Shown here in pieces: positions 1 through 64,000 of a stretch of 64,000 nt of DNA. The notes under the pieces are model-generated. The model made no database searches. It saw only the letters and a program-made list of their open reading frames with translations, and was not told the origin of the DNA. Location: positions 2,881,659-2,945,658 of the forward strand of contig CP091278.1 in NCBI GenBank assembly GCA_021650895.1, written 5' to 3'. Every line of letters begins with the position of its first letter. Position 1 is the stretch's first letter. Origin of the DNA: Candidatus Jettenia sp. GTDB taxonomy: Bacteria > Planctomycetota > Brocadiia > Brocadiales > Brocadiaceae. The position numbers were made by a program, and so were the translations under genes.

Positions 1-567
1 TATATCCACTATTACAGCAGAAACAACCGATGTCCCGATAAAGGACTCTTTTTTTAGTCCTGTCCTGATCAAAAAAGCAGAACGCAGGGCGCCTTGCTGC
101 CCTGATAGTCCACCAAAGAATCCGGAAAGCGCTCCGCCGAGTGGAATATACCTCGGATGAAATCCGAGTTTTTCAAAACGTGGACTGAGTTCCAGGATTG
201 AGAACATTGCCAAAAGAGTGGCAATCGCCAGTTTTACGGCTGTAATGGTGAAGGTTTTTCCCGCAAGCTTGTATTCTGCAATGGGTTGAATATTCGCAAA
301 ATAGTTTAATAGCAATGCCCCGACAATGGCCATGATTGAGGCAGGAAGGGCAAACTTCAGTACTATTTTTAAATCTGCCATCCTGCCAACCAGCCCTAAT
401 TTGAAGATATTATTAGCCAGATGGACGATAGCAGTTGTTGCAACAGCTATTTCTATGGGGAAAAAGATCGCAAATGCAGGCATAAGGAGGGTGCCTAATC
501 CAAAACCAGAAAAAAGCGTTAAAGCAGAAACGATAAGTGCTACCGTGCAAATGATGAAATAAGCCAT
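1..567 (-). CDS. TauE/SafE family sulfite/anion exporter, C-terminus cut by window edge
   Basis: The minus strand is open from an ATG at 567 to the window edge (189 codons, no stop). The product is very hydrophobic, starting MAYFIICTVALIVSALTLFS, with glycine-rich helices (GFGLGTLLMPAF) and a later glycine-rich stretch (GGALSGFFGGLSGQQGALRS), the pattern of TauE/SafE (DUF81) permeases. Known members export sulfite, sulfonates or other small anions across the inner membrane. Only the N-terminal two thirds of a usual 250-residue protein is visible, so the substrate cannot be assigned. It is transcribed away from the repeat-rich gap on its right. The family call is fairly firm; the function is not. 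Confidence 0.75.
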   Translation of the reverse strand, partial: MAYFIICTVALIVSALTLFSGFGLGTLLMPAFAIFFPIEIAVATTAIVHLANNIFKLGLVGRMADLKIVLKFALPASIMAIVGALLLNYFANIQPIAEYKLAGKTFTITAVKLAIATLLAMFSILELSPRFEKLGFHPRYIPLGGALSGFFGGLSGQQGALRSAFLIRTGLKKESFIGTSVVSAVIVDI

Positions 568-894
568 GCATATTCCTTTCTGGGTATTTGAAGATATAAA
601 AAAATCCAGGCTGTAAAAACGTAGCCTGAAGTGGTCATATTCTTCATGCATTGAATCCCTGATAACCTCGATTATGTATCAATTTTCTTTTACAACCTCA
701 TCATACAATTCCTTTCGCTTGATTGTATAGGAATTTTCATTTTATTTATGTGGATTTTGGGATTATGAATCTGACATTCAAGATAAAGGCATTCGGGAAT
801 GACATGAAGAACCACAGATGCTATGGTAGATTCATTTCGTTTAATCTACCCTGCCTGTAATTCAATAATGAGTAGAGTGGATTAAGCGGAGCGA

Positions 895-1593
895 TAGTTA
901 CTCAAAATACTGTTGGATCGTAAAGATGGTATGGATAAGGGCAGTCCAAAAGGGTAGTAAGTGGGTAATATCATAATCCCCCTTGATCCCCCTTTAAAAA
1001 AGGGGGAAATGTGCAAGTGATTTAAGAAGTGGAGAAATGTATGAGTATTGAGAAAGTAGGAAATAATGAGGTTATTTCTTTCGTTTCGGAAAGAGGAAAG
1101 AGAATTAACAATTCCTGTATTTCCCCTTTGATAGAACTTCCCAAGCCCTTCCTTTTTAAAACACTCACCTATCTCCCCCTTTTCTCAAACATTCACATAT
1201 TTTTCCCCCTTTTTTAAACTTGTCCTTACCCGTATCTTTAAATACCACAAAGAACACGAAGTACACGAAGAATAAGAGAGTTCCAAATCTCAATAAATTC
1301 TTTTTATGATCGATCCCTTCTTGAGGCGAAGCAACACACCCCTACCTCAATTGTAAAAGCGCAAAATCTTGCTTCTCTACGTTCTTCTTTCTTCGTGTAC
1401 TTCGTGGTTTACCTTGCTTCTACCTTCACTCTCTCCCTAACTTGTGGGTAAGGATAAGTTTTCTAAAGGGGGATCAAGGGGGATTACTTCTTCTTTGCTC
1501 TGCCCTGTGCTTTGGCTTGCCCGCAATGACTGTGAAAAGATAACCTTTTAGACAACTTCCGAGTCAGGTTTGCACTGTATTTTGAGTAATTAC
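895..1593. mobile_element. Non-autonomous element with terminal inverted repeats and 9-bp target duplication
   Basis: The left end (TTACTCAAAATAC at 898-910) and right end (GTATTTTGAGTAA at 1577-1589) are exact inverted repeats, with weaker similarity reaching further in. The 9-mer GCGGAGCGA lies just outside both ends (886-894 and 1594-1602). Joining the flanks with one copy of the 9-mer restores a hairpin with GTGGATT and AATCCAC arms, so the element seems to have landed in a palindrome. There is no transposase; the only notable open frame (1029-1217) lies in repeat sequence also found near 22 kb. The interior is a mosaic of smaller palindromes. A related copy lies at 21550-22321. Confidence 0.6.
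1225..1462. repeat. About 240-bp dispersed repeat, second copy at 10540-10828
   Basis: From about 1230 to 1330 (ATCTTTAAATACCACAAAGA onward) and again from 1328 to 1460, this stretch is nearly identical to 10550-10826. The second copy carries about 45 extra bases, GTGAGTGTGAGTGAG and following, in the middle. It contains the frequent CTTCGTGTACTTCGTGG motif and its complement, which can pair. It has no coding potential. Here it lies inside the 895-1593 element. Confidence 0.7.
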
Positions 1594-1641
1594 GCGGAGC
1601 GAATCCACCAAAGGGACTGATCATTTCATAATGAAAATCAT

Positions 1642-1669
1642 TTGATTATTACTCCCTGTCTGATATAAT
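1642..1669 (+). promoter_or_regulatory. Probable sigma70-type promoter of argG
   Basis: TTGATT (1642-1647) and TATAAT (1664-1669) are separated by 16 bases, close to the housekeeping consensus. They lie about 65 bases upstream of the argG ATG in a noncoding stretch. A GGAG ribosome site sits 10 bases before that ATG. Seen by eye only. Confidence 0.5.
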
Positions 1670-1734
1670 TTCATTTTGAAATGGTCTTTTTCAAATCTAA
1701 GCATACATAATAAACGTTCTGGAGATTTATACCC

Positions 1735-3018
1735 ATGTCTGAGCAACGAAAAAAGGTGGTATTGGCCTATTCAGGCGGTCTCGATACCTCTGTGGCAATT
1801 AAATGGATTCCCGAAAAATACCATATGGATGTTATTACGGTAACTATCGATCTGGGTGCGGTAAAGGATCTTGATGCCATTCGGGAAAAGGCGCTAAAAA
1901 TCGGGGCTAAAAAGGCGATTGTGATTGACGCAAAGGATACTTTTGTTAAATATTTCATATTTCCCGCTCTGCAGGCGGGGGCCTTATATGAAGGGGTTTA
2001 TCCTCTGGCAACGGCTCTCGGCAGACCGCTTATTGCAAAATTATTAGCAGATGTAGCACTTGAAGAAAATGCAGATGCTGTGGCTCACGGTTGCACCGGG
2101 AAGGGAAACGATCAGGTGCGATTAGATGTATCTTTGCAGGTCTTGAATCCCCGGTTACAGATTATTGCCCCGGTAAGGGAGTGGAAGATGACCCGTGATG
2201 AGGAGATCCGATATGCCGAGGAACATAATATCCCCGTGGAAGCAAAGATTAAAAGCCCCTATAGTACGGATGAGAATCTCTGGGGAAGAAGTATTGAGTG
2301 CGGTGTCCTGGAAGATCCATGGGTGGAACCGCCAGAGGAGGTTTACAAATGGACAAAGAATGCAAAAGACACCCCTGACGAGCCCGAATATATTGAGATT
2401 GAGTTTGCAAGGGGTATCCCCATAGCAATTAACGATGAGGAGATGGACGGTGTTACCCTGATTAATATGTTAAATGCATGGGGAGGGAAGCATGGCGTTG
2501 GCCGCATTGATCATTTGGAGAACCGGCTTGTAGGCATTAAGTCCAGAGAAATTTACGAATCTCCCGCTGCTGTGATATTGCATACGGCACATAAGGCGCT
2601 GGAAGGTATGATTATGACAAAAGATGCCCTGAGATTTAAGGATATAATATCTGCCCAGTATGCGGATTTAATTTATAACGGGTTGTGGTTTTCTGCCTTT
2701 CATCAGGATCTCGTGGCTTATGTGCTGAGTAATCAGCGTCTGATGAACGGGACGATCCGTATGAGGTTATCAAAAGGGACCTGCACGGTAGTGGGGCGTA
2801 AATCACCGCTATCCCTGTATAATGAAAAGTTAGCTACTTATCAGAAAGAAGATACCTTTGATCATAGTGCATCTCTTGGGTTTATCAAGATATACGGGTT
2901 GCCTGTGAAGATACAGGCACAAAAGCAAATGGATATCCTTGCAGGCAGAGAGGCGTTACATCTGGATTCGATTATGCCGCCGAAGGTGAAATCGATACAT
3001 AAGTCCGGAGGCGAATAA
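1735..3018 (+). CDS. argG: Argininosuccinate synthase
   Basis: Catalyses the ATP-dependent ligation of citrulline and aspartate to argininosuccinate, the penultimate step of arginine synthesis, in the cytosol. The N-terminal pyrophosphatase P-loop AYSGGLDTS is at residues 11-19. The family blocks for citrulline and aspartate binding follow (AHGCTGKGNDQVR, then the SPYSTDENLWGRSIE segment). At 427 residues it is slightly longer than the usual 400, with the extra length at the C-terminus. The ATG has a GGAG ribosome site 10 bases upstream and a good promoter-like pair further up. No other arginine gene is adjacent; the radical SAM gene begins 11 bases downstream and is probably cotranscribed. 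Confidence 0.96.
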   Translation: MSEQRKKVVLAYSGGLDTSVAIKWIPEKYHMDVITVTIDLGAVKDLDAIREKALKIGAKKAIVIDAKDTFVKYFIFPALQAGALYEGVYPLATALGRPLIAKLLADVALEENADAVAHGCTGKGNDQVRLDVSLQVLNPRLQIIAPVREWKMTRDEEIRYAEEHNIPVEAKIKSPYSTDENLWGRSIECGVLEDPWVEPPEEVYKWTKNAKDTPDEPEYIEIEFARGIPIAINDEEMDGVTLINMLNAWGGKHGVGRIDHLENRLVGIKSREIYESPAAVILHTAHKALEGMIMTKDALRFKDIISAQYADLIYNGLWFSAFHQDLVAYVLSNQRLMNGTIRMRLSKGTCTVVGRKSPLSLYNEKLATYQKEDTFDHSASLGFIKIYGLPVKIQAQKQMDILAGREALHLDSIMPPKVKSIHKSGGE

Positions 3019-3028
3019 ACGTGAAATA

Positions 3029-4792
3029 ATGAGAGTGTTGTTACTATTCCCCCCATCCTGGCATCCTTCTCAGCCCTATCTGAGTTTACCGTCACTAACT
3101 GCCTTTTTAAGGCAACAGGGTATTCATGATGTTGTCCAGCGGGATTTGAATATCGAGTTGCTGGATATACTCCTTACCAAAGAAACCTGCAGTAAGTTTT
3201 ATCAAAAGATTATCGATGCCTTACGGCGTATGGATAATGCATGGGAGGCGCCCCGGCGGGGCGTCTCTACGAATTGGCAAGAAAAATATCAGGCATTGGC
3301 TCATGCATCGGAAGCTATTCCTGCGATAATTGATAAGATAGAGCCTGCGAAAAATACGTTGAGATCCGAAGGTTTTTATGATCTTGAGCGGTATATGGAA
3401 AGTGTTCACATTATCAATGAATCCCTCAGTCTCATGTCTGCCCTGTACTATCCCTCTTTACTGACTGCGCTCAGCAATGATATGCGGTATTCGGTATATT
3501 CTTCACAAGAAATTTTTCGGGCGCTGGACGATGAAGAAGAAAATATATTCCTCAATCTGTATAGAGATCACATTCTCTCTTCCATCCTCGATTTTCCTCC
3601 CGATCTGCTGGGTATTTCCATTACCAGCACTTCACAGATCATACCTGGATTAACCCTTGCAAAATTACTCAGGGATCGGAATAAAGAAATCTACATTACA
3701 ATAGGGGGAAGTGTTTTTACCAAGCTCATTGAAAACCTGAAAAAAATAGATAGCATGTTCTCGGTTGTAGACAGCTTTATTGTTTTTGAGGGTGAGCATG
3801 CCTTGCTGAAGCTTGTAGAACAAGTGGACGGCAAGCGGGATTTCCGGAAAGTGCCCAATCTGGTGTATCGGGAAAACAACGTTACGAGGATCAATGAGCC
3901 ATTTTATGCAGAAGATTTGAATGCGTTGCCTACGCCTGACTTTGATGGCCTTCCCTTAAAACTATATCATGCCCCTGAGTCTGTTTTACCGGTACAAACA
4001 TCGAGGGGGTGTTACTACCGGAAATGTGCCTTTTGCAATTTACATCTGGACCACAGGAATTTCCGGTTGCGTCGGACTGAATTGCTGATGGAAGACATCC
4101 GTACGCTTTCACAGAAGTATCATACACCGTATTTCTTCTTTACGGATGAGTCCGTTCCTATGAATCAATTGCGGGAGATATCACAAAACCTTCTGGAGAG
4201 TCGGCAGAATATCAAATGGATGGCGGGGGTAAGGTTTGAAAATGCCCTCGATAGTGATTTATTGGGGAAGATGGCGAAGTCAGGATGTCAAAAGCTGGTA
4301 TTTGGTCTGGAATCGTATAATCAGAGGGTACTGGATTTGATGAAAAAGGGGATTAAGACCGATGTGGTGAAAAACATATTGAATGCCTGTTTAGAAACGG
4401 GCATATCATTTCACCTCTATATTATCATCGGATTTCCGACAGAAACTGGGAAAGAGGCGCAAGAGACGCTTGATTTTGTGCTCACCAAAGAATATCTGGC
4501 TTCAACAGGTTTTTCCTGCTTGCCGTCTCTTTTTGGAATGGAGAAGGATTCTCCTATTACTCATAATCCTGAGAAATATGGATTGAGGAGCTTAATGGCT
4601 CCCGGGAATGAGGATTTGGGATTGGGCTATTTTTATGAAGTAGATCAGGGGATGTCTCCGGAAGAGGCCGAAAGAATGTATCATTATGTGATACGCCAGT
4701 TAAGCGAAAAGTTATGTCCATTTCCTTATAACTATTCTTTACCCGATGGGCTGCTCTATCTTACCCATAAAGCAGGGAAGGGATTTGAGTAA
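3029..4792 (+). CDS. B12-binding domain radical SAM protein
   Basis: A 587-residue protein with the B12-binding/radical SAM architecture. The N-terminal 260 residues hold a Rossmann-like cobalamin-binding region starting MRVLLLFPPSWHPSQPYLSL, with LLGISITSTSQI and ITIGGSVFT strands. The radical SAM core follows the sequence TSRGCYYRKCAFC. The three cluster cysteines (C328, C333, C336) have CX4CX2C spacing rather than the canonical CX3CX2C. Later core motifs include FFFTDESV and KLVFGLESYNQRVLDLMKKG. The substrate is unknown; relatives act in methylation, hopanoid or tetrapyrrole chemistry and many are uncharacterised. It starts 11 bases after argG, which may be only transcriptional convenience. 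Confidence 0.85.
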   Translation: MRVLLLFPPSWHPSQPYLSLPSLTAFLRQQGIHDVVQRDLNIELLDILLTKETCSKFYQKIIDALRRMDNAWEAPRRGVSTNWQEKYQALAHASEAIPAIIDKIEPAKNTLRSEGFYDLERYMESVHIINESLSLMSALYYPSLLTALSNDMRYSVYSSQEIFRALDDEEENIFLNLYRDHILSSILDFPPDLLGISITSTSQIIPGLTLAKLLRDRNKEIYITIGGSVFTKLIENLKKIDSMFSVVDSFIVFEGEHALLKLVEQVDGKRDFRKVPNLVYRENNVTRINEPFYAEDLNALPTPDFDGLPLKLYHAPESVLPVQTSRGCYYRKCAFCNLHLDHRNFRLRRTELLMEDIRTLSQKYHTPYFFFTDESVPMNQLREISQNLLESRQNIKWMAGVRFENALDSDLLGKMAKSGCQKLVFGLESYNQRVLDLMKKGIKTDVVKNILNACLETGISFHLYIIIGFPTETGKEAQETLDFVLTKEYLASTGFSCLPSLFGMEKDSPITHNPEKYGLRSLMAPGNEDLGLGYFYEVDQGMSPEEAERMYHYVIRQLSEKLCPFPYNYSLPDGLLYLTHKAGKGFE

Positions 4793-4828
4793 TTCAAAGT
4801 ATCATATGCTGAGTCGGTGGCATATCTA

Positions 4829-5256
4829 GTACACTGTCAATTTAATTTACTATAAGAGACTTTCTCGTATTTGTCATTGCGAGGGTATTGTCCGAAGCAA
4901 TCTCTTGAATAGTTTAGAAGAGATTGCTTCGGGAAAAAACCCCTCGCAATGACAAGATAATACCTTCTCTGTAAGCCGGTACCTGGGGTGGCACTGACAA
5001 ACTTTGTTTGTCAGTGTTTTGTAATCCATATCCATGTACGCAGGTAAATAAGCACGGACAAACGAGTTTGTCCGTGCCACCCGGTCTGGGGAGTTATCTA
5101 AAAACCTCACTGTTAGTATTGAGAATCATTTGAAGATAGAGAGGTTCCCGTACAGAAATAGGTTTTGAGATAGCTTCTGGAGAAATGCTCAACGTCTCGA
5201 TTCAATCGTGGACGATTGAGGCAGCCGTAGTATCATGAATCATCTTGATAGTGTAC
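4829..5256. mobile_element. MITE-like element 1 of a tandem pair
   Basis: The left end GTACACTGTCAATTTAATTT (4829 on) is mirrored at the right end, whose complement reads GTACACTATCAAGATGATTC. TA lies just outside both ends (4827-4828 and 5257-5258), as expected for a TA-inserting (Tc1/mariner or IS630-like) family. Inside is a GTCATTGCGAGG...CCTCGCAATGAC hairpin (4873-4953), then a palindromic stretch built on GTGGCAC(G/T)GACAAAC and its complement (about 4987-5085), and a TCAATCG/CGATTGA hairpin (5202-5219). There is no coding region. Confidence 0.6.
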
Positions 5257-5258
5257 TA

Positions 5259-5434
5259 GTACACTGTCAACTTAATTTATCATAATAGACTCTCTCGTAT
5301 GTGTCATTGCGAGGGGTATTTTCCCGAAGCAATCTCTTTTGAAATATCCAGGGGATTGCTTCGGATACTACCCTCGCAATGACACAGCCCCATGCAGTTG
5401 AACCGTATTATCATGAATTATATTGACAGTGTAC
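5259..5434. mobile_element. MITE-like element 2, abutting element 1
   Basis: A 176-bp unit whose ends match as inverted repeats over about 29 bases, starting GTACACTGTCAACTTAATTT and, from the complement of the right end, GTACACTGTCAATATAATTC. It shares the TA at 5257-5258 with element 1; the right flank is CA rather than TA. The body is a long stem with GTGTCATTGCGAGGG (5301-5315) opposite CCCTCGCAATGACAC (5371-5385). No transposase is present, so mobilisation would have to be in trans. Confidence 0.65.
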
Positions 5435-5527
5435 CAGGATGGAAAAGTTTGAAATAAAAAGGCCGTTTTCTGGTTCATGTAATTTCATAAGCCACTGTGC
5501 CGAATTGTTATCATAGGGAAAATATTC

Positions 5528-8500
5528 TTGTTAAAATCGATTAAGTACAAATTAATACTGATCTTTTTATTGTGTTCATTTATGCCATTATTATTGCTGC
5601 GTTTTATGGCATTTCCCAAGGCACAGAAAGATTTGGAAGAGGCTTTAATAAGAAACCTGGAAGGGGTGAAACAAAAGCAGGCAGAAATTTTAAAAATGTG
5701 GTTTCGTGAGCGAAGACACGATGCAAAGATCATCAGCAGGAACATTTCTGCCATGCTAGGAAAGAATAGTAACGATAAGGGGGATGATTTCCGGAAACTC
5801 TACGATTATATGGAGATGTTGAGAGCAGAGTATGGATACAAAGGCATATCTATTACCTTGCGGGATGGAATCATACTCGCAGCTACGGAAAAGGAATGGG
5901 TTGGTTCCAATATTGTAAGTTATGATTATTGCAGAGAAGCCCTGAACGGAACTGTTTTTATATCCAGGATTCAACTTTTTGCTCAGCCGGGAAGTAAGAA
6001 CAAGGAGAGTAATAGTGGCGTCCCAACGATATTTATCTCTGCTCCGCTTGTAGATTCCAATAGCGTTACCATAGGAGCGGTCATTCTCCGGATGGATACA
6101 GCATCTCTCAGTGACATCATGAGAAGTGCAGAATTGGGAAAAACAGGGGAAACTTTTCTTATCAACAGAGAAGGATACATGCTGACAGAATCAAGATTTG
6201 CAGATGAGTTAAAAAAGACAGATCTGATTCAGCGAAGAACTTCATTGGAGTTAAGAATAGCGAATCCCCATACAGGGATGCTTACCGATGGAGCTCAGAA
6301 ATGTCTGAGTTGTAACGACGGATACGATGCAGAGGGTTATATAAATTACGATGGTAAGAAGGTCTTGGGCGCGTGGTGCTGGATTCCGGAATATGATTGT
6401 GGCTTACTTGCGCAAATTGATATTCATGAAGGATACGGAGCGGCTTATAATTTAAAGAAATTTGTTCTTTCAACCCTTTTGGTATTAGCGCTTCCCCTGA
6501 TACTGATTTCATTCTACTTTGGCAAAAGGATTTCAGCCCCTATTTTCAATATAACAGAAGTAACGAAAAAGATTGCGAGTGGCGATCTGGGACATCGGGT
6601 AAAAACCAGCAGCAAAAAAGATGAGATTAATGAACTGGCAAAGGCATTTAATGCGATGGCAGGTTCGCTTGAAGAAAAAACGATAAAATTAAGGAATTAC
6701 ACAACTGATCTCGAAAATACCGTAAAAGAGAGAACCCTTGAACTTCAGGAGACAACAAACTTTTTGAATAGTATCCTGGCGGGCTCTACGGAATATTCGA
6801 TTATTGCTGAAGATTTGCAGGGTAATATTCTTGCATTCAATGAAGGGGCGAGTCTTATTTATGGTTATAAGCCGGAGGAAATGATTGGGATAGCCAATGT
6901 AAGAATCCTTCACACGGATGAGGATGTGAAATCGGGAAAAGTAGACTCTATCTTAGAGGCAGCACGCAAAACGGGCAGATATGAAGGAGAAGTGATGAGA
7001 AAGAGAAAGAATGGCGATGTCTTTCCCGTTCATGTAACTTTTACCTTACGGCGTGATGAGATGGGGCATCCTATCGGATTTGTCGTAATATCGAAGGATA
7101 TTACGAAAGAAAAACTGGTGGCGCTGGAAAAGGAGATTATCAATAACATCAATAAGACGATTGCTTCTGGTTTACATATTAAAGGAATTTATACAAACGT
7201 TTATCATGAGCTAAAACGTATCATTGATTTTACCTGGTTAGGGGTGACGTGTTCTAACGATGGGGCAGAAGTTACGGAGGATTCTCATATTGTTCATGGT
7301 GTGCTATCTCCTGTAGACTGGTTAAACAGGAATCCATATCCGTTCGATACAACGGCGCAAGGTATTGCTGTGAAGACAGGTATGCCTGTTTTTGTTCCGG
7401 ATACGATTGAGAGTACGTATCTGATTGATCAGGAATTATCCCAAAAGGGTATCCGCTCTTACGTATGTGTTCCTTTAAAATCAAAGGGAATTACTATCGG
7501 AACCATTACGTTGGGAAGCAGAAAGAAAGGCGCTTTTACGGAAATGCACTTGAGTTTATTACATCAAATTACTCCGCAATTAGCTATTGCCATAGAAAAT
7601 GCCAGACTATTCATATTCATAAAGGAATCAGAGAAGAAATATAGAGATCTTGTGGAAAATGCACCGGAAATGATCCATGAGATTGGTCCCGAAGGGAAAT
7701 TTATTAATGTAAACAAAACAGAATTAAACAAATTAGGATACTCCCTTCAGGAAATGATGCAGATGACGCTTGAGGATATTGTCCCAAATGAACAGAAAGA
7801 AGAAATAAAAAGATATATGAAACGGATGGTTGAAACCGGAAGTGGTGAATTAGAGACGGTGTTTTTAACGAAAATGGGAAAAGAAATTAACGTCGAGATT
7901 AATGGGACAGGTCTTTATAATAACAAGACGAAAGAATATATTTGCACACGGGCGTTTGTACGGGATATTACCGAAAGAAAAAATATGGAGGAACAGGTGC
8001 GCCGGTCAGAAAAACTTGCCTCAATGGGCGAACTGGCTGCAGCAATTGCGCATGAGATTCGGAATCCGCTGGGTGCGATATGCAATTCTGTAGGAATTTT
8101 GGATGCCCACTTAAGAGTGACAGGTCAGGATAAGGATCTCCTGGAGATGATTGTGGGGCAATCAGAGAGACTGGACAGGATTATCAGTGATTTTTTAACC
8201 TTTGCCCATCCCCGGGAGCCTTCCTTTTCCCTGCAAAATATTCGGGAAGTAATTAAGAATACTATTTTTCTGTTAGAGCAGGATAGCCGATATACAGATC
8301 AGGTAGAAATAAAGGAGATTTATGAGAGCGTATTACCGAAAGTTTACCTTGATACCGATCTGATTCATCAGGTATTTTGGAATTTATTGATCAATTCCTT
8401 AGATGCTATGCCACAAGGCGGGCAGATCAGGATAATGGTGAGAAAAACAACCTTATTTTTGCGGGATGCAGTGGAAATTATCATATCAGATACGGGAGGA

Positions 8501-8728
8501 GGCATACCATCTCATGAATTGGATAAAATATTTGAGCCTTTCTATACTACAAAATCGGAAGGAACAGGGTTGGGTCTTTCTGTCGTTCAACGTATTATTG
8601 ATGATCATGGCGGAACGATAGATGTGAAAAGTAAAGAAGGCAAGGGGACGACCTTTTCTATTAAGCTGCCTGTTGGCCCTATGGGGAACGGAAAAGAGAA
8701 AATTAAAAACAATCTTTTAATGGGATGA
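5528..8728 (+). CDS. Membrane sensor histidine kinase (Cache-HAMP-PAS-GAF-PAS-HisKA-HATPase)
   Basis: A 1066-residue kinase starting at a TTG. Order: TM helix (about 7-28), extracytoplasmic double-Cache-like domain (about 35-310), TM helix (about 313-333), HAMP (about 335-390), PAS (about 410-525), GAF (about 535-690), PAS (about 695-810), HisKA with phosphoacceptor H842 in AAAIAHEIRNPLGAI, and HATPase with N box (FWNLLINSLDAM), G1 box (ISDTGGGIP) and G2 box (GTGLGLSVV). The sensor domain holds four cysteines (C259, C262, C284, C291); only the first is kept in the paralogue at 15829. It ends 9 bases before an NtrC-type regulator, its likely partner. The ligand is unknown. Confidence 0.93.
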   Translation: MLKSIKYKLILIFLLCSFMPLLLLRFMAFPKAQKDLEEALIRNLEGVKQKQAEILKMWFRERRHDAKIISRNISAMLGKNSNDKGDDFRKLYDYMEMLRAEYGYKGISITLRDGIILAATEKEWVGSNIVSYDYCREALNGTVFISRIQLFAQPGSKNKESNSGVPTIFISAPLVDSNSVTIGAVILRMDTASLSDIMRSAELGKTGETFLINREGYMLTESRFADELKKTDLIQRRTSLELRIANPHTGMLTDGAQKCLSCNDGYDAEGYINYDGKKVLGAWCWIPEYDCGLLAQIDIHEGYGAAYNLKKFVLSTLLVLALPLILISFYFGKRISAPIFNITEVTKKIASGDLGHRVKTSSKKDEINELAKAFNAMAGSLEEKTIKLRNYTTDLENTVKERTLELQETTNFLNSILAGSTEYSIIAEDLQGNILAFNEGASLIYGYKPEEMIGIANVRILHTDEDVKSGKVDSILEAARKTGRYEGEVMRKRKNGDVFPVHVTFTLRRDEMGHPIGFVVISKDITKEKLVALEKEIINNINKTIASGLHIKGIYTNVYHELKRIIDFTWLGVTCSNDGAEVTEDSHIVHGVLSPVDWLNRNPYPFDTTAQGIAVKTGMPVFVPDTIESTYLIDQELSQKGIRSYVCVPLKSKGITIGTITLGSRKKGAFTEMHLSLLHQITPQLAIAIENARLFIFIKESEKKYRDLVENAPEMIHEIGPEGKFINVNKTELNKLGYSLQEMMQMTLEDIVPNEQKEEIKRYMKRMVETGSGELETVFLTKMGKEINVEINGTGLYNNKTKEYICTRAFVRDITERKNMEEQVRRSEKLASMGELAAAIAHEIRNPLGAICNSVGILDAHLRVTGQDKDLLEMIVGQSERLDRIISDFLTFAHPREPSFSLQNIREVIKNTIFLLEQDSRYTDQVEIKEIYESVLPKVYLDTDLIHQVFWNLLINSLDAMPQGGQIRIMVRKTTLFLRDAVEIIISDTGGGIPSHELDKIFEPFYTTKSEGTGLGLSVVQRIIDDHGGTIDVKSKEGKGTTFSIKLPVGPMGNGKEKIKNNLLMG

Positions 8729-8737
8729 AAAAGAATT

Positions 8738-10144
8738 ATGGAAGATGGTAAAATCCTTGTAGTTGAAGATCAGGATGCCATGAGAGAATCCCTTATAATA
8801 GCGTTTAGAGACGAGGGGTATCAGGTTGAAGGCGCTTCGAGCGGAGAAGAGGCTATTCAAAAATTATGTGGCCATACTGTATACGACCTTGTTATCACCG
8901 ACCTGAAGATGAAAAAAGTAGATGGCCTGGAAGTGCTCAAGACGGTGAAGACTGCAAATCCTTCCACAGAAGTAGTGCTTATTACTGCCTATGGCACCAT
9001 TAGTACTGCGGTGCAGGCGATTCGGGATGGTGCATACGATTATGTGACGAAACCTTTTCGTCATCAGGAGATCCTCAGGGTTGCAAAAAAGGCAATTGAG
9101 AAAAAAAGCCTGAAGGACAGGGTGAGGTACCTTGAAGGGGAAATCCGGGAGAAATATAAATTTGAGGGTATTGTAGGTAATTCCCCTGCAATGCTGGAGG
9201 TGTTAAAAATAACCTCACATATATGCCGTACCGAGAGTACGGTTCTGGTGACCGGCGAGAGCGGGACGGGAAAAGAGTTGATTGCAAGGGCAATTCATTA
9301 CAATAGTTCACGAAAGGAAGGTCCATTTGTGGTGATAAATTGTGGTGCATTACCTGAGAACCTGCAGGAAAGTGAGTTATTTGGACACGTGAAGGGTGCT
9401 TTTACCGGGGCTATTCGGGATAAAATAGGATTGTTTCAGCAAGCCCAAAAAGGGACGATTCTGCTGGATGAGGTTGGCGAGACTTCCCCTTCTACCCAGG
9501 TTAAGCTCTTGCGGTTCCTTCAGGATGGGGAGATTCGTCTTGTTGGCGGAAATAAATCGATGTATGTGGATGCCCGGATCATTGCGGCTACAAATGAGAA
9601 TTTGGAGCAAGCTGTCGAATCGGGAAGGTTTAGAAAAGATCTGTTTTATAGAATTAATGTGATACGTATTCATCTTCCACCTCTGAGGGAACGAAGGGAA
9701 GATATTCCTCTTCTGGTGGAGTATTTTTTAGAAAAAATTTTAGAAAAACAGAAAAAGGGAAAAAGGGAGTTATCGAAAGAGGCGATGTATGCATTAGCGA
9801 ATTATGATTGGCCTGGTAATATCAGGGAACTTCAGAATATGCTGGAAAGGGCAGTTGCATTATCGAAAGATGAAACAATACATATCCATGAGCTTTTACT
9901 ACCACAAAAAGAATTCGATAGTATTGCCATAAACCCTCTGGAGAATGAAAAGAGAAAGTCATTCATTGTAACAACCCTTGCAGAGCAAGAAAAAAATGCT
10001 ATTATTGAAGCCCTGAATAAATATAGCGGTAATCAAACAAAAGTTGCTCAGATACTTGGGATATCCACAACGACGCTCTGGAGGAAGATTAAAAAGTACC
10101 GGATTAAATCACAACACGAGATATCTGATACTATTGAAAAATAA
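8738..10144 (+). CDS. Sigma54-dependent response regulator, NtrC family
   Basis: A 468-residue activator: receiver domain (about 5-120, phosphoacceptor D55 in VITDLKMKKVDG), AAA+ domain (about 145-385) with Walker A GESGTGKE (173-180) and the sigma54-contacting GAFTGA loop (220-225), and a C-terminal Fis-type helix-turn-helix (about 420-460, NQTKVAQILGISTTTLWRKI). Once phosphorylated, such proteins bind upstream sites and drive open-complex formation by sigma54 polymerase. It follows the histidine kinase by 9 bases, forming a complete two-component pair. I found no convincing -24/-12 promoter nearby to name a target. Its receiver resembles the output-less receiver at 18731. Confidence 0.95.
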   Translation: MEDGKILVVEDQDAMRESLIIAFRDEGYQVEGASSGEEAIQKLCGHTVYDLVITDLKMKKVDGLEVLKTVKTANPSTEVVLITAYGTISTAVQAIRDGAYDYVTKPFRHQEILRVAKKAIEKKSLKDRVRYLEGEIREKYKFEGIVGNSPAMLEVLKITSHICRTESTVLVTGESGTGKELIARAIHYNSSRKEGPFVVINCGALPENLQESELFGHVKGAFTGAIRDKIGLFQQAQKGTILLDEVGETSPSTQVKLLRFLQDGEIRLVGGNKSMYVDARIIAATNENLEQAVESGRFRKDLFYRINVIRIHLPPLRERREDIPLLVEYFLEKILEKQKKGKRELSKEAMYALANYDWPGNIRELQNMLERAVALSKDETIHIHELLLPQKEFDSIAINPLENEKRKSFIVTTLAEQEKNAIIEALNKYSGNQTKVAQILGISTTTLWRKIKKYRIKSQHEISDTIEK

Positions 10145-10389
10145 TCTCATGCTCTCCTCACGAAAAAACGGAATCGACGATGCAGGGTAAGGCTTTAGCC
10201 TTGCTTCCCTGCCTGAATATGTGTATGGAGATAGCAACCTTTCATCGGTTGTCCGAGAATACAAGCTTGCCAGAAAGGATAACGGATATATTTCATACCA
10301 TAGGTGCCATTCTGAACCGGTCTGATTTTTCTCCTGAATCATGTTCCTACCTAATCCCGTAAGGATGTCTCGATTATAGCAAAAAACAG

Positions 10390-10414
10390 AAAAAAACCCT
10401 TCAACCCTGAAGGG
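10390..10414 (-). terminator. Rho-independent-type terminator on the minus strand
   Basis: Read on the minus strand, CCCTTCA-GGGT-TGAAGGG forms a 7-bp stem followed at once by seven T residues. It would stop minus-strand transcripts arriving from the SBBP pseudogene side, about 1 kb away. It could equally be one of the many palindromic repeats in this gap. Confidence 0.4.
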
Positions 10415-11281
10415 GTGACAGGGGATACCTCAATATGCATCAAGCTAAAAATAGTGTTCCATAAAAAAGGGAGTATCTCCTTGTAAAAAGAACAACATGT
10501 GTCCATATTCCCCTCTAATCCCCCTAACCCCCTTTAGAAAACTTGTCCTTACCCACATCTTTAAATACCACAAAGAACACGAAGTACACGAAGAATAAGA
10601 GAGTTCCAAATCTCAATAAATTCTTTTTATGATCGATCCCTTCTTGAGGCGATGTGAGTGTGAGTGAGAAAACACTGACACTGACACTAAACAAAAAGCA
10701 ACACACCCTTACCTCAATTGTAAAGACGCAAAATCTTACTTCTCTACGTTCTTCTTTCTTCGTGTACTTTGTGGTTTACCTTGCTTCTACCTTCGCTCCC
10801 TACCTAACTTGTGGGTAAGGATAAGTTTAGAAAAGGGGAAGAAAGAAGGATTTCCTCTTTTTTAAACTTATCTTTATCCACAAGTCAGAGAGGTAAATTT
10901 GAGTAGTGCGATAAGACTAAACGGGGTGGCACGGACAAACCATGTCCCCGTACGTCTTGAACGGGGACATGGTTTGTCCGTGTTGTTCAAATATACCCGT
11001 GGGTAGGGAATATACCACACTGACAAACAGAGTTTGTCAGTGCCACCCAGGACCCTCTTTCTAAAGGTAAACTAAGGGGGATTATGCATCTCCCCCTTTT
11101 CTAAAGCTGATCAAAATATCAAATATTTCCCCCTTTTCTAAAGGGGGATTAAGGGGGATTATGTTATTCTTCACCGTTTCCACATGTTAGCTTGATGCAT
11201 ATGAGAGGATACCTGCGTTGAGATGCCACCCCTTCGGGGTTGAATGTGGTATGCTCGGTTTTATACAGAGGAGGGTACTAT

Positions 11282-11362
11282 AGTTCAATCGTCGACGCCG
11301 ATTGAACTGAGACATTTCTCAAGGATAACCTTGCAGAGATGGGTTTGAAACCCATCTCTGCA
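11282..11362. repeat. Two adjacent strong hairpins
   Basis: AGTTCAATCG (11282-11291) pairs with CGATTGAACT (11299-11308) around a 7-base loop. TGCAGAGATGGGTTT (11332-11346) pairs perfectly with AAACCCATCTCTGCA (11348-11362) around one central base. The first has a shorter relative at 5202-5219. Neither has a T tract, so they look like repeats rather than terminators. Confidence 0.6.
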
Positions 11363-11418
11363 TAGATCGTTATACCTGGCAAAAAACCGATGAAAAGATA
11401 TGGCTGAGAGCGTGAAAG

Positions 11419-14077
11419 CTACAATGAGTTATTTCTATTCTGCTGTTGTGGACGCTTGCGTGATGATCGAATGTTACCTGAGTATGGCTGTTTCAGGGCA
11501 AGGCCTGAAGCACCGTAAGGAGTAAGGGAACGTGCATACTTGAGATCGGTATTTGACCGGTCGTAATAACTGATATGCACAAAACCATTACTGTCTACCT
11601 TTATTGAGGTATACGCGCCTACCCGCCCTGCGCTATCCACCGTTATCGTAGTCCATGAACCAGTGGTATTATGGGTATATTTGAGATCCCCATTTGTATA
11701 ATCATGGTAACTTATGTGAACGTTATCAGAGGCATCAATTGCCAGAGAGGTGTATGAACCAACTAATCCAACCGTATCTATTGATTCCCTTACCCATGAA
11801 CCATTCACCTTATGAGCATAGCTAAGCCCTGTAGAACTTGCGTTATAGTAGCTGATGTGTACAGCATCAGACGAATCTACTGCGAGTGAAGAATACTTCC
11901 CTACCCATGCATTCCCACCATGCACAATCTCCGTTGACCATGAACCGTTCATATACAGGGCATACTTGAGATCGCCATTGGTATGGTCATAATAACTGAT
12001 ATGCACATTATCCATAGAATCGACTGCCAGAGAGGTGTACATGCCTACACTCCGATACTATCTACCGTCGTGATTGTCCATGAGGCAGGATCAAGAGGGG
12101 TGCTGGTAGAGGCACATTTAAGATCCTGATTGGTAGCATCATAATAACTGATATATACCTTATCCGCTGAATCGAACGCCAGAGAGGTATACAATCCCAC
12201 ATTGCCCGTGCTGTCTATGGTAGAGACGGACCATGCAGCTTTGCCATCAGCGGTAGCAAATTTCAGATCACCATTGGTTTGGTCATAGTAACTGATATAC
12301 TTTCGAAAGATCGATTTCTTTATTGCCAGAGAGGGGTACCTTCCTACATCTCCTATCCTATCCGGTGTACTCCTTGGCCATGATCCATTAGAAATATTAT
12401 ACACAATTTGAAGGTTTCTATTGCTCGCATTATAATAGCTGATACGTGCCCATTCCGATCTGTCTAAAGCCAGAGAGGTAAATGTCCCTTCAGCATTATT
12501 GCCTCCCATGCTGGCAATATACCAGGTACCCTCAGAGAGGTTACTATCAAAACGGGATATGAAGACATCATACGAACCATTGTGAGAGGTATCATAAGCG
12601 CCGGCTGTGGTAGGGAGGTCTGTCGTTGCATCAACGGTATAACCCATCACATAGACGTTTCCCTCCGTATCTGTAGCAAGGGAATTACCATAATCACTAT
12701 AAGAGCCACCCAGGAAGGTGGATGCCTGGAGAGCGTCAGGCTACTATTGAACTTTGATACAAAGACATCAGCCCCGCCATTGTGAGAGGTATCATAGGCG
12801 CCTGCCGTGGTAGGGAGGTATGTCTCTGTATCATAGGTATGACCCGTCACATAGACGTTTCCCTCCGTATCTGTGGCAAGGGAATAACCCTGATCACTAC
12901 CAGAGCCACCCAAGAAGGTGGACGCCAGGAGACTGGTCAGACCACTATTGAACTTTGATACAAAGACATCAAGCGAGCCATTGTGAGAGGTATCATAAGC
13001 GCCTGCCTTAGTAGGGAGGTCGGTTGTTGTATCATAGGTATAACCCGTTACATAGATGTTTCCCTTTGTGTCTGTAGTAATTGATTGACCATAATCACTA
13101 TGAGAGCCGCCGAGAAATGTGGATGCCAGGAGGGGGTCGATAATGAGGTCCTTTGATGTATCGTATGATGCTACCGTAAAGCCATAAACAAGGTGAGAGG
13201 TTTTTTCTCCTGTATGCTGACTCCTGGCTTCTGTCTTCTGAACGCTATATTCCACTGCCACATCAACCCTCTTCCCCTCAATCTCCTGAAAGGCTACCGG
13301 TTTGGTAAATGTCACCTTCCCTAACTCTGTCTCTACCTCAAGCTCTCCGTGGTCGTTAATGTATAATCCCCCTTGATCCCCCTTTAGAAAAGGGGGAAAA
13401 TTCCCTCTATCCCCCTTTGGTAAAGAAGAAACAGCGAACCCCTCCTTTTGTAAAGAGGGAATAGCAAAGCCCCCCTTTTCCAAAGGAGGGTTGGGGGGAT
13501 TAGGAAGTTTCACCCCACTCAACCTTACCTGAATCTGCCTCGGGTCAGCCCCTGGTTTCACACAAAAGAGCTTCTCCACATTATCCCCATATGCCTTCAG
13601 CCTTAGCTCAATCCCCTCGTATACCTCTCCGAGGTTTACCTCTCCATAGGTTGCAATGCCACTCCTCCACTTCGATGGATCATTGCCCTTAAAATAACTC
13701 ACCTGTGTCTCTGCCTCATCCTCTCCCTTTATCTCTGCAACCTTCCCGTTAACCAGCTCTTCTTTTAATATCAGTCCTTTTTCACATGACGTATTCCGGA
13801 GCATGGTATCGATAAAAGCCAGCACAGGTGATGCGGGATGCACGGTACTCTGATAGTAAGGTAACCGGCAGTGTGCATAGTGCCTGATGTGCCTTGCACG
13901 ATACAGGTCGTTTGGTGGTAATCCCTCTGGTCCCTTACTATCATTATCTTCTTTATTCCCGGAGTGAGGCAATGAATAGATAATCTCGCCTTCCTTTGTT
14001 ACAAACACCGTCCCGCTAAAGGTATTCGCATAAAAGCCTACCCTTGTATCTGCCTGACATTCATTGGCGATAAAGTC
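11419..14077 (-). pseudogene. Decayed SBBP-repeat beta-propeller surface protein
   Basis: Three minus-strand fragments make one protein of about 880 residues. The first part has the GFYANTFSGTVFVTKEGE start typical of SBBP proteins and repeats such as LLASTFLGGS...GNIYVTGYT. The rest consists of repeats like YTSLAVDSMDNVHISYYD and NGDLKYA. Three lesions are visible: an in-frame TAA at 14078-14080 just before NECQADTRVGFYA (normally preceded by a signal peptide and more sequence), a one-base loss near 12733 (the other frame resumes with LQASTFLGGSYSDYG), and another near 12052 (TAG after TVDSIGV, resuming SVGMYTSLAVDS). If the indels are assembly errors it could be a real but 5'-truncated gene. 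Such proteins are usually exported. Confidence 0.75.
13365..13502. repeat. Palindromic CCCCCTTT/AAAGGGGG repeats inserted in frame in the SBBP gene
   Basis: A 138-bp block built of the same CCCCCTTGATCCCCCTTTAG and AAAGGAGGGTTGGGG units found in the intergenic gaps. Read on the minus strand it gives 46 codons in frame, including NPPNPPLEKGGF, KEGFAVSSLPKGDRG and NFPPFLKGDQGG. Family-like sequence resumes on both sides (VRLSGVKLP before, LYINDHGELEVE after). It therefore looks like an intergenic repeat that invaded a coding region without breaking the frame. Confidence 0.7.
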
Positions 14078-14215
14078 TTATACACCTCCGGTGCCCGAAT
14101 AACCCTTTTTCAGCCGTTATCATTATCATGTATCTATAGTATGATCTTGCAATTGCAAGACTGTTATGAATATAATATGAAGGTACGCTGCATCGTAAAA
14201 TCTATACATAATAAA

Positions 14216-14563
14216 ATGAAAAGCAAAGAAGCTGTTAGTTACTATCGAGGCAAAGAAAATTTTAATTGTGCCCAGGCAATCCTGAAGGCCTACCAGGAAG
14301 ACTTTAACATCACCGATCAGCAGATTATTGAATATAAAAAATTCGGTGGAGGAAAGGCTGAAGGAGGGGTATGCGGGGCTCTTTTTGCCGCTAAAAAACT
14401 GATTCATAATGAAGATATATCAAATCATGTCGAACAGCATTTTTCAAAAGCTGCTGGCGCAATTACCTGCCGTGAAATCCTTAGTTTAAAACAATTATCC
14501 TGCCATAAGTGTGTAGAGAATATAGCAGAATCTCTCGATGAATACCTCAAAGGGAAAAAATAG
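14216..14563 (+). CDS. C_GCAxxG_C_C family redox-type protein
   Basis: A small cytosolic protein, 115 residues from ATG 14216. It shows the family cysteine pattern: NFNCAQA near the N-terminus, the glycine-rich FGGGKAEGGVCGALFAAKKL block, then ITCREI and LSCHKCVEN near the C-terminus. The family is thought to bind metal or undergo thiol redox chemistry, but the reaction is not established. The open frame extends up to 14141, and an in-frame ATG lies at 14177; I prefer 14216 because family members begin about 10 residues before the NCAQ motif, and no start has a strong ribosome site. It stands alone, with more than 450 noncoding bases after it. Confidence 0.8.
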   Translation: MKSKEAVSYYRGKENFNCAQAILKAYQEDFNITDQQIIEYKKFGGGKAEGGVCGALFAAKKLIHNEDISNHVEQHFSKAAGAITCREILSLKQLSCHKCVENIAESLDEYLKGKK

Positions 14564-15073
14564 TTCATCCAACCGAGTTTACAGGGTTCTTCCGGCAGTT
14601 AAAAACGTTACAGTATTTTTGTTCAAAAATGAGGAAACAACTCAAAGATTAATGAGATACAAATTTTTGCTTTTTATAATTTCATCCTGAAATTACCATT
14701 GCAGAATGGAATGTTTTCTATGAATAGATAGGCTATAGCTTATGCATTCATACAGAAATATTATTAATTTAATAAGCTGTTGTTTTAATACCACTTATAT
14801 AAAAATATACGTGGTATTTTTTTTACTTATGGGAAGTTGGTATATTTTTCGTTACTAGGAAGAAAACGAGGAATTAGTGAAAAATGGTATAGGTATCGTT
14901 AAGTCTATAAATATTGCAGAAAATATACAATGTTTCAGAGTAAGCTGGCGATTTGCTCTCAAGTATTTTTAGAATAAAATGCTAACCTTTTATGGTAAAT
15001 ATTTCTCCTGAGTTGTATCTATAAACTTGTGAGTGTATTACCAGAAAAGTGCAGAACAAAAAGGTATTGGCGG
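14564..15073. other. AT-rich gap before the HPP gene
   Basis: No gene is visible. Apart from one strong hairpin with a T tract (14787-14824) it is AT-rich and unstructured to the eye. It presumably holds the promoter of the 15-19 kb gene group. I looked for a sigma54 -24/-12 pair, because of the NtrC-type regulator upstream, and found none I would defend. Confidence 0.6.
14787..14824 (+). terminator. Rho-independent-type terminator hairpin
   Basis: AATACCACTTATAT pairs with ATATACGTGGTATT across an AAAA loop (14 pairs, one mismatch) and runs into eight T residues. It lies about 220 bases after the nearest upstream stop codon, so it may end that transcript or an unseen small RNA. Confidence 0.6.
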
Positions 15074-15757
15074 ATGTTCAAAAGGAAAAGAACTACTGAA
15101 GTTAAAAAAGTTATAGATGTAAAATTCGAGGTAAAACAGCATTCTGAAGAAGATAAAAAAAATTATTTTGTGCGTATAATGGACTTTTTAAAAGAACCTT
15201 TAAAAAGGGAGAGAGAAAATATGCCGATGCTAGATGGAATAAATAGAATAAGTACCTATATAAAAAAATTACCCAGGGCGCCACAACCTGATCTCACTTC
15301 AAGAGAGGTGTTGCTTTCTCTCTGGGGGGCGCTTTTGGGGATAGGGATAACGGCGTTGCTGGCATTTACCTGGAAGTGTCCGATGCTATTAGGGTCTTTT
15401 GGATCTACCGCGCCATTGATTTATTGTGCGTACAAATCGCCTCTGGCGCAACCAAGGAATGTCGTGCTGGGGCATTTCCTCGGCGCAAGTATCGGTGTGG
15501 TTGTCAACGACTTCTTTGGCGTGACGTGGTGGTCGATTGCGCTTACCGTCGCCCTTGCTATTATTCTTATGTTTACGACGTATTCGATACATCCCCCGGC
15601 AGGCGCAACGGCATATGTAGCTGTTCAAACGGGGGGATTGGGCGTAGGATATTGGTTTATCCTGAACCCCACTATGTTGGGAATATTTATCATGCTGACA
15701 GTAGCAGTGATCTTTAATAAGATGAGCAAGAGAGATTATCCGACACATTGGTATTAA
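15074..15757 (+). CDS. HPP family membrane protein, possible nitrite/anion transporter
   Basis: A 227-residue protein: a charged N-terminal region of about 75 residues, then four to five hydrophobic helices and the signature HPPAGATA (HPP at residues 173-175). Cyanobacterial and chloroplast HPP proteins have been shown to transport nitrite; in other bacteria the role is open. The helices include VLLSLWGALLGIGITALLAF, NVVLGHFLGASIGVVV and TMLGIFIMLTVAVIF. I chose ATG 15074 (AAGG nine bases upstream) over an in-frame GTG at 15029. It begins a run of five plus-strand genes ending in a FocA channel, which makes an anion-uptake role plausible. Confidence 0.82.
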   Translation: MFKRKRTTEVKKVIDVKFEVKQHSEEDKKNYFVRIMDFLKEPLKRERENMPMLDGINRISTYIKKLPRAPQPDLTSREVLLSLWGALLGIGITALLAFTWKCPMLLGSFGSTAPLIYCAYKSPLAQPRNVVLGHFLGASIGVVVNDFFGVTWWSIALTVALAIILMFTTYSIHPPAGATAYVAVQTGGLGVGYWFILNPTMLGIFIMLTVAVIFNKMSKRDYPTHWY

Positions 15758-15828
15758 AAGGAGGCATCAATTGGATGTGATGTTCGTGAACCTGAGAGTA
15801 CAAAATTCGTTAAATTACGGAGAAAATT

Positions 15829-18117
15829 ATGTATATATCGATTAAAACCCGTCTTATTCTTTTGCTCATTGTGTTTACGTTACTCCCATTTGTTTTGCTA
15901 AGAATTATTGCCTACCCACGGATACAGGCAGATCTTCAGGAGGTGCTGATACGTGACCTTGATGGTATGGGACATAAACAGGCAGAATTAGTGACCAATT
16001 GGATGCATGAGAGAATGATGAATGCCCGTGCGATAGCAAATAATCCTTTGATGGCTAAAAGTGTAAAGATTACGAAAGAGGATAAGGATTATCCTGATAT
16101 TATTCAATACCTTGAAGTGATAAAAAATGAATATGGGTATAAGGGTATATTGATAAGCAACGATCAGGGCATAGTAAAAATCGCCACAATAGAAGAAGGG
16201 TTGGGAAATGATATCTCACAGATGGATTATTTCAAAGAGGCGGTACAAGGAAAGACCTATGTATCGAGTGTAGTGCCATCTGAAATTCCCCTTATGAATG
16301 AGGATGGAGAAAAAGAACTCGGCCTGCCTAACATGCTTGTCTCATCACCACTGAAAGACAGGGAGGGAAATGTCATTGGCGTTGTTGCGCTAAGAATTGA
16401 TGCATTGAAACTGAGCGAATTGGTGTTAAGCCTCAATTTGGGAAAGACGGAAGAGACCTACCTTATTAATAAAGACGGATACATGATTACCGAATCAAGA
16501 TTTGCAAAGCACCTCAAAGAAATGGGGCTGGTAAAAAAGCGATGCGCCCTGGAATTGAAACTGATTAACCAGGAAACAGGGAAATTAACCGAAGGTGCAC
16601 AACAGTGTATCTCAGGCAATAACGGCTTTGATGCACAGGGCTATAAGGATTACGGTGGGGTAACCGTACTGGGGGTATGGCGCTGGTTACCGGAGTTTCA
16701 TTGGGGCGTTATCACGGAAATCGATAGAGATGAAGGGTACGGGCCGGCCTATAATCTGAATTACATCGTAAGCTCTGTGCTCTTAATCCTTGCATTTCCT
16801 TTTGTTATGGTAGCATACCTTGTGGGGAAAAAACTTTCAGTGCCGATTCTTAAATTAACCGAAGTGACCAGGAAGATGGCATCAGGAGATTTAGCGCAAC
16901 GGGTAGACATCCAGAGAGAAGATGAGCTGGGTGAATTGGCAAGCTCATTTAATGTTATGGCAAAGTCCCTCGATGAGAAGACAAAAGAGATCATCATTTC
17001 CGAGAAGAGATACCGGGAGATCTTCAATTCGATTAAAGAAGGGGTGTATCAGTCAGATCCGGGAGCAGAAGGAGTCTTTACGTTTATCAACAAGGCAGGG
17101 GCAGAGATTCTGGGATACAGCACTCCGGAAGAGGTAATCGGAACGAAGGTAAAGAATATCTATGTCGATCCGGAAGACCGAAGGCGCCTCTGCGATAAAC
17201 TGGAGAAGGATGGGGTCTGGAGAGAGTTTGTATCGCTGTGTAGGAGGAAAAGCGGCGAGAGTTTCTATGCAGAGCGTACGAGCAGTATGCTGAGGGATGA
17301 GAAAGGCAATCCGGCAGCTATTTATGGGGTATTCCGGGATATTTCCGAGAGGAAGAAGGCAGAGATGGAGGTCATAGAGTCAGAGAAGAGATACCGGTTA
17401 TTATTTGATTCACTGAAGGAAGGGGTATATCAATCCGAGCCGGAGGTGGATGGGGTATTTACCTGGATTAATCAGGCAGGGGCAGAGATCCTTGGCTATA
17501 AGTCTCCGGAAGAAGTGATTGGACTTAAGGTAAAGGATGTTTATGTAAATCCGGATGACCGGAAAAAGGTGGTAGAAAAGCTCTCGAAGGAAGGGGTTTG
17601 GAAGGGATTTGCCTCGTTTTGCAAGAGGAAAAATGGTGAACGGTTCCATATGGAGAGGACATCGAGTGTCGTGATGGATGAGAAGGGAAATCCAATCCGG
17701 ATAGACGGGATATTCAGGGATATAACAGAACGGAAGAAGCTGGAGCAGGAGTTACAGGAGTCGGAGAGGCATCATCGTCAGCTGCTGAATTCCTTAAAGG
17801 AAGGGATCTATCAGTGTGAACCTACAGAAGACGGGGTATTTACCTGGATCAATCAGGCAGGAGCAGAGATCTTGGGCTATAGTTCACCTGAAGAGGTTAT
17901 CGGGACACGGGTGAAGGATGTATATGTGAATCCTGAGGACCGAAAGGAATTGGTCGAGAAGTTAGAAAAGGAAGGTGTATGGAGAGACTTTACCTCATAT
18001 TGTAAGAGAAAAAATGGTGAACGGTTTATTTCTGAAAGGACTTGTAATCTGGTGCGTGATGAGAACGGTAAGCCGATAAGGATTGAAGGTGTATTTAGGG
18101 ATATAACGGAAAGATAA
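15829..18117 (+). CDS. Kinase-less membrane sensor: Cache-HAMP-PAS-PAS-PAS
   Basis: A 762-residue protein with TM helix (about 7-27), extracytoplasmic double-Cache-like domain (about 35-305), TM helix (about 308-328), HAMP (about 330-382) and three tandem PAS/PAC units of exactly 127 residues starting at 392, 519 and 646. The units are very alike; each contains GVFT(F/W)IN(K/Q)AGAEILGY. The protein ends at DITER, the usual end of a PAC motif, so no HisKA, HATPase, GGDEF, EAL or methyl-accepting domain exists. The N-terminal half is paralogous to the kinase at 5528 (compare LLRIIAYPRIQADLQEVLIRDL with LLRFMAFPKAQKDLEEALIRNL). It must signal through partners, perhaps the two genes that follow. 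No kinase remnant follows the TAA. Confidence 0.9.
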   Translation: MYISIKTRLILLLIVFTLLPFVLLRIIAYPRIQADLQEVLIRDLDGMGHKQAELVTNWMHERMMNARAIANNPLMAKSVKITKEDKDYPDIIQYLEVIKNEYGYKGILISNDQGIVKIATIEEGLGNDISQMDYFKEAVQGKTYVSSVVPSEIPLMNEDGEKELGLPNMLVSSPLKDREGNVIGVVALRIDALKLSELVLSLNLGKTEETYLINKDGYMITESRFAKHLKEMGLVKKRCALELKLINQETGKLTEGAQQCISGNNGFDAQGYKDYGGVTVLGVWRWLPEFHWGVITEIDRDEGYGPAYNLNYIVSSVLLILAFPFVMVAYLVGKKLSVPILKLTEVTRKMASGDLAQRVDIQREDELGELASSFNVMAKSLDEKTKEIIISEKRYREIFNSIKEGVYQSDPGAEGVFTFINKAGAEILGYSTPEEVIGTKVKNIYVDPEDRRRLCDKLEKDGVWREFVSLCRRKSGESFYAERTSSMLRDEKGNPAAIYGVFRDISERKKAEMEVIESEKRYRLLFDSLKEGVYQSEPEVDGVFTWINQAGAEILGYKSPEEVIGLKVKDVYVNPDDRKKVVEKLSKEGVWKGFASFCKRKNGERFHMERTSSVVMDEKGNPIRIDGIFRDITERKKLEQELQESERHHRQLLNSLKEGIYQCEPTEDGVFTWINQAGAEILGYSSPEEVIGTRVKDVYVNPEDRKELVEKLEKEGVWRDFTSYCKRKNGERFISERTCNLVRDENGKPIRIEGVFRDITER

Positions 18118-18166
18118 AGCGTTTATTTAAAAGAATTAAAATACACTGAACGAGGAGTAGAAAATT

Positions 18167-18700
18167 ATGGGAAATGAGACGGTAAAGGGTTTATCAGTGA
18201 ATGCTAAGACCCTTATTTTAATATTGCTGTTTGTAAATATCGGTTTTGCATCGAAGATGCTTAATAAGTATTACAAGATGAAAGAGTCGGGATACATCAG
18301 AGAAAAGACGTTTCAGGAACAGCTCGAGACAAGGGTTATGAAGGCTTTCGGTTCTATGGAAGATCTCAATAAGATGGTTAACGATATCACAAGACGAAAA
18401 GAAGAGGCAGAGAAGCTTGCAGAGTCTTTTAAAGAACAAGATGAGCAGTTGAAACTCACCAATAAAGAGTTGGAAAGTGCAAAGGTCAAGCTGGAAGAGG
18501 AGAAGGCACGGTTACAAAAAGAAATATGGGCGGTTGAGGACTCGCTGTCTTCTGCAAAGAAGGTACTCAGTAGTAAGGATTTAACAATCCAGGAGCTTAT
18601 GAATAAATTGGAAACAATTGAAAGGGAAAATGCAGCGGTGAAGAAGCAGCTCGAAGAACAATCAAAAGCGCCCGAAGCGTGGAATCTTCCCCATCAGTAA
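18167..18700 (+). CDS. Membrane-anchored coiled-coil protein of unknown function
   Basis: 177 residues. A single N-terminal hydrophobic segment (TLILILLFVNIGFASKML, about residues 14-31) is followed by about 140 residues of charged heptad-like sequence rich in E, K, L and Q (for example AKVKLEEEKARLQKEIWAVE). The pattern predicts one inner-membrane anchor and a long cytoplasmic or periplasmic coiled coil. No enzymatic motif is present and I recognise no family. It lies between the kinase-less sensor (49 bases upstream) and the stand-alone receiver (30 bases downstream), so it could be a scaffold or connector between them; this is inference from position only. The ATG has a GAGGAG ribosome site. 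Confidence 0.75.
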   Translation: MGNETVKGLSVNAKTLILILLFVNIGFASKMLNKYYKMKESGYIREKTFQEQLETRVMKAFGSMEDLNKMVNDITRRKEEAEKLAESFKEQDEQLKLTNKELESAKVKLEEEKARLQKEIWAVEDSLSSAKKVLSSKDLTIQELMNKLETIERENAAVKKQLEEQSKAPEAWNLPHQ

Positions 18701-18730
18701 ACATGATACTACTATTTATGAAAGATTTTT

Positions 18731-19141
18731 ATGCCAAGGGTTCTTATTATAGAAGAGCAGGAGAAGATCCGAAGATTATTAGTGAGTATGTTTAAGCAAG
18801 AGGGGTTTGAGACATGCCATGGGATCGTATGGGAAAAAGTGAAAGAACTACCGAAGAAAAATATTTACGATCTTATCATCATCGATTTGTATGTTAAGCC
18901 GATTGATGGTTATGAGATAATGAAATCGATAAAGTTCTTCCATCCTGCAGCAGAGGTTATAGCGATAATCCCTCAAAATGGATATGATACCGGCCAGATG
19001 ATTAGCTGTGGTATCTATGACTATGTTTTGAAACCTTTTCGACAAAAAGACATACTCGATAAAGGAAAGAAGGCTTTAGAGAAGAAACAGTTGATCGACA
19101 AAGTACGTAGTTTAGAGCAAATTATGGATATGGATACATAG
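18731..19141 (+). CDS. Stand-alone receiver domain protein, NtrC-type receiver without output
   Basis: 136 residues, essentially one receiver domain plus a short helix. The acidic pair E8/E9, phosphoacceptor D52 (LIIIDLYVKPIDGYE) and conserved lysine K101 (YVLKPF) are present. The conserved Thr/Ser of strand 4 is replaced by Ile (I80 in EVIAIIPQNGYD). Its end, KKALEKKQLIDKVRSLEQIM, matches the linker of the full NtrC-type regulator at 8738 (KKAIEKKSLKDRVRYLEGEI) and stops where the AAA+ domain would begin. It thus looks derived from such a regulator by loss of the AAA+ and DNA-binding domains. It may work by protein contact. The altered Thr position may change switching. Confidence 0.88.
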   Translation: MPRVLIIEEQEKIRRLLVSMFKQEGFETCHGIVWEKVKELPKKNIYDLIIIDLYVKPIDGYEIMKSIKFFHPAAEVIAIIPQNGYDTGQMISCGIYDYVLKPFRQKDILDKGKKALEKKQLIDKVRSLEQIMDMDT

Positions 19142-19359
19142 AACCTCTTGTTGTGATGCTTGAAAAGGAGTTTGGGAAAAGAGAATATGTTCTTCTGTTG
19201 ATAAAGAAAGGGGGTGTGTTAAATAACTATTGAAACAGAAATTTTTGCAAATCATATTCACACAGCATTTGAAGTACTAGCGCTTTGTAATGAAAAGTAA
19301 AGGTGGTTAAATAGTGTAAAGTTGTTTTTATAGTTGTATATTTTAGAGGAGAACAAGTA

Positions 19360-20250
19360 ATGTTATATACTGGAAACGTAGATGCAATTGCAGCGGTATC
19401 TCTCAAGAAAGCCACTGCAATGAAACACAGCTTAACAGGTTTCTTGACTCTCTCTGTGATAGCTGGTTTTTACATTGGATTTGGTGTTATTCTTGCATTT
19501 ATTGCTGCCGCACCTGTTGCAGCAATAAATCCCGGCATTGGTAAGATAGTTGCCGGTGCAACTTTTGGTATTGCGTTGTCGTTAGTAATTTTTGCTGGAG
19601 CCGAGTTGTTTACAGGATATAACCTCTTGATACTTAAAGGAACACTGAGGGGTACCGTAACTCTTTCAGATTCTATGCTGGGCTGGTTTTGGACGTACTT
19701 AGGAAATCTGGGTGGCTCGTTGCTTTTTGCACTTATGATTATTGTTGCTGGCGTCTTTGCTCCTGATCCCTGGAAAGCATTTATATTAAAGGCTGCTACC
19801 TATAAGTGCAATGCGCCATGGTGGGAATTATTCTTCAGGGGTCTCTTCTGTAACTGGCTCGTTTGTTTGGCTATATGGTCAACGTTTAGATGCACCAGCG
19901 ATTCTGGTAAATTGATTATGATATGGTGGTGCTTGTTTGCATTTGTTACGACAGGTATGGAACACAGTGTAGCAAACATGACGATATTGGCAATCGCAAA
20001 TCTCTTGCCTCACGGGCCTGAGATCTCATGGGGTAAGATGTTTGGGTGGAATCTTGTTGCTGTTACCTTAGGTAATATTGTGGGTGGTTCCTTCTTTGTT
20101 ACATTTCTGTATTGGTTTGCTACTGCTATGGATGAAAGAGGCGCTAAGAGGTTAGAGTTCTTAAAGGCTTCTACTGGGACTTCTGAATCTCTAAAAGCAC
20201 CAAAAATGGAAGAGGAGATTAAAGACGTTAGGGTAAAGATGAAGCAGTAA
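19360..20250 (+). CDS. Formate/nitrite transporter family channel (FocA/NirC-like)
   Basis: A 296-residue inner-membrane channel of the pentameric FNT family, which conducts formate, nitrite or hydrosulfide. Six hydrophobic segments are visible. Family motifs are AGAELFTGYN (omega-loop region), GLFCNWLVCLAIW, and TGMEHSVANM, which carries the central histidine expected to protonate the substrate. A hydrophilic tail of about 45 residues follows the last helix (DERGAKRLEF onward), longer than in E. coli FocA. In an anammox context nitrite is the expected substrate, but sequence alone does not separate nitrite from formate. It follows the HPP and sensor genes after a 218-base gap that may hold its own promoter, and a strong terminator ends it. 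Confidence 0.93.
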   Translation: MLYTGNVDAIAAVSLKKATAMKHSLTGFLTLSVIAGFYIGFGVILAFIAAAPVAAINPGIGKIVAGATFGIALSLVIFAGAELFTGYNLLILKGTLRGTVTLSDSMLGWFWTYLGNLGGSLLFALMIIVAGVFAPDPWKAFILKAATYKCNAPWWELFFRGLFCNWLVCLAIWSTFRCTSDSGKLIMIWWCLFAFVTTGMEHSVANMTILAIANLLPHGPEISWGKMFGWNLVAVTLGNIVGGSFFVTFLYWFATAMDERGAKRLEFLKASTGTSESLKAPKMEEEIKDVRVKMKQ

Positions 20251-20306
20251 GTCAGCATAACAGCGTTTAAACCTAGATAATAAGTAGAAAAGGCTGATTG
20301 TAGTGG

Positions 20307-20340
20307 AAAGGGCCAGTAAAATTTACTGGCCCTTTTTTTT
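20307..20340 (+). terminator. Strong rho-independent terminator after the FocA-like gene
   Basis: AAAGGGCCAGTAAA (20307-20320) is perfectly complementary to TTTACTGGCCCTTT (20322-20335) and runs into a T tract ending at 20340. It separates the transporter from the carbonic anhydrase gene starting at 20381. Confidence 0.85.
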
Positions 20341-20380
20341 CTGATTGTGAAGTAAATTTTTGATTATTTGAGGATTTGGT

Positions 20381-21445
20381 ATGGGAAATAAAGGTTTACA
20401 GAAAAGGTTTTTTTACATCGGATATGTCTTTTTCATAATAATTCTTATTTGTTATGTTTCATTCAATCATTCTATAACTGTTGCAAATGCTGAGATAAAC
20501 CCAAAGATAATTGAGGATCGTGACCGTAGCAATGATTGTAATACCCTGGTAATTTCCTGCGTTGACTTTCGGTTTGTCTCATTCATTCGGGTCTTTCTCA
20601 CGGAAAACCTTAAAATAAAAGACGATTACGACCACATTGCAATACCAGGTTCTGTAACAGATATTATAAGGCCGGAAACTCAAAAAATTACCTTCGATAA
20701 AATTGATATACTATTAAATTTACATCATGTAAATCACCTTGTTCTTATTGAGCATAAAGACTGCGGTGCATATGGCGGTTCAAAATATTTCGAGTCGGAT
20801 GAGAAAGAAACGGAGATGCTATCAAATGGCCTCAGACGGGTGCGGGATATTCTTAACGAGAAATATCCGAATTTGAGGGTAGACCTTTTCCTTGCATCAC
20901 TGAAGAATGTAGGCAATGAAAAATTTTATTATATGGAACGTATCTACGGTGCTGCATTCAATCATTCTATAATCATGGCAAATATAGAGATAGGCCAAAC
21001 GGCGGTTGAGAATTGTGACCATAGCAATAATTGTAATACCCTGGTAATTTCCTGCGTTGACTTTCGGTTTGTCTCATTCATTCGGGTCTTTCTCACGGAA
21101 AACCTTAAAATAAAAGACGATTACGACCACATTGCAATACCAGGCTCTGTAATGGATATTATAAAGCCGGAAACTCAAAAAATTACCTCCGACAAAATTG
21201 ATATACTATTAAATTTACATCATGTAAATCACCTTATTCTTATTGGGCATAAAGACTGCGGTGCATATGGCGGTTCAAAATATTTCGAGTCGGATGAGAA
21301 AGAAACGGAGATACTATCGAATGACCTATGTCGGGTGCGGGATATTTTTAACGAGAAATATCCGAATTTGAGGGTAGACCTTTTCCTTGCATCGCTGAAG
21401 AATGTAGGCAATGAAAAATTTTATTACATAGACCGTATCAAATAA
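20381..21445 (+). CDS. Tandemly duplicated, probably exported beta-carbonic anhydrase
   Basis: 354 residues: a hydrophobic signal or anchor (about 9-37, KRFFYIGYVFFIIILICYV) and two beta-carbonic-anhydrase-like halves of 165 residues that are almost identical. Each half has the zinc and catalytic motifs CVDFR (CxDxR) and HKDCGAYGG (HxxC). The repeat period is exactly 495 bp; the DNA copies (from about 20538 and 21033) differ at few sites, so the duplication is recent or kept uniform by conversion. The duplicated unit includes the end of the signal region (SFNHSITVANAE against AFNHSIIMANIE). Beta-carbonic anhydrases act as dimers of such domains, so one chain could form a pseudo-dimer. It interconverts CO2 and bicarbonate, probably outside the cytosol. 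Confidence 0.85.
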   Translation: MGNKGLQKRFFYIGYVFFIIILICYVSFNHSITVANAEINPKIIEDRDRSNDCNTLVISCVDFRFVSFIRVFLTENLKIKDDYDHIAIPGSVTDIIRPETQKITFDKIDILLNLHHVNHLVLIEHKDCGAYGGSKYFESDEKETEMLSNGLRRVRDILNEKYPNLRVDLFLASLKNVGNEKFYYMERIYGAAFNHSIIMANIEIGQTAVENCDHSNNCNTLVISCVDFRFVSFIRVFLTENLKIKDDYDHIAIPGSVMDIIKPETQKITSDKIDILLNLHHVNHLILIGHKDCGAYGGSKYFESDEKETEILSNDLCRVRDIFNEKYPNLRVDLFLASLKNVGNEKFYYIDRIK

Positions 21446-21549
21446 ACGATACAACATGAATGTATAGCAATTTTTTACAGGTTGTCCGGGAATCGTTTCG
21501 ACCGGTTCAGAATAGTACCTATATTATGGACTATATTCGTTGTCTGTAG

Positions 21550-22321
21550 TTGCTCAAAATACTGTTGGATCGTAAGGGTGGTATGGATAAGGGCTGTCCA
21601 AAAGGGTAATTAGGTAGTATCGTATCATTGCAAAGGAGGAGCGATTGAAGCATCGTAATCCCCTTGATCTCCCTTTAGAAAACTTATCTTTACCCACAAG
21701 TCAAAGAGTTAAATTTGAGTAGTGCGATAAGACTAAACAGGGTGGCACGGACAAACTTGTTTGTCCGTGTTGTTCAAATACACCCGTGGATATGGAATAT
21801 ATCACACTGTTCTTCCTTCTCGTTCCAACACTCTGCATTGAAACGAGAATATCTGCCCACTATCGCTTACTTCTTATGGAATATAGGGTGTACGAAAGAG
21901 AAAGATGTGGGTAAGGATAAGAGGGGGAGGCATGTGAGTGATTTAGAAAAGGGTTAGAAAAGAGGGAGACGTGTGAATGATTGAGAAAAAGGGAAGATGG
22001 GTGAGCGGTTTAAAAAAAGAAAGCTTGAAAAACCTTATCAAAGGGAAAATACAGGGGTTATTAACCTCCTTTCCGAAACGAGAGAAATAACCTCATTATT
22101 TCCCACTTTCTCAATACTCATACATTTCCCTCTTTTTAAATCACTTGCACATTTTCCCCTTTTCTCAAACATTCACACATTTTTCCCCCTTTTCTAAAGG
22201 GGGATCAAGGGGGATTACTTCTTCTTTGCTTTGCTCTGGGATTCGGCTTGCTCGCAATGACTGTGAAAAGATAGCCTTTTTGGACAACTTCCGAGTCAGG
22301 TTTACACCTTATTTTGAGTAA
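21550..22321. mobile_element. Second copy of the TIR-bounded non-autonomous element
   Basis: The left end TTGCTCAAAATACTGTTGGA matches the left end at 898, and the right end (ACAACTTCCGAGTCAGG through TATTTTGAGTAA) matches 1552-1589. The interior differs. The segment 21950-22160 matches 1015-1215 in reverse orientation, and 21680-21810 matches 10855-11025. CCCCCTTTTCTAAAGGGGG palindromes and a GTGGCACGGACAAAC palindrome (about 21741-21772) are included. I see no convincing target duplication here. Confidence 0.5.
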
Positions 22322-22404
22322 TTACCTTTGCCCTTTCTTGCAAGCTTGTATTCTCGGATAACCTGTGGAGAGTTGATATCTCCAATTACATATTCAGACG
22401 GTGA

Positions 22405-22428
22405 AGCAAGGCTAAAGCCTTGCCCTAC
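22405..22428. repeat. Partial cloverleaf repeat
   Basis: GCAAGGCTAAAGCCTTGC followed by CCTAC is the right arm and outer-stem half of the family seen complete at 24362, 29312 and 53751. The left outer-stem half is not present. Confidence 0.6.
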
Positions 22429-22499
22429 GTGTGCTTTCTTCTGACATGTTTAAGGTGTGATATTTGGTTTAAAGCGTATGGAGTATCTTTTCCTTCAGA

Positions 22500-23657
22500 C
22501 TAAGGCCTTGCCTTCTCAGTTGCCATCGATGCATCTCCTATAGCATAAAGCTTTCCATCATTAGAGCCGATATAAAGGGTCCCATCTGCGTCAATCGCAG
22601 GTGATGCCTCTATTGCATCTCCGGTTTCAAATGTCCATTGTAAACTTCCATCAGAACCAAAGGCGTATACTTTTTTATCTCTGGAACCGACGTAAATAGT
22701 GTTATCTGCAGTGATAGCGGGAGAAGAGTGAATAGAAGCTCCTGTCTCAAAAGACCATTTCAGTTTTCCGCCGGGTGTAAACGCATAGATGCTATTATCG
22801 CCGGAACCGAAGTATACACAACCTTCGCTATCAATGGCAGCGGAAGAATCAATATCATACTGAGTATCAAAAGTCCATTCTGCATGCCCATCTGGCCGAA
22901 GGACATAGAACCTTGCATCTTCAGAACCAATGTATATATTTCCGTTCGGCGCTATTAAAGGGGATGCATCTAAAAGGTACCTGGTACCAAAACTCCACAG
23001 AGCCTTACCCTCTGGTTTCATGGCAAACAAATAATAATCTCCGGAACCAAAATAGATCATACCATCTGGGGCAACAGCAGGAGATGATGCTATATGATCA
23101 GCGGTCTTTTGCGTCCATTTTAAATGTCCTTCCTGAGTAATGGCATGGAGTCTCTTATCCCAGGATCCAACATAAACCGTACCATCGGGCGCAATAGCTG
23201 GAGATGAAATGATACCGCCTTCGGATTTGTATTTCCATAGTAAACTACCATCAGGATTGAGTGCGTAGAGATAACCATCCCAAGATCCAAAGAGAATGGT
23301 TCCATCCTTTCGAATAGCAGGTGATGATTCAACCTCTCCTTGTGTCTCGAATGCCCATTTCTGTTTGCCCTCCCGGGTGATAGCATAGAGTTTTTTATCT
23401 TTTGATCCAAAATAGATGGTACCGTCTTCTCCAAGAGCAGGAGAGGAAGTAACAGCTCCTTGTGTTTGGAATACCCACTTGAGCACAGGCTTTCGAATAC
23501 TTGCATAAGGGCTTCTTCCGGTATGTTGTAAATCATGCCTGAACATAGGCCATGGTGTATCAGCGATTTGTGCATAAAGTGTTTTTGGTAGGGGGGCGGA
23601 ACATAAGAAGAGAAGAAACAGAGATAGGGTAAAGAATCTGGAATATTTTTTTATCAT
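22500..23657 (-). CDS. Exported PQQ-like eight-bladed beta-propeller protein
   Basis: 385 residues with an N-terminal signal peptide (FFTLSLFLLFLCSAPLPKTL, cleavage likely after LYA near residue 29). Eight repeats of the PQQ-propeller type follow, each like WAFETQGEVESSPAIRKDGT and then IYFGSKDKKLYAI, filling one complete ring. The start of the mature protein, TPWPMFRHDLQHTGRSPY, is typical of this family. No dehydrogenase catalytic residues are evident, so it is probably a binding or scaffold propeller outside the cytosol rather than a quinoprotein enzyme. It starts 13 bases downstream of the hisB stop on the same strand, so it may be cotranscribed with it; no functional link to histidine synthesis is apparent. 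Confidence 0.85.
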   Translation of the reverse strand: MIKKYSRFFTLSLFLLFLCSAPLPKTLYAQIADTPWPMFRHDLQHTGRSPYASIRKPVLKWVFQTQGAVTSSPALGEDGTIYFGSKDKKLYAITREGKQKWAFETQGEVESSPAIRKDGTILFGSWDGYLYALNPDGSLLWKYKSEGGIISSPAIAPDGTVYVGSWDKRLHAITQEGHLKWTQKTADHIASSPAVAPDGMIYFGSGDYYLFAMKPEGKALWSFGTRYLLDASPLIAPNGNIYIGSEDARFYVLRPDGHAEWTFDTQYDIDSSAAIDSEGCVYFGSGDNSIYAFTPGGKLKWSFETGASIHSSPAITADNTIYVGSRDKKVYAFGSDGSLQWTFETGDAIEASPAIDADGTLYIGSNDGKLYAIGDASMATEKARP

Positions 23658-23670
23658 AGAGAATTCCTTT

Positions 23671-24261
23671 TTAAAGTATTCCTTTTGTTGAAGGGATATC
23701 TTTTCTACGTGTATCCGTGCTCATAGCATCTTTCAATGCTGTGGCTAACCCCTTGAAAATTGCCTCAGCTATATGATGCGCATTCGTGCCATAAGAAACA
23801 TTCACATGGATGTTAATACCTGCGTTTGTGCTCAATGCTTCCAAAAATTCCTCAATGAGTTCTGCGTCAAAATTTCCGATCTTTTCTGTAGGAAATAGTA
23901 CATGGAATACCATTGCAGACCTGCCACTGATATCTATGGCGATATTGGCAAGAGACTCTTGCATCGGGATGCTTGCATGTGAAAAACGCCGGATCCCCTT
24001 TTTATCACCCAATGCCTCTTTTATTCCCTGTCCCAGGCAGATTCCTACATCCTCTACTGTATGGTGATCATCAACATTACGGTCACCGATTGCCTTGATG
24101 TCCATATCGAACAGGGCATGTTTTGTCAGGAGATCAAGCATATGATCTAAAAAGCCAATGCCGGTGTTGATGTGGCTATTTCCCTCTCCATCGAGATTGA
24201 CCATTAATTCAATCTGGGTTTCTTTCGTCTTTCTCTGGATCATTGCTCTGCGTTTTTCCAT
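23671..24261 (-). CDS. hisB: Imidazoleglycerol-phosphate dehydratase
   Basis: 196 residues, the normal length for the monofunctional bacterial enzyme. It dehydrates imidazole glycerol phosphate to imidazole acetol phosphate in histidine synthesis, using two manganese ions. Metal-binding motifs are seen: GFLDHMLDLL, DHHTVEDVG in the first half, and GTNAHHIAEAIFKG in the second, matching the internal pseudo-duplication of the fold. There is no fused histidinol-phosphatase domain. It lies 262 bases downstream of hisC on the same strand, separated by a cloverleaf repeat, so it is part of a loose hisD-hisC-hisB cluster. Confidence 0.96.
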   Translation of the reverse strand: MEKRRAMIQRKTKETQIELMVNLDGEGNSHINTGIGFLDHMLDLLTKHALFDMDIKAIGDRNVDDHHTVEDVGICLGQGIKEALGDKKGIRRFSHASIPMQESLANIAIDISGRSAMVFHVLFPTEKIGNFDAELIEEFLEALSTNAGINIHVNVSYGTNAHHIAEAIFKGLATALKDAMSTDTRRKDIPSTKGIL

Positions 24262-24361
24262 TGATTTTCTTTTGTTTATAGGTGACTAGGGCTAAAATAA
24301 ATAGAGAGATACCTTTATCAGAATTATGGTATATCCTCTAACGTTGAGGAATTTCAATTCC

Positions 24362-24414
24362 GTAGGGCAACCCCCTTTAGGGTTGCTTTCGGCAAGGCTA
24401 AAGCCTCGCCCTAC
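24362..24414. repeat. Compact cloverleaf-type palindromic repeat
   Basis: Outer arms GTAGGGC (24362-24368) and GCCCTAC (24408-24414) enclose two hairpins: GCAACCC/GGGTTGC around the first loop, and GCAAGGC with an imperfect partner around a TAAA loop. It lies between hisC and hisB, so it would sit in the his mRNA if the genes are cotranscribed. Confidence 0.75.
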
Positions 24415-24523
24415 AGGTGATCTATGTAACTACGGAGTAAGAGAACAACAACCAGGAGCGTTTCTCTTTAAGGTATCTATAGTTATCGCTTGAACGTAAA
24501 TAGAGAAGGTATCGTGCCAATAT

Positions 24524-25612
24524 TCAGGGGCAATAGGCAACTTTAGATTTTGCATGATTATTGGATATAAGCTCTTTCAGGTTTCTTAATAAAATTTCAA
24601 CTTCTTCTCTTGTTCCGATGGTAATTCGTAAACAGTCATCCAACCTTCTTATATTAAAATATCGTACAAGTATTTTTCTTGATTTTAATGCTTGATATAC
24701 ATGGTGAGCAGAAACACCTCTCATACATTTTGCCAGGATGAAATTGGTTTGAGACGGATATACATAAAATCCTAACTCCTGCAGTGACTGAGCGAGGTAT
24801 TGCCGTGTCTCTTTTATTTTTTCAACGTTAGCCCTCATGGTTTTCTGATCATCCAATGCGGCTACAACGGCGGTAATGCTGAGTCTGTCAACATTATAGG
24901 AATCCTTTACCTTCATCATTCCCTGAATGATAGATTCCTGGGCAATACAAAACCCGAAGCGTATACCAGCTAATGAATAGGATTTTGAAAGTGTACGAAG
25001 GATGAGGATATTATCATGCTGTTCAACCAAAGAGAGGCAATTATCATCTGCAAAATCGGCGTATGCTTCATCAATAACAAGTACACCATCTACCTGAGAA
25101 GCGATCTTTGATATTTCGCCCGGTGATATCATTGTTCCCGAAGGGGAATTTGGGTTTGCAAGAAAAGTAACCTTTGCTCCTTTTACTATAAAATCCCCGG
25201 GAAGAGAATACTCTTCAGTAAAATCCGCAGCATACTCAGACGCATCCTGCAGTTCAGCAAGTGTTTTATAGAGCATATACGATGGATAAGGGAAGACCAC
25301 GGTGTCGCCAGGTCCAGCGAAACTTCGTATAATAATCGACAATAAATCATCTGAACCGTTTCCGGCCATAACATACTCTGGCCTTGTGCCTAACATCTGA
25401 GCAATTTTTATTCTGGCTGCTGTTGCGATTGGATCAGGGTAAAGACGAAGAGTTTCATTTACCGCCTCTTTAATAGCACGGAAAACCTCCGGAGAAGGTG
25501 GATAAGGATTTTCATTTGTATTAAGCTTTATATAAATGCCGTCTTTCGGCTGTTCACCTGGTATATATCCCGACATCTTTTCAATATTGTCTCGAAAATA
25601 ACTCAATGGCAT
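24524..25612 (-). CDS. hisC: Histidinol-phosphate aminotransferase
   Basis: A 362-residue fold-type I PLP aminotransferase that converts imidazole acetol phosphate and glutamate to histidinol phosphate. Visible family features are LNTNENPYPPSPEV near the N-terminus, GNGSDDLLSIIIRSF, NPNSPSGTMIS, the DEAYADF strand and the PLP lysine in LRTLSKSYSLAGIRFGF. The gene starts 5 bases after the hisD stop, a tight operon arrangement. Nothing is missing relative to the family. HisC enzymes sometimes also act on aromatic amino acids, but the his neighbours support the histidine role. Confidence 0.96.
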   Translation of the reverse strand: MPLSYFRDNIEKMSGYIPGEQPKDGIYIKLNTNENPYPPSPEVFRAIKEAVNETLRLYPDPIATAARIKIAQMLGTRPEYVMAGNGSDDLLSIIIRSFAGPGDTVVFPYPSYMLYKTLAELQDASEYAADFTEEYSLPGDFIVKGAKVTFLANPNSPSGTMISPGEISKIASQVDGVLVIDEAYADFADDNCLSLVEQHDNILILRTLSKSYSLAGIRFGFCIAQESIIQGMMKVKDSYNVDRLSITAVVAALDDQKTMRANVEKIKETRQYLAQSLQELGFYVYPSQTNFILAKCMRGVSAHHVYQALKSRKILVRYFNIRRLDDCLRITIGTREEVEILLRNLKELISNNHAKSKVAYCP

Positions 25613-25617
25613 ACTCC

Positions 25618-26934
25618 TTATTTCAGAGATTTACTCTTCTCTTTGTTTAATCTGATTTGAATGGAACGTGTGTGTGCGTCCAGGCCTTCAGCCTTTGAAA
25701 TCTCGACAATATCATCACAAGCATCCTTAAGAGCTGACTTTGAATAGGTTATTACGCTGGATCTTTTCAGAAAATCATTTACCGATAACCCGGAAGAAAA
25801 GCGAGCCGTACTACTTGTAGGGAGTACATGAGAAGGCCCTGCGATATAATCTCCTAATGCGACAGGTGTATAGGAACCCAAAAAGATTGCCCCGGCATGC
25901 TTAATATGTGACAACACGTTTCTGGGATTTTGCGTCATAATTTGTAAATGTTCCGGAGCTAAGGTATTCGCAATGTCTATACATTCGTCAATATTTTTTG
26001 TCAAGAGAATGATACCGAATTTATCAAGACATCTTTTTGTATCTGTACGCCGTTTCAAATTGGTTATTTGTAGCTTTAACTCTGCCATTACTTGTTCTGT
26101 CAACAACTCTGAGAAAGTAACTAGTATTGCGATACCTGGTGTATGTTCTGCTTGCGATAATAGGTCAGATGCTACAAACGATGGATTTGCGCGGTCATCA
26201 GCTACAATTACTACCTCGCTCGGTCCTGCCAGCATATCGATGCCGGCATATCCAAAGATTTCCCTTTTCGCAAGCGTTACAAATATATTCCCGGGTCCTA
26301 CGATTTTGTCTACTTTTGGAACTGTTTCTGTACCAAACGCAAGGGCGGCAATAGCCTGGGCGCCACCAATCTTATAGATTTCATTCACACCCGATTCCTT
26401 TGCAGCTACCAATCTTTCTGGCGGGATGGTTCCATCTTTTGCAGGTGGTGTAGTCATGATTATCTTGCCAACACCTGCTACACGTGCCGGTATGGTATTC
26501 ATCAATACCGTTGATGGATAAGAGGCGGCGCCACCCGGAACATAAACTCCTACGCTTTCAAGAGGGGAATACACCGTATCAAGCACAACACCATGTGTTT
26601 TTAACGGGCTGATATTACGGATTCGTATGTGTTCCTGGTACGTCCATATATTTGTGATAGCCCGTTGAATAGACCTTACAAAAGGAAGTGATATCTTCTT
26701 ATACGCTTCCGCAATTTCTTCATCCTTTACCTGAAATTCATCCGGCAGGAGAGAAGCCTTATCAAAGCGTTTACTATAGCTTACAATAGCCTTATCTCCA
26801 TGCTTTTGAATATCGCGGATGATTTTGAGCACGGTATCTCTCTGATTTGAGAAACTATCTAAAACACTTAACCGTTGCTTGAGTTTCTTAATTTCCTTAT
26901 CAATATTACATTCCCATGTTCTGAGCACCTGCAT
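25618..26934 (-). CDS. hisD: Histidinol dehydrogenase
   Basis: 438 residues. It oxidises L-histidinol to histidine in two NAD-dependent steps, using a zinc ion. Family blocks present include VYVPGGAASYPSTVLMNTIPA, GGAQAIAALAFGTETVP, KIVGPGNIFVTLAKR, the zinc/catalytic region DLLSQAEHTPG, and APEHLQIMT. The N-terminus looks complete; a start slightly inside cannot be excluded. It is the first gene of the minus-strand hisD-hisC-hisB cluster, divergent from the RNase HII-like gene across a 187-base gap that should hold both promoters. Confidence 0.96.
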   Translation of the reverse strand: MQVLRTWECNIDKEIKKLKQRLSVLDSFSNQRDTVLKIIRDIQKHGDKAIVSYSKRFDKASLLPDEFQVKDEEIAEAYKKISLPFVRSIQRAITNIWTYQEHIRIRNISPLKTHGVVLDTVYSPLESVGVYVPGGAASYPSTVLMNTIPARVAGVGKIIMTTPPAKDGTIPPERLVAAKESGVNEIYKIGGAQAIAALAFGTETVPKVDKIVGPGNIFVTLAKREIFGYAGIDMLAGPSEVVIVADDRANPSFVASDLLSQAEHTPGIAILVTFSELLTEQVMAELKLQITNLKRRTDTKRCLDKFGIILLTKNIDECIDIANTLAPEHLQIMTQNPRNVLSHIKHAGAIFLGSYTPVALGDYIAGPSHVLPTSSTARFSSGLSVNDFLKRSSVITYSKSALKDACDDIVEISKAEGLDAHTRSIQIRLNKEKSKSLK

Positions 26935-27121
26935 TGCCGTATTCCAAAAATTAACGAGGCATAAGCCTCGTTTAGTCTATTATGAATTATGTAATGTAGC
27001 TGTACAAAATATCCAGAAATTATATTTTTTACTGAAAATATTGTCAAGGGAAATGAAATGAGTTTCATTTTGACTTTCATATGCAAGGCGATATAATACA
27101 AAAAATTTTAGGTATTGTACT

Positions 27122-28081
27122 ATGACTATAATAGCAGGGGTAGATGAAGCCGGATATGGTCCTGTGCTTGGACCTTTGGTAATTACGGCTATTGCTTTCG
27201 ATGTGCCGGATGAAAAGATGGATTGCTCGCTATGGAAGTTACTGGAAGATGCTGTTTCAAACGGTCTCAAAAGCAAGGCACACCGATTGACCGTTCGGGA
27301 CAGTAAAAAGTTGTATAATGCGCGTAGTGGATTAAAACCATTAGAAGATATTGTTCTTTCTTTTCTGTTATCTCAAGATGTAAAGATCACATCATTTTAT
27401 CAATTGCTTGATGTTCTGTTGTGCTGCCACACCAAGATACTCAACAGTTATCCTTGGTATGCCGAGAAAGACTATCCGCTGCCATTGGCTACGAGTGTTT
27501 CTGCTGTTTTAAATTATACCCATTTGTTAAAATATGTTTTACAGAAGCAAAACATCCAATTTTGCTATACAGTTAGTCGTGTTGTAACGGTTAAAGAATT
27601 AAATGAACAGGTAGAGGTATCAGGGAATAAGGCTACAGTATTATTCAATAATTTTATAACACTCGTTACTGATCTGTGGAATCGTTGTGATGGCGCTATA
27701 AGATTAATTGCAGATAAGCAGGGTGGCAGGAATAGTTACCTTAGTCTCTTAAGAGATCGGTTGCCCGGAGTGGATATAACGGTCTTAAAAGAAGGTGTTA
27801 AAGTTTCAGCATATAAGATTTCATGTGCACGAAGGGAAATGGAGATATCTTTTGTGGAGAAAGGCGAAGATGCTTGCATGACGGTAGCCCTGGCATCCGT
27901 ATTTAGCAAATACATGAGAGAGTTATTTATGTGGTTGGAGAATCAATATTGGCTTCAATTTATCCCTAATTTAAAGCCAACAGCAGGCTATTACGAAGAT
28001 GCGCAGAGGTTTTTATCAGAGATAGCACCCATTAAGAAAAGAGAATTAATCCAGGATGATATCTTAATACGTATTAAATAG
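27122..28081 (+). CDS. Divergent RNase HII-like (RNase H fold) protein
   Basis: 319 residues. The start, AGVDEAGYGPVLGPLVITA, is a clear version of the RNase HII signature GxDEAGxGPxxGPxV, with the first catalytic Asp and Glu. Further matches are RDSKKL (RNase HII DSKKL block), a carboxylate in LIADKQGGRNSY, and VALASVFSKYMRELFM (compare the ASIxAKxxRD helix). It is about 100 residues longer than typical RNase HII, with an insertion between the second and third blocks. It may cut RNA-DNA hybrids or single ribonucleotides, or have a diverged role. The genome's canonical rnhB would decide. Confidence 0.7.
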   Translation: MTIIAGVDEAGYGPVLGPLVITAIAFDVPDEKMDCSLWKLLEDAVSNGLKSKAHRLTVRDSKKLYNARSGLKPLEDIVLSFLLSQDVKITSFYQLLDVLLCCHTKILNSYPWYAEKDYPLPLATSVSAVLNYTHLLKYVLQKQNIQFCYTVSRVVTVKELNEQVEVSGNKATVLFNNFITLVTDLWNRCDGAIRLIADKQGGRNSYLSLLRDRLPGVDITVLKEGVKVSAYKISCARREMEISFVEKGEDACMTVALASVFSKYMRELFMWLENQYWLQFIPNLKPTAGYYEDAQRFLSEIAPIKKRELIQDDILIRIK

Positions 28082-28242
28082 ATATTTAAAGTTACAGAGT
28101 ACACAGTGAAAGAATAAAAAAAGAATAAAAATAGTTGATCAAAGAGAGACGAAGAAGAAATAGAAAAAAGGTTAAGGGCTTTCTTTGTGTTCTTAGTGTC
28201 TTTGTGGCTAACTTAATGAATGAAAGGAGTTTTTTAAAGAAA

Positions 28243-29250
28243 ATGGCTGTAAATGTGGCGATTGTAGGCGCAACAGGCGCTGTAGGCGAGGAATTTTTAC
28301 GGATACTGGAAAGCAGAAAATTTCCTATACATGAATTGAGATTGCTGGCTTCGAAACGTTCTGCCAGCAAGAAGATGAAGTTTTGCGGGGTTGATTATAC
28401 AGTACAGGAATTAACCAGGCAATCATTTCAGGGTATAAAGATCGCTCTGTTTAGCGCAGGGGCAAATATTAGCAGGGAATATGTACCCTATGCTATCGAG
28501 AGCGGTGCTATTTGTGTGGACAATTCCAGTGCCTTTAGAATGGATGATGATGTTCCCTTAGTGGTACCCGAGGTAAACCCTCAGGAAATTGCCAGGCATT
28601 ATGGTGTAATTGCCAATCCTAACTGTTCTACAATTCAGATGGTAGTTGCTCTGAAACCGATCCATGATGTTGCCGGGATAAAGAGAATTGTTGTCTCAAC
28701 ATATCAGGCAGTATCTGGTGCAGGGCTGAAAGCAGTTGATGAGCTTCAAAAGGAGACTTCTAGTATCCTCGAGGGCAAGAGAGATTTTAAGAGAAGTTTA
28801 TTTCCGCATCAGATTGCATTTAATGTTTTGCCTCAGATTCCCCAGAGTAACGCGTTTTTGTCCGATGGATATACGTCTGAGGAGATGAAGATGGTGAATG
28901 AGACGAAAAAGATTATGGGGGATAATAGCATTGGAGTGACCGCAACAACGGTACGCGTACCTGTTATTCGTAGCCATAGTGAGTCAGTTAACATAGAAAC
29001 AAAGAAAAAGATTACTGCCCGGGAGGTAAAAGATCTTCTGCTAAAAGCGCCGGGTGTTACTGTTGTAGATGATCCGGGCAACCAGCTATATCCTCTGGCT
29101 ACAGATGCGGCTGGGAAGGATGATGTGTTTGTGGGGCGTATCCGTGAAGACAAATCCATTGAGAATGGGATTAACTTATGGATTGTGAGCGATAATCTCC
29201 GAAAAGGAGCTGCCCTCAATGCCGTCCAGATTGCCGAAAAGTTATTATAG
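28243..29250 (+). CDS. asd: Aspartate-semialdehyde dehydrogenase
   Basis: 335 residues from ATG 28243. It reduces aspartyl phosphate to aspartate semialdehyde with NADPH, the branch point to lysine, threonine and methionine. The Rossmann motif VAIVGATGAVGEEFLRILE lies at the N-terminus and the catalytic cysteine in ANPNCSTIQMV; the active-site histidine region is VPVIRSHSESVNIE. The frame is open back to 28135, but those 36 residues look unlike the family and lie in repeat-type DNA, so I use the internal ATG, preceded by AAGGAG at a rather long spacing. It follows the RNase HII-like gene by 160 bases. Confidence 0.95.
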   Translation: MAVNVAIVGATGAVGEEFLRILESRKFPIHELRLLASKRSASKKMKFCGVDYTVQELTRQSFQGIKIALFSAGANISREYVPYAIESGAICVDNSSAFRMDDDVPLVVPEVNPQEIARHYGVIANPNCSTIQMVVALKPIHDVAGIKRIVVSTYQAVSGAGLKAVDELQKETSSILEGKRDFKRSLFPHQIAFNVLPQIPQSNAFLSDGYTSEEMKMVNETKKIMGDNSIGVTATTVRVPVIRSHSESVNIETKKKITAREVKDLLLKAPGVTVVDDPGNQLYPLATDAAGKDDVFVGRIREDKSIENGINLWIVSDNLRKGAALNAVQIAEKLL

Positions 29251-29311
29251 GGAAGAAAATTTAATTTACCACAGAGGACGCAAAGAAAGGCAATTTTATT
29301 CTTTATTAGAT

Positions 29312-29386
29312 GTAGGGCAAGGCTTTAGCCTTGCTTCCCCGCCTGAATATGCGCACGAGGATAGCAATCCTAAAGGATTGCCCTAC
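29312..29386. repeat. Cloverleaf-type palindromic repeat
   Basis: Outer arms GTAGGGCAA and TTGCCCTAC enclose hairpins GCAAGGCTTTAGCCTTGC and GCAATCCTAAAGGATTGC. Between them is a middle segment (CCCCGCCTGAATATGCGCAC onward) that pairs poorly here but perfectly in the 53751 copy. Confidence 0.75.
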
Positions 29387-29459
29387 AGGATAAAAATTCC
29401 TGTACTATAAATTTGTCTGTTTTCTCTGCATCCTCTGCGGGTAAATTATTTCTCTGTTG

Positions 29460-30686
29460 TTAACGGGCTGATACCATTGCATCTCTTAGTACTTGTATGG
29501 TGTGCACACAGGTAATTTCAGAACCTCGTGAGGCAAGAAGATCCTCGATCTGCATTCGGCATCCAGGACATCCCGTTGCTACTGCTTTTGCACCGCTTTT
29601 TTCTATGGTTCTTGCCTTATGTTCACCAATCTTCATAGAGAGGTCATAATGCAGTATATTAAATATTCCACCACCGCCGCAGCATCGTTCCGGGGTTTCC
29701 ATTTCCTGAAACTGGGCCGAACGTCTCAAGATATCCCTTGGCTGCTTTGAGATATTTTGTCCCCAATGGAGATGGCATGGATCGTGGTATGAGATTTTTG
29801 TCGTTAATGGCTGTAGTTCATACGTAAAATATTTTTCAATAAACTCGGATATATCATAGAGTTTTTCTCTAAATTTTTGAGAACGATTGCCTAAGATATG
29901 ATGGTAATCCCTTTTCAGTGCCCTTCCGCAAGTGGCGCAAGCAGTAATAATAAAATCAACCTGGGCTTCTTCAAATACCCTTACGTTTGTTTCCGCTAAT
30001 TTCCGTGCTGTTTTTACATCTCCCAGCGACCGTGCGGGAATACCGCAGCATAGCTGTTTGGGGGGAATAATTACCTCAACATCGAGATGGTGTAATACCT
30101 CGACCACCGCATCAGCAATGTCGGTATAAACATAGTTGATAAGGCATCCCACATAAAAACCCACTCGCATTTTAGGATTATGCATCTTTTTTGTAGTACG
30201 GTATTTGTCTAATACAAATTCTTTTGCCAGAGGCGGAATCCATCTTCCATCCATAAACATTAGCGGTAGATGCCTCATGGTGCCATGCCGTTTTAAGGGA
30301 ACAATCCGTTGAAAAGCGCTGGCTGATTTTAAAAGAAGATTAAAGAGCCATCTTCGGGGAAGAAAGATCTGTAATATTATTCGTGGTATAAGCCATATCC
30401 CGATATGATTTGCCAGGTCATCAGTCATCGTCTGTATAATAAAATCATAATCGACACCCGAAGGGCAGATGCTGGAGCATCGGAGACATTTCTTACAGGA
30501 GAGAAGATAATCTCTCAACTGTTTCGTGTAAAATATCTCGCCATCGCGTAATGCTTCTGCAAGGCTAATGCGACCTCGCGCTACCATGGACTCGTTACCT
30601 GTTTCGATAAAAACAGGGCAGATTGAGCGACACTTACCACATTTAGCACACTTGTTAATTTCTGTTTCCCGTGTTTTCGTAACCAT
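29460..30686 (-). CDS. Iron-sulfur (CCG-domain) subunit, GlcF/LutA-like oxidoreductase component
   Basis: 408 residues. The N-terminus has two CxxCxxCxxxC motifs for [4Fe-4S] clusters (C13, C16, C19, C23 and C64, C67, C70, C74). Two cysteine-rich CCG domains follow, with CCGIPARS and CCGGGGIFN marking their centres. This layout is shared by the glycolate oxidase subunit GlcF, anaerobic glycerol-3-phosphate dehydrogenase subunit C and HdrD-like proteins, which pass electrons from a flavoprotein partner to quinone or another carrier. No FAD-binding partner gene is adjacent, so the substrate is unknown. A basic, hydrophobic stretch (ILQIFLPRRWLFNLLLKSA) may contact the membrane. Confidence 0.88.
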   Translation of the reverse strand: MVTKTRETEINKCAKCGKCRSICPVFIETGNESMVARGRISLAEALRDGEIFYTKQLRDYLLSCKKCLRCSSICPSGVDYDFIIQTMTDDLANHIGIWLIPRIILQIFLPRRWLFNLLLKSASAFQRIVPLKRHGTMRHLPLMFMDGRWIPPLAKEFVLDKYRTTKKMHNPKMRVGFYVGCLINYVYTDIADAVVEVLHHLDVEVIIPPKQLCCGIPARSLGDVKTARKLAETNVRVFEEAQVDFIITACATCGRALKRDYHHILGNRSQKFREKLYDISEFIEKYFTYELQPLTTKISYHDPCHLHWGQNISKQPRDILRRSAQFQEMETPERCCGGGGIFNILHYDLSMKIGEHKARTIEKSGAKAVATGCPGCRMQIEDLLASRGSEITCVHTIQVLRDAMVSAR

Positions 30687-30951
30687 AATTTTTATTTTAC
30701 AATACCTTATTCTTTAATCATGTACTTCATTCTGTTGTTTTCCTTAAATCTTGGAAAATATCTATTTAATATAACATAAATTTACTATAATTTAAATAAA
30801 CTAATCCACTACTGTTGCAGTATTTGTATAGCGGATAAATAGTAGTATTGTATATATACATTATCTTTAAACTTATCTTAGACTTTTATGGTCTATCTAC
30901 CAGGGCATGATTTTATATGCCCCTGCGTACTTACTTTATGGAATATGATGT

Positions 30952-32820
30952 ATGTCAAAAATAAAAATTCTTCCCTCATCTGTTATTAATAAAATTGCTG
31001 CGGGTGAGGTGATTGACCGCCCGGCGTCTGTAGTAAAGGAATTGATTGAAAACGCTATTGATGCCGGAGCATCGAGAATTGATACATATTTAGAAGATGG
31101 GGGCAGAAAACTGATACGTGTCTCAGATGATGGTATCGGGATGGGTACTGAAGACCTTGCGATTGCCTTTCAAAGCCATGCTACCAGTAAACTGCATAGT
31201 GCAGATGATTTATTTTCAATTCATTCCCTGGGTTTTCGGGGAGAAGCGCTGCCGAGTATTGGAGCCATTTCACATGCGTGTATTATTTCCAGGGAGAAAG
31301 GGACTATACACGGAGCGGAAATAAGAATCGATGGCGGGGTTCTTGGGCAAATTAAGGAGCGGGGTGCGCCTGAAGGTACACAAGTTGAGGTAAGGGATCT
31401 GTTTTTTAATACTCCTGTACGGAAAAAATTCATGAAGACTGCACCTACGGAAATAGCGTATATTTCCGAAGTATTAACGAGATTTTCTCTCTCCTATCCG
31501 AAGATTCATTTTACCCTTATGCATAACAACAGGATGGTGTTCAATCTTCCACCTGTTCATGACATAGCTGAACGTATTGGGATGTTCTTTGGTGAGGAAA
31601 TAAGAAAACACCTTATCAGTGTATTTCTCAGAGAAGAAATGTGTGCCCTTTCAGGATATATAGTGCCTCCTTTTTTTAATAAAGCGAATGCAAGGATGCA
31701 ATTCATATTTTTGAATGGCCGCTATATCAAGGATAGCGCTATCTTTCGGGCTATTCATGAGGCCTATCACGGAAAATTAATGCATAAAAGGTATCCGATT
31801 GTTTTCTTGTTTCTTCAGGTGGAGCCATCCGAGGTGGACGTGAATGTTCACCCGACAAAAATTGAGGTGCGTTTCCGGAATACGAACGTAATGTATAATT
31901 ACATCCTTTCAGCATTAAAAGAAGGTTTAAATAAATCAACAACTCAACCTGCTACGATACTATCTCCTATACAAGAGCTGGAAAGGGAATCGATAAAGAC
32001 AAAGGGGGTAGACCTTATAAGAAAGTCTTTATGGGAACAATTCTCTTTTAAAAGGGCAGATGAGCTTTCCACGGGATATGGATTAACAAAGAGGCATGAA
32101 CATACCTCTCCTCTTTGCGAAGGCGCAAACAGGGACGATGAAAAATCTGCTTTGAGACCTCTATCGAAGATAAATAATGATATTCAAACGAGCAGAGAAA
32201 CAGATAAAGAAGAAAAGATAAGAATTCCGGAAGGCATTATGAGAAGCGGGAGAGTATATCTCCAAATTCATAATTCCTACATCGTAGAAGAGACAGAAGA
32301 TGGGTTGAATATTATAGATCAACATGCCCTGCACGAGATAATCTTGTACCATGAAATAGAATCGAGTATACGCGCTTCCAGGTCTTTCAGTCAACGCTTA
32401 CTAATACCCGAACTTGTCGAGCTGAATCCAAAAGATTTTTTTAGTGTTATCAGTTTGAGAGAATATCTGGAATCGATAGGAATTGAGGCTGAGGAATTTG
32501 GTCAGCATACGGTTGTGATCCGTTCCTTTCCACAAATTCTGAAGCATTTAAATGCCAAAGCATTTATAGAAGAGATATTAGCCGAATTGAGTGAGGAAGA
32601 TTTCCTGAAAGGAAAAGATAAGATTTTAAGCAAGTTAATCAGCGTTATGGCATGCAAAGGCGCTATCAAGGCAGGTCAAAGGCTTGAACCACAAGAGATA
32701 GAAGAACTCCTGGAAAAGAAAAGAAGTATACATGCATACATACATAACTGTCCACACGGCAGACCAACGGCTTTAAATTTTTCTCTGGATGAGCTACAAA
32801 GACAATTCAAAAGAAAATAG
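30952..32820 (+). CDS. mutL: DNA mismatch repair protein MutL
   Basis: 622 residues. The N-terminal GHKL ATPase has INKIAAGEVIDRPASVVKEL, the DAGAS and DDGIGM boxes, ATSKL and GFRGEAL. The C-terminal dimerisation/nuclease domain has DQHALHE, MACKGAIKAGQRL and CPHGRPTAL, which mark endonuclease-type MutL. The metal motif is DQHA-x2-E with the next Glu one position later than the usual x4 spacing (a His precedes it). MutL links MutS mismatch recognition to strand incision and removal. It is preceded by a 265-base gap and followed by a 185-base gap, so it is probably monocistronic. Confidence 0.96.
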   Translation: MSKIKILPSSVINKIAAGEVIDRPASVVKELIENAIDAGASRIDTYLEDGGRKLIRVSDDGIGMGTEDLAIAFQSHATSKLHSADDLFSIHSLGFRGEALPSIGAISHACIISREKGTIHGAEIRIDGGVLGQIKERGAPEGTQVEVRDLFFNTPVRKKFMKTAPTEIAYISEVLTRFSLSYPKIHFTLMHNNRMVFNLPPVHDIAERIGMFFGEEIRKHLISVFLREEMCALSGYIVPPFFNKANARMQFIFLNGRYIKDSAIFRAIHEAYHGKLMHKRYPIVFLFLQVEPSEVDVNVHPTKIEVRFRNTNVMYNYILSALKEGLNKSTTQPATILSPIQELERESIKTKGVDLIRKSLWEQFSFKRADELSTGYGLTKRHEHTSPLCEGANRDDEKSALRPLSKINNDIQTSRETDKEEKIRIPEGIMRSGRVYLQIHNSYIVEETEDGLNIIDQHALHEIILYHEIESSIRASRSFSQRLLIPELVELNPKDFFSVISLREYLESIGIEAEEFGQHTVVIRSFPQILKHLNAKAFIEEILAELSEEDFLKGKDKILSKLISVMACKGAIKAGQRLEPQEIEELLEKKRSIHAYIHNCPHGRPTALNFSLDELQRQFKRK

Positions 32821-33005
32821 CAATAATAAAATATCGTAAAACTGATTTTAAACTATCCTATGTTTTTTTATAGTGAGAGTTTAAGCATATTTAAAGGGTC
32901 AAGAAATCACTTGACTTTTATTTTTACGAGTGATAAGATTTTTATATAATTCATTGTGGCAATTTGTATTACGGTAAAATAAGACATCTCTTTGGTGTAG
33001 AGTAC

Positions 33006-33371
33006 ATGTTTGAATTAATGGTTGAAACAGATTTTTCTGCAGCGCATAACCTGCGGGAATACAAAGGGCAATGTGAGAGGCTTCACGGTCATAATTGGAA
33101 AGTTCAGGTTGTTTTAAAGGCTGAAAATTTGAACAAGTTAGGTATGGTTATGGATTTTCGGGAAGTGAAAACTCTTCTTGGAGAGATCATAAATACTTTT
33201 GATCACGCTTACTTGAACGAACTTCCTGCTTTCAAGGTTTTAAACCCAACAACGGAAAATCTTTCTCAATTACTCTATAATGAGTTAAAGAGTAAACTGC
33301 CCGCCGGAGTGATGGTTGGCAGAGTAACAACCTGGGAATCTGACCGTTGTGGGGCTGTATATTTTGAATGA
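33006..33371 (+). CDS. queD: 6-carboxy-5,6,7,8-tetrahydropterin synthase
   Basis: 121 residues from ATG 33006. It converts dihydroneopterin triphosphate to 6-carboxytetrahydropterin in queuosine/7-deazapurine synthesis. Zinc ligands H14 (FSAAHNL) and H27/H29 (LHGHNW), the nucleophile C23 (GQCERLHGH) and the FDHAYLN and WESDRCGA motifs are all present. A TTG start 42 bases upstream would add residues foreign to the family. The HPS-RraA fusion gene follows by 31 bases. No other queuosine gene is in the window, and I saw no clear preQ1 riboswitch in the gap before it. Confidence 0.93.
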   Translation: MFELMVETDFSAAHNLREYKGQCERLHGHNWKVQVVLKAENLNKLGMVMDFREVKTLLGEIINTFDHAYLNELPAFKVLNPTTENLSQLLYNELKSKLPAGVMVGRVTTWESDRCGAVYFE

Positions 33372-33402
33372 GTTCTTTTACAATATAATATAAGGGTAGG
33401 CA

Positions 33403-34692
33403 ATGGCGGTAATATTACAAGTGGCCCTCGATTTTGTTGATCTTCACCGGGCTGTAAAGGTTGCTCAGGAAGCGATTGAAGGGGGAGCTGATTGGCTTGA
33501 GATTGGCACTCCGCTTATTAAGAGCGAGGGGATGAATGCGATACGCCATTTTAGAAAGTTATTTCCTGCTGTAACTCTGGTTGCTGATATGAAAACTATG
33601 GATGCGGGTCGTACTGAGGTGGAGATGGCTGCAAAAGCGGGTGCAAATATTGCCGTTGTGATGGGGCATGCTCCTGATTCAACAATAAGGGAGTGTATAG
33701 AGGCGGGAAGGAACTATGGTATAAAAATTTGTGTAGACTTTATGAATGATAGCAAAATCGATGAACATATTACGAATATAGAAAAATGGGGCGCAGATTA
33801 TATTGCTGTTCATACCGCTATAGATGATCAAATGCATGGGGAAACGCCTTTCAATATGTTGCAGCGTATCGGTAGTAAAGTGAAAATACCCATTGCTGTT
33901 GCAGGCGGTATAAATTCTGAAAACGTACTGGATACCGTAAATGCAGGAGCAAGCGTTGTTATTGTTGGTGGATATATTACGAAATCAAAAAACGCAAAAG
34001 TTGCAGCAGAAAGTATTAAGAATGCGATTAGAGAGAATCGAAAGATCTGTACGACACTATTTAAAAGGGTAACACCCGAAGAAGTACGGGATGCTTTAAT
34101 GAAACTTTCTACGGCGAATATTTCAGATGGCAGTCATCGTGCAGAAGGTATTACCGGATTATACCCAATATATACTAATATGAAATTGCTCGGTAATGCG
34201 GTTACTGTCCGAACATATCCTGGCGATTGGGCAAAGCCGGTTGAAGCTATAGATATTGCAAAAGAGGGTGATATAATTGTGATTGATGCGGGAGGGACTG
34301 GTCCGGCAGTTTGGGGAGAATTAGCAACTCACAGTGCATTGCAAAAAAAAATACGGGGTGTGGTTATTCATGGAGCAATGCGGGACGTTGCAGAAATCAG
34401 AAAATTAAACTTTCCAGCTTTCACGAAAATGGTGATGCCAATGGCGGGTGAACCAAAAGGATTTGGTGAGATTAACGTGCCGATTCGTATATCGGGAATT
34501 CAAATAAATCCCGGTGATTGGATTATAGGAGATGATGATGGGTTGATGGTGCTTCCCCAGTCGGAAGCAGATATTATGGTTAATTACGGTATGGATTGTT
34601 TAGAAAAAGAGAATAGAATTCGAGAGGAAATAATATCTGAAAAAAGTTCTTTAGGAAAAGTCATAGATGTGTTAAAATGGGAAAAAAGATGA
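33403..34692 (+). CDS. Fused 3-hexulose-6-phosphate synthase and RraA-like protein
   Basis: 429 residues with two domains. Residues about 1-208 form an OMP-decarboxylase-type barrel of the hexulose-6-phosphate synthase family (LQVALDFVDLHRAV, TLVADMKTMDAGRTEVEMA, VAGGINSENVLDTVNAGA). Residues about 215-429 are RraA/aldolase-like (DALMKLSTANISDGSHRAEG, AKEGDIIVIDAGGTGPAVWG, GDDDGLMVLP). HPS condenses formaldehyde with ribulose 5-phosphate or runs in reverse to supply pentoses; RraA-like domains include RNase E inhibitors and oxaloacetate/HMG aldolases. Similar fusions occur in archaea and are annotated as HPS/ribonuclease regulator. The partner isomerase (PHI) is not in the window. Confidence 0.88.
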   Translation: MAVILQVALDFVDLHRAVKVAQEAIEGGADWLEIGTPLIKSEGMNAIRHFRKLFPAVTLVADMKTMDAGRTEVEMAAKAGANIAVVMGHAPDSTIRECIEAGRNYGIKICVDFMNDSKIDEHITNIEKWGADYIAVHTAIDDQMHGETPFNMLQRIGSKVKIPIAVAGGINSENVLDTVNAGASVVIVGGYITKSKNAKVAAESIKNAIRENRKICTTLFKRVTPEEVRDALMKLSTANISDGSHRAEGITGLYPIYTNMKLLGNAVTVRTYPGDWAKPVEAIDIAKEGDIIVIDAGGTGPAVWGELATHSALQKKIRGVVIHGAMRDVAEIRKLNFPAFTKMVMPMAGEPKGFGEINVPIRISGIQINPGDWIIGDDDGLMVLPQSEADIMVNYGMDCLEKENRIREEIISEKSSLGKVIDVLKWEKR

Positions 34693-34736
34693 TTTTATTA
34701 GACTTAATCTAAAGATTCGATTGAGGTAATTAAATA

Positions 34737-35237
34737 ATGAAGTGTGAGTCCTGCAATAAAAAGCATGCGACGGTTCATTTAACCGAAATTGTTGGCACCG
34801 CAAAGAAAGAGCGGCACCTTTGCGAAGAGTGCGCGCAAACCGTTAATACACAACTTGCAAAAATTCCAACACCCACAGAGATATTGACCAGCCTGATTAA
34901 TCAAGTAGCGCCAGAAATTAACGAGATGTCTAAGATCTCTTGTCCGGTATGTGGATTATCCTATCTGGATTTCCGCTCTCATGGTCGATTGGGTTGTCCT
35001 ATGGATTATACTATTTTCAGGAAAGGTTTGATCCCGTTATTAGAAAAGATGCATGGTAGTACTCAACATGTAGGAAAGGTTCCTTCGAGGGCCGGAAAAG
35101 AATTAATCAAAAAAAATGAACTCATGCAATTACGAAGCGAACTCAATAAAGCGGTAGAAAAAGAGGATTATGAAAAGGCGGCGGAGTTGAGGGACAAGAT
35201 TTATGAACTTTCAGGCGACAACAATAATGAAGATTAG
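34737..35237 (+). CDS. mcsA: McsA-type zinc-binding UVR-motif protein
   Basis: 166 residues. The N-terminal half has paired CxxC motifs (CESC, CEEC, CPVC) and a further cysteine in GRLGCPMDY, which should bind zinc. The C-terminus has a UVR motif (NKAVEKEDYEKAAELRDKIY). In Firmicutes, McsA activates the arginine kinase McsB and helps deliver proteins to ClpC. The order mcsA-mcsB-clpC is kept here, and the end of this gene overlaps the start of mcsB, implying translational coupling. No CtsR repressor gene precedes it; that position holds the HPS-RraA fusion gene. The ATG follows a 44-base gap. Confidence 0.92.
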   Translation: MKCESCNKKHATVHLTEIVGTAKKERHLCEECAQTVNTQLAKIPTPTEILTSLINQVAPEINEMSKISCPVCGLSYLDFRSHGRLGCPMDYTIFRKGLIPLLEKMHGSTQHVGKVPSRAGKELIKKNELMQLRSELNKAVEKEDYEKAAELRDKIYELSGDNNNED

Positions 35238-36285
35238 TGATTTAACTGATAATACAGGAGAATGGTTAAGAGGGACGGGACCCGATTCTGATATTGTTAT
35301 TAGCAGCAGGATTCGTTTGGCAAGGAATGTGGCGCGATTTCCCTTTCTTTCGAGAGCCAATGTAAAGCAGAAAACGGAACTTGAGGAAATCATAAGGGAT
35401 AAGATTAAGGAATCTGAAATTACTCAGGATCTTTTTTATGTAAATCTTGCAGATATTTCGCCTGTGGATCGGCTTTTTCTTGTAGAACGTCATCTTATTA
35501 GCAGGGAGCATGCTGGAGGAGAGGGTGTAAGGGGCGTTGCTTTTGGAAAATCAGAAACCATTAGTCTTATGGTAAACGAAGAAGATCACCTGAGAATACA
35601 AGTAATTCGTTCAGGATTTGAATTAAAGGAAACATGGAAAACAATTGATGATATTGATAATAAGTTAGAGAAAAAGATAAACTATGCTTATTCCTCACGT
35701 TTTGGTTATTTAACATCCTGCCCTACGAATGTTGGCACCGGAATGAGAGCCTCTGTTATGTTGCATTTACCTGCATTGGGCATGACACACCATATTGAAA
35801 AGGTATTTAATGCGGTTGTGAAACTTGGACTAGTAGTAAGGGGAATGTATGGTGAGGGGACGCAAGTTTCTGGAGATTTGTATCAAATCTCCAACCAGTT
35901 TACCCTTGGGAAATCAGAATTGGAAATTATTGAAATTATAGAGAGTGTAATTCCCAGGATTACCAGTTATGAGCGAATGGCACGAAAAGCATTGGTTTCT
36001 GAAAGCAGGGAACAATTGGAAGACCGTGTATGGCGGTCTTACGGTATGCTTAAGGTCGCGCGGACGATTTCTTCTGATGAAATTTTGCACTTGCTATCTC
36101 AAGTACGAATGGGCGTTAACTTAGGAATAATTAATGATATTCAAATGAAAACGTTAAATGAACTTTTCATACTCACACTACCTGGGCATTTACAAAAGTT
36201 AGAAGGGCGAGAGCTTACTTCTGCTCAGAGAAATATTATTCGCGCATCGTATGTAAGAAAGCGCCTTGAAAAGATAGAAAGTTGA
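35227..36285 (+). CDS. mcsB: Protein arginine kinase McsB
   Basis: 352 residues from ATG 35227. It phosphorylates arginines on proteins, marking them for ClpC-ClpP degradation in Firmicutes. Guanidino-kinase features are seen: SDIVISSRIRLARN at the ATP site, REHAGGEGVRGVAFG, the catalytic cysteine in LTSCPTNVGTGMRASVMLHL, and GEGTQVSGDLYQISNQ. An in-frame ATG at 35203 would add eight residues and deepen the mcsA overlap from 11 to 35 bases; neither start has a clear advantage. clpC begins 17 bases after the stop. The trio is intact in order, so the arginine-phosphorylation route is probably used here. Confidence 0.93.
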   Translation: MKISDLTDNTGEWLRGTGPDSDIVISSRIRLARNVARFPFLSRANVKQKTELEEIIRDKIKESEITQDLFYVNLADISPVDRLFLVERHLISREHAGGEGVRGVAFGKSETISLMVNEEDHLRIQVIRSGFELKETWKTIDDIDNKLEKKINYAYSSRFGYLTSCPTNVGTGMRASVMLHLPALGMTHHIEKVFNAVVKLGLVVRGMYGEGTQVSGDLYQISNQFTLGKSELEIIEIIESVIPRITSYERMARKALVSESREQLEDRVWRSYGMLKVARTISSDEILHLLSQVRMGVNLGIINDIQMKTLNELFILTLPGHLQKLEGRELTSAQRNIIRASYVRKRLEKIES

Positions 36286-36302
36286 AAGGATAGGTATGTA
36301 CT

Positions 36303-38782
36303 ATGTTTGATCGATTTACTGATCGTGCTAGAAAAGTCATGGCACTCGCACGCGAGGAAGCCAGACGATTCAATCACGAATATATTGGAACCGAGCATAT
36401 TTTGCTGGGGTTGGTGAAGGAAGGCAGTGGGGTTGCAGCCAATGTTTTGCAAAACCTCGATATAGAGCTGAAAAAAATACGTCTTGAAGTAGAAAAAATT
36501 GTGCAAAGCGGTTCAGACCTTGTTTCCGTAGGACAGTTACCCTTCACCCCGCGCGTAAAAAAGGTACTGGAATATGCTATGGAAGAAGCACGGGCATTAG
36601 GGCACAATTATATTGGGACAGAACATTTATTATTGGGATTGCTGAGAGAACAGGAAGGCGTTGCGGCACAGGTATTGTTAAATCTTGGCGTAAAACTTGA
36701 GGATGTACGGGAAGAGGTTATTGGATTGCTGGGCTCTGAAGCTGCTCAAGGGGGTGCTAATCAGGAGAAAGAAGAAAAGAAGGGGAAATCGAAAACCCCT
36801 GCTTTAGATTCTTTTGGGAGAGATCTTACACAACAGGCGAGAGAACATGAGCTTGACCCTGTTATTGGACGTCAGGATGTAATTGAACGTGTTATTCAAG
36901 TCTTATGCCGGCGCACAAAGAACAACCCTGTGTTGTTAGGTGAGGCTGGTGTTGGAAAGACAGCTATCGTTGAAGGTCTTGCACAGGCGGTTGTGCAGGG
37001 GAATATTCCTGAATTATTAAGAGATCGGCGGATTGTAGCCTTGGATCTTGCAATGATGGTCGCTGGTACGAAATACAGGGGCAATTCGAGGAACGTATTA
37101 AAGCGGTAATGTCTGAGGTAAAAAGGGCAAAAAATATCATCCTGTTTATTGACGAGCTGCATACTCTGGTAGGTGCAGGTGGCGCAGAAGGTGCAATTGA
37201 CGCATCCAATGTTTTAAAACCTGCATTATCACGGGGTGAAATCCAGTGTATTGGTGCTACTACGCTCGATGAATATAGAAAATATATTGAGAAAGATGGC
37301 GCCCTCGAAAGAAGGTTCCAAACGATCGTTGTTGAACCTCCTTCGAAGCTAGAAACCATTGAAATACTGAAAGGACTTCGCGACCGATATGAGGCTCATC
37401 ACAAAGTTCAAATTCTGGACGAGGCTTTAGAGTCTGCAGCAGAGTTATCAATTCGCTATATTACGGGAAGATACCTTCCTGATAAGGCTATTGATGTGAT
37501 TGATGAGGCATGCGCAAGGGTGAGGCTCAAAGCAACCACACAACCTCCTGATCTGAGGCATATTGAGGAAGAAATCAATAAACTGGAAAAAGATAAGGAC
37601 GAATCTGTAGCAATACAAGATTTTGAGAGAGCTGCCCGTTTACGGGATAAAGCGGATAAGCTGAAAAAGAAAAAAGAGTCTATTGAAAAGGAATGGCGAG
37701 AAACCCGCGCTGAGGTCGAGGGTGTTGTAAACAGTGAAATTGTAGCTGAAGTTGTTTCTAAGATGACAGGGATTCCTATTACCCGTATCGAATCTGCTGA
37801 AGCGAAGAGATTACTTCGTATGGAAGAAGAACTTCATAAGATGGTGATTAGTCAGGAAGAAGCAGTAAAAGCGATTGCCAAAGCGATACGTCGTTCTCGC
37901 GCAGGATTGAAAAACCCTAATCGTCCGGTAGCGTCTTTTATATTTGTAGGTCCATCCGGTGTAGGTAAGACTCACCTTGCAAGATCGCTGGCTAAATTCT
38001 TGTTTGGAGAAGAGGAAGCCCTTATTCAGATTGATATGTCTGAGTATATGGAAAAGCACAACATCTCACGATTAATTGGCGCCCCTCCAGGCTATATTGG
38101 CTATGAAGAGGGAGGTCAACTGACAGAGAAAATTCGCCGGCGTCCGTATGCCGTGGTATTGTTGGATGAGATTGAGAAGGCCCATCCTGATGTATTTAAT
38201 ATGCTCCTGCAGATTATGGAAGATGGGAAGTTAACTGATAGTTTCGGGCGGCATGTCGATTTCCGGAATGTAGTTATTATTATGACCTCAAATATCGGAG
38301 CGGATGTTATTAAGAATCAAGCATCTTTAGGTTTCAAAAAGGTAACGGATGAGCATACCTATGATACCATGAAAGAGCAACTCAAGAAAGAAGTTGATAA
38401 GCATTTCCGTCCGGAGTTCTTAAACCGGGTAGATAATATTATCGTCTTCAAACCGCTGAATAAGGAAAATTTGAAGAATATTATTGAGATTGAATTGAAA
38501 GGTGTTAAACAGAGACTGCAGAGTTTCAATATTGAAGTTACCTTGTCGGATGATGTGCTGGAATTTCTGATAGAGAAAGGATATAATCAAAATTACGGCG
38601 CGCGTCCACTGCGAAGAGCAATAGAAAGTTATTTAGAGGACCCGCTTTCAGAAGAGATATTACAGGGCAAGTTCGAGGGGAAGAGACATGTGAGGGCAAG
38701 GGTACATGAGGGCAAGCTTGTCTTTGATGAGGTGGCTGAAAAACCAGAGCCTGCATTAGCAAATGCTGAAAGTAATCTCTAA
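36303..38782 (+). CDS. clpC: ATP-dependent Clp protease ATP-binding subunit ClpC, interrupted by a one-base frameshift
   Basis: Two adjoining frames (36303-37109 and 37109-38782) make one ClpC of about 826 residues. Order: N-domain with two Clp-N repeats ([20 protein letters not shown]; second at about residue 84), first AAA+ domain with Walker [10 protein letters not shown] and Walker [14 protein letters not shown]-containing M-domain (about 410-470), second AAA+ domain with GPSGVGKTH and [11 protein letters not shown], and a D2 C-terminal domain. The break lies at GTKYRG, where the frame should continue [18 protein letters not shown]. The four-G run at 37078-37081 needs a fifth base. Given the intact remainder I favour a sequencing error. 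Third gene of the mcsA-mcsB-clpC operon. Confidence 0.9.
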
Positions 38783-38808
38783 ATGAAACAAAATAATTTG
38801 AAATAAAA

Positions 38809-38841
38809 AAAAGGGGAGAGTGAAAACTCTTCCCTTTTTTT
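38809..38841 (+). terminator. Rho-independent terminator after clpC
   Basis: An A tract, then AAGGGGAGAGT, GAAA loop, ACTCTTCCCTT and a run of T residues. One G-T wobble interrupts an otherwise complete stem. It lies 27 bases after the clpC stop and 45 before radA, closing the mcs operon. Confidence 0.85.
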
Positions 38842-38886
38842 ATTTCAGGATGTTGAGAGTAATTGTAATTATAGTATTGGTACTCT

Positions 38887-40248
38887 ATGTCAAAAACAGG
38901 CGTCGTTTATGTTTGCCAGCATTGTGGTTGGAAGAGTTTAAAATGGGTCGGGCGTTGTGGTGGTTGTGGGGAATGGGACTCGACCGTTGAAGAAATTCAG
39001 ACCCCCCATACCGGCTTACATTCTAAATCTGTCGCATTTAACCGTGAATTGCCACAACCTATAACAAGGGTGAAATCACTGGAGTGCCCGTGCATAGAGA
39101 CGGGAATGAAAGAATTTGACAGGATTTTGGGTGGTGGGATAATTGTTGGTTCCGCTGTGTTAATTGGTGGAACACCCGGTATTGGCAAATCTACACTTCT
39201 TTTACAAATATGTCAGAATATCAGCCAAAAAGGGTACACAACTCTTTATATTACTGGTGAAGAATCGGTAGCCCAAACTAAATTACGGGCTGAAAGGTTA
39301 TCCATCCTGTCAGATAATTTACTGGTTGTTGCAGAAACAAATCTTGATTTTATCCTGGAAAATATCCATAATACTCATCCGACTATGGTGGTGATCGATT
39401 CCATTCAAATGATCTATAAATCCCAACTCGATTCCTCTCCGGGAACGGTTGCACAAGTACGCCAATGTGCTAATGAGTTGATTTACACTGCCAAGTCCAC
39501 CGGGTCTGCTATTTTCCTGGTTGGGCATGTAACCAAACAAGGTATTATCGCTGGTCCTAAAGTTTTGGAACATATGGCAGATACGGTTTTATATTTTGAA
39601 GGAGAAAAATCCCAATGCTATCGTATTCTGAGAGTCGTTAAGAACAGGTTCGGTTCTACCGATGAAATCGGTATTTTCGAGATGAGAAAAAATGGATTGC
39701 AGCAAGTAGACAACCCGTCCGAAATATTTATTTCGCAAGGCAGGAGGATTAGCACCGGCTCGGCTATCATTCCTTGTATGGAAGGAACCAGGGCTTTACT
39801 GATTGAGATTCAGGCCCTCGTTGCAAGGGCAAATTTCGGTATGCCAGAAAGGAAAGTTAGTGGAGTAGATTATAACCGAGTATCTATGATCCTCGCTGTT
39901 CTTGAAAAACGGATAGAACTGAAGTTAGGAGGGCAGGATATTTTTGTAAATATCGTGGGAGGGGTTCAGATAGATGAGCCGGCAGCAGACCTCGGCATTG
40001 CTATGACGATTGCATCAAGTTTCAAAGAAAAGGTAATACCATCAGATATGGTAGTTATTGGAGAAGTAGGACTAGGTGGAGAAGTTCGTAATGTAAATCA
40101 AATTGAGATCCGGTTGAAAGAGGCACAAAGGCTCGGCTTTAAAAAAGCCGTTATTCCAAAGGATAATGTAAAGGGTATTGGGAAAGAATTTGGGATAGAA
40201 TTGATCGAGGTAAGTTATCTTTCCGAAGCTATAGAAATTATAGGATAG
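38887..40248 (+). CDS. radA: DNA repair protein RadA
   Basis: 453 residues. The N-terminal C4 zinc finger is CQHCGWKSLKWVGRCGGC. The RecA-like core has Walker A GGTPGIGKST (about residue 96) and Walker B MVVIDSIQMI, the RadA-specific KNRFGSTDEIGIFEM motif, and a C-terminal Lon-like domain (GVDYNRVSMILAVLEKR, VGGVQIDEPAADLGIA). RadA promotes branch migration of recombination intermediates as a DnaB-type motor. In Firmicutes radA also follows clpC, so the gene order is partly conserved, although a terminator lies between them here. The downstream gene begins 6 bases after the stop. Confidence 0.96.
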   Translation: MSKTGVVYVCQHCGWKSLKWVGRCGGCGEWDSTVEEIQTPHTGLHSKSVAFNRELPQPITRVKSLECPCIETGMKEFDRILGGGIIVGSAVLIGGTPGIGKSTLLLQICQNISQKGYTTLYITGEESVAQTKLRAERLSILSDNLLVVAETNLDFILENIHNTHPTMVVIDSIQMIYKSQLDSSPGTVAQVRQCANELIYTAKSTGSAIFLVGHVTKQGIIAGPKVLEHMADTVLYFEGEKSQCYRILRVVKNRFGSTDEIGIFEMRKNGLQQVDNPSEIFISQGRRISTGSAIIPCMEGTRALLIEIQALVARANFGMPERKVSGVDYNRVSMILAVLEKRIELKLGGQDIFVNIVGGVQIDEPAADLGIAMTIASSFKEKVIPSDMVVIGEVGLGGEVRNVNQIEIRLKEAQRLGFKKAVIPKDNVKGIGKEFGIELIEVSYLSEAIEIIG

Positions 40249-40254
40249 ATTATC

Positions 40255-41271
40255 GTGAAATATCAGAAATTAGAACAAAAAGGCTTGTTGGTAGGAATTA
40301 CATGGGTACTACTCTTATGTTTATCCTGGAGAATCCATGCAGACACTTACGAAAATGGCAGAATTACTGTAAAGCACGCAGAATTACCTGTTAAGAAAAA
40401 TGGTCAGCATATCCAGTTTGATCATCCCTATGAACTGACCGGAAATGTCGTTACCAATGCGTTATCGAATATTTCTTATGAAGAGAAGGGTTTTTTGAAA
40501 AAGAAAGGTAATTTAAAGGTTTTTCAAGATGACGAGATAAAGAAATTGGTCCCTTTGATTATTCAGGCGTTTTCCGTTGCCACGCCGAAACAGGCTATTA
40601 TCATTTCATCATATTCTGAACGTTTCATTTTGACAGATCAACAGAATTATTGTGTATTATTCATGACTGATAATATGTTAAATATCGTTTTTAGCCGGAT
40701 TCATATGTTTCAAAGCTATAGTGAATCTGTATCGTATGAAAAGAAGCACATAACAGGAGGAATTACAGGAGGAGAGAATCCTACCAGGATGAAACGGAAT
40801 CGCTTTTGGAAGGTAATCCCATCGGCTGGACAACGGCTTGAGCCAGACCATGAAAACTGGCTTCTCATAAATTTATCAGATGAAATATACCATCAACCCA
40901 TTGTGCCAAAGGCAAAAACCGTTGACGAAAAGATCAAGCAAGGTACATCTGATATTGATGCTCGCCTCAGAAAGTTGGAAGGAATGATGGGGAGTGGCGG
41001 TGTACATGACCAGCCAGATTCAACGATTCCCGAAAAAGAGGATAGTAAAAGTGAAGTAAAAAATAAACTTACCATTCTCCGTGAAATGGTCAGCGAGGGA
41101 ATTGTCTCAGAGGAAGATTATGATTACAAAAAGGCTAAATTGCTGAGAGAAGCGATGATTGATATGAGTATCAAAGATCAATTGAGAGAGATAAAAGAGC
41201 TAAAATCGGAAGGGTTAATTACCGAAGATGACTATAATGAAAAGAAGAAGGAGTTATTAGACCAGCTTTAA
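40255..41271 (+). CDS. Exported or anchored protein of unknown function with two C-terminal SHOCT-like motifs
   Basis: 338 residues from GTG 40255. The N-terminus has a signal or anchor segment (GLLVGITWVLLLCLSWRIHA, about residues 9-28). Residues 30-230 form a mixed region with no family I recognise. The C-terminus has two tandem SHOCT-like units, LREMVSEGIVSEEDYDYKKA and IKELKSEGLITEDDYNEKKK, each followed by the expected leucines. SHOCT motifs are short oligomerisation-type segments found at the ends of unrelated bacterial proteins; two in a row is less usual. It starts 6 bases after radA and is probably cotranscribed with it. Confidence 0.75.
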   Translation: MKYQKLEQKGLLVGITWVLLLCLSWRIHADTYENGRITVKHAELPVKKNGQHIQFDHPYELTGNVVTNALSNISYEEKGFLKKKGNLKVFQDDEIKKLVPLIIQAFSVATPKQAIIISSYSERFILTDQQNYCVLFMTDNMLNIVFSRIHMFQSYSESVSYEKKHITGGITGGENPTRMKRNRFWKVIPSAGQRLEPDHENWLLINLSDEIYHQPIVPKAKTVDEKIKQGTSDIDARLRKLEGMMGSGGVHDQPDSTIPEKEDSKSEVKNKLTILREMVSEGIVSEEDYDYKKAKLLREAMIDMSIKDQLREIKELKSEGLITEDDYNEKKKELLDQL

Positions 41272-41316
41272 TTGTCACGGAATAGAAGTATTTGCTGATC
41301 ATAAAAGGAGGATGCA

Positions 41317-41496
41317 ATGTTTAAGACATTTACATCTCAAGATGCAGTATTTTTGGCATTAATGACGAATGCACATATAAACATCAGACATTTATATCAA
41401 GCACAGGGGCATACCATTAGCGATGAGCAAGCATCTGAATTTGTTATGAAAATATACGAGAAATACCTTAATATGCCTGGTCTCTCATCCAAATAA
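41317..41496 (+). CDS. Small protein of unknown function (59 residues)
   Basis: An ATG at 41317 with a very strong AAAGGAGG ribosome site seven bases upstream opens a 59-residue frame ending TAA at 41494-41496. The product starts MFKTFTSQDAVFLALMTNAH and includes an amphipathic stretch (SDEQASEFVMKIYEKYL). It has no signal peptide, membrane helix or cysteine. I recognise no family. It lies 45 bases after the SHOCT-motif protein and 41 before the globin-coupled kinase. The ribosome site, the best in this part of the window, is the main evidence that it is translated. Confidence 0.65.
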   Translation: MFKTFTSQDAVFLALMTNAHINIRHLYQAQGHTISDEQASEFVMKIYEKYLNMPGLSSK

Positions 41497-41537
41497 TAGT
41501 ATCACCGCAGAATACTTCTAATTAAGTGAGATGTGAC

Positions 41538-43607
41538 ATGGAAGAACATATCATGCCTATTGATGATTTACATCTGAGTGAACAAGATCGTCAGACTCGT
41601 AAAGATTATTTAGATTTTACGGAGAGAGACGTAAATTTGCTCAAAGAATTAAAAGGACTTATCCATCATCATGTGGACGATATTGTAAATAAATTTTATA
41701 ATCATCTCTTCGGGTTTAAAGAAACACGGGTTTTTTTTGTTGACGAAGAGGTGATTAAGAAAGTCAAACGCACACAAAAGGAATATCTTCTCATGATAAC
41801 AGAAGGGATGTATGATGAGAAATATTTTGAACATCGATTAAAAGTTGGAAAGACGCATGATCGTATAAATCTATTTCCTTACTGGTATATTGGAGCATAT
41901 TGTTTATATCATCGAATCATCTTTCCGCTTATCATAGAAACGTATAAAGCTCAACCTGATAAAATGAGAGATTATATCCTGGCTCTGGATAAGATTATGA
42001 ACTTAGATATGCAATTGTCTATAGATACCTATATCCACAGCTATAATGCCGCATTACAGGAAAGGGTGCGGCTTACTGAAATACAAAATAGAAAGATTGA
42101 GGCTGCCAATAAGGCTAAGAGTGAGTTTCTGGCAAATATGTCCCATGAATTACGTACCCCGTTAAACGCAATTATTGGTTTTTCAGAGGTACTTCGTGAT
42201 GAACTATGCGGCGATCTGAATGAGGAGCAGATGGGATTTGTTAAGGATATACACAGCAGCGGTCAGCATCTCCTGCAAATGATTAACGATATCCTGGATC
42301 TTTCAAAGATAGAATCGGGTAAACTGGAACTGAAATATGAAGAATTTGAGATTGGTAAGGCTATGGAGGAAGTCCTGACCACACTAAAAGGGCTTGCTAA
42401 CAAGAAATCCCTAACCGTCGAGACCGTTATCCACAATCCTGCTGAACGTCTCTTTGCAGATCATGTAAAATTCAAACAGATTTTATATAATTTGCTTTCT
42501 AACGCTATTAAGTTTACTCCTGAAAAAGGAAAGATTATTATCCGTACTGATACCAGTAAAGATGAGAATGAAAAGGATTTTATCGATGTTAAGGTTACCG
42601 ATACTGGTATTGGGATCGCGCCTGAAGATTATTCTAAGATTTTCATTGAATTTAAACAGGTTGACAGCTCTGTATCGCGTAAATATGAGGGAACAGGACT
42701 GGGGCTTGCCCTCTCTAAGAGGCTTGTTGAATTGCATGGAGGCAAGATAGGGTTTGAGAGTAAGCTTGGTGTAGGAAGTACCTTTTATTTTGTTTTACCA
42801 AAAAATCCATTTGTACAGCCACGTAGTGTGAAAAAGGGCATTCCATTACAAGAAGGATCAGCAGATCGTGAGCTAGTGTTGGTTGTAGAAGATGACCCTA
42901 AAACCAGCGAGTTATTATGCATTTTTTTACATAATGCAGGATATCGGACAATCACTGCCTTTGATGGTGAAGATGCTTTGCAAAAGGCCAGGCAGTACAG
43001 GCCATTTGCTATTACTTTGGATGTAATGCTTCCCAAAAAAGATGGTTGGGAGGTGTTAAAAGAACTCAAAGAAGATAATGAAGTTAAAGATATTCCCGTC
43101 CTTGTCGTTTCAATTGTAGATGATAAAGATATTGGATTTGGGCTGGGTGCAACAGATTATCTGTGTAAACCGGTAAGCAGAAATGAGCTCCTATCTAAAC
43201 TAACCTCTTATGGATTACCTCCCGTTGTTAATAGTGCACATACCAGAGTATTGATTATTGATGATGAACCCAAATCAGTCGAATTGCTTACTACTCTCCT
43301 GGCTTCTGAGGGGTATGAGGTGCTAAAGGCCTATGGTGGGAAAGAAGGGATCGATAAGGTTTTTCAATGTAAGCCTGATTTGATTCTTCTGGACTTGTTA
43401 ATGCCGGAGATTAATGGATTTGATGTTATTGAAAAACTCAAGATCTCTCCGGAAACAAGTGCAATTCCCATTATTGTAATTACCGCCAAAGACTTAACGC
43501 AGGAAGATAAAGAAAAATTGAACCATTGTGTTTCACTCGTGGTTAGGAAGGGAACGTATTCCAGGGAGCGTTTCCTGAAGGATATTGCTGCTTTGCGAAA
43601 TCGCTGA
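41538..43607 (+). CDS. Globin-coupled hybrid sensor histidine kinase with two receiver domains
   Basis: 689 residues from ATG 41538; an in-frame GTG at 41526 would add four. The N-terminal 160 residues form a protoglobin-type heme domain: LDFTERDVNLLKELKGLI, then VGKTHDRINLFPYWYIGAY with H107 as likely proximal heme ligand. HisKA follows (H203 in NMSHELRTPLNAI), then HATPase (NLLSNAIKFTP, DTGIGI, GTGLGLALSKR) and two receiver domains, with phosphoacceptors in ITLDVMLPKKDG and LILLDLLMPEING. There is no membrane segment, so it senses a cytosolic gas such as O2, NO or CO. NO is an anammox intermediate, which makes it an attractive ligand, but that is inference. No DNA-binding output is adjacent. 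Confidence 0.92.
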   Translation: MEEHIMPIDDLHLSEQDRQTRKDYLDFTERDVNLLKELKGLIHHHVDDIVNKFYNHLFGFKETRVFFVDEEVIKKVKRTQKEYLLMITEGMYDEKYFEHRLKVGKTHDRINLFPYWYIGAYCLYHRIIFPLIIETYKAQPDKMRDYILALDKIMNLDMQLSIDTYIHSYNAALQERVRLTEIQNRKIEAANKAKSEFLANMSHELRTPLNAIIGFSEVLRDELCGDLNEEQMGFVKDIHSSGQHLLQMINDILDLSKIESGKLELKYEEFEIGKAMEEVLTTLKGLANKKSLTVETVIHNPAERLFADHVKFKQILYNLLSNAIKFTPEKGKIIIRTDTSKDENEKDFIDVKVTDTGIGIAPEDYSKIFIEFKQVDSSVSRKYEGTGLGLALSKRLVELHGGKIGFESKLGVGSTFYFVLPKNPFVQPRSVKKGIPLQEGSADRELVLVVEDDPKTSELLCIFLHNAGYRTITAFDGEDALQKARQYRPFAITLDVMLPKKDGWEVLKELKEDNEVKDIPVLVVSIVDDKDIGFGLGATDYLCKPVSRNELLSKLTSYGLPPVVNSAHTRVLIIDDEPKSVELLTTLLASEGYEVLKAYGGKEGIDKVFQCKPDLILLDLLMPEINGFDVIEKLKISPETSAIPIIVITAKDLTQEDKEKLNHCVSLVVRKGTYSRERFLKDIAALRNR

Positions 43608-44072
43608 GTATAATTCCTGGCTCATCATATCTATCTTCAACGTCTCAAAAATAACCATTCGTCTGGATAAGTTTTATAGAGTTGAAGAAGACAAAAGAAG
43701 GCTGAGAAAAAGCACAACTGGCATATGCAAATTATAACAAAGTTGCTGTTTGTAGTGATTAACTAAAGGTCTTAAAACAGCACATAATAGATCACAAAAA
43801 TTTTTTATTCTGTACTAACTTACAAAAAACAAATTACTTGAAACTAAAAAGAAAAACGGATACACTATTTTTGTAGATTTTATAAAAAGGGTCATCGGAT
43901 CGAATTACAAAATATCTACCATCTTCTATTTCTTTACTACGTATCTGGATTGGTAGAGAGATGCTTGAATAAAAAGAAATTTTGAAACTTTTATTTAGGA
44001 TAATTTGTTTTAAACTTTAAGTAAATGTACTTAATCCTTTGTAAAGAAGTACAAGATTAAAGGAGTATAAAA
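43608..44072. other. AT-rich gap with no gene seen
   Basis: 465 bases, strongly AT-rich. No open frame of note, no strong hairpin with a T tract and no member of the dispersed repeat families. A short AAGTA/TACTT dyad (about 44018-44031) lies upstream of the zinc-ribbon gene; its meaning is unclear. Confidence 0.5.
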
Positions 44073-44336
44073 ATGTCAGAACATTTTTCGAATAAAGAAG
44101 TCGGGGAAAAATATAAAGCCGTGATTTCTTCAACTAAATGCCCAAATTGTAATGGCGAAGCAATTTCTGTTATTGTTAAAGCAATGAAAGGGTCCACAAT
44201 GATAGGATGTTTTAGTTGTGGTTATAGCGATGTAATTATGTGGATTGAGAAACAGGTCATGGAAGCATTAAAGAATGCAAAGGTATTTAATCAAGTCTGG
44301 AAAGAAGGCCAGTCGATAGAAATAATTCTAAACTAG
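44073..44336 (+). CDS. Small zinc-ribbon-like protein of unknown function
   Basis: 87 residues. Two CxxC pairs, KCPNCNG and GCFSCGYSD, lie about 22 residues apart, the spacing of a zinc ribbon. A helical C-terminal part follows (DVIMWIEKQVMEALKNAKVF). There is no signal or membrane segment, so it is probably cytosolic. The ATG has an AAAGGAG ribosome site eight bases upstream. It is isolated: a 465-base gap precedes it and the convergent apt gene follows after 11 bases. I recognise no specific family; nucleic-acid or protein binding through the zinc site is only a guess. Confidence 0.75.
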   Translation: MSEHFSNKEVGEKYKAVISSTKCPNCNGEAISVIVKAMKGSTMIGCFSCGYSDVIMWIEKQVMEALKNAKVFNQVWKEGQSIEIILN

Positions 44337-44347
44337 CCAAAACACTC

Positions 44348-44863
44348 TTAGTATTTTATAAGTGAGAATATATCATACTTACTTAAGGCGTTTTTACCAT
44401 TAAGAAAGGTCAACTCAATTAAAAAGGCGCACCCTGCAACGGTGCCACCTAAAGATTCAACCATTTTACAGCAGGCAGCCATAGTTCCACCCGTTGCCAG
44501 CAAATCATCTACCATAAGTACCCGTTGACCTTTCTTAATGCCATCTTTATGCATCTCAAGCGTATCTTTTCCATATTCAAGATCATAACTCATACTAATT
44601 TTTTCATAAGGAAGTTTGCCTGGTTTTCTCACCGGTACGAATCCAGCACCAAGGTTAAATGCAACAGTAGGCGCCAAGATAAAGCCCCGTGCTTCCGCGC
44701 CAACTACAATGTCAATTTTCTTATCTTTATAATGATCGGAAATCATAGCAACAGTTTTTCTTAATCCCTTTGGGTCTTGAAACACGGGTGTAATATCTTT
44801 AAAGATAATGCCTTTTTTAGGAAAATCAGGTATATCACGGACCAACTGTTTTAAGTCGCACAT
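44348..44863 (-). CDS. apt: Adenine phosphoribosyltransferase
   Basis: 171 residues, the normal length. It salvages adenine with PRPP to give AMP. Family features: IPDFPKKGIIFKDITP near the N-terminus, VVGAEARGFILAPTVA, VRKPGKLPYEKISMSYDLEYG, and the PRPP-binding motif VLMVDDLLATGGTM. The gene starts 7 bases after the sigma-factor stop on the same strand, so it is the last member of a cmk-rpsA-sigma-apt run. The stop is just 11 bases from the convergent zinc-ribbon gene, leaving little room for a terminator. Confidence 0.95.
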   Translation of the reverse strand: MCDLKQLVRDIPDFPKKGIIFKDITPVFQDPKGLRKTVAMISDHYKDKKIDIVVGAEARGFILAPTVAFNLGAGFVPVRKPGKLPYEKISMSYDLEYGKDTLEMHKDGIKKGQRVLMVDDLLATGGTMAACCKMVESLGGTVAGCAFLIELTFLNGKNALSKYDIFSLIKY

Positions 44864-44870
44864 GTTTTCT

Positions 44871-45596
44871 TTACGCCTCTTTTGTCAATATATAATGTAA
44901 TTTTCTAATAGTTTCTTTCTCTATCTGCCGAACTCGCTCACGACTTATGTTCAATATCTTTCCGATTTCCTCCAGGGTTTTGGGTTTTCCATCTGCCAAT
45001 CCATATCGCATTTTTATTACCATAGCTTCCCGTTCGTCAATAACTTCAAGGAGCCTTTTTACTGCTTCCCTCTCATACGTTTCCTCAAGCTCATCTTCAG
45101 GAGGAGGCGTTTTTTTATCCGGTATGATACTGCTCAATGCCCAAATAAGATCAGAACCCGTGACACCTGCCGTATCCAGGGATCCTGTTGAGTGTATTGC
45201 TTGTTCAATCGATTGCACTTTTCCTGCGGTAATATCCATTTTTTCTGCAATCTCATACCGGCTGGGAGGCCTTTCAAGCCTGTCGAGTAAATCGGTAGAA
45301 GCAGACTTTAATTTGGATATTTTTTCAACCATATATGAGGGAATGCGAATGGTCTTTGCCTTATCAGTTAAGGCTCTCCGGACTGCCTGCTTGATCCACC
45401 ATGTTGCATAAGTACTGAATTTATATCCAGTCGATGGATCAAATCCCTCTACGGCACGAATTAACCCTACATTTCCTTCCTCGATCAGATCTAAGAAGGA
45501 AAGTCCCCGATTAACATATTCTTTTGCAATACTAACGACCAGCCGAAGATTAGATCGTATTAGCTTCTCCCGTGCCTTTACATCCCCCTCCTTCAC
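44871..45596 (-). CDS. Sigma70-family RNA polymerase sigma factor, start unresolved
   Basis: From GTG 45596 the product has 241 residues covering regions 2-4: [20 protein letters not shown], the -10 recognition helix [20 protein letters not shown], region 3, and the -35 helix-turn-helix [21 protein letters not shown]. It resembles RpoD/RpoS-type factors lacking region 1.1. The coding match continues upstream of the GTG for 39 codons: region 1.2 ([20 protein letters not shown]) is intact, back to the rpsA stop at 45714-45716, which is in the same frame. No ATG, GTG or TTG lies in those codons in frame; an ATG at 45700 is one base out of frame. Either a base is missing, or a rare start such as ATT (45689) is used. 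Confidence 0.88.
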
Positions 45597-45713
45597 CTGT
45601 TTTGTTACTTCTTTCTCTTCTTCAGGAGATAATAGCGGAATTTTATTGATCTCTTTTAAATATGTTTGTAAAGCAGTCTCCGTATCAATATCTCCTTCAT
45701 TTGCGAGGTGGTA

Positions 45714-47459
45714 TTATTGAACATCCACAGTATTCGATTCTTCTTTCGGTATATCTTTAGTCCCGCTATGAGATTGTTGTGAATCCTTACTCGAAGATGA
45801 TTGAAATTTTTCTTCTGCATCAGAGAGCTTCTTAATACTAAGCCCAATTTTTCTTGCCTCAGGCTCGATACGGATAACACGGACTTCCAATTCATCACCA
45901 ATGTTGACTATATCAGCAGGATTGCTGATCTTTTCGTTGGAAAATTCTGAAATATGCAACAGGCCTTCAATCCCTTTACCGAGTTCTAAAAATGCTCCAA
46001 AGTTTGTAAGTTTAGTCACTTTACCTTTCACGACATCACCAACCTTGAATCGTTCAGGAATCTCTTTTGTCCATGGATCATCGGAAAGTTGCTTTAAACC
46101 TAATGCAACTCTCTTTTTTTCCCGGTCAACAGAGAGTACCACGGCCTCGACCTTATCACCCTTCTTTACGATTTCAGAAGGATGGCCAACTTTCTTTGCC
46201 CAAGACATATCAGAAATATGAAGTAATCCGTCCACACCCTCTTCAATCTCAATAAATGCACCGTAGTTGGTTAAATTACGGACACGCCCCTTAATCTTCG
46301 TACCTGCCGGATATTTCTCTTCGATAACCGTCCAGGGGTTCACTTCTGTCTGTTTCATACTAAGGGAGATTTCTTCTTTCTCTCTGTCGATTTTAAGGAC
46401 AACAACCTCTACCATATCCCCAATAGCTACCATTTCCGAAGGATGGTTGATACGTCGGGTCCAAGACATCTCGGATATATGAACAAGGCCTTCAATGCCT
46501 GTTTCCAGTTTTACAAAAGCGCCATATGACATGATATTAACAACCTGACCTTTTACTCGGGAGCTTACGGGATATTTTTCTTCTATGTGCATCCAAGGGT
46601 TTTCTGACTTTTGTTTCAGTCCGAGAGCAACTTTTTCTTTTTCCTTATCGACATCAAGTATCTTCACCTCAACTTCATCATCAATAGCCAGCATTTCGGA
46701 AGGGTGACTTATTCTGCCCCAACTCATATCAGTAATATGGAGAAGTCCATCCAACCCGCCGAGGTCAATAAAGGCGCCGAAGTCAGCTATATTTTTAACG
46801 ACTCCTTTCCTAACCTGTCCAGCCTCAATTTCTGCTAACAATTCTTTTTTCTTCTTGTCGCGTTCCTCTTCAATCAATTTTCTTCTGGAAACAACAATAT
46901 TTTGTCTCGATTCATCAATTTTAAGGATTTTACAGGTAACTTCTTTTCCAATGTATTGTGCAATATCACCAGGCGGTTTTACATCGATCTGGGAAGCCGG
47001 TAAGAATATAGGCACACCCATATCTACCAGCAAGCCACCTTTAATTTTTCTTGTAACTCGCCCAGTTATAATATCGCCTTCTTTATATTTAGCGATAACT
47101 CTTTCCCAACCACGTATGCGATTGGCTTTTCGTTTGGATAATTTAATAAGCCCCGAATCATCTTCTACTGCTTCTAATAAAACTTCTACCTCTTCACCAA
47201 TTTTTATTTCGGAAGGATCGTCAAATTCAAATTTGGGTACCATACCTTCAGATTTATATCCACAATCTACGATAACATTATCTCCAAGAACACTAAGGAT
47301 GCGCCCTTTCAAGACTGTTCCTACTTCAAAATCCTGAATAGAGTCATAATATGTGGATTCCATCTTCTTCTTGGTATCCTCATTTTCCATAATAGCTGCA
47401 ACTTCTTTTTCAATATCCTCTAAATTTACATTGTATTCTTTTAAAATATCACGATCCAT
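45714..47459 (-). CDS. rpsA: 30S ribosomal protein S1
   Basis: 581 residues from ATG 47459, with six S1 (OB-fold) RNA-binding domains, for example GQVVNIMSYGAFVKLETGIE and GKVTKLTNFGAFLELGKGIE, each ending in an HISDMSW-like motif. The first two are the diverged ribosome-binding type. S1 binds mRNA and aids initiation on structured leaders. An in-frame ATG at 47489 would add ten residues; I prefer 47459 because family N-termini are short and a CGGAG sequence lies upstream, though at long spacing. The C-terminal tail is acidic and serine-rich. Like many bacteria, it follows cmk on the same strand. Confidence 0.94.
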   Translation of the reverse strand: MDRDILKEYNVNLEDIEKEVAAIMENEDTKKKMESTYYDSIQDFEVGTVLKGRILSVLGDNVIVDCGYKSEGMVPKFEFDDPSEIKIGEEVEVLLEAVEDDSGLIKLSKRKANRIRGWERVIAKYKEGDIITGRVTRKIKGGLLVDMGVPIFLPASQIDVKPPGDIAQYIGKEVTCKILKIDESRQNIVVSRRKLIEEERDKKKKELLAEIEAGQVRKGVVKNIADFGAFIDLGGLDGLLHITDMSWGRISHPSEMLAIDDEVEVKILDVDKEKEKVALGLKQKSENPWMHIEEKYPVSSRVKGQVVNIMSYGAFVKLETGIEGLVHISEMSWTRRINHPSEMVAIGDMVEVVVLKIDREKEEISLSMKQTEVNPWTVIEEKYPAGTKIKGRVRNLTNYGAFIEIEEGVDGLLHISDMSWAKKVGHPSEIVKKGDKVEAVVLSVDREKKRVALGLKQLSDDPWTKEIPERFKVGDVVKGKVTKLTNFGAFLELGKGIEGLLHISEFSNEKISNPADIVNIGDELEVRVIRIEPEARKIGLSIKKLSDAEEKFQSSSSKDSQQSHSGTKDIPKEESNTVDVQ

Positions 47460-47543
47460 AATTTGATAAATTCTCCGAAATAAAACCATAAAAACAAAAA
47501 AATTTTTATGAAATAAAGTACATTCTATAAAGACAAAAAAATC

Positions 47544-48209
47544 TTATTTTTTTACAACAGATTCAATTTCTTTCAATATCATAGTGAATACTTCTTCAAT
47601 GGTCAAACGCGTAGTATTAATATAAACTGCGTCGATTCCTTTTGTGAGGGGAGAATCAATTCTTGTTGTATCGAGCTTGTCACGTATTTCTATGTCTTTT
47701 ACAACATCGTCATAAGAGACTTTTCCATTTGAGGGTTTAAACTCCACATAACGCCTTTTTGCACGTTCTTCAATATCCGCATCGAGAAAAAACTTCTTTT
47801 CTGCCTGCGGAAATACAACGGTTCCCATATCTCTTCCCTCAGCAACAACATTTCCTTTTGCTGCAAGTTCTTGTTGAAATCTTACCATCCGTTGACGGAT
47901 ACCGGATTTATTCGAAATATAATGAATATTATTGGTAACAGAAGGCAAACGGATTTCCCTTGTGACGTTAATCCCGTCTACACAGATATGCAAACTTTCA
48001 TCCTTACATTGGAATTCGATGATAGTTTGATCTAAAAGGTGGCATAAAGCATCTTCATCTTCAAGATTCGCACTGAGTTGCATTGCCTTCCAGGTAAATG
48101 CCCGATACATTGCGCCTGTATCAAGATATTTAAAACCCAGCCGTTTTGCCAGCATTTTAGCAATAGTACTTTTCCCGGACCCTGCAGGACCATCAATCGC
48201 TATTATCAA
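47544..48209 (-). CDS. cmk: Cytidylate kinase
   Basis: 221 residues. It phosphorylates CMP and dCMP with ATP. The P-loop is IAIDGPAGSGKSTIAKMLAK (residues 2-21), followed by the substrate-binding segment YLDTGAMYRAFTWKA, and later VVAEGRDMGTVVFP and the LID region DADIEERAKRRYVEF, all typical. The C-terminus has RDKLDTTRIDSPLTK. It heads the minus-strand block that continues with rpsA 55 bases downstream. The cmk-rpsA pairing is common across bacteria. Confidence 0.96.
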   Translation of the reverse strand: MIIAIDGPAGSGKSTIAKMLAKRLGFKYLDTGAMYRAFTWKAMQLSANLEDEDALCHLLDQTIIEFQCKDESLHICVDGINVTREIRLPSVTNNIHYISNKSGIRQRMVRFQQELAAKGNVVAEGRDMGTVVFPQAEKKFFLDADIEERAKRRYVEFKPSNGKVSYDDVVKDIEIRDKLDTTRIDSPLTKGIDAVYINTTRLTIEEVFTMILKEIESVVKK

Positions 48210-48312
48210 TGATAAAAACTCCTTTTATATCTTCCTGTAATAGCGCCGTATTAAATGTGTTGCAAAGTGTAAAATATACTACATAGAGCATTTTATTGCA
48301 AGTATTTTTTAT

Positions 48313-50604
48313 TCAGCTTAATCCGCTTCGTTTCCTTATCCACCATTCTGTTGAAACGATAGTGAGTATCATCATAAAAATATACCAGTTATCCCACAAT
48401 GATATTTGCCGTTTGCCTACAAGTTTTATTATAGAGGGATTTTCAAGAGAAAATGCGTCTTCAATATTTTTTACCGGAAGATCGAAATGCTTTCCCCCGG
48501 AAATCTCAGCTAGCCTGGCAAGTATATCCCTCCGGATAGATGGATCTTTAAATTCCTTATTTTCTAATGCAATTTTAAAAACGGTGTAATCCTGCCCGAT
48601 TTCATCATTTTCCTTCTTTGCTGTTGCCTTCGCAATATAATATCCTTCTCTATCGTGTTTCATGGTAAATTTATACTGGCCGTCATTGCCAGTAACCCCA
48701 CGGGTGGAGTGTATGCTTTTCCCTGAAAATTCATTGGTAATATCGATATCTAAGGGCACACCTTCCAGAGGTTGGTAATTTCTGCCCAATACTTCAATCT
48801 TAATTTGTACTTCTTCATTCGGCAAAAAAGTTTCTTTATTTACCGTTAAACGGACAGGATTCAGGGTAGGATCTTTGATAAGCCATTTTATGGTATTTTG
48901 CCAAAATTTTATGTAATGCCTGTTGCTCCCACCTTTCCCAACAGAGAGGAAACCCCATCGCCATAGAGAATCGGTTGTAATAGCCATACATCGGCCAAGT
49001 CCCACATCCTGAACTGAAATGAGAGGGGGATCTCCGTTTACCGGATAGGTTGCCAAGGGTATGGCTGTCGTTTTTAGCTGGGTAGCCACATTGCACCCAT
49101 CTAATTCGGGAAGATCTTTCCAAACAGCAACGTTTCTATCGGTATTTTCATCGAGCATGGTTATGGGATGCTTTAGACCATCATCGGTCAGCACCGCCTT
49201 TAATCGGGATGTATCGATAGTATCTTTTTCCGCATTAAGCTTTATGGGAAGAATTTCCTCAATGGCCGTACCATCATAACCGCCTTGTGAAAATGAGATA
49301 TCACCACCAATCATCAGAAAACCTCCGCCCTGATCTATCACAAATTTTTGCAGGTTATTCAGATAATGTGAGAACCGGAAGAATGATGTATCATAGGGAC
49401 GGTAATCAAAATTTTGAAAAATAACCAAGTCGAAACTGCTCAGTGCCTGAGTAAATAACTCATCCACGGGAAAAGGGATAAGGCTTAATTCTTCATTTCT
49501 TGCCTCAGAAAGGTCAGTTGGCGTCCGTAAAATAAAAAATGATATAAGATCGACATTCGGATCGCTTTTTAACACACGTCTCAAAAAGCGCTCATCCCAG
49601 GATGGACGTCCACAGACATGCATAACCCTGATTTTATCACGTACTATTTTTACCAGGAAGCTCACCTGATTATTTTCTACAATTGCCTCGTGGGGTTGGA
49701 CAGGCAGAGCTATCGTATAGAGGAATATCCCCGTCTTGTAAGGAGTAAATGAAAGCTCTATATGGAGTTCATTTTCATTCTTAACCTCCAGGACTTTTGA
49801 AGAAATAATATCGTTGCCTTGCTTTAAGGTAATGGGAAGCTTGAGATCCTTGTATCCAAAAATCCTGATAACGACATCTGCCTTCCACAGACTTCTTATA
49901 AAAGTAAAACTATCGTAGGAGATATTACTAATAGCAATATCTTTGGCTTCCATATTGCCTGCTGGGGAAAATGTAAAAAGCGGGGCAGAAAGATCCTTGG
50001 CAAGATTCCCAAGAATATCGGGTTTATTTACCGTTGAAGGGAGTTCAACGGTATCTGCGCCATCCGAAAAAACCAAATAGCCCTTAACTGATTTACCCTC
50101 GTAGCGCTTCTTAACAAGTTTGAGTATTTGAGCAATATCGGTATTTGTGCCATCGAGGGCAATGCCTTTTTCAATATCATAAGGGGATATCTCTTTGATA
50201 CTATCGGAGAAGGTTAAGTAATCAACATCGAAATTATCATGTAATTCCCTGAGAAAAGATGCATTGTCTTTGAAAAAATTCTCAACAAGCTGAAATCGGG
50301 TAATACCAGTGTCACCGCCTTTCAGGGTCATGCTCTTTGAATTATCTAACAGGCATACAACCTTGTTTTTTAACCTGACAACCTCTTTCTGCTCTATTTG
50401 CGGCTGAAAAAGGAGGATTAGAATGAGCGCTATAACAAAGAGCCGAAGCGTGAGAAGCAACCATCGTTTGGTAACAGGATAGACAGTTCTGATGCTAATC
50501 CAGGAAAAATAGAGCGCCACAACTGCTAAAAACAGTATCAGTACCCGTAAACCGTTGCTTTCAACACCGACAAAACTAAGATTCCATTGGGTAAAATTTT
50601 CCAT
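48313..50604 (-). CDS. Membrane protein with VWA-like and glutamine-amidotransferase-like domains
   Basis: 763 residues. Two N-terminal TM helices (about 16-34 and 48-66, VLILFLAVVALYFSWISI and LLTLRLFVIALILILLF) precede a VWA-type domain (CLLDNSKSMTL, YLVFSDGADTVELP). Further on is a class I glutamine-amidotransferase-like fold without obvious catalytic cysteine (DQGGGFLMIGGDISFSQGGY) and a beta-rich region (EEVQIKIEVLGRNYQPLEGV). A last helix (YIFMMILTIVSTEWWI) lies near the C-terminus. Such proteins are found with MoxR ATPases, DUF58 proteins and DUF4159 proteins in envelope-linked clusters. Here a DUF4159 gene lies directly upstream. The role is unknown; most of the protein should lie outside the cytosol. 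Confidence 0.8.
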   Translation of the reverse strand: MENFTQWNLSFVGVESNGLRVLILFLAVVALYFSWISIRTVYPVTKRWLLLTLRLFVIALILILLFQPQIEQKEVVRLKNKVVCLLDNSKSMTLKGGDTGITRFQLVENFFKDNASFLRELHDNFDVDYLTFSDSIKEISPYDIEKGIALDGTNTDIAQILKLVKKRYEGKSVKGYLVFSDGADTVELPSTVNKPDILGNLAKDLSAPLFTFSPAGNMEAKDIAISNISYDSFTFIRSLWKADVVIRIFGYKDLKLPITLKQGNDIISSKVLEVKNENELHIELSFTPYKTGIFLYTIALPVQPHEAIVENNQVSFLVKIVRDKIRVMHVCGRPSWDERFLRRVLKSDPNVDLISFFILRTPTDLSEARNEELSLIPFPVDELFTQALSSFDLVIFQNFDYRPYDTSFFRFSHYLNNLQKFVIDQGGGFLMIGGDISFSQGGYDGTAIEEILPIKLNAEKDTIDTSRLKAVLTDDGLKHPITMLDENTDRNVAVWKDLPELDGCNVATQLKTTAIPLATYPVNGDPPLISVQDVGLGRCMAITTDSLWRWGFLSVGKGGSNRHYIKFWQNTIKWLIKDPTLNPVRLTVNKETFLPNEEVQIKIEVLGRNYQPLEGVPLDIDITNEFSGKSIHSTRGVTGNDGQYKFTMKHDREGYYIAKATAKKENDEIGQDYTVFKIALENKEFKDPSIRRDILARLAEISGGKHFDLPVKNIEDAFSLENPSIIKLVGKRQISLWDNWYIFMMILTIVSTEWWIRKRSGLS

Positions 50605-50697
50605 ATTCTTTTTATTATTTTGAGACAGTGATGAACAGGATCAATAAAGATCTTTTTGGTATCCTGTTTATCCTGTCTTATTATTTCCTCGTAAAAA

Positions 50698-51483
50698 TCA
50701 CATCTGCCGCCTCAGGATAAAGGGAAGATGTACCTGATCTTGCTTATAGTTGCCGGTAAGGGTGTACATGATAATATTTACACCCAGGCGAAATGCCATA
50801 GATCGCTGTGTTTCACCACCCGGTATCACCTCATACTCCCAGTTTCCCAATGGATCTTTTGCCCATGCCCCTGCCAGATCATTTTGAGAATACATGATAA
50901 CGGTTCGATTCCCTATCGTTATACCCTCTAAAAAGGATTTTTCCATAATCCTTCCATATGCTTGATTTAGTAAATAGAAAGATTTGAAGACTGTATGATC
51001 TGAAGGCAGTTTTTCTAACGGTTTATTGGGAAATAATCTCTTAATCTCACGCCGGATAGATTTATCGAAGCCAAAATCATTCTTTCCGATACAGTCATCA
51101 ATGAAAAGTGTACCTCCGAACTCCAGATGTAATTTCAGATTGCTGATCTCTTTCTCGCTCAGTGGCGGAAACTCCTGATCACCTGATATATAAAGGAATG
51201 GATATTCAAAGAGATTGCTGTTATCGAGGCGGAGGGAAACAGTTTCAATGCGCGCCTCAACACTCGTTCGCTTAATAAGCTCCCACATAAGGCGTTTTCC
51301 ACCATTTGGCCGAGGATTCCAATTCCCACCATGATATTCTACCTGGGCAAAGGTGAATTTTGAAACCTCCCCCATGGCGAAGATATGTGAGGGTAAAAAA
51401 AGGTTAAGTATGTTTGTGAAGACAAAAAACGCCACAAAAAATACTGTAGTAAAAATTAGGTGATGACTTTTATAGGTATTCAT
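50698..51483 (-). CDS. DUF4159 domain-containing exported protein
   Basis: 261 residues with an N-terminal signal segment (LIFTTVFFVAFFVFTNILNL, about 9-28). The domain begins KFTFAQVEYHGGNWNPRPNG and includes the FLYISGDQEFPPLSEKEISN strand-loop, FGGTLFIDDCIG, DHTVFKSFYLL and AFRLGVNIIMYTLTGNYKQD, all typical of DUF4159, which has a glutamine-amidotransferase-like fold. Its biochemical role is unknown. It precedes the VWA-like membrane protein on the same strand (93-base gap holding a GACAGGATAAACAGGATAC-type repeat), a pairing often seen in planctomycetes and other bacteria, so the two probably form one envelope system. Confidence 0.88.
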   Translation of the reverse strand: MNTYKSHHLIFTTVFFVAFFVFTNILNLFLPSHIFAMGEVSKFTFAQVEYHGGNWNPRPNGGKRLMWELIKRTSVEARIETVSLRLDNSNLFEYPFLYISGDQEFPPLSEKEISNLKLHLEFGGTLFIDDCIGKNDFGFDKSIRREIKRLFPNKPLEKLPSDHTVFKSFYLLNQAYGRIMEKSFLEGITIGNRTVIMYSQNDLAGAWAKDPLGNWEYEVIPGGETQRSMAFRLGVNIIMYTLTGNYKQDQVHLPFILRRQM

Positions 51484-51495
51484 ATCCCATCTTGG

Positions 51496-52047
51496 TTAAT
51501 ATCTAGGAATCATTTTCAGTTTTTCGAGAAATGCCTCTGCCACACGATGCGATTTTATTAAAACAGATGCCTCATGATTCTTTTTTAATGCGCTATACGT
51601 CCAATTCGTACTACCCAGAATAGTAATATAGCCATCTATAACGAGTATTTTGCTATGAGTAACGCAATCCTTACTATCATAATACACAGGAACCCCATTT
51701 TTCTTAAGCAACTCATATGCCTTACGGCTTTTACTTTCAATTTCTTTACCCTTTTTGCCCTTTTTCCAAAAGGTAATATTTTGATCAAAGATGACGGTTA
51801 CGACTACGCCACGCCGATGCGCATTAATAAGATCATTGACCAAGTTATATTCGTAACCATGATTATATTTCGGATCGATGTCGGCAATATACATGATGCA
51901 AAAAACAGATTTCTTTGCGGTAATCAATGATTGGTGTGCCTGCGGATAGTATTCACCATCTATGAGAGGCACAACATCATCGGCAGGTAAACCAAAGGCG
52001 CAAGATGAATAAAAAACACAAACAACCAAAATAATGAAAAACTTCAT
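51496..52047 (-). CDS. Exported phospholipase D-like nuclease-family protein
   Basis: 183 residues with a signal peptide (FFIILVVCVFYSSCAFG, cleavage near residue 19). One PLD-type HKD motif is present: THSKILVIDGYITILGSTNW (HxKx4D with GSTN). Single-motif PLD proteins, such as the Nuc endonuclease of plasmid pKM101, act as dimers and cut nucleic acids; others act on lipids. The N-terminal part has YPQAHQSLITAKKSVFCIMY, fitting the fold. Its start overlaps the mtaB stop by four bases (ATGA), so the two are translationally coupled although one is a tRNA enzyme and the other is exported; this is probably an operon accident. Confidence 0.88.
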   Translation of the reverse strand: MKFFIILVVCVFYSSCAFGLPADDVVPLIDGEYYPQAHQSLITAKKSVFCIMYIADIDPKYNHGYEYNLVNDLINAHRRGVVVTVIFDQNITFWKKGKKGKEIESKSRKAYELLKKNGVPVYYDSKDCVTHSKILVIDGYITILGSTNWTYSALKKNHEASVLIKSHRVAEAFLEKLKMIPRY

Positions 52048-53492
52048 AGCAAGGTTCCGATTGCAAAGGAAGGGGTAATGTCTTCTATTTGTACAGGAGC
52101 AATGGTATTTTTTATCGTATCCGGACCATCAAAGAAGACCTTAATATACCGCTCTGAGTAACCGCATAATTTTTTTGTTTTCAGATCCCTTTCTACTTCC
52201 ACAAGCACCTCTGCAGGTCTGCCTAATGTTAAGAATTTTCTCTTATAAGCAAAGGCCAGGGCATTTGCTGTATCCTCAAGCAGTACCTTTCTGTGCCTGA
52301 TAATTTCAGGATGGCAATGATCGGGCATTTTTGCTGCCGGTGTACCCTTTCTTTCACTAAAAGGAAATATATGTATACGGCTGAAACCAGCTTGTTTACA
52401 GAGGTCGATAGTACTTTCAAAATGCGCATCCTTTTCTCCCGGAAAGCCCACCATAACATCTGTGGTAAATGATGGTAAGTCAATTTTTGAGCGAATTTGT
52501 CCTAACGTTTCTAAATAGTGCGATGCAGTATATCTTCTATTCATCCTCTTCAGAATAAAATCGTCACCACTTTGCAAGGGAATATGAAAGTGGGGACAGA
52601 GCTTTTTTGAACATGCAAAAAGGTCAATAAGACTATGGGATATCTCATTTACCTCAAGGGAACTTAACCGAAGTCTCTCCAGTCCCGATAGATTACAGAG
52701 CATGGAAATAACATCCAATAAACGGTAGTTTTCCCTTGATTCCCTGCCATATGCCCCCAAATGAATACCCGTTAGCACGATCTCTTTGTAACCATTACCA
52801 ATTAAACGCTCCGCCTCTTCTTTGATATCCTGTGGCCTCCGGCTCTTGATACCTCCACGGACGTAAGGGATGATGCAGTATGAGCAGTACATATCACATC
52901 CATCTTCAATTTTCAGAAATCCCTTCGTGTGTCCTTCGAAATGACTTATCTTTAGATTATAAATAGAATCTTCTGCTGGCTCCGTGGCAAGCTTCTCTTC
53001 ATTTCCATTACCGCTTCCATGAAGGGAGGGAAAAATTGCCATTCCATCCGGTTCTCCTCTCCTGAATGAAGAGCGTGTAAGGGAAGAGGTATTTTTATTG
53101 TTATAAAAACCTCTGAAAGGCATAGTAGTTTCCCGGCTAGGGAAACTACGCATCGTGTCCTTGCTTATAATCTCTGCCAGGCGAGCTTCTTCAGATTTGG
53201 TAATTACGTAGTCTACCCCTTCCATCCTTTTTATCGCCTCAGCATCCGCCTCTGCATAGCAACCGGTAACAACAATAGTCGCACCAGGACTTTTTCGCCT
53301 GACCTTTTTAATATATTGACGTGATTTTTCGTCGCTCATTGAAGTAACCGTGCAGGTATTGATTACATAAAGATCGGCAGCGTGTTCAGGATCCGTTTCT
53401 ACAAACCCCCTGGCAATAAGGGATTCCCGAATAGCCTGAGTCTCATATTGGTTAACTTTACAACCAAGCGTAATAAAGGCACATGTCTTCAT
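52044..53492 (-). CDS. mtaB: tRNA (t6A37) methylthiotransferase MtaB with a repeat-derived insertion
   Basis: 482 residues. A radical SAM methylthiotransferase that converts t6A37 to ms2t6A37 in tRNAs. The N-terminal UPF0004 domain starts CAFITLGCKVNQYETQAIRE, with further cluster cysteines in NTCTVTSMSD and TGCYAEADAE. The radical SAM motif is CDMYCSYCIIPYVRG, and a TRAM-like C-terminus follows. Between the UPF0004 and SAM domains lie about 60 extra residues rich in S, R, G and N (about 117-180, for example SSFRRGEPDGMAIFPSLHG) whose DNA is made of palindromes. The protein is therefore longer than the usual 430. The frame is intact across the insert. Confidence 0.92.
   Translation of the reverse strand: MKTCAFITLGCKVNQYETQAIRESLIARGFVETDPEHAADLYVINTCTVTSMSDEKSRQYIKKVRRKSPGATIVVTGCYAEADAEAIKRMEGVDYVITKSEEARLAEIISKDTMRSFPSRETTMPFRGFYNNKNTSSLTRSSFRRGEPDGMAIFPSLHGSGNGNEEKLATEPAEDSIYNLKISHFEGHTKGFLKIEDGCDMYCSYCIIPYVRGGIKSRRPQDIKEEAERLIGNGYKEIVLTGIHLGAYGRESRENYRLLDVISMLCNLSGLERLRLSSLEVNEISHSLIDLFACSKKLCPHFHIPLQSGDDFILKRMNRRYTASHYLETLGQIRSKIDLPSFTTDVMVGFPGEKDAHFESTIDLCKQAGFSRIHIFPFSERKGTPAAKMPDHCHPEIIRHRKVLLEDTANALAFAYKRKFLTLGRPAEVLVEVERDLKTKKLCGYSERYIKVFFDGPDTIKNTIAPVQIEDITPSFAIGTLL
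53085..53149. repeat. Palindromes within the mtaB insertion
   Basis: GTAGTTTCCC (53125-53134) pairs perfectly with GGGAAACTAC (53140-53149) around a 5-base loop. Just left, AGAGGTATTTTTAT (from 53085) pairs with ATAAAAACCTCT with a two-base bulge. Both lie in coding sequence for the extra segment of MtaB. Confidence 0.65.
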
Positions 53493-53940
53493 GGTTTGAC
53501 AGGATAAAAAAGCCGATTAAACGGCTTAATCTGCTTGAACGGCTTTGAACGGCTTAACTGGTTCCCGCTAATATTAACTTGACAAAAAATGTCGCCTCTG
53601 TACACTACGGATTATCAATGAGATAGCAAGAGAACCATCGTAATCACAGAGCCGCAAACAAAAAGGAAATACATATCTAAATTTATGCATAGGAATTTCA
53701 AACTAATTCTGTAGTAGCAAGGCGCGCCTTGCCACTGTTATAAAAGTTACGTAGGGCAACCCTTTAGGGTTGCTCTCCCCGTATGCACGTTCATACGGGG
53801 AAGCAAGGCTAAAGCCTTGCCCTACAGTTTAATAGAAAACAAAAGTTGCCAAAGGCCTAATTAAATAATGAACGAGGTACTAAATTTAAGTACGCATGTG
53901 ATTCTATCAGACAAGACAATCTTTTTGAAGAGAAATTCAG
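53493..53940. other. Gap before ald with palindromic repeats
   Basis: No gene seen in 448 bases. It holds a perfect palindrome GCAAGGCGCGCCTTGC (53717-53732) and the best cloverleaf repeat of the window (53751-53825). Short CGGCTT-type repetition lies at 53510-53560. The ald promoter should lie after 53830. Confidence 0.6.
53751..53825. repeat. Complete three-armed cloverleaf palindromic repeat
   Basis: Outer stem GTAGGGC (53751-53757) with GCCCTAC (53819-53825). Inside are three perfect hairpins in a row: GCAACCC/GGGTTGC with loop TTTA, CCCCGTATG/CATACGGGG with loop CACGTT, and GCAAGGC/GCCTTGC with loop TAAA. It is related to the copies at 24362 and 29312 and to partial ones at 22405 and about 10183. 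It carries no tRNA features. Confidence 0.8.
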
Positions 53941-55062
53941 ATGATTATTGGTATACCAAAAGAAATTAAACCGGATGAATACCGGGTATCTCTCACCCCT
54001 GGCGGCGTGGAGGAGATGTTGAAACACGGCCATACAGTCCTTGTAGAAAAAGGCGCTGGTTTGGGAAGTAGTATTTCTGATCAGGATTATGAGAAAGCCG
54101 GCGCTCAACTCATCGACAATCCCGGCGATATCTACAAATATGCACAGTTCATTATGAAGGTCAAAGAGCCGATGCCTGAGGAGTACCATTTATTAAAAGA
54201 AGACCAGATCATCTTTACCTTCTTTCACTTCGCCGCATCAAAAAAATTAACCGATGCAATACTACAAGCGAACGTAATAGCCATTGCCTATGAAACAATT
54301 CGAGATGAAAATGGCTGGCATCCAATCCTGACACCCATGAGTGAAGTGGCAGGGCGGATGTCCATCCAGGCAGGTGCAAAATACCTGGAAAAACCAATGC
54401 ACGGACGTGGGATTCTTTTAGGTGGCGTACCGGGGGTAGCCCCTGCAGAGGTGGTTATCATAGGCGGTGGTGTTGTTGGTACCAACGCCGCCAAAGTAGC
54501 AGCAGGGTTTGGAGCGAGAGTCACAATCCTCGATATTAATATGGATCGATTAAGATACCTGGACGATATCATGCCCAAAAATGTAATTACGCTGATGTCC
54601 AATATACAAAATATCCGGAAGAGGGTTGCAGACGCCGACCTGTTAATAGGAGCCGTACTTATTGAAGGGGCGCGGGCACCGCATGTGGTAACAAAGGATA
54701 TGGTCAAAACCATGAAGGCAGGCGCCGTGATTATCGATGTGGCTATTGACCAGGGCGGGTGTATCGAAACGAGCAGGCCAACCACGCATGGAAACCCTGT
54801 CTATACAGAATGTAATGTAATCCATTACTGTGTAACCAACATACCCGGCGCAGTAGGATGCACATCAACACAGGCATTAACCAATGTAACATTACCCTAT
54901 GCTATGGAACTTGTTAATAAAGGATACGAACGCGCAGCCCGGGAAAACCCCGCCATAATGAGGGGCATCAATGCCGTAAAGGGAAAGATCACAAACCAGG
55001 CAGTGGCCGAGGCTTTTGGAATGGATTATAATTCCTTGCTTCTGCCTTCGCTCTCTATTTAA
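53941..55062 (+). CDS. ald: Alanine dehydrogenase
   Basis: 373 residues. It reversibly deaminates L-alanine to pyruvate and ammonium with NAD. Family marks are IGIPKEIKPDEYRVSLTPGG at the N-terminus, the pyruvate-binding MKVKEPMPEEY, the catalytic-histidine region FTFFHFAASKKL, the Rossmann motif VVIIGGGVVGTNAAKVAAGF, and VIDVAIDQGGCIETSRPTTH. The length is typical. It is flanked by a repeat-rich gap upstream and a convergent pyrophosphorylase gene downstream, so it is probably monocistronic. In an ammonium-rich organism it could assimilate ammonium; direction is not shown by sequence. Confidence 0.96.
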   Translation: MIIGIPKEIKPDEYRVSLTPGGVEEMLKHGHTVLVEKGAGLGSSISDQDYEKAGAQLIDNPGDIYKYAQFIMKVKEPMPEEYHLLKEDQIIFTFFHFAASKKLTDAILQANVIAIAYETIRDENGWHPILTPMSEVAGRMSIQAGAKYLEKPMHGRGILLGGVPGVAPAEVVIIGGGVVGTNAAKVAAGFGARVTILDINMDRLRYLDDIMPKNVITLMSNIQNIRKRVADADLLIGAVLIEGARAPHVVTKDMVKTMKAGAVIIDVAIDQGGCIETSRPTTHGNPVYTECNVIHYCVTNIPGAVGCTSTQALTNVTLPYAMELVNKGYERAARENPAIMRGINAVKGKITNQAVAEAFGMDYNSLLLPSLSI

Positions 55063-55169
55063 CTTATGAGTAAAGGTAGGTTTAATAAAGAAGGAACGAT
55101 TGTTGGTTTTTCAGCGCTACTTGGTACGAAAATGATTATAAAAACAGGATGTTTGATCGTTATGATTAT

Positions 55170-56639
55170 TTATAAATTCAACAGTCCGTCAAACTGAAAT
55201 TGTGTATTAATCTTACCTCGTAATTCCTCTTCATCCAGTGCAAAATGAGGACTAATCTCTATGAGACCAATAACATTGCCTTGAGGATCCATGGGAATGG
55301 ATATACCGGTATTGCGTAACCATCTTCCGAATAAATTAACTATATCCTGTTTTGCTGTAGCTGGCGAATCATTACCTTCTAAATTTTTTACCGGTGAGAA
55401 TTCTTCTTCCCGAAGAACCTCCATAACTACCCCCTGCTTTACATATCTGAGTATATCAAAGATAAAGCTCTCAAATTTAACAGCATTATTCTTATCAGGA
55501 TTTACCATATCTCCTTTCTCATCCAGGCAGGGTACCTTTTTTAAAGCTGCATGATAGGGAAGAGCATTTACTGTTTGATATATCCTTTCAAGGAAATCAA
55601 TATCCATTACATGGACTGCAATATTTCCTGCATTATATTTCAGTGCACCATCTCCATTTCTAGCATACATATCCTCCTGGCTGAGCTCACTATATTCAAT
55701 AATATGGAGATGCCCGTCGATATATCCTACAATGCCTACCTTTTCTTCCGCATGGCGTTTTTTAACAACCTTTAACGATATCTCTGCTTTACTTCCTGTA
55801 TGGTAACCAAGAAAAACCGGGTCGGCCATCTTTATGAGCACGTTATCAATCTGATGATAAAAGATCTGTTTAACACCACGCCTCCTCATATCGGCAAGAA
55901 TACCCTTCTCCCTCAAAGCAATAATGACTCCCCCATGACCATTGGGACTCATAACAATATTTGACTTCGAATTCATCAACACCTTCCCTTGCAGGTCTAC
56001 TACAGGAAGCATACCTTGGGTAAAAAAGCATACCTGTCTGGCATCTAACCCAAAGAAGTGGTGTGATTGGAAAAAATCTTGCGTTGCCTGATTATTGGTC
56101 TCGCTGGTCATGATATACCAGGGAACTGGTATACCATATCGCTGCTGAAGGGCATGGATCTTTTCTGCATGAAGCTGAAAGATGCTTTTCCCACTGATCG
56201 GTGCAATGTGAATCATCCCTTTTGGTCCATTGCCTCCCAGTCTGGATCCATCTCCACCTGCGACGGTAAGGATGGCAGTCTCTCCTTTCCGGAGAGATGA
56301 CTCCCCTAGCTGTTTTGCCGCCTCTGCAAGCTCCCTTTCAAGGGTATTCGATGGGACAGAGATAACGTGAGGAGGGAGTAAACTACCCTGAATGGCGGAT
56401 GCTGTTTTCCGGAGATTCTGATGAAAGAGTTTCTCGATGAGCTGAAAATCTATTGAGGCGATCTGTGCCAGGAGAAGTTCTTTTTCCCCGGGCGATATTT
56501 CATCCCACCATTTGAAGACGTGCTGCTGCTTTGCCTCAAAGGTGTTTTTGATGTGCTTCTTATAGTTTGGATACTCTTTTTCTAGTATTTTTCTATTCAA
56601 TCTTTTATCCTCGAAAATAGAACCAGAACTATAATCCAA
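55170..56639 (-). CDS. UDPGP-family nucleotidyltransferase (UDP-N-acetylhexosamine pyrophosphorylase-like)
   Basis: 489 residues, starting at a TTG. The nucleotide-binding motif AGGDGSRLGGNGPKGM (GGxGxRLG...PKG), followed by IFQLHAEKIHALQQRYG, PWYIMTSETNNQAT, the substrate loop MSPNGHGGVIIAL and YHQIDNVLIKMADPVFLGYH, matches the eukaryotic-like UDP-sugar pyrophosphorylase family (UAP1/AGX type) rather than bacterial GalU or GlmU. It makes a UDP-sugar from UTP and a sugar 1-phosphate, likely UDP-GlcNAc/GalNAc or UDP-glucose; which one cannot be told. No ATG is found upstream in frame; the TTG has no strong ribosome site, so the start is uncertain. It is convergent with ald. Confidence 0.87.
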   Translation of the reverse strand: MDYSSGSIFEDKRLNRKILEKEYPNYKKHIKNTFEAKQQHVFKWWDEISPGEKELLLAQIASIDFQLIEKLFHQNLRKTASAIQGSLLPPHVISVPSNTLERELAEAAKQLGESSLRKGETAILTVAGGDGSRLGGNGPKGMIHIAPISGKSIFQLHAEKIHALQQRYGIPVPWYIMTSETNNQATQDFFQSHHFFGLDARQVCFFTQGMLPVVDLQGKVLMNSKSNIVMSPNGHGGVIIALREKGILADMRRRGVKQIFYHQIDNVLIKMADPVFLGYHTGSKAEISLKVVKKRHAEEKVGIVGYIDGHLHIIEYSELSQEDMYARNGDGALKYNAGNIAVHVMDIDFLERIYQTVNALPYHAALKKVPCLDEKGDMVNPDKNNAVKFESFIFDILRYVKQGVVMEVLREEEFSPVKNLEGNDSPATAKQDIVNLFGRWLRNTGISIPMDPQGNVIGLIEISPHFALDEEELRGKINTQFQFDGLLNL

Positions 56640-56876
56640 GACTTCGATCTTACTAACAAGTGTATTGCAAAAACACTTCCGATTTCCTATGCTAAAAACT
56701 TACGGGATTTACTGAAATAAATACCCGATGATTATATGGTAACTTTCCGCACAGGGCAAGGATTTTTTATATCATACGTATTTTAACTCTTTTAAAAATT
56801 TAAACTTGAAATAAATCATGAATAACAGTAACCTTAATTATCTTATACTACCTAAAATAGCTGAAAATGGAATTTA

Positions 56877-59201
56877 ATGAAAAGAAATTTAATTATTATC
56901 TTAATCATTATTGGTTTTATAACAGGAGGAATCGCATTAGGATATATAGGTATCAAAAGGACAACGTCAGATGAGGCAATAAAGAATCGGTTGCTAAGCA
57001 TGGTAAAGGATTTTGGCGAGGCAAAAATCGATCATGCTCACATGGATTTCCTGGAAGGAATTATCATTGATAATTTCTCTTTCACCGGTACATCTGCAGA
57101 TGTGCAAGGCAAATCTGTCAGAATTCCTAAAATCGTTTTAAAGCACGATCCTCAAAGCCTTATAAAAGGCCAGATCAATATTAGCAATGCTATTATTATT
57201 GCGCCAGAACTAACCATCGAGAAACCTTCAGATATATGGTCTCTTTTGGATGTCATGAAAGCAAACTTTAGTAAGGCAGAAATGCCGGTTTATATAGACA
57301 CATTGCGCCACGGTATCGAGATAAGGGATTTGAAAATCCATATTAACGAAGATACGCAGACAAACAGTCCGGAAATCAAGTTGTCCGGTATCAATATCAC
57401 CTTTTCACCTTATGCAGGCTCTTTTGAAGATATTCATATTAAAGGGAGTATCGATGATGAATTATTAGGAAATTATCTGTTTACGATGAGGCTTCATCCC
57501 GGAGTTCCGAGTCTTGATGTCGAAGCATATGCGAAAAATCTTGCACTGGATGAAACAGTTTTAGCCCGGTTCCCCTATATTGGTAAAATGCTATGGGATA
57601 ACTATAAACCGATAGGGAAAATCAATGTATCCTGTATTGCTCGTTTTAATAATCAGGATAATCAGAAAAAAATGGATTACGATATCAATGTTGGCCTCAA
57701 CGGTATCAGGGCCATGTATGAAGATTGGCCTTTTCTCATCTATGATTTACACGGTGATATAGAGATCAATCCTGCAAAGTTATATCTCAAGGGAATTGTA
57801 GGTTATATCAGGAGCGGAGATCACTCATCTCAAGCTGATTTCAGAGGCGAATTTAGTCTTCACGGTTCCCAAAAGACCTTTGTGATGACTATTCCTAACC
57901 TGTTTGTGAACCAGGAATTTTTAGAAAATATCCCTGGTACCGGTGTCGGTAAGCAGATATGGTCAAAAATACGCCCAAATGGTTTAGTAGACCTGACCTT
58001 TCAATATAATGAAGGAGAACATCAGAACAGGTCTAACTTTCTGGTCGTTGATTGTAAGGGTTTAGAAATTAACCCTACTGATTTCCCCTTACCTATATCG
58101 TATTTGAATGGGCAATTCAAGATATGTAACAATATCATTTTATTCAAGAATACCAGTGGTTTTATTCAATGTGGCGATCAATCTATTTTCACTGAAATGA
58201 ACGGCGTTTATGACATGAAAAGTGAACGAAAGATATTTAACCTTCATGTGCCGAATGTATTTATTACAAAGACTTTCTTAAAAAATCTGCCAAACAAAGA
58301 AATCGGTGAAAAGCTATTGACCACTCTCAACCCGCGGGGTAAAGCAGACGTCATCGCTCATTTTCAGGGCTTTAAGGATGAAAAGGACAATGACTATTCA
58401 ATAGAGATTAATCTGAAAGACTGCGATATAACTGTCAGTAAATATAAGATTCCTATTTGGGGAATAGAAGGAAGGCTGGGTATTAACAAAAAAAGACTCG
58501 TAAGTGAACGTATAAGTGCCAGATGTTACGGTGGAAATCTGGAAGGACACCTATTCATTAACCGGGATACAAACCCTTACTATGAGGGGGAGTTGACTCT
58601 TTCACGAATCAATATAGAAGAAGTGGCTCATCATATTATTCAGACAGAGAAGATGTGGTCGGGACTTCTGTATGGCAGGATTACCTATAAGGGAAGAAGT
58701 ACTGATATCAAAGATTTCTCTGCTCATGGACAATTAAACGTAGCGGATGGTTCTCTTTCTGATGTTCCCATTATCCTTAGTGTTTTTAACTTTCTTAGTC
58801 TGAATTTACCCAAAAAAGAAACTTTCCATAGCGCACAAGCAACATTTATGATAAAAAACAGCTTGATTCATGTTGATAGCAGCAAAGTCTCCAGTGAAAG
58901 CGTTGAACTTAACGGACGAGGGGATATCAACTTCAATGGAGATCTCCACTTAAATATTGTTGCAGGATTCGATAAAAACTTTTTTTCAGAGATTCCTCTC
59001 GTAGGGAAGTTGTTTGATTTTATAGTTGGCGGTGTACGGAGGCAACTGACTATGGTCGAAATCAAGGGTAACTTTTTCAAGCCAGAAATCCATTCTGTGC
59101 CTTTTAAACCGATTACCCGTTCTATTAAGAATGTATTTGATTTATTACCGAAAGATGAACATGATGTAACTATCGGTACTGAAGAAAAACATAAAAAATA
59201 A
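56877..59201 (+). CDS. AsmA-like envelope protein
   Basis: 774 residues with one N-terminal membrane anchor (NLIIILIIIGFITGGIALGY, residues 4-23) and a long repetitive beta-rich remainder, as in AsmA, TamB and YhdP relatives. These are thought to form bridges carrying phospholipids between the inner and outer membranes. The C-terminal part has the AsmA_2-like features DFSAHGQLNVADGSLSDVPI and RGDINFNGDLHLNIVAGFDK. The beta segments are spaced about 100 residues apart (for example RIPKIVLKHDPQSLIKGQIN). It is 11 bases upstream of the acyl-CoA synthetase gene, which may be cotranscribed; no functional link is obvious. Confidence 0.75.
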   Translation: MKRNLIIILIIIGFITGGIALGYIGIKRTTSDEAIKNRLLSMVKDFGEAKIDHAHMDFLEGIIIDNFSFTGTSADVQGKSVRIPKIVLKHDPQSLIKGQINISNAIIIAPELTIEKPSDIWSLLDVMKANFSKAEMPVYIDTLRHGIEIRDLKIHINEDTQTNSPEIKLSGINITFSPYAGSFEDIHIKGSIDDELLGNYLFTMRLHPGVPSLDVEAYAKNLALDETVLARFPYIGKMLWDNYKPIGKINVSCIARFNNQDNQKKMDYDINVGLNGIRAMYEDWPFLIYDLHGDIEINPAKLYLKGIVGYIRSGDHSSQADFRGEFSLHGSQKTFVMTIPNLFVNQEFLENIPGTGVGKQIWSKIRPNGLVDLTFQYNEGEHQNRSNFLVVDCKGLEINPTDFPLPISYLNGQFKICNNIILFKNTSGFIQCGDQSIFTEMNGVYDMKSERKIFNLHVPNVFITKTFLKNLPNKEIGEKLLTTLNPRGKADVIAHFQGFKDEKDNDYSIEINLKDCDITVSKYKIPIWGIEGRLGINKKRLVSERISARCYGGNLEGHLFINRDTNPYYEGELTLSRINIEEVAHHIIQTEKMWSGLLYGRITYKGRSTDIKDFSAHGQLNVADGSLSDVPIILSVFNFLSLNLPKKETFHSAQATFMIKNSLIHVDSSKVSSESVELNGRGDINFNGDLHLNIVAGFDKNFFSEIPLVGKLFDFIVGGVRRQLTMVEIKGNFFKPEIHSVPFKPITRSIKNVFDLLPKDEHDVTIGTEEKHKK

Positions 59202-59212
59202 CTCTTTCATCT

Positions 59213-61303
59213 ATGCTAGAACATTTCTTTTCACCAAAAACAATAGCCGTTATTGGCGCCTCCCGCGAGGAGGGTAAAGTAGGGCACGATTTACTCAAAA
59301 ATCTGGTTAGTTATGGATATACCGGTACGATTTATCCTATAAATCCTAAAGCGGATACTATCCTGGGAATTAAGGTATATGCTAACCTTAAGGACATTCG
59401 CGATACGATTGATCTTGCCGTAATTGTTATTCCTGCCGTCTTTGTAAAACACGTGGTAGATGAATGTATTGAGAAAGGGATCGATTCAATCATTGTTATC
59501 AGTTCCGGCTTTAAAGAAAGCGGCATTGACGGTGCCACAAGGGAGCGGGAGTTGTACCAAAAGATCAAACAGCATTCGATACGTATGCTGGGGCCAAATT
59601 GCCTTGGATTAATCAACACGCAATCATCCCTGAACGCTTCTTTTGCAGCCGACATGCCCGCAGAAGGGAATATTGGATTTTTTTCGCAATCAGGAGCGCT
59701 TTGTACTTCTATTTTAGATTGGTCCATAGTCGAGTATATTGGGTTCTCTAAATTCATCAGTATCGGAAATAAAACTGATATTGATGAAGTCGACCTTATA
59801 AAAGCCCTGGAAGAAGATACATACACGAGAGTTATTCTCGGTTATCTGGAAGGGGTAAAAAACGGAACCGTATTTATCGCCTCTGCCCAAAAAGCAACTA
59901 AAAAGAAACCCATGATTATCATAAAATCAGGAGGTACCACGGCAGGTGCAAAGGCTGCTTCATCGCATACAGGGACATTAGCTGGCTCTGAAAGAGCCTT
60001 TGATGCGGCATTTAAACAATCTGGCATTTTACGGGCAAATACCATTGAAGAACTTTTTGATTATGCCAGAATATTTAGTTATCAGCATCTGCCAAAGGGG
60101 CCGCGCATAGCTTTAATCACCAATGCAGGCGGTCCCGGAATTATTACTGCCGATGCGGTGGAACGTTCAAAAATGAAAATGGCAGCATTTTCCAGGGATA
60201 CCATTGAAACCCTTCGTTCTTTCTTGCCGGAGATGGCAAATGTATATAATCCAATAGATGTGCTGGGAGATGCAAAGGCAGACCGATACAAATTTGTTAT
60301 TGAGGAAGTAGTAAAAGACACGAATGTAGATGTGATCCTGGTTATTCTTACGCCTCAAACCATGACGGAAATAGAAAAAACTGCGGAGGTGATTGGCGAA
60401 ATCTCGCATCGTACCGATAAAACGATAGTAACTTCCTTTATGGGTGGTAAAAGAACCGAAAGCGCTTTTAAGATCCTGGCTCAAAAAAAGATACCAAATT
60501 ATGTATTTCCTGAACGTGCAGTATCAGCTATCGAAGCTATGTACCACTATACCTTGTGGCAAAAAAAACCATTGCCAAAAATTGAGGAAATTCAGATCCA
60601 AAAGGAGAATGTATCATCTCTTATAAAGAAACTCAGACAAGCAGGGCATCCACATTTAAACGAAGAAGAAGTAAAAGAGGTAATCTCGACCTACGGTTTC
60701 AGGATTCCAAAGAGTATTCTCGCCACTTCAGAAATAGAGGCTGTGAAAGCTGCAGAGGAAATCGGATACCCCGTTGTTATCAAAATTTCTTCTCCCGATA
60801 TCCTGCATAAATCAGATTTTGGAGGAGTAGTAATAGGAGTGCAAGATCCGTCAGAAGTGAGAAAATATTTTCGCGATATTATTCAAAAGGCGCGCCGTCT
60901 CATGCCGGATGCTGAGATAAAAGGCGTCCTGGTGCAACAGATGGTTACAGGTGGCAAAGAAGTTATCATTGGGATGTCGCGTGACCCGCAATTTGGTCCA
61001 CTCCTCATGTTCGGTCTCGGTGGTATTTATATAGAGGTGCTCAAAGATGTTACCTTCCGGGTAGCGCCGATTGGATTAGATGAAGCAAAAGAGATGATTC
61101 AGGAGATCCGATCTTTTCCTCTTTTAAAAGGTGTACGGGGCGAGAAACCCGCTGATATACCTGCCATTGTGGATAGTATCATAAGACTTTCGCACATGGT
61201 AACAGATTTTCCTGAGATCGTGGAGATGGATATAAATCCCCTGGTTGTATTCCCTGAGGGTAATGGTGCGATAGCCATAGATGCGCGCATCTCGATATCA
61301 TAA
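59213..61303 (+). CDS. ADP-forming acetate/acyl-CoA synthetase, alpha-beta fusion
   Basis: 696 residues. The order is CoA-binding domain (FSPKTIAVIGASREEGKVGH), succinyl-CoA-ligase-like domains (residues about 150-450, with GFFSQSGALCTSILDW and the SHTGTLAGSERAFDAAFKQ region), then an ATP-grasp domain (about 475-696, with VVIKISSPDILHKSDFGGV and GVLVQQMVTGGKEVIIGMS). This is the ADP-forming acetyl-CoA synthetase family, which makes ATP plus acetate from acetyl-CoA, or the reverse. The fused layout is common in bacteria, and relatives include protein acetyltransferases (PatZ) carrying an extra GNAT domain, absent here. The downstream Pta-N-like gene fits an acetyl-CoA theme. Confidence 0.92.
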   Translation: MLEHFFSPKTIAVIGASREEGKVGHDLLKNLVSYGYTGTIYPINPKADTILGIKVYANLKDIRDTIDLAVIVIPAVFVKHVVDECIEKGIDSIIVISSGFKESGIDGATRERELYQKIKQHSIRMLGPNCLGLINTQSSLNASFAADMPAEGNIGFFSQSGALCTSILDWSIVEYIGFSKFISIGNKTDIDEVDLIKALEEDTYTRVILGYLEGVKNGTVFIASAQKATKKKPMIIIKSGGTTAGAKAASSHTGTLAGSERAFDAAFKQSGILRANTIEELFDYARIFSYQHLPKGPRIALITNAGGPGIITADAVERSKMKMAAFSRDTIETLRSFLPEMANVYNPIDVLGDAKADRYKFVIEEVVKDTNVDVILVILTPQTMTEIEKTAEVIGEISHRTDKTIVTSFMGGKRTESAFKILAQKKIPNYVFPERAVSAIEAMYHYTLWQKKPLPKIEEIQIQKENVSSLIKKLRQAGHPHLNEEEVKEVISTYGFRIPKSILATSEIEAVKAAEEIGYPVVIKISSPDILHKSDFGGVVIGVQDPSEVRKYFRDIIQKARRLMPDAEIKGVLVQQMVTGGKEVIIGMSRDPQFGPLLMFGLGGIYIEVLKDVTFRVAPIGLDEAKEMIQEIRSFPLLKGVRGEKPADIPAIVDSIIRLSHMVTDFPEIVEMDINPLVVFPEGNGAIAIDARISIS

Positions 61304-61363
61304 GGAGATTGGTCTCATGTACATGTTGATAATATCTGTATATTTATTCCTAAGGGGGTTATC

Positions 61364-62434
61364 ATGATACCCATATTTATTGCTTCTCTTTCAGCTTTTT
61401 CCGGGAAGAATCTTATCTGCCTTGGTTTAGGCCTAAAATTTAAAAAAGATGGATACCAGGTTGGATATTTTAAACCCGTTGGGTTTTCACCGGTTATCGT
61501 TGAGGACGTGCTTACTGATGAGGATGCTGTCTTTCTGTCGAAAGCATTGGATGTAAACGAACCGCTCCAGTCAATCTGTCCTGTTGTGGTAACAGATGAT
61601 CTCATACGGCGACTGATGAAGGGTGAAGAATTATCCATTCGGCAAAAGACAATGGAAGCCTTTCGGCGGTCTTCTCTTGGAAAGGATATCATGATTACCA
61701 GAGGCTTGGGCAGGCTCTCCGGTGGCACATGCCTGCGTTTTTCGGAATTGGATTTTATCAAAGAATCTGGCGCAAAGGTAATCTTTGTAGATAAATATCA
61801 GGCTCATATCGATATGCTCGATGGATTTCTTTATGCGTCCAAAGTACTGGGAGATCAATTGCTCGGAGTAGTGTTTAATCTTATTCCTTCTGCAAAATTA
61901 GCTTTTGTCCGGGAAATCCTTGTTCCATTTCTGAAAGCTAACGGTATTACAACACTAGGGTGTATTCAAAAAGATCCGATCCTCGGGGCGGTACCAATCA
62001 GGGAAGTGGTTCATGCCCTTAGCGGAAAAATTCTTTGCTGTGAGGATAAAATGGAAGAATTAATTGAACATTTCATGATAGGGGCAATGAATGTCGAAAG
62101 TGCCTTAAGTTATTTCCGAAGGTTTTCAAATAAGGCTGTCATTACCGGGGGTGACCGTAGTGACATACATTTAGCGGCAATCGAGACGCCTACGAAGTGT
62201 TTAATCCTCACCGGCGGGCTTTATCCACACGCTTCTATTTTAGGTCGCGCCCAGGAAGCCGGTGTTCCTGTCATTGTAGTTCAATCAGATACGGCAACTG
62301 CTGTTGAAACGTGCGAAAACCTATCGGGATATATTAGTTTACACTTTAAGTCTAAGATACAACGTGCTGCCGAGGTGGTAGAACGCGAAATTGATTTTAA
62401 CACTATTTACAAACAATTGAGTTTACCGAAATAA
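61364..62434 (+). CDS. Pta N-terminal-like/DRTGG domain protein (BioD-like fold)
   Basis: 356 residues. The first 210 residues have the BioD/CobB-like P-loop fold found as the regulatory N-terminus of long phosphotransacetylases (IASLSAFSGKNLICLGLGLK with an imperfect P-loop, YFKPVGFSP, ITRGLGRLSGGTCLRFSE, LLGVVFNLIP). The rest is a DRTGG domain (DPILGAVPIREVVHALSGKI, GGDRSDIHLAAIETP, LILTGGLYPHASILGRAQ). The phosphotransacetylase catalytic domain is absent. Such proteins are annotated as phosphotransacetylase-family or BioD-like, probably regulatory or nucleotide-binding. It lies 60 bases after the acyl-CoA synthetase, suggesting a role in acetyl-CoA metabolism; this is inference. Confidence 0.85.
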   Translation: MIPIFIASLSAFSGKNLICLGLGLKFKKDGYQVGYFKPVGFSPVIVEDVLTDEDAVFLSKALDVNEPLQSICPVVVTDDLIRRLMKGEELSIRQKTMEAFRRSSLGKDIMITRGLGRLSGGTCLRFSELDFIKESGAKVIFVDKYQAHIDMLDGFLYASKVLGDQLLGVVFNLIPSAKLAFVREILVPFLKANGITTLGCIQKDPILGAVPIREVVHALSGKILCCEDKMEELIEHFMIGAMNVESALSYFRRFSNKAVITGGDRSDIHLAAIETPTKCLILTGGLYPHASILGRAQEAGVPVIVVQSDTATAVETCENLSGYISLHFKSKIQRAAEVVEREIDFNTIYKQLSLPK

Positions 62435-62529
62435 GAGGCATGTCGATATTGCATAATATCCAAAAAATTGGTTACGTTGGAGGTATCTCTAAATATTTAA
62501 GCGGTGTAGTCTCAATCTAAGGAGCATAT

Positions 62530-64000
62530 ATGTTCAAAGATTTCAAAAAGATAAAATTTGAAATGCCTAAGAAATTTTCCATATGGCATATTATCATTGC
62601 CTTTGGATTTTTCATTTTACTGCAAATGTACTTAATGAATCCCGGAGTAAGGAATATTACCTATAGTGATTTTAAAAAGCTGGTAAAAGAGGGCAATGTT
62701 CTGGAATGTTACATCAACCATACTATGATCCGTGGTAAATTGCGGGAGACAGAACGTGGAACAACGAAAAATGCGGTTTTTATTACCGCCCGTGTGGAAG
62801 ATCCGGATCTCGTCAGAGACCTTGAACTCATGGGTGTTAAATACGCCGGGCATTATGAGAGTCCTTGGTTTAAAACATTCTTCTTCTCCTGGGTACTACC
62901 CTTATTAATCTTATTTGTGATCTGGCGTTTTATCTTTAAACGCTACGGACCTGCCGGCAGCATTATGACCTTCGGAAAGAGCAAAGGCCGTCTCTATGTG
63001 CAGGAAGATCTGAATGTAACCTTTGATGATGTGGCAGGAATTGATGAGGCCAAAGAAGAGCTGCAAGAGATTATAGAATTCCTGAAGACCCCGGATAAAT
63101 TTCGCGCATTAGGCGGAAAGATTCCCAAAGGAGTTTTGTTAGTCGGTGCTCCGGGAACAGGAAAAACCCTGCTTGCAAAAGCTGTAGCAGGCGAAGCCGG
63201 TGTGCCGTTTTTTAATATGAGTGGTTCAGAGTTTGTAGAAATGTTTGTCGGTGTTGGCGCTGCGCGGGTGCGGGATTTATTTAGCCAGGCAGATCAGAAA
63301 GCCCCTTGTATTATCTTTATTGATGAACTTGATGCCTTGGGCAAATCACGGGGAACAAACCCTATGGGCGGGCACGATGAACGGGAACAGACGTTAAATC
63401 AATTACTGGTAGAAATGGACGGGTTCGATTCAAACAAAGGTGTGATTATTATGGGCTCTACCAATCGCCCGGAAATGCTGGATAGCGCCCTCCTGAGACC
63501 TGGCAGGTTTGATCGCCAGGTAGTTGTTGACCGTCCTGACTTACACGGTCGGGAAGCAATACTAAAGGTGCATGCGAAAGAGGTAAAACTCGAAAAAGAT
63601 ATTAATCTGCATTCCGTTGCAGCCATGACACCGGGATTCGTTGGCGCAGACCTTGCCAACCTCGTTAACGAGGCAGCCTTGCTTGCAGCAAGAAGAAATA
63701 AGAAGGCTGTTGGTATGCCAGAATTTGAGGAAGCAATTGACCGTATCATGACAGGTCTTGAAAAAAAGAAGCGGCTGATGAACACAAAAGAGAAAGAAAT
63801 TGTTGCTCACCACGAATCAGGACATGCATTGGTTGCATGCTCTGTACCGCATGCAGACCCCGTTCGGAAGATATCGATGATTCCCCGCGGTATTGGTGCT
63901 CTCGGATATACCATACAAAAACCTACAGAAGACCGGTATTTGATGACGAGGGCAGAACTCTTTGACCGCATAGCTATCTTGCTTGGCGGAAGGGTTGCAG
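62530..64000 (+). CDS. ftsH: ATP-dependent zinc metalloprotease FtsH, C-terminus cut by window edge
   Basis: 490 residues visible from ATG 62530, which has GGAG six bases upstream; the C-terminus lies beyond the window. Two TM helices (about 20-36, [17 protein letters not shown], and about 117-136, [15 protein letters not shown]) flank a periplasmic domain. The AAA+ domain has Walker [10 protein letters not shown], Walker [14 protein letters not shown] and the second-region-of-homology arginines (RPGRFDRQ). The zinc site HESGH lies in [10 protein letters not shown]. FtsH degrades membrane and short-lived cytosolic proteins. The usual pore motif [10 protein letters not shown] is intact. It is 95 bases after the DRTGG-domain gene and probably has its own promoter. 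Confidence 0.96.

Follow-up and report, generated by a model that had tools for sequence, protein, structure and literature searches.

Nitrite Transport in Anammox Bacteria

Anammox, to which a large part of the nitrogen lost from the oceans is attributed and which is used in wastewater treatment, has nitrite as both its electron acceptor and its main substrate. In Kuenenia stuttgartiensis, a "nitrite transporter gene cluster" (kuste3050-3055, or KSMBR1_1070-1075) has been described (PMC6423088, PMC7438415). It is the most highly expressed nitrite transporter of this organism, and the operon is induced under nitrite limitation (PMC7438415). When NO is supplied in place of nitrite, kuste3050-3055 drops 3.0-36.5-fold, and within the cluster it is the FNT, a protein of 300 aa (PMC3482989), that shows the steepest fall without nitrite (PMC6423088). 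The Kuenenia papers name only the transporters, and the other genes are listed as hypothetical or unknown (PMC6423088, PMC7438415). In Scalindua, a NirC-like FNT (scal00416) has been found near an HAO (scal00421) (PMC3655542).

The orthologous locus was analyzed in a stretch of 64,000 nucleotides (hereafter, the window) from a genome that consists of a single contig of 3.82 Mb. As the hydrazine synthase alpha gene is found in this genome and the locus has its closest named relatives in Jettenia ecosi and Brocadia species, the host is a Jettenia-like anammox bacterium of the Brocadiaceae. The order of HPP, dCache, PAS, coiled coil and FNT is the same in Kuenenia as in the window, but in Kuenenia HPP is divided, separate genes encode dCache and PAS, and no receiver is present. 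Mapping of kuste3050-3055 onto the window genes by order and length (the 300 aa FNT and the two-part HPP) identifies kuste3052 as the dCache protein, kuste3053 as the PAS protein, kuste3054 as the coiled coil and kuste3055 as the FNT. The label-free protein values of kuste3052, kuste3054 and kuste3055 are 1.16, 0.34 and 0.47 million, respectively, intensities that do not equal molar amounts (PMC6423088). The expression data published on the Kuenenia orthologue thus back the role in nitrite uptake that an earlier note on this DNA had proposed (PMC7438415, PMC6423088).

A Conserved Unit of Transporters and Signaling Proteins

The six plus-strand open reading frames that the earlier note had listed are all present and belong to the stated families by Pfam and ORF checks. 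Five of these, encoding HPP, a dCache-HAMP-PAS3 sensor, a membrane coiled coil, a receiver and FNT, form one transcription unit throughout the family, in which, counting from HPP, consecutive genes are 71, 49, 30 and 218 bases apart. A conserved intrinsic terminator hairpin (14787..14822, plus strand), supported by alignment and by folding (z of −4.55 in the window and −5.2 in L043), precedes HPP, and a strong intrinsic terminator (20305..20337, plus strand; fold z −5.0) ends the unit 3' of FNT.

The sixth gene (20381..21445, plus strand) encodes an exported carbonic anhydrase in which Pro_CA_2 occurs in two tandem copies, each with its C-x-D-x-R ... H-x-x-C site. The halves are ~91% identical with both zinc sites kept, and so appear to be the product of a recent internal duplication. 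This gene is found only in the three genomes of the window's genus and is missing from Brocadia; one g7 genome has a relative with just one copy. Its membership in the unit is ruled out by the terminator at 20305-20337 and by the lack of conservation. Being a Jettenia-type add-on outside the unit, it leaves the bicarbonate function that had been suggested for the system without support.

Wherever a contig of a Brocadiaceae genome spans the locus (~31 genomes), HPP, sensor, coiled coil and FNT lie side by side. The receiver is found in 26 of these genomes; three Kuenenia genomes lack it, as do G014 and G024. Conserved gene adjacency in relatives, which had been named as the main test of the proposal, is therefore strongly positive and far beyond chance. 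Second copies of the four-gene core, without receiver, occur in G006 and G011. The core is also kept in the sister family, where Scalindua has the order FNT, HPP, sensor and coiled coil. In most loci of sufficient length, the next genes encode a diheme cytochrome c and a multiheme protein resembling HAO; the published order of scal00416 ... scal00421 (PMC3655542) fits this arrangement. In a further family, f3, hydrazine synthase is present and HPP was not found.

The Two Transporters

The first gene (15074..15757, plus strand) encodes an HPP-family membrane protein and putative nitrite transporter (PF04982, 156 bits), in which the TM_HPP domain is accompanied by an HPPAGATAY motif that is invariant across the alignment. 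A sequence search found no solved structure for HPP, and its predicted model (pLDDT 56) was too poor for a fold search. The DNA of the membrane part (window 15300-15830) is 95-97% identical to that of Brocadia pituitae (L061) and 64-74% identical to that of a genome of the same genus (G016, L040), and the flanks show the opposite pattern, being closer to G016 than to B. pituitae. This mosaic reflects a recent allele swap between genera through recombination within HPP. In a K. stuttgartiensis-like Kuenenia genome (G020), the HPP of the cluster is in pieces, with an in-frame stop (L077:8997-9603); a different, intact HPP is present elsewhere in that genome. HPP is thus dispensable in G020, which counts against the explanation that we favor below.

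The FNT channel (19360..20250, plus strand) gives a full-length match to PF01226 (238 bits versus a cut-off of 34.6). Its closest solved relatives are the C. difficile hydrosulfide channel HSC (3tdo, the nearest) and NirC (4fc4), both nearer than FocA. The score against the NCBIfam NirC equivalog lies below its cut-off (185 versus 293 bits), and the protein is best described as HSC/NirC-like. It ends in a C-terminal tail (EEIKDVRVKMK in the window copy) that is kept as EEIKDVKVKMK from Kuenenia to Jettenia and is lost in G014. Other FNTs encoded by the same genomes lack the tail, with the exception of a second tailed FNT in the window genome. This second FNT lies with a second coiled coil (L204:5039-9226; genome 753-757 kb) near a gene that, from reading its sequence without a family search, we take to be nxrA, for the nitrite oxidoreductase alpha subunit. 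The FNT of J. ecosi (L041:10253-11146) is of the same second allele type as this FNT2; its sensor and coiled coil are nonetheless 95-96% identical to those of the window.

HPP and FNT allele types match in 20/21 loci (Fisher p 1.3e-4), an association that is suggestive only, as there are just ~3 changes of each on the tree. The leader preceding FNT (window 19141-19360) has conserved sequence blocks. One is AAAGGGGGTGTG; another, present before the ribosome site in most relatives, is TGTTGT..ACAACA, a possible stem. These features suggest that FNT is under separate control.

Sensor, Coiled Coil and Receiver

The second gene (15829..18117, plus strand) encodes a membrane sensor of 762 aa with two TM segments that, by Pfam, has a dCache_1 domain, a HAMP domain and three PAS domains, and in which HisKA, HATPase, GGDEF and MCP domains are absent; it is, therefore, not a histidine kinase. 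The protein stops straight after the third PAS (...GVFRDITER), and the orthologues examined share this RDITER end, including those of Kuenenia. The identical ends indicate that the truncation is an old, selected state and not a broken gene. The dCache domain has 60 invariant columns across 32 sequences, and its predicted model (pLDDT 79) yields a broad set of fold matches that includes DctB, PctA, McpH and KinD. It thus looks similar to receptors that recognize amino acids, purines and carboxylates, and its ligand need not be nitrite.

The coiled coil (18167..18700, plus strand; 177 aa) is anchored by one N-terminal TM, which together with the juxtamembrane segment is strongly conserved, and matches no Pfam family. 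It appears to be restricted to anammox bacteria, as none was found outside the Brocadiaceae among 246 genomes sampled from the phylum, a sample that includes four f3 genomes and leaves out the family of Scalindua (f4). In 7/11 Scalindua loci, a PAS domain and the coiled coil are joined in one protein, which supports contact between coiled coil and sensor. Coiled coil and tailed FNT were duplicated together, and their numbers are equal in 9/11 genomes in which both were counted. The co-duplication, together with the unique FNT tail, supports contact between coiled coil and channel. Both exceptions count against such a partnership: G004 has two tailed FNTs versus one detected coiled coil, and G018 has one sensor/coiled-coil pair without an adjoining FNT in the stretch examined.

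The lone receiver (18731..19141, plus strand; PF00072) is degenerate. The window copy has kept the acceptor Asp and the Lys and has lost the switch Thr; among orthologues, the Asp is lost in 3/17 and the switch Thr in 16/17, and some also show erosion of the acidic pair. The equivalent sites are invariant in the NtrC-type regulators compared. The orthologues, therefore, lack the conserved Asp, Thr/Ser and Lys of an active response regulator, and since the receiver is both degenerate and optional, a phospho-relay through it is unlikely. Within the genome, it is most similar to the receivers of the adjacent NtrC-type regulator (41%) and of one other NtrC-type protein (40%), the third-best match reaching only 29%. 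Conservation is highest in the last helix, KKALEKKQLxDKVRxLE, which it has in common with the receiver-linker region of the regulator and where their similarity is 51%, compared with 31-35% elsewhere. This suggests that the receiver acts by dimer contact rather than phosphorylation. In trees, the lone receivers form one clade, the attachment of which to the adjacent regulators is poorly supported.

A Proposed Mechanism

The locus may represent the main nitrite-uptake operon of these bacteria, in which the kinase-less sensor and the coiled coil would be the membrane partner of the channel, a proposal that in our estimate has an even chance of being correct. HPP and the HSC/NirC-like FNT would carry nitrite across a cell membrane. 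The operon has a conserved promoter-like element of its own, and its transcription follows nitrite supply, with an upstream dCache histidine kinase/NtrC-type pair as the best candidate regulator. Sensor and coiled coil would together make up an accessory sensory unit, similar in abundance to the channel, that may bind an external ligand via dCache and an internal signal via PAS. The resulting change would be passed by contact from the coiled coil to the channel, the unique C-tail being the obvious docking site, and the outcome would be that nitrite flux is adjusted or the channel is placed. The lone receiver would have arisen from an NtrC-type receiver, joined the unit later and partly degenerated, probably serving as a decoy or adaptor by dimer contact and not by phosphotransfer.

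Protein-protein control at the membrane by sensor and coiled coil is plausible given the fusion of coiled coil and PAS, co-duplication and co-abundance. A stronger version, in which the Brocadiaceae and the family of Scalindua share a kinase-independent complex of dCache/PAS sensor and coiled coil that directly gates or places the nitrite channel, is offered tentatively and is more doubtful than probable. If true, it would mean that a main energy substrate is controlled through protein contact and not phosphorylation.

The Upstream Kinase/Regulator Pair

The window does contain a two-component system. A sensor histidine kinase of 1066 aa with the architecture dCache-HAMP-PAS-GAF-PAS-HisKA-HATPase (5528..8728, plus strand) is followed by an NtrC/AtoC-type response regulator (8738..10144, plus strand) composed of REC, sigma54 activator (GAFTGA present) and HTH domains. 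The earlier interpretation is, therefore, supported in part. The absence of a kinase and an output domain stands for the five-gene unit and fails for the locus, as the inclusion of the carbonic anhydrase does, and its conserved adjacency and nitrite role are upheld. In the window, the pair is set apart from HPP by a C_GCAxxG protein and by minus-strand SBBP/BNR propeller ORFs in three frames (11419-14008), which are probably a decayed inserted gene.

The pair raises the possibility that sensor and coiled coil act as co-receptors for the upstream kinase, forming mixed arrays through HAMP/PAS helices that modulate phosphorylation of the NtrC-type regulator. This regulator would control the operon, and the lone receiver would pair with it as a decoy. 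We regard this as a real contender that is nevertheless probably wrong. It is favored by the position of the pair directly 5' of HPP in 22/25 informative loci, by the dCache-HAMP region common to sensor and kinase (~44% identity), and by the resemblance of the lone receiver, above all in its last helix, to the receiver of the adjacent regulator. However, the core is also found without an adjoining pair in Scalindua, in the second copies of G006 and G011, and in G018, G019 and G022 (two Kuenenia genomes are among the loci without the pair); the conserved terminator at 14787..14822 separates the pair from HPP; and the unrelated neighbors argG, hisB and hisC are likewise conserved beside the locus, which makes adjacency weak evidence.

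Promoter elements bear on the same question. Just behind the first hairpin and 5' of HPP, alignment and pattern search identify a near-invariant promoter-like element, GTTGGTATATTTTTCGTTA (14836..14854, plus strand). The pattern GTTGGTATANNTTTCGT occurs before HPP in 18/20 Brocadiaceae genomes searched, with one further copy elsewhere in G015, and the reversed control pattern yields one match. The GTTGGTATA-N2-TTTCGTTA region is a candidate binding target of the NtrC-type regulator. Scalindua has a sigma-54-like promoter, TTGGTAT-N7-TTGC[TG], 5' of FNT, a −24/−12 pattern found at most FNT starts, and the Brocadiaceae element has the same TTGGTAT and spacing, so that the −24 half matches, as a co-receptor role would favor. 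Against this, the −12 position of the Brocadiaceae element is GT and not GC, and a search for a consensus sigma-54 promoter before HPP or FNT in the Brocadiaceae found none. The exact strict sigma-54 pattern has no match in the whole genome, and an Rfam search of the region gave nothing convincing.

Scaffolding and Other Substrates

Contact-based control of the channel must also be weighed against the notion that sensor and coiled coil have a structural or targeting role, keeping the transporters in place in either the cytoplasmic or the anammoxosome membrane without live signaling. Their protein levels, which are like those of the channel (PMC6423088), their restriction to anammox bacteria, the lack of a catalytic domain and the strongly conserved membrane segment of the coiled coil agree with such a role, but a pure scaffold would not need a dCache fold with so many invariant residues or three full PAS domains, and we consider it unlikely. 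That the operon instead serves formate, bicarbonate or hydrosulfide is highly improbable, since the promiscuity of FNT proteins, the hydrosulfide channel as nearest solved relative and the carbonic anhydrase behind the operon in the window's genus are outweighed by the response of the Kuenenia orthologue to nitrite supply (PMC7438415, PMC6423088), the HAO-like genes beside the Scalindua copies, the second FNT near the nxrA-like gene, and the position of the unconserved carbonic anhydrase behind a terminator.

Comparison with Known Systems

With nitrite as the favored substrate and sensor and coiled coil as the favored partners of the channel, the locus names likely parts for nitrite sensing and uptake across the several membranes of anammox bacteria, parts that are conserved in two anammox families. 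Genes listed as "hypothetical" in the Kuenenia cluster become sensor and partner proteins whose roles can be tested. The Kuenenia cluster and its regulation are already known. The kinase-less sensor, the coiled coil, the degenerate receiver, the FNT tail and the two-family conservation were not found described in the open-licence literature searched.

HPP has the HPP motif and belongs to the TM_HPP family, as do the HPP proteins that carry nitrite in cyanobacteria and chloroplasts (Maeda 2014, as relayed in PMC7438415). Unlike those, it is paired with FNT and sensor genes, and its transport role is putative. Likewise, the top sequence matches of FNT in the NirC/HSC branch (4fc4, 3tdo) span the whole channel, compared with which FNT carries an extra conserved C-tail. 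A coupling of transporter and signaling protein is also known in anammox bacteria from Ks-Amt5, in which an ammonium transporter domain is fused to a histidine kinase (PMC5764959); unlike in Ks-Amt5, the sensor at this locus is a separate dCache protein without a kinase, and the channel looks complete.
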